Source: Fibrobacterota bacterium (lineage in GTDB: Bacteria; Fibrobacterota; Chitinivibrionia; Chitinivibrionales; FEN-1185). Taken from it: a DNA stretch of 12,818 nucleotides. The position numbers and the translations under genes are program-made. This document shows positions 1 through 12,818 of the stretch, piece by piece. The notes beneath the pieces were generated by a model that was not told the origin of the DNA, ran no database searches, and saw only the letters and a program-made list of their open reading frames with translations. Each line of letters opens with the position of its first letter. Within the stretch, counting starts at the first letter, position 1. The stretch lies in assembly GCA_003165595.1 (NCBI GenBank), contig PLWQ01000042.1, positions 1 to 12,818 of the forward strand. The letters are read 5' to 3'.

Positions 1-964
1 TCATTACTATTGACAGGTTCCGCAGGAGCTTACGAAGAACCAAGGTCATAAGAGAACGCTGGCTTGCAGGTAGGGCCTGAAGATTTGGCCTTCTTAGATA
101 ATCTGATACTAGGGTATAAAGCCGGTCTTCACTTTCTTCCGGTGTAAAGGATTGCAAAATAGGATGCCTTTTGGTGTACGAAACATAAGCAGTAACTTGC
201 CGCCTGAGCGTTCTATGGCACACCGGTTTGAGCCGCGCTTTAAGTGCATCAAATACATTATTGTCATTTATCCTGGCATATTGTTCCCGGAAGCTCTTCA
301 AATCACCGAATACTCTTTCGTCAATAAAACTGACCAATCCATACAATTCAAGAAGCGAATTCTGCAAAGGTGTGGCCGTGAGCAACAACTTATGTTGCAC
401 ATTTGCGAGCGCGAGTTTGAGCGTGTTTGCAATCACGTTCGCCGGTTTGTAAACGTTGCGGAGCCTGTGGGCTTCGTCCATGACCACCAAATCCCATTTG
501 GTATTTAGAACATCGGCAGATTTGCCTCTCGCAAATTGGTAGGAACAAATAGTAATAAATTCACTACTTTCAAACGGACGGATATTACTATTCTTGAGTT
601 CAATATTGTAAGACCGCGTTTCAAGGATTCGGCAGGGAAGAAAAAACTTTTCCTGCATTTCCTGGTGCCATTGTTTGCGGAGATTTGAAGGCGTTATAAT
701 GAGAATTTGTCTTTTACGTTCCGCCCATTTCTGGGAAATAACGAGTCCTGCTTCAATGGTTTTTCCAAGTCCAACTTCATCCGCGAGAAGAGCTCCACGT
801 GCGAGCGGCGACTGAAAAGCGAATAACGCGGCCTCAACCTGATGCGGATTCAAGTCTACTTGAGCGTCGACAAGTGCTCCTGCAAGCTTGCCTATGTTAT
901 CGGAGGAAAAACGTTTCGTAAGTTCATGAGCGAAGTATTTGGCATGGTAATCTGTGAGTTTCAT
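1..964 (-). CDS. SNF2/DEAD-type DNA helicase, N-terminal part (cut by window edge)
   Basis: The reading frame is open from an ATG at 964 to the left edge and gives 321 residues with no internal stop. An in-frame TGA lies two codons upstream, so this start is firm, although the Shine-Dalgarno is weak. Superfamily 2 motifs appear in order: a Q-like NPHQ at residues 39-42, Walker A DEVGLGKT at 62-69, Walker B DEAH at 163-166, and motif III TATPLQN at 196-202. The N-terminus (MKLTDYHAKYFA) is typical of a family of large SNF2/RapA-like ATPases found beside DNA methyltransferases and other restriction-type genes. Helicase lobe 2 and any C-terminal domain lie outside the window. The codons look more A+T-rich than those of the core genes, which suits an accessory gene. 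Family assignment is secure; a role in restriction or defence is inference. Confidence 0.9.
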   Translation of the reverse strand, partial: MKLTDYHAKYFAHELTKRFSSDNIGKLAGALVDAQVDLNPHQVEAALFAFQSPLARGALLADEVGLGKTIEAGLVISQKWAERKRQILIITPSNLRKQWHQEMQEKFFLPCRILETRSYNIELKNSNIRPFESSEFITICSYQFARGKSADVLNTKWDLVVMDEAHRLRNVYKPANVIANTLKLALANVQHKLLLTATPLQNSLLELYGLVSFIDERVFGDLKSFREQYARINDNNVFDALKARLKPVCHRTLRRQVTAYVSYTKRHPILQSFTPEESEDRLYTLVSDYLRRPNLQALPASQRSLMTLVLRKLLRNLSIVM

Positions 965-988
965 ACTTCATTTCTTGTTATTGCATTT

Positions 989-1011
989 GCCGCCCGAAGG
1001 ACGCGGGCGGC
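989..1011. repeat. GC-rich hairpin upstream of the helicase
   Basis: Arms gccgcccg (989-996) and cgggcggc (1004-1011) are perfect 8-bp complements with a 7-base loop. The hairpin starts 25 bases upstream of the helicase ATG, within its leader. No T-run follows on either strand, so it is not an intrinsic terminator. It may be a dispersed repeat or a structured 5' leader element. Confidence 0.6.
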
Positions 1012-1174
1012 TTCCTCCGGGGCGCTGCTCTAGTAATTTTAAGCTTTAGCGATTAAAATATATTTCAACCCAAATCATTTCATAGAGTATTAAATATGTG
1101 AATGTCAAGCATGCCCCTGGCTTTAATCCTTTCCGCCGCCGCCTCTTTTGAACGGGCAGTATTAACACCAACTA

Positions 1175-1239
1175 CAGGTATGTCGCTATTAAACCATTTG
1201 ATTTCCGTCCAATTTGACTACCCACCTGCGACATACCTG
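1175..1239. repeat. 12-bp perfect inverted repeat after the recombinase remnant
   Basis: Arms caggtatgtcgc (1175-1186) and gcgacatacctg (1228-1239) are exact reverse complements separated by 41 bases. One arm overlaps the last codons of the tyrosine recombinase remnant and the other lies just downstream of it. Such an arrangement could be a recombination site or a simple stem-loop. I could not match it to the integron attC or attI consensus. Confidence 0.55.
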
Positions 1240-1355
1240 CCATTTTGGGTTCTTTTTTGCAGGTCCAGGTGGGCGAGCGGGCTTCGAATCTTGCTTATTG
1301 CCGATTTGCTCACATGCGTATAGATCGCGCTAGTTTTTCCTGACGAATGCCCGCG
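1218..1355 (-). pseudogene. Tyrosine recombinase (phage integrase family), C-terminal remnant
   Basis: On the minus strand the sequence from about 1355 reads RGHSSGKTSAIYTHVS and then KSAISKIRSPLAHLDL. This is the signature end of a Xer/integrase-type tyrosine recombinase. It keeps the His of the LGH-like motif and the catalytic Tyr in IYTHVS (codon 1320-1322). Everything upstream is missing, including the box I Arg and the HxxR motif. Beyond 1356 the sequence turns into a pyrimidine-rich repeat on this strand. The frame stops at a TAG (1218-1220) after a short tail. The same frame then stays open for another 45 codons to a TGA at 1080-1082. Only about 33 residues are truly family-like, so this is a decayed fragment that cannot recombine DNA. 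It marks a past integration event next to the helicase and HNH genes. Confidence 0.7.
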
Positions 1356-1471
1356 TACCATTGAGAAAGAGACGAGGCCGACGGGGAGATAGAGAAAGAG
1401 GTGAAGGAGGAGAAGGAGGTTCTTCATGGTAGTAAATCAATTTCCGCCATTCCGCAAGGCAAGAGAAGAAA

Positions 1472-1588
1472 GATTCACCACAGAGACACAGAGGACACAC
1501 AGAAGAAGAAGAAGGAAGATTCACCGCAAAGGCGCGAAGGGCGCAAAGGAACGCAAAGAAGAGAAGACTCACCACAGAGGCACCGAGG
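1472..1588. repeat. Three copies of a CACCACAGAGRCAC-type dispersed repeat
   Basis: Related units begin gattcaccacagagacac (1472), gattcaccgcaaaggcgc (1518) and gactcaccacagaggcac (1566). A fourth relative lies at 4675, between zapA and rny. The sequence is purine-biased and gives spurious overlapping reading frames on both strands. Repeats of this look are common in intergenic DNA of environmental bacteria; their function is not known to me. The whole gap 965-1677 holds only the recombinase remnant, the inverted repeat, these units and hairpins; I see no intact gene there. Confidence 0.75.
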
Positions 1589-1615
1589 CCAAAGGCCGAG
1601 CCCGGAAGGAAGGCC
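1580..1615. repeat. Dispersed GC-rich element, copy A
   Basis: The segment starting gcaccgaggccaaaggccga and ending ggaaggaaggcc recurs at 2916-2952. Over 36-37 bases the two copies differ by one inserted base and two A-to-G changes. It fuses at its left end with the last purine-rich repeat unit, so the intergenic DNA is a mosaic of repeats. Confidence 0.7.
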
Positions 1616-1642
1616 CCGCCCAACGGAAAGGGCGGAACAGGT

Positions 1643-1664
1643 CCCGCCGCCGCAACGCGGCGGG
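1643..1664. terminator. GC hairpin just after the HNH-like gene
   Basis: Arms cccgccgc (1643-1650) and gcggcggg (1657-1664) form an 8-bp all-GC stem with a 6-base loop. It lies 13 bases beyond the stop codon of the gene ending at 1678. No T-run follows in the direction of transcription, so it is at best an atypical terminator or a 3'-end stabiliser. It may equally be part of the repeat mosaic. Confidence 0.35.
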
Positions 1665-1677
1665 GCGCCCATATAAT

Positions 1678-2601
1678 CTACAATGCCTCATAATGTTCTA
1701 CCACCCGTCCGCAATAATCAACATACTCCTCTGCCGCCAAATTCCCTTTTGAATCATTGACAAGCCACGAGCATATTTCGAAGCCAAGAACTGCGGACGC
1801 GGGATCGATATGATCGACCGTAGGCAGCAGAGAGAATTCCTTTTCCCGGTTTGTCCTGTCTTTTGGCGCGGCTTTGCCCCATGTTTCGATGAGGTCCCAT
1901 TGGAGCGCGGAACCGGTAAACGGGTCTTTTCCGTTGCCTGCGACGACCGCGTCGTGAATCGCCTGCTTGTACAGGGTTTTTGATTCGGCCGCGGCGCAGG
2001 GACGCTTGAGCGCGGAGTCGCGTTTGAATTCCTGTTTCGCGCGCGTGTCCAGCCATTTGCGGTACACGGCCGGCGCGCATACGCCTTTCAGGAATGCGGG
2101 GAGCAGGTAGAGGGGAGTGGCCTTGGTTTTTCGTATGGTTTGCTTTGACCGGAAGGCTGTGATTTGCGCGCACAGGGCAACAAACTCGCGCGGGGCCAAA
2201 AACGTCTTGGCGGTGTTTGACATCCAGGAACATATTTCAAACTCAAGGTCGGTTGCGTCCGGGTCCACATGGTCGGCCGTGGGAAGCAGGTCGTATTCCC
2301 TTTTGTATCCGGCGTTTCCCTTTGCCGCGCCCGGGTCCCAGGTGCCGATGAGGTCCCACCGGAGGGCGTCGCCCGAATACGGGTCGAAGAGCCCGGCGGC
2401 AATTACCGCGGCGTGAAGTCTTTGCATGTAGACGTTGCGCGGGGTGGCGTTTGCAAACGGCTTATGGTTTTTCAGGTCTCTTTTGCGCAGGGATGAGGCC
2501 TTGACATTAAGCCACTGCCGATACGTGGCGTTTGAGACCTGAGTTTTTAGGAATTCCGGGACGATAAAGGGAAATGGTTTGGGGAGGGAGTGGATTTCCA
2601 T
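1678..2601 (-). CDS. Tandem-duplicated HNH-endonuclease-like protein
   Basis: This 307-residue protein consists of two copies of one domain of about 135 residues (roughly 11-146 and 166-300). Each copy has, in order, a P(E/A)FLK start, a YR(Q/K)WL helix, DP(Y/F)(S/T)G.AL.WDLI.TW, LLPT.DH(V/I)DP, FEICSW and a closing N..K motif. The DH (residues 110-111 and 263-264) and N..K (129-132, 282-285) resemble the metal-binding His and the Asn of HNH nucleases. Both copies keep these residues. There is no signal peptide or membrane segment. Single-copy relatives exist, as I recall, as uncharacterised proteins in environmental bacteria, so two copies would be unusual. An AAAGGA Shine-Dalgarno about 8 bases before the ATG supports the start. 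The gene stands alone between repeat-filled gaps, downstream of rny. Nuclease activity and any biological role are inference. Confidence 0.8.
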   Translation of the reverse strand: MEIHSLPKPFPFIVPEFLKTQVSNATYRQWLNVKASSLRKRDLKNHKPFANATPRNVYMQRLHAAVIAAGLFDPYSGDALRWDLIGTWDPGAAKGNAGYKREYDLLPTADHVDPDATDLEFEICSWMSNTAKTFLAPREFVALCAQITAFRSKQTIRKTKATPLYLLPAFLKGVCAPAVYRKWLDTRAKQEFKRDSALKRPCAAAESKTLYKQAIHDAVVAGNGKDPFTGSALQWDLIETWGKAAPKDRTNREKEFSLLPTVDHIDPASAVLGFEICSWLVNDSKGNLAAEEYVDYCGRVVEHYEAL

Positions 2602-2618
2602 GGGGTATTCCTTTTGGT

Positions 2619-2643
2619 GGGGAAACCACTTTGCGGTTTCCCC
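2619..2643. repeat. Stem-loop 1 upstream of the HNH-like gene
   Basis: Arms ggggaaacc (2619-2627) and ggtttcccc (2635-2643) are perfect 9-bp complements around a 7-base loop. The hairpin ends about 17 bases before the start codon at 2601 and just upstream of the ribosome-binding site. It could modulate translation. Confidence 0.6.
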
Positions 2644-2645
2644 TG

Positions 2646-2685
2646 GCCCCCGGCTTCCGGCGCTGTGCGCCGGTGATCCGGGGGC
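2646..2685. repeat. Stem-loop 2 upstream of the HNH-like gene
   Basis: This is a two-part hairpin. The outer arms are gcccccgg (2646-2653) and ccgggggc (2678-2685). The inner arms are ccggcgc (2657-2663) and gcgccgg (2667-2673), with a TGT loop. The 15 base pairs are nearly all G-C, separated by a small internal loop. Confidence 0.65.
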
Positions 2686-2697
2686 ACACCCCTTCCA

Positions 2698-2751
2698 GCG
2701 GAAACATGCGCGAGGCGCAACGCTTCCGCATTGCGCGCGTCATGTTTCCGC
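2698..2751. repeat. Stem-loop 3 upstream of the HNH-like gene
   Basis: Outer arms gcggaaacatg (2698-2708) and catgtttccgc (2741-2751) pair over 11 bp. Inner arms gcgcaa (2715-2720) and ttgcgc (2731-2736) pair over 6 bp. Together with the two hairpins nearer the gene it makes a row of three in 133 bases. The rest of the 2602-3037 gap is GC-rich repeat sequence without a credible gene. Confidence 0.6.
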
Positions 2752-2915
2752 AACGCCTTCCCATAGGAGCGCCGCTGCGCGGCTGTCAAGACAAAAGACC
2801 AAGTCGATGCTTCAGGTGCGCGCGGGCCTTCAGCGCGCGCGTTAGGACGGACCGCAGGGTGCGCCGGAGCGCAGGGCCGCCCGACCACGGCCCGCAGGGC
2901 CATAGTGGCGGTGCG

Positions 2916-2952
2916 GCACCGAGGCCAACAGGCCGAGCCCGGAGGGAGGGCC
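2916..2952. repeat. Dispersed GC-rich element, copy B
   Basis: This is the second copy of the element at 1580-1615, beginning gcaccgaggccaacaggccg and ending ggagggagggcc. It directly abuts the perfect palindrome starting at 2955, so the two may form one composite repeat unit. Confidence 0.7.
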
Positions 2953-2954
2953 GA

Positions 2955-2994
2955 CCCTTTGTAGGGGCACAAAATTTTGTGCCCCTACAAAGGG
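2955..2994. repeat. Perfect 40-bp palindrome downstream of rny
   Basis: ccctttgtaggggcacaaaa (2955-2974) is followed immediately by its exact reverse complement (2975-2994), with no spacer. It lies 43 bases past the rny stop codon. The GTAGGGGC...GCCCCTAC core resembles short palindromic repeats scattered through many environmental bacterial genomes. There is no T-run after it on the minus strand, so a standard intrinsic terminator is unlikely, but the hairpin could protect the rny transcript end. Confidence 0.85.
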
Positions 2995-3037
2995 GAACGC
3001 CCAACCCTCATTTATTAATGAAACAAAGCAAGACCAT

Positions 3038-4612
3038 TTATTTTGCAAACTCCGTAAATCTCGTCTCTCTTATTATAGTCACCTTTATCTGGCCCGGATA
3101 TTCCATCTCGTCCTGGATCTTCGTCGCGATCTGGCGCGCGAGTTCTTCGGACTGGGCATCGGAAATCTGTTCCGGTTCCACGATGCACCGGATTTCGCGT
3201 CCGGCCTGAATAACGTAGGTCTTGGAAACGCCGCGGAACGAGTCGGCGATCTCTTCGAGTTTTGTGAGGCGGTTCACGTAGTTGGTGAGTGTTTCGCGGC
3301 GAACGCCGGGCCGCGTGCTGGAAATGGTGTCGGCCGCCTGGAGAAGAATCGGGTATACCGATATGGGCGCGACGTCCTCGTGATGCGCAGCGATCGCGTT
3401 GACGATGATGTCGTTCTCGCCGTTTTTCGCGGCGAGGTCCGCGCCGAGCTGCGAGTGCGTTCCTTCGGTGTCCCTGTCGATGGCTTTTCCGATGTCGTGA
3501 AGCAGGCCGGCGCGGATCGCTATTTTCGGGTCGAGCCCGATCTCGCTGGCCATGAGCCCGGCAAGCATCGCGACTTCCTTGCAATGCTGCAGCACGTTCT
3601 GGCCGTACGAGGTGCGGTACTTGAGCCTGCCGATCATTTCCACGATCTTGGGCTTGAGGCCGTGAACGTCAAGCTCGAAAATCACCTCTTCGGCGGCATC
3701 CTTCATCTTTTTCTCAAGCTCTTTTTCACTCTTCTTGATGAGTTCTTCGATCCGGCCGGGATGAATGCGGCCGTCGCTGATGAGCTTCTCAAGCGCCATT
3801 CGCGCGATTTCGCGTTTGATGGGATCGAAGCCGGAGAGGATGACCGCTTCCGGCGTGTCGTCGACAATGACGTCGATGCCCGTGGCTTCTTCGAACGACC
3901 GGATGTTGCGTCCCTCGCGGCCGATGATGCGGCCCTTCATTTCGTCGCTGGGCAGATGCACGACGCTCACCGTGGACTCGACGGTGGTGTCGGCGGCGCA
4001 GCGCTGGATCGCCTGCACCAGAACTTCCTTTGCCTCGTTTTCCGCCTCTGCCTTTGCCGTGTCTTTGATCTCCTTGATCATCTGGGCTGCTTCGTAACGC
4101 ACTTGACCCTCGAGGTTTGTCATGAGGATTTTCTTCGCCTCTTCCTGAGTCATGTGCGATATTTTTTCCAGCTTTTCGTTTTCCATGGACACGAGCTTGG
4201 TGAGCTCGTTGTCCTTGTTGCGCAGGGTCTTTTCCTTGGAATTGAGGAAACCTTCGCGCGCGGCAAACTCCTCTTCGTGTTTGGACATGGTCTCTTCACG
4301 CCGCTTGAGCTCCAGCTCCTGTTCCTTGAGCTTCTGCTGTTCGTTCCGAATGCCGTCCCGCGTTTTCGCGGCGTCGCGCTCAAATTCCGATTTCGCCTTG
4401 AACCACTCGTCCTTTGCTTCGAGCAGCGCGGTTTTCTTTGAGAGCTCCGCTTCCTTCTGCGCTTCCCGGACGATCCGGTCGGCCTCCTCTTTCGTTTCCT
4501 CGATGATCCGTTCTTTGTACTTTTTGTCGGCAATGGTGCGCCACATGAACCCGATGAAAAGAGCGATGACGCTGCAGACAACGCATCCGATAGTGAGTAT
4601 TACGGTAATCAT
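3038..4612 (-). CDS. rny: Ribonuclease Y
   Basis: Ribonuclease Y is a membrane-anchored endoribonuclease that initiates mRNA decay. The 524 residues match the usual length. An N-terminal membrane segment covers residues 1-23. It is followed by a long charged coiled coil to about 205, then a KH RNA-binding domain with GRIIGREGRNI at 227-237. Next comes an HD phosphohydrolase domain with the metal-binding HD pair at 372-373 (LLHDIGKA) and a second HH at 410-411. The C-terminal PGQIKVTIIRETR segment is typical of the family. The start is well supported by AGGAGG five bases before the ATG. It is the last gene of the zapB-like/zapA/rny group, 252 bases after zapA. No clear intrinsic terminator follows, only the palindrome at 2955-2994. 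Confidence 0.98.
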   Translation of the reverse strand: MITVILTIGCVVCSVIALFIGFMWRTIADKKYKERIIEETKEEADRIVREAQKEAELSKKTALLEAKDEWFKAKSEFERDAAKTRDGIRNEQQKLKEQELELKRREETMSKHEEEFAAREGFLNSKEKTLRNKDNELTKLVSMENEKLEKISHMTQEEAKKILMTNLEGQVRYEAAQMIKEIKDTAKAEAENEAKEVLVQAIQRCAADTTVESTVSVVHLPSDEMKGRIIGREGRNIRSFEEATGIDVIVDDTPEAVILSGFDPIKREIARMALEKLISDGRIHPGRIEELIKKSEKELEKKMKDAAEEVIFELDVHGLKPKIVEMIGRLKYRTSYGQNVLQHCKEVAMLAGLMASEIGLDPKIAIRAGLLHDIGKAIDRDTEGTHSQLGADLAAKNGENDIIVNAIAAHHEDVAPISVYPILLQAADTISSTRPGVRRETLTNYVNRLTKLEEIADSFRGVSKTYVIQAGREIRCIVEPEQISDAQSEELARQIATKIQDEMEYPGQIKVTIIRETRFTEFAK

Positions 4613-4674
4613 TTCGTCCTCCTGAAAACTTCGGTAAAGATCAAATCAATCACAACGACCCTAAAGAATGCATG

Positions 4675-4706
4675 TTCACCGCAAAGGCGCAGAGATCGCA
4701 CAAGGA
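4675..4706. repeat. Fourth copy of the CACCGCAAAGGCGC-type dispersed repeat
   Basis: The unit beginning ttcaccgcaaaggcgcagag closely matches the unit at 1521 (ttcaccgcaaaggcgcgaag). It sits in the 252-base gap between zapA and rny, about 60 bases upstream of the rny start. Confidence 0.7.
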
Positions 4707-4725
4707 AGCTTGCACTGTTTGCGGG

Positions 4726-4844
4726 GCATCTTCACTTTTGGAAAAAGAATAAGCGAACGGCAAAGCATCTGCGAGGCTGATGCGCCGTATCACCGGAGAG
4801 TGCTTAACGCGGGGACCGAACGAGCAGAACGAACCAAAGATTGC
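4726..4844 (-). ncRNA. Possible structured RNA between zapA and rny
   Basis: On the minus strand GCAATCTT (4844-4837) can pair with AAGATGC (4732-4726), with one bulged A, enclosing about 104 bases. Inside is a clear hairpin: CGGC-GCATC pairs with GATGC-TTT-GCCG (4758-4787) over 9 bp. In many proteobacteria the 6S RNA gene ssrS lies directly downstream of zapA, so this gap is a reasonable place for one. I cannot identify the 6S consensus bubble by eye, so the identity is only a hypothesis. Confidence 0.22.
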
Positions 4845-4864
4845 TTCTGTTTTTAGCAAAAAGA

Positions 4865-5170
4865 TTACATGGCGCAGACGTTTTCGTCGATTTTCCTGCT
4901 TAGGGAACCTGCTTTTTCCTCTACCTCATCAAGTTTGTGCCGGTATTCTTCGCACCTCTTCTTGTAGTCGAGGAGTTCCCCCGCAATATTGATCGCGGAG
5001 AGAACGGCAATTTTCACTTTGTCCCGTGACGTTACGCCTGCTTGTATTTCTTCCATCTTGCTGTTGACATACTCTGCAACCTTCTTGGTCGTTTCGATAT
5101 CGACATCGCCTTTTATCGAATACTCGTCTCCATAAATGGCCACGCGTACACTGTCCGATGATGGGCTCAT
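4865..5170 (-). CDS. zapA: Cell division protein ZapA
   Basis: ZapA is a small cytoplasmic protein that binds FtsZ filaments and promotes Z-ring assembly. From the ATG at 5170 it is 101 residues, the usual length. Near the N-terminus it shows the family pattern VRVAIYGDEYSIKGD, followed by KKVAEYVNSKMEEI. A mid-region KIAVLSAINIAGELLDYK and a C-terminal coiled coil complete it. The frame is open further up to a TTG at 5191. I chose the ATG because GAGG lies five bases before it, while the TTG has no good ribosome-binding site and the extra residues are not family-like. It follows the ZapB-like gene by 42 bases and precedes rny, so they probably share a transcript. Confidence 0.93.
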   Translation of the reverse strand: MSPSSDSVRVAIYGDEYSIKGDVDIETTKKVAEYVNSKMEEIQAGVTSRDKVKIAVLSAINIAGELLDYKKRCEEYRHKLDEVEEKAGSLSRKIDENVCAM

Positions 5171-5212
5171 GCGTACCTCGCCTGTGGACAACCGGATCTT
5201 CGCGTTTACCGG

Positions 5213-5476
5213 CTATGCCACCGATTCAAGTTTAGCCAACAACCCCTGAACCTTTTCAGCCGCACTGTCCAGTTTCTTCTGTTTTTCCTCATTACTGTTC
5301 TTTAATGACTCAAGTTCCTCTACAATCGCCTTATTACCCGATTCAAACTCGCGGATCTTCTGCGAACTAAGCTCCGCTTCTTCCGAGAGCTTCATTTTTT
5401 CTTCACGTAATGATGTAATAGTGGAAATCAGCATATCGATTTTAGTTTCCAATTGCGACAAAGAATCCAGCGACAA
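5213..5476 (-). CDS. ZapB-like coiled-coil protein
   Basis: This is an 87-residue, highly charged protein predicted from its heptad pattern to be almost entirely coiled coil (from about residue 5 to 85). It has no membrane segment. Its size, its composition and its position directly before zapA match the small ZapB-like division proteins encoded upstream of zapA in several Gram-negative lineages. It may bridge or tether ZapA at the Z-ring. The start is a TTG codon, supported by AAGGAG six bases upstream; the first internal ATG (residue 15) lacks such a site. It is the first gene after the promoter at about 5540. Coiled coils score well against many families, so the ZapB label rests mainly on context. 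Confidence 0.7.
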   Translation of the reverse strand: MSLDSLSQLETKIDMLISTITSLREEKMKLSEEAELSSQKIREFESGNKAIVEELESLKNSNEEKQKKLDSAAEKVQGLLAKLESVA

Positions 5477-5539
5477 GTTCTGCTCCTTTTCTTTATTATG
5501 TAAGGTACCTTAAGAATAATTAACAGTGTCCGAACCGTA

Positions 5540-5591
5540 ATTATATCATTTGTGCACGTAAAAAAAACACTTTTCCAATAATTTTCCAATA
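5540..5591 (-). promoter_or_regulatory. Extended -10 promoter with phased upstream direct repeat for zapB-like/zapA/rny
   Basis: On the minus strand a perfect TATAAT (5545-5540) is preceded by TGA, giving the extended -10 motif TGNTATAAT. The predicted transcript start is near 5533, about 57 bases before the TTG start codon. The -35 region is poor and lies in a T8 tract, which an extended -10 can tolerate. Further upstream TATTGGAAAA occurs twice (5591-5582 and 5580-5571) at an 11-base period. These copies fall at about -38 to -58, where an UP element or activator site would be. Confidence 0.7.
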
Positions 5592-5595
5592 CACA

Positions 5596-7992
5596 CTATT
5601 TTCTGAGTGTTGCCCCGAATTTCCGCTCCATGGCGGAAATAATCTTACCGCACACCTCTTCGCCTTCCTTGTCGGTGAGGGTACGCTCACGGGATCGCAC
5701 TTTGACCGAGAAGGCAATGCTCCTGAGTCCCGGCCCCAGTTTTTCCCCGCGGTACACATCGAACGGCGTCACGTCTTCCACAAGAGGCGACAGGGAGGCA
5801 ATCTCCTGTGAGATTTCCGACGATCGCACGGTCTCCCCGAGCACGAAGCAGAAATCTCGCTCAAGCGCGGGAAATTTCGGAAGCTGTGCGTAGGTGACCG
5901 GCGCGGGTTTTGCCGAAAGAAAATCGGTGATGTCGAGCTCGGCATAATACACCGGTTCCTTGACGTCGAAAGCGGCACAGACCTCGCTACGCAGTTTGCC
6001 CATGGCGCCCGAGATTTTACCGGCGCACGAAACCGTGCACGACTCGGCATCGAAAAACGGGTGAGCCTGCGGCGCGGGGCCGTAGTCCAGGCGCCCGGCT
6101 CCGATGTCGGCGCACAGCTTGTCGAGTTGTCCCTTGATGCAGTAGAAGTCGGCTTTCACCCCGGCGGTATTGTTCCAGCTCTTTGCCAGAAAACAGCCGC
6201 TCATGGTGACGGCAAGGACGTCGCGCTCACGGGGCAGGGTCTCGCCCGCCGCGACGCGATAGGTGCGGCCTATGTCGAAGTATCTGTTGTCCGGGTTTTT
6301 CCGGTTGATGTTGTACGCGAGGACTTCGAGGCTTGAGCCGAGCATGGAGACCCGCAGCTGCGCCATGTCGGGCGACAGGGGGTTAAGGATAACCACCGGC
6401 GCCGCTTCCGGCGACAGGAGGCGGTTCTTCTTCTCTGATGTCAAGCTGTTCGTCACGATTTCGCTCAGGCCCGCGAATGCGAGGGAATTCCGGATGGCGT
6501 CGGTGCGCGATTCCACGACGGAAGGAGCCTGCGAGAGGCTTACCCGGGCGTGTTCGGCCGAAGGAATGTTGTCGTAGCCGTAAAACCGTCCGGCTTCCTC
6601 GATGAGATCGGCCTCAACGAAGATATCGTGGCGGAAAGCGGGCGCCCTGCATTCGATTGCGTCGTCGCCCGCGTCGTTGCAGGCAAACTGCAGGGAGGCA
6701 AGCGTCGTGACGAGATCGGACTTTGGAATAGCCACGCCGAGGAGCCGTTCGACGCGCGAGGGACGAAGGCGGATGGCCGGCCTCTTTACCGGTGCCGGAT
6801 AGACGTCCACTCTTCCCGGAACCACGGCGCCGCCCGCGTACAGCCGCAGCATTTCGGCCGCGGTATCGACGGCCCAGACCACGGCGCTTTCCGGGTCCAC
6901 GCCGCGCTCGAACCGGTACGACGATTCCGTGGAAAGCCCCAGGCGCTTCGACGTTGTGCGGATGCCGGGCGGATTGAAGTACGCGCATTCGAGGAAGACG
7001 TCGGTTGTCGCATCGGAAATTTCCGATCCCGCGCCGCCCATGATTCCCGCGAGCGCAACCGGCCTCTCGCCGTCGCAGATAAGCAGGTCGCCGGCAACCA
7101 GCGATCGCTGCGTCTGGTCGAGCGTGGCGAACGGCATTGCAACGCCGGCCTTGCGGACGATAATTTTTTTGTGCGCGATGGCGGCATAGTCGAATGCGTG
7201 CATGGGCTGGCCGAAATGGAGCATGATGTAATTGGTGATGTCGACCACGTTGTTGATGGGCCGCACGCCCGCATCGGAAAGCCGCTGCGCCAGCCACGCG
7301 GGCGACGGCGCTATGCGCACGCCTTGCACCAGCCTGCCGCAGTAGCGCGGACATTCGGCGGGCGCTTCGATGGCTACGGAAATAAGATCGGCCACGCGCG
7401 CCCCGGCCGATTCGGCCGGGCTCAGGGCCGTGTTCTTGACAGGCACGCCAAGCTTGGCCGCGACTTCGCGGGCAACGCCGAGCAGGCTCAGGCAGTCGCC
7501 CCGGTTGGGCGTGAGCTCGATTTCGATGATGTCGTCGTCGGGGTAGCAGGCCGACAGTTCGGCGCCCACCTTTGCATCCGGGGGGAGCGAAAGAAGGCCG
7601 GAGTGATCGTCGGAGAGCCCCAGCTCCTTTTCGGAGCAGAGCATCCCGAAGGACTCGACGCCACGCAGCTTCGCCTTTGCAATGGTGAACCCGTTATCGA
7701 ATTTTGTGCCGATGGTTGCCAGCGGGGCGAGCATGCCCGCGGCAACATTGGGCGCGCCGCATACGATGGTGAGCGGCGCGGTTTCTCCTGCGTCAACCGT
7801 GCACACATGGAGCTTGTCGGCATTGGGGTGTTTGTCGACTGCAAGGATCTTTGCGACCTTTACGCCCGCGGGAATATGCCGCCTGGCGAGCGACGCCACT
7901 TCGATTCCCACGGAAGTGAGCGTGGCGCACACCTCTTCGGCGGGAACCGTGATGTCGACAAAGTCTTTGAGCCAGGAGAGAGAGAATTTCAT
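5596..7992 (-). CDS. pheT: Phenylalanyl-tRNA synthetase beta subunit
   Basis: This is the large subunit of the alpha2-beta2 enzyme that charges tRNA-Phe; beta holds the editing site and most of the tRNA-binding surface. The 798 residues are the normal bacterial length. In order are the N-terminal MKFSLSWLKDFVD motif, an EMAP-type tRNA-binding domain (about 40-150, with AVDKHPNADKL), the B3/B4 editing region around PRYCGRLVQG and INNVVDITNY, and B5. A C-terminal ferredoxin-fold anticodon-binding domain starts near PKFPALERDF (about 704-798). No obvious Shine-Dalgarno precedes the ATG, only an A-rich stretch. Unusually, 128 bases with a large hairpin repeat separate it from pheS; these genes are normally adjacent or overlapping. 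Translation may therefore depend on the A-rich leader. Confidence 0.98.
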   Translation of the reverse strand: MKFSLSWLKDFVDITVPAEEVCATLTSVGIEVASLARRHIPAGVKVAKILAVDKHPNADKLHVCTVDAGETAPLTIVCGAPNVAAGMLAPLATIGTKFDNGFTIAKAKLRGVESFGMLCSEKELGLSDDHSGLLSLPPDAKVGAELSACYPDDDIIEIELTPNRGDCLSLLGVAREVAAKLGVPVKNTALSPAESAGARVADLISVAIEAPAECPRYCGRLVQGVRIAPSPAWLAQRLSDAGVRPINNVVDITNYIMLHFGQPMHAFDYAAIAHKKIIVRKAGVAMPFATLDQTQRSLVAGDLLICDGERPVALAGIMGGAGSEISDATTDVFLECAYFNPPGIRTTSKRLGLSTESSYRFERGVDPESAVVWAVDTAAEMLRLYAGGAVVPGRVDVYPAPVKRPAIRLRPSRVERLLGVAIPKSDLVTTLASLQFACNDAGDDAIECRAPAFRHDIFVEADLIEEAGRFYGYDNIPSAEHARVSLSQAPSVVESRTDAIRNSLAFAGLSEIVTNSLTSEKKNRLLSPEAAPVVILNPLSPDMAQLRVSMLGSSLEVLAYNINRKNPDNRYFDIGRTYRVAAGETLPRERDVLAVTMSGCFLAKSWNNTAGVKADFYCIKGQLDKLCADIGAGRLDYGPAPQAHPFFDAESCTVSCAGKISGAMGKLRSEVCAAFDVKEPVYYAELDITDFLSAKPAPVTYAQLPKFPALERDFCFVLGETVRSSEISQEIASLSPLVEDVTPFDVYRGEKLGPGLRSIAFSVKVRSRERTLTDKEGEEVCGKIISAMERKFGATLRK

Positions 7993-8020
7993 AAATTCAA
8001 TCTGGGCGAATGTTTTTTTT

Positions 8021-8114
8021 CACCTCACCCCTTCACCCCCGGCCCCTCTTCCCCTCTCCTTAGCAAGGAGAGGGGAAGAGGGGTGCCCGAAGGGCGGGGT
8101 AATGGGGTGAGGTG
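8021..8114. repeat. Two-tier hairpin repeat between pheS and pheT
   Basis: Inner arms of 19 bp (8043-8061 and 8065-8083) are perfect complements around an AGC loop. Outer arms cacctcacccc (8021-8031) and ggggtgaggtg (8104-8114) pair over 11 bp. The element begins 6 bases after the pheS stop codon. The cccctctcctt...aaggagagggg core resembles hairpin repeats scattered in many bacterial genomes. On the transcribed strand an A-run, not a T-run, follows it, so it is not an intrinsic terminator. It may tune pheS/pheT message stability. Confidence 0.85.
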
Positions 8115-8120
8115 GTGAGG

Positions 8121-9155
8121 TTAAAACTGCCTGAGAAACCTCACGTCGTTTTCGAACAAGATGCGAATGTCGTCGATTCCATACTTGAGCAGGGCGATCC
8201 GCTCTATTCCCATGCCGAAGGCGAAGCCCGTGTATTTCTCGTTATCGATGCCGCAATTCGCAAGTACGTTGGGGTGCACCATACCCGCGCCCAGAATTTC
8301 GAGCCAGCCGCTCTGCTTGCATAGAGAGCATCCCTTGCCGCCGCACAGGAAGCACCATACGTCCACTTCGACGCTGGGCTCGGTGAAGGGAAAGAAGCTG
8401 GGCCGTATCTTGATCTTGGTCTGCTCGCCGAAGAACTGCTTTGCAAACGCAAGCAGCGTTCCCTTGAGATCGGCGAATGTTACGCGCTGGTCCACATACA
8501 GGCCTTCTACCTGGTGGAACAGGCAGTAGCTGCGGCTGCTCACTTCTTCGTTCCGGTACACTCTGCCCGGCATGATGCAGCGAAGAGGCGGTTTCCGGTT
8601 GAGCATTACGCGCACCTGCGCCGGAGACGTGTGCGTGCGGAGCAGGACCTCGTCGGCCTTCACGTAGAACGTGTCCTGCATGTCGCGCGCCGGATGGTTC
8701 GGCTGAAAGTTGAGCGCGCCGAAATTGTAATAGTCGGTCTCCACCTCGGGGCCGTACGCGATGTCGAATCCCATGCCCGTGAAAATATCGCGGATGCGGT
8801 TGCGGATCTGCGTGAGCGGATGAATGCCGCCCCGGGGAAAAGGGAATCCCGGCAGCGTCCAGTCGAAGGATCCTGCGTCGGCCGATGCGCGCCGTTGCGT
8901 CCAGGGCGCGGCCTTGAACCGGCCCTCAACCGATTGGAACAGCGCGTTTACCTTTGCGCCAAGGTTTCGCTTCTCTTCGGGTGAAAGGTCCTTTACTCCC
9001 CTTACCAGAGAGGAAAGCAGTCCCTTCTTCCCGAGATACTTGATGCGGAATACCTCGGCCTCGGCGTCGCTTGAAATCGACTGGAGCCCGGACGCGACCT
9101 CTTTTTCCGTCTGAGCAAGAAGCTCGGCGGTGGGGACCATGCTGTCTGCGGTCAT
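8121..9155 (-). CDS. pheS: Phenylalanyl-tRNA synthetase alpha subunit
   Basis: This is the catalytic class II subunit of phenylalanyl-tRNA synthetase; it activates phenylalanine and charges tRNA-Phe together with PheT. The 344 residues match the family. An N-terminal coiled-coil arm (about 1-85) is followed by the catalytic core. HTSPAQVR lies at 175-182, class II motif 2 with RVYRNEE and FHQVEG at 198-218, and motif 3 FGMGIERIALL at 313-323. Four cysteines (268, 271, 276, 279; CFLCGGKGCSLC) form a likely zinc site seen in a subset of bacterial PheS. The start is 10 bases after the rplT stop, with an AAGG nine bases upstream. It is probably co-transcribed with the ribosomal protein genes. Confidence 0.98.
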   Translation of the reverse strand: MTADSMVPTAELLAQTEKEVASGLQSISSDAEAEVFRIKYLGKKGLLSSLVRGVKDLSPEEKRNLGAKVNALFQSVEGRFKAAPWTQRRASADAGSFDWTLPGFPFPRGGIHPLTQIRNRIRDIFTGMGFDIAYGPEVETDYYNFGALNFQPNHPARDMQDTFYVKADEVLLRTHTSPAQVRVMLNRKPPLRCIMPGRVYRNEEVSSRSYCLFHQVEGLYVDQRVTFADLKGTLLAFAKQFFGEQTKIKIRPSFFPFTEPSVEVDVWCFLCGGKGCSLCKQSGWLEILGAGMVHPNVLANCGIDNEKYTGFAFGMGIERIALLKYGIDDIRILFENDVRFLRQF

Positions 9156-9165
9156 GGCTGGGGCC

Positions 9166-9513
9166 TTACGCCTTTACCGCGGCCACAAGCTGCTTGAACG
9201 ATTCCGGTTCGTGAAGCGCAATCTGCGCAAGGACCTTGCGGTCGAGGCAGATGCCCTTCTCCTTGAGCCCGGAAATGAAATGAGCGTACGTGAGCCCGTT
9301 TTCGCGCGTGGCCGCGTTGATACGCGAGATCCACAGCGAGCGGAACTCGCGTTTTCTCTGCTTACGGTCGCGGTACTGGTATTTTCCCGCTTTCCAGAAC
9401 GCGTCCTTGGCGGTGCGGATGCAGCTTTTTCTTTTTCCAAAATAGCCGGCATTGGCCTTTAGGATCTTCTTTCTTCGGGCTCGCGATGCCACCCGTGATT
9501 TCGCTCTCGGCAT
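9166..9513 (-). CDS. rplT: 50S ribosomal protein L20
   Basis: L20 binds 23S rRNA and is needed early in large-subunit assembly. The 115 residues, the very basic N-terminal tail (MPRAKSRVASRARRKKILK), the central YRDRKQRKREFRSLWI and the C-terminal globular RNA-binding domain are all canonical. A GGAG seven bases before the ATG supports the start. In well-studied bacteria L20 represses its own operon by binding the leader of infC-rpmI-rplT mRNA. Gene order allows this here, but I did not find the binding structure. Confidence 0.98.
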   Translation of the reverse strand: MPRAKSRVASRARRKKILKANAGYFGKRKSCIRTAKDAFWKAGKYQYRDRKQRKREFRSLWISRINAATRENGLTYAHFISGLKEKGICLDRKVLAQIALHEPESFKQLVAAVKA

Positions 9514-9557
9514 TGTCGTACTCCTTTATTGATACGGTACTGGATTCTTTGCAAATG

Positions 9558-9749
9558 CTATGCAATCATCGCCATCAGTTTTCTCGCCTGAACCGGATTG
9601 ACAAGCGCCATCTTGCCGAGCCGGCGTTTCCGCTTGCGGTTCTTGGTGGTAAGGATGTGCCTCAGGTTCACTTTTTTCCGCTTGACGTGGCCGCTCTTGG
9701 TGACGCGGAAACGCTTCTTGACGGTGCTTCTGGTTCTCATTTTAGGCAT
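9558..9749 (-). CDS. rpmI: 50S ribosomal protein L35
   Basis: L35 is a small, strongly basic protein of the large ribosomal subunit. The 63 residues begin MPKMRTRSTVKKRFRVT and contain the typical HILTTKNRKRKRRL segment. A GAGG lies about eight bases before the ATG. It starts 16 bases after the infC stop and is followed 44 bases later by rplT, the conserved infC-rpmI-rplT order. Confidence 0.98.
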   Translation of the reverse strand: MPKMRTRSTVKKRFRVTKSGHVKRKKVNLRHILTTKNRKRKRRLGKMALVNPVQARKLMAMIA

Positions 9750-9765
9750 ACGAGCTTCCTCTTTT

Positions 9766-10416
9766 CTATTGCTGGACTTTTTGTGGTTGTTCGACGGATG
9801 CTACCGCGGAATCTCTCTTTAATTCCTGTTCCTGGCGCCTGCGTTCCTGATCGAGTTTTCTGGTGAATTCCTTTATTTTCGCCTTGTCGGGGACGAACAT
9901 CGAAATCATGTTCCGGCCTTCCATCTTGCAGCTGAATTCAACGTTGCACAAATCGGCGATGGCGGTCTCGAATCGCTGCAGGAGTCCCTTTCCGAAATCC
10001 AAGTGGGCGATTTCGCGTCCGCGAAACACGACGGTTGCCTTGACGCGGTCGCCCCGGAAGAGGAACTTGCGCGCGTGGTCCATTTTAAACTGGTAGTCGT
10101 GGCCCTCGATCTTCGGATGCATCTTGATTTCCTTGAGGTGCGACACGTGCTGCTTCTTCTTGGCTTCTTTCTGCTTTTTCGACTTTTCGTATTTGAATTT
10201 CCCGTAGTCCATGATTCTGCACACGGGCGGATCGGCGTTCGGCGCCACTTCGACCAGATCGAGCCCCTCCAAGGTCGCGCGTTCCCTGGCTTCGATAATC
10301 GACAGGATGCCGAGGGCTTCTCCGCTGCCGGATACAACGCGCACGTTGGGCACTCTGATTTCCTCATTGACGTGAGGCAAATCCTTGTCGTGTTTTGGCG
10401 GCATAAATCTGTTGAT
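9766..10416 (-). CDS. infC: Translation initiation factor IF-3, probable ATC start
   Basis: IF-3 binds the 30S subunit, blocks premature 50S joining and rejects start codons other than AUG, GUG and UUG. The N-domain begins at VNEEIRVPNVRVV, the lysine-rich linker is KYEKSKKQKEAKKKQ, and the C-domain runs from HLKEIKMHPKI onward. The tail has about 20 extra charged residues. The first in-frame ATG (10404) lies 17 bases after the Shine-Dalgarno, too far. An in-frame ATC at 10416-10414 lies five bases after AGGAGG and adds MNRF. An ATC/ATT/ATA start is a known feature of infC and is the basis of its autoregulation. The product would be 216 residues, or 212 from the ATG. Confidence 0.95.
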   Translation of the reverse strand: MNRFMPPKHDKDLPHVNEEIRVPNVRVVSGSGEALGILSIIEARERATLEGLDLVEVAPNADPPVCRIMDYGKFKYEKSKKQKEAKKKQHVSHLKEIKMHPKIEGHDYQFKMDHARKFLFRGDRVKATVVFRGREIAHLDFGKGLLQRFETAIADLCNVEFSCKMEGRNMISMFVPDKAKIKEFTRKLDQERRRQEQELKRDSAVASVEQPQKVQQ

Positions 10417-10428
10417 AGGTTCCTCCTT
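10414..10428 (-). promoter_or_regulatory. infC ribosome-binding site with ATC start codon
   Basis: On the minus strand AAGGAGG (10428-10422) is followed by a 5-base spacer and ATC (10416-10414). Spacing is ideal for ATC and poor for the ATG at 10404. When IF-3 is abundant it should discriminate against this codon and lower its own synthesis, as shown for infC in E. coli. Confidence 0.7.
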
Positions 10429-10457
10429 CTGTAAAGTTTATCGAACGTGCCCGGAAA

Positions 10458-12356
10458 TCAGGACGGTTTTTTCGCCTCGGCCGCAACGTCCGCCACAAAC
10501 GACTCAAGCGAACGCGAGCCCAGATCTCCCTCTGTGTGGCGGCGCATCGATACGGTCTTGGCTTCCGCTTCTTTTTCACCCACAATGGCCATGAACGGAA
10601 TCTTCTTCATTTCCGCGTCCCGGATCTTGTAGCCCATTTTTTCGGCCCGGTCGTCGAGTTCCGCGCGGATGCCCGCGGCGACACAGGCGGCCAGCACCTG
10701 CTGCGCGTAAACCATCGATTTGTCGGATATGGGAATCACCTTTGCCTGCACGGGCGAGAGCCACACGGGCAGCGCGCCCGCGTAATGTTCGAGCATGATG
10801 CCGATGAAGCGTTCCATGGAGCCGAACAGCGCGCGGTGAATCATTACGGGCCGCTTCTTGGAACCGTCGGCATCGGCGTATTCGAGTTCGAACCGCTCGG
10901 GCATCTGGAAATCCAACTGGACCGTGCCGCATTGCCAGCTTCGGTTGAGGCAATCCTTGACATGGAAGTCGATTTTGGGACCATAGAAAGCGCCGTCGCC
11001 GGGATTTATCTTGTAGGCGAGTTTCTTTGTGTCAAGCACATGCTTCAGGGCCGTTTCCGCTTTGTCCCACAGCTCCGGCGCGCCCATGAATTTGTCGGGC
11101 CTGGTAGACAGCTCCATGGCAAAATCGGGAAACCCGAACGTGCGATACATGGAAATGATGAAATCGATCACCTCCATGATCTGCGGCTCGATTTGCTCCG
11201 GCAGGCAGAAGATGTGCGCATCGTCCTGGGTGAACTGCCTTACGCGGAACAGCCCGTGCAGAACGCCCGCCTTTTCGTGGCGGTGCACAAGGCCGAATTC
11301 ACAGTACTTGATGGGAAATTCCCGGTACGAATGAGCGCTGTTCTTGTAAATGAGCAGCCCGCCCGGACAGTTCATCGGCTTGACGGCATGCGTGACTTCG
11401 TCGATGGTGGTGAAATACATGTTCTCGCGGTATTTGTCCCAGTGACCGCTCCTGTGCCACAACTCTTCGTTGAGGATCATGGGCGTTTTGACTTCCTGGT
11501 ATCCGGCGGCGACGTGCTTGGCTCGCGAGTAATCCATGATGGCGTTGTACAGCGTTGTGCCGCGTCCGTGCCAGAACGGGAATCCCGCGCCCTCGGCGTG
11601 GAACGAAAACAGGTCGAGCTCCCTGCCCAGCTTCCGGTGATCGCGCTTCGCCGCCTCTTCGAGCATCTTTATGTATTCGTCAAGCTGCGATTGCTTTGGA
11701 AACGATATGCCGTACAGCCGCGTGAGCATCTTGTTCTTCTCGTTGCCGCGCCAGTACGCGCCCGCGATGCTGGTGAGCTTGATCGCCTTGATATAGCCGG
11801 TGTCGGGCACGTGAGGTCCGCGGCACAAATCGCGCCACGGGCCCTGCAGGTACATGCTGGGTTGGCCTTCGATGTCGCCGAGCAATTCTATTTTGTACGG
11901 TTCGCTCTTTTCAGTGAAATAGGCCTCGGCCTCCTGTTTTAGGACTTCGGCCCGCACGAACGGGATCTTGGCCCGGATGATTTCCATACACTTTGCCTCA
12001 ATGGCCGGAAGATCGTCGGGGGTAATCGGCTTGTCGGTATCGAAATCGTAGTAAAAGCCGTTGTCTATGGCCGGGCCGATGGCGATCTTTGCCGTCGGGT
12101 ACAGAGACTGGACTGCCTGCGCCATGATGTGCGACGAAGAGTGCCAGAACACCGACTTGCCTTCAGCCGAGTCGAATGTGACGATCTGGACGGCGTCGTT
12201 CTCGTGCAGCGGCGTGGCAAGGTCAACGGGTTTTCCGTTGACTGATGCGGCAAGCGCTTCCCTGGCCAGCCGGGGGGAAATGGCGGCTGCAAGGTCCTTG
12301 CACGTCGCTCCGTCGGCGATCTGCCTTGCGGACTTGTCTGGAAGGATGACATTCAT
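10458..12356 (-). CDS. thrS: Threonyl-tRNA synthetase
   Basis: This is a class II enzyme that charges tRNA-Thr and edits mis-attached serine. The 632 residues match the full-length bacterial form. The order is a TGS domain (1-62) and an editing domain with HSSSH at 72-76 and CRGPH at 178-182. The catalytic core starts about 240 and the anticodon-binding domain about 535. The zinc ligands are Cys330 (MNCPGG), His381 (DDAHIF) and His507 (MIHRAL), each offset by four from E. coli Cys334, His385 and His511. A 185-base leader with GC-rich imperfect hairpins separates it from tRNA-Val, and no T-box is recognisable. The ribosome-binding site is weak (GAGA). It precedes infC by 41 bases and likely heads the operon. 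Confidence 0.98.
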   Translation of the reverse strand: MNVILPDKSARQIADGATCKDLAAAISPRLAREALAASVNGKPVDLATPLHENDAVQIVTFDSAEGKSVFWHSSSHIMAQAVQSLYPTAKIAIGPAIDNGFYYDFDTDKPITPDDLPAIEAKCMEIIRAKIPFVRAEVLKQEAEAYFTEKSEPYKIELLGDIEGQPSMYLQGPWRDLCRGPHVPDTGYIKAIKLTSIAGAYWRGNEKNKMLTRLYGISFPKQSQLDEYIKMLEEAAKRDHRKLGRELDLFSFHAEGAGFPFWHGRGTTLYNAIMDYSRAKHVAAGYQEVKTPMILNEELWHRSGHWDKYRENMYFTTIDEVTHAVKPMNCPGGLLIYKNSAHSYREFPIKYCEFGLVHRHEKAGVLHGLFRVRQFTQDDAHIFCLPEQIEPQIMEVIDFIISMYRTFGFPDFAMELSTRPDKFMGAPELWDKAETALKHVLDTKKLAYKINPGDGAFYGPKIDFHVKDCLNRSWQCGTVQLDFQMPERFELEYADADGSKKRPVMIHRALFGSMERFIGIMLEHYAGALPVWLSPVQAKVIPISDKSMVYAQQVLAACVAAGIRAELDDRAEKMGYKIRDAEMKKIPFMAIVGEKEAEAKTVSMRRHTEGDLGSRSLESFVADVAAEAKKPS

Positions 12357-12541
12357 AGGAGCGTTCTCACAATTCTATACGTGCTTACCCAACGCGCATC
12401 TGCGCCTGGCCGTCCGGCACTCGCAACGAGGTGCTCCGCCGACCCGCATCCCGGCTTCGTCGTCTTTTCCCGCACGGGGCAATTGGCAGCACGTCGGCGC
12501 GCGAGGAGGAAGAAAAGAAGGAACGCGGCTGAAGAAAGCAA

Positions 12542-12615
12542 TGGGCGATACTGGGTTCGAACCAGTGACCTCTTGCATGTCAAGCAAGCACTCTAACCAG
12601 CTGAGCTAATCGCCC
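12542..12615 (-). tRNA. tRNA-Val (anticodon GAC)
   Basis: The minus strand folds into a complete cloverleaf. It has acceptor GGGCGAT/ATCGCCC, D arm GCTC/GAGT, anticodon stem CTTGC/GCAAG with loop TTGACAT, and T arm ACTGG-TTCGAAC-CCAGT. The discriminator is A. The anticodon GAC reads GUC and GUU valine codons. CCA is not encoded (TTG follows), so it must be added by tRNA nucleotidyltransferase. It is transcribed in the same direction as thrS and may be processed from the same transcript. Confidence 0.95.
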
Positions 12616-12708
12616 GGCTTCGCACCGGCAGCTGCAGGGAGACCCGCGCCTGTCCTGCGCTTCTCGTAACTACTTTCCCCTCAAAGGGTTCCAAACTGAC
12701 AAACGTTG

Positions 12709-12738
12709 AAAATACGACAGAACCCCCTAAGAAGTCAA
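12709..12738 (-). promoter_or_regulatory. Sigma70-type promoter for tRNA-Val and perhaps thrS
   Basis: On the minus strand TTGACT (12738-12733) and TATTTT (12714-12709) are separated by 18 bases, close to the -35/-10 consensus. The predicted start is near 12702, about 87 bases upstream of tRNA-Val and directly after the upstream terminator. No equally good promoter is visible between the tRNA and thrS, so it could serve the whole translation operon. Confidence 0.6.
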
Positions 12739-12751
12739 TATTCCTTGCGAA

Positions 12752-12787
12752 TAAAAAAAGAGGATTCCGGACACGAAATCCTCTTTT
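12752..12787 (-). terminator. Intrinsic terminator after the upstream tRNA
   Basis: Arms aaaagaggatt (12756-12766) and aatcctctttt (12777-12787) are perfect 11-bp complements with a 10-base loop. On the minus strand they are followed by a run of seven Ts. It begins immediately after the CCA end of the truncated tRNA, so it ends that upstream transcript and isolates the tRNA-Val/thrS unit. Confidence 0.88.
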
Positions 12788-12818
12788 GGTAGCGCTACGG
12801 GGAATCGAACCCCGGTTT
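12788..12818 (-). tRNA. tRNA, 3' end only (cut by window edge)
   Basis: The minus strand reads a T arm CGGGG-TTCGATT-CCCCG, acceptor half TAGCGCT, discriminator A and an encoded CCA (12790-12788). The anticodon lies outside the window, so the amino acid cannot be determined. An intrinsic terminator follows at once. Confidence 0.88.

What the first reader, a model, noticed from the sequence alone, without database searches (positions are those of the whole stretch)
1678..2601. Protein built from two tandem HNH-like domains
Residues 11-146 and 166-300 align along their whole length, including the PxFLK start, DPxxGxALxWDLIxTW, LLPTxDHxDP, FEICSW and N..K motifs. Both copies keep the putative catalytic His and Asn, which argues for selection on both rather than decay of one. 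Relatives I recall have one copy. A fused pseudo-dimer nuclease next to recombinase debris and repeats could belong to a mobile or defensive function.
Basis: partly seen in the sequence, partly recalled or inferred. Interest (0 to 1): 0.7.

Follow-up and report, generated by a model that had tools for sequence, protein, structure and literature searches.

The report
Duplicated HNH-like nuclease, recurrently fused
This bacterial gene encodes two linked copies of an unnamed HNH-type DNA-cutting domain whose one-copy relatives often sit beside restriction or BREX phage-defence genes, so it is most likely a fused-pair defence nuclease that also travels with mobile-element debris.

Summary
Confirmed. 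The minus-strand ORF 1678-2601 (307 aa) is two tandem copies of one domain, residues 12-146 and 165-299: 43% identity over 135 residues, no gaps, E 9e-42. The domain matches no Pfam, NCBIfam or PADLOC family. The best profile match is PHROG 1035 'endonuclease VII' (E 7e-4 here, 4e-6 in a sister copy). AlphaFold gives a strand-strand-helix unit carrying the DH and N..K motifs, and HNH enzymes (PacI, McrA, Gme nickase, Cas9 HNH) dominate the structure matches, all weak. The full protein is modelled at pLDDT 91, pTM 0.87. All 14 halves of seven two-domain proteins keep D, H, N and K. Two-domain forms recur (five here, two in relatives); a single duplication is rejected (AU p 0.008, 0.026), so duplication or conversion happened repeatedly. 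All six relatives in other phyla are single copies. Single copies directly follow brxL, an MmeI-like enzyme or an Eco57I-like methylase in three phyla. Two-domain copies often adjoin tyrosine recombinases. Best explanation: an accessory restriction nuclease of an undescribed HNH family that works as a pair and is repeatedly fused into a pseudo-dimer. DNA cleavage, dimerisation and phage defence are inferred, not shown.

The parts
1678..2601 (-). Two-domain HNH-like nuclease gene, 307 aa
   Evidence: seven two-domain proteins aligned
2164..2568 (-). N-terminal domain copy (residues 12-146)
   Evidence: self-alignment; predicted structure
1705..2109 (-). C-terminal domain copy (residues 165-299)
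   Evidence: PHROG 1035 match residues 175-304; predicted structure
2269..2274 (-). D110-H111, putative catalytic His of copy 1
   Evidence: invariant; ends strand 107-111 in the model
2206..2217 (-). N129..K132, HNH Asn helix of copy 1
   Evidence: invariant; helix 126-131 in the model
1810..1815 (-). D263-H264, putative catalytic His of copy 2
   Evidence: invariant; strand 260-264 in the model
1747..1758 (-). N282..K285, HNH Asn helix of copy 2
   Evidence: invariant; helix 279-285 in the model
2609..2613 (-). AAGGA ribosome-binding-like site 7 nt before the ATG
   Evidence: sequence printed
1278..1352 (-). C-terminal remnant of a tyrosine recombinase (GHSSGKTSAIYTHV...)
   Evidence: BLASTP E 4e-4 to the genome's C9 integrase; no Pfam hit
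1435..1596 (+). AATCAATTTCCGCC segment shared with the recombinase-HNH spacers of C10 and C32, followed by three CACCACAGAG-type repeats
2828..2960 (+). Dispersed ~130-bp repeat, at least 40 copies in the genome
2..964 (-). SNF2 helicase (best PADLOC model DrmD), cut by the contig end; nearest downstream gene
   Evidence: Pfam PF00176 E 1e-34; PADLOC DrmD E 4e-87

Best explanation
The protein is a DNA endonuclease of an undescribed HNH (beta-beta-alpha metal) family. Each half is a full catalytic domain: an N-terminal pair of helices followed by the beta-beta-alpha unit, with His activating water and Asp and Asn holding a metal ion. The single-domain form is an accessory restriction nuclease of R-M and BREX-like loci that would act as a homodimer, each subunit nicking one strand. 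In this lineage the gene was duplicated in place more than once to give a single-chain pseudo-dimer, which cuts both strands without needing a partner and lets the two halves diverge. Shown: the duplication, its recurrence, retention of both active sites, predicted fold, and linkage to R-M/BREX/helicase genes and to recombinases. Inferred: DNA as substrate, double-strand cutting, dimer logic, phage defence.
For: Self-alignment E 9e-42. PHROG 1035 'endonuclease VII' E 7e-4, E 5e-5 and 4e-6 in sister two-domain proteins, over the catalytic region. Domain model pLDDT 83.6 with strand-strand-helix at the motifs; Foldseek's top rows are HNH or HNH-containing enzymes, and VIA-align best Z 5.8 to PacI over the whole domain, with McrA, Gme HNH nickase, Cas9 HNH and T4 EndoVII also listed. 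Full model pLDDT 90.9, pTM 0.87. D, H, N and K invariant in all 14 halves. Single copies 22 bp after brxL, about 27 bp after an MmeI-like type IIG enzyme and an Eco57I-like methylase, and within 5 kb of BrxC/PglX-like genes. In this genome 4 of 8 loci lie within about 7 kb of one of 13 methylase/SNF2 places, binomial P about 2e-4. One duplication rejected, p 0.008 and 0.026.
Against: No Pfam, NCBIfam or PADLOC HNH model matches. Structural scores are weak (Foldseek E at best 0.33; Z below 6) and the full-length model finds nothing significant. Several copies (C27, G002 C21, Acidobacteria beside citrate synthase) have no defence neighbour. In the window the helicase is 713 bp away behind debris, so no operon. 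The neighbourhood statistic is partly after the fact. Gene conversion between halves could mimic independent duplication.
Confidence: 0.6

Rival explanations
1. A selfish, homing-type nuclease gene: the HNH protein cuts empty target sites and so spreads its own gene, helped by neighbouring recombinases and repeats; nearness to defence genes only reflects shared variable regions.
For: Patchy, multi-copy and decaying: 4 of 167 phylum genomes, 8 loci here plus fragments. In this genome 2 of the 7 Pfam-detected tyrosine recombinases lie about 250-340 bp from a two-domain copy (C9, C32), with recombinase fragments at C4 and C10. A Y1 transposase gene adjoins the G035 copy. Repeats flank many copies.
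Against: Copies are only about 40-50% identical, so there is no recent burst. None lies in an intron or intein. Relatives in other phyla are single copy and three single copies sit in apparent transcription units with R-M or BREX genes.
Confidence: 0.2
2. Cargo of tyrosine-recombinase (integron-like) elements with a function other than defence, for example a recombination or junction-resolving nuclease like T4 endonuclease VII that helps the element move.
For: Adjacency to recombinases in C4, C9, C10 and C32, with a shared 59-bp 93% identical spacer in C10 and C32; best profile is the endonuclease VII PHROG.
Against: Arrangement is not constant: divergent in C10 and C32, convergent in C9, and beside a remnant in C4. 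Single copies lack recombinases and some adjoin methylases or brxL. No attC-like site found around C4, C10, C32 or C41 in a crude pattern scan.
Confidence: 0.12
3. One half is catalytic and the other is mainly a DNA-binding or structural partner, so the protein is a nickase rather than a double-strand cutter.
For: Halves share only 43% identity; the PHROG match is to the second half in the window protein.
Against: Both halves keep every putative catalytic residue in all seven two-domain proteins, and both are modelled with the same motif layout.
Confidence: 0.08

Closest known systems
T4 endonuclease VII-like HNH proteins (PHROG 1035)
   Same: Best profile match over the catalytic region, DH and N motif; obligate dimer in T4 (the dimer is from general knowledge)
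   Different: The zinc-binding cysteines of endonuclease VII (recalled) are not seen at the equivalent place (DPYTG instead of CxxC); N-terminal helices differ; two domains on one chain; no phage relative found
HNH restriction endonuclease PacI (3ldy)
   Same: Best structural match over the whole single domain, Z 5.8, 118 residues, similar size of about 142 aa; PacI is a homodimer (recalled)
   Different: 9% identity; PacI's zinc-binding cysteines (recalled) not conserved here; PacI is not a tandem fusion
Standalone HNH nucleases encoded in BREX loci (PMC12839542)
   Same: A single-domain relative sits directly after brxL in a BREX locus; the paper reports standalone HNH nucleases as auxiliary effectors of BREX
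   Different: The passages read here do not describe this family or tandem forms; most copies are outside BREX loci
Cas9 and Cap5 HNH domains
   Same: Appear among structure matches
   Different: Parts of larger guided or signalled proteins; no guide RNA or sensor part here

Membership tests
HNH / beta-beta-alpha metal (His-Me finger) superfamily | strand-strand-helix core with the catalytic His at the end of strand 1 and Asn in the helix | tested here: met
   model: strands 100-104 and 114-118, helix 119-125 with H104 and N122; repeated twice
HNH / beta-beta-alpha metal (His-Me finger) superfamily | catalytic His and Asn conserved across the family | tested here: met
   26 of 27 domains keep both; the exception is the Akkermansiaceae row L030
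HNH / beta-beta-alpha metal (His-Me finger) superfamily | recognised by curated HNH profiles | tested here: inconclusive
   no Pfam or NCBIfam match; PHROG 1035 and 3322 endonuclease profiles match at E down to 4e-6
HNH / beta-beta-alpha metal (His-Me finger) superfamily | metal-dependent DNA cleavage | not testable with these tools
   needs purified protein
Recombination endonuclease VII family | zinc site of four cysteines (recalled) around the HNH core | tested here: not met
   alignments show DPYTG or DxYT where the first CxxC is expected; only two cysteines are conserved
Recombination endonuclease VII family | significant match to the family profile | tested here: inconclusive
   PHROG 1035 E 4e-6 to 0.012 in several members, none in others
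BREX core or constant accessory component | regularly encoded in BREX loci | tested here: not met
   only the Paraburkholderia and C2 copies are beside BREX-like genes
Homing endonuclease in intron or intein | located inside an intron or intein | tested here: not met
   copies are free-standing genes in unrelated places
Type II restriction endonuclease | paired with a cognate methyltransferase and sequence-specific cutting | tested here: inconclusive
   some single copies follow a methylase directly (L027, L029), the window gene has none in view; cutting not testable

The most novel reading that the evidence does not exclude
A previously undescribed HNH nuclease family that is repeatedly converted into a single-chain pseudo-dimer and spread through the genome by tyrosine-recombinase elements, so that one host carries a set of diverged paired nucleases with different targets: a modular restriction arsenal.
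Probability: 0.15. Interest if true: 0.65.

Novelty: new variant of a known kind. Interest (0 to 1): 0.42.

Why it matters
It adds an unnamed HNH family to those found beside R-M and BREX loci, where the source of nuclease activity is debated. It also offers several natural tandem fusions with both active sites kept, so the question of whether HNH domains gain by becoming single-chain pairs can be tested directly by comparing one- and two-domain forms and single-site mutants.

Tried and rejected
Pfam, NCBIfam and PADLOC scans of the protein and family gave no hit. Solved-structure sequence searches gave only chance matches. IMG/VR viral contigs and the phage collection gave no relative, so a phage gene is not supported. 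Foldseek with the full-length model gave no meaningful match, and VIA-align matched mostly the second half. A crude attC search found candidates only upstream of the C9 integrase, on the side away from the HNH gene, so an integron-cassette reading was dropped. The idea that recombinase adjacency is significant using all four cases was discounted because the C4 and C10 fragments were found only by looking there; only C9 and C32 count as unbiased. Decay of one half was rejected because all catalytic residues are kept in all 14 halves.

Full report
Observation. The minus-strand ORF at 1678-2601 encodes 307 residues and starts 7 nt after AAGGA. The two halves align without a gap over 135 residues at 43% identity, E 9e-42.

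Family. No Pfam, NCBIfam or PADLOC model matches. The best profile is PHROG 1035, endonuclease VII: E 7e-4 for the window protein, 5e-5 for the C10 copy and 3.9e-6 for the C41 copy. Twenty-one domains from this lineage show an invariant pattern of Y20, D35, Y51, A58, D66, P67, L73, L98, P100, H104, P107, I116, C117, N122, K125, C137 in the numbering of the second half. With six relatives from other phyla, H and N survive in 26 of 27 and K in 27 of 27. The exception is an Akkermansiaceae protein (L030) that has lost the His and carries an extra N-terminal region.

Fold. A domain model from 21 sequences has pLDDT 83.6 (other models 52-61). It is two long helices followed by strand 100-104 (ending in DH), strand 114-118, helix 119-125 (holding N122) and a final helix: the beta-beta-alpha metal layout. 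Foldseek against PDB ranks HNH enzymes first (Gme HNH nickase, ScoMcrA, ZRANB3 HNH), but with E of 0.33 or worse. VIA-align puts PacI first, Z 5.8 over 118 residues, with McrA, the Gme nickase, Cas9 HNH, EndoVII and Cap5 below, and some unrelated rows between. Each score is weak, yet enzymes of one superfamily dominate the list. The full protein is modelled at pLDDT 90.9 and pTM 0.87, which implies a defined arrangement of the two halves; the coordinates could not be examined, so symmetry is not shown.

Two copies recur. The genome of the window (a Fibrobacterota assembly; its nearest named relatives are Chitinivibrionales) holds five two-domain genes (C4, C9, C10, C32, C41), three one-domain genes (C2, C21, C27) and fragments on C15. 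Two relatives (G002, G035) have one two-domain gene each plus single copies and debris. Only 4 of 167 genomes of the phylum have any match. All 14 halves of the seven two-domain proteins keep D, H, N and K. On a tree of 24 domains the N-halves do not form one clade (AU p 0.008) nor do the C-halves (p 0.026). The halves of C41 and of G002 C137 pair with each other, while the C-halves of C4, C10 and C32 group together. So tandem forms arose more than once, or halves were homogenised by conversion. Relatives in Gemmatimonadetes, Acidobacteria, Akkermansiaceae, Paraburkholderia, Janthinobacterium and Qipengyuania are single copy, one per genome or record searched.

Neighbourhood: defence. In Paraburkholderia the gene starts 22 bp after brxL at the end of a BREX operon. 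In the Gemmatimonadetes contig it starts about 27 bp after an MmeI-like type IIG enzyme, and in G002 about 27 bp after an Eco57I-like methylase. G002 C46 has it beside type III-like methylase and helicase genes. The C2 copy is upstream of BrxC- and PglX-like genes, C32 is 2.3 kb from a type IIG enzyme, C21 about 6 kb from a methylase, and the window copy 713 bp from a DrmD-like SNF2 helicase. Genome-wide there are 13 Eco57I, N6/N4-methylase or SNF2 places. Four of eight HNH loci lie within about 7 kb of one, against an expected 0.3 (binomial P about 2e-4); part of this choice was made after seeing the neighbours. Other copies have no such neighbour, including the Acidobacteria gene beside citrate synthase. 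Standalone HNH nucleases as BREX auxiliaries are already reported (PMC12839542, read).

Neighbourhood: mobility. PF00589 finds seven tyrosine recombinases in the genome, and two are about 250-340 bp from two-domain copies (C9, an integron-type integrase; C32). Fragments lie beside C10 and, as a 25-residue remnant, beside the window gene. C10 and C32 share a 59-bp, 93% identical spacer, and an AATCAATTTCYGCC segment marks all three of C4, C10 and C32. A dispersed repeat of about 130 bp (at least 40 copies) lies within about 250 bp of five loci. A Y1 transposase gene adjoins the G035 copy. The copies are only 40-50% identical, so recent transposition is not indicated.

Mechanism. The best reading is an HNH endonuclease. 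Single-domain forms would pair as homodimers, as PacI and endonuclease VII do (general knowledge), and serve as accessory restriction nucleases. Tandem forms are single-chain pairs able to cut both strands and free to diverge. Sequence, fold prediction, retention of both sites and linkage are shown; substrate, cutting and defence are inferred.

Standing. It belongs to the HNH superfamily on fold and residues, is not a member of the endonuclease VII or PacI families by their zinc sites, and is not a BREX core part. It is a new family-level variant of a known kind of enzyme. The recurrent fusion is its most unusual feature.

Noticed in passing
window 2828-2960: Dispersed GC-rich repeat of about 130 bp, at least 40 copies in the genome (156 first-look candidates), within about 250 bp of five HNH-family loci.
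   Followed up: partly
window 1464-1596: Three degenerate CACCACAGAGACACAG-type repeats; the same motif occurs near most copies of the gene in this genome.
   Followed up: partly
window 2955-2994: Perfect 20+20 bp palindrome (CCCTTTGTAGGGGCACAAAA / TTTTGTGCCCCTACAAAGGG) with no spacer.
   Followed up: no
L042 2995-4293 (G000 C9): Full-length integron-type integrase next to the C9 two-domain copy; a 70% identical second copy is on C39. An attC-like pattern was found only upstream of it.
   Followed up: partly
L037 10180-10238 and L038 7274-7332: C10 and C32 copies share a divergent HNH-recombinase layout with a 93% identical 59-bp spacer, and the assembly breaks at the recombinase in both.
   Followed up: partly
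L030 441-1262: Akkermansiaceae homologue lacks the catalytic His and is fused behind an extra N-terminal region of unknown type: a possibly inactive version.
   Followed up: no
L044 (G000 C15), L045, L048, L049, L050: Truncated pieces of the family in this genome, G001 and G035, showing loss as well as gain.
   Followed up: no
window 2-964: SNF2 helicase of much lower GC (45%) than the housekeeping genes (56-62%), best PADLOC model DrmD, cut by the contig end: a probable horizontally acquired defence gene.
   Followed up: partly
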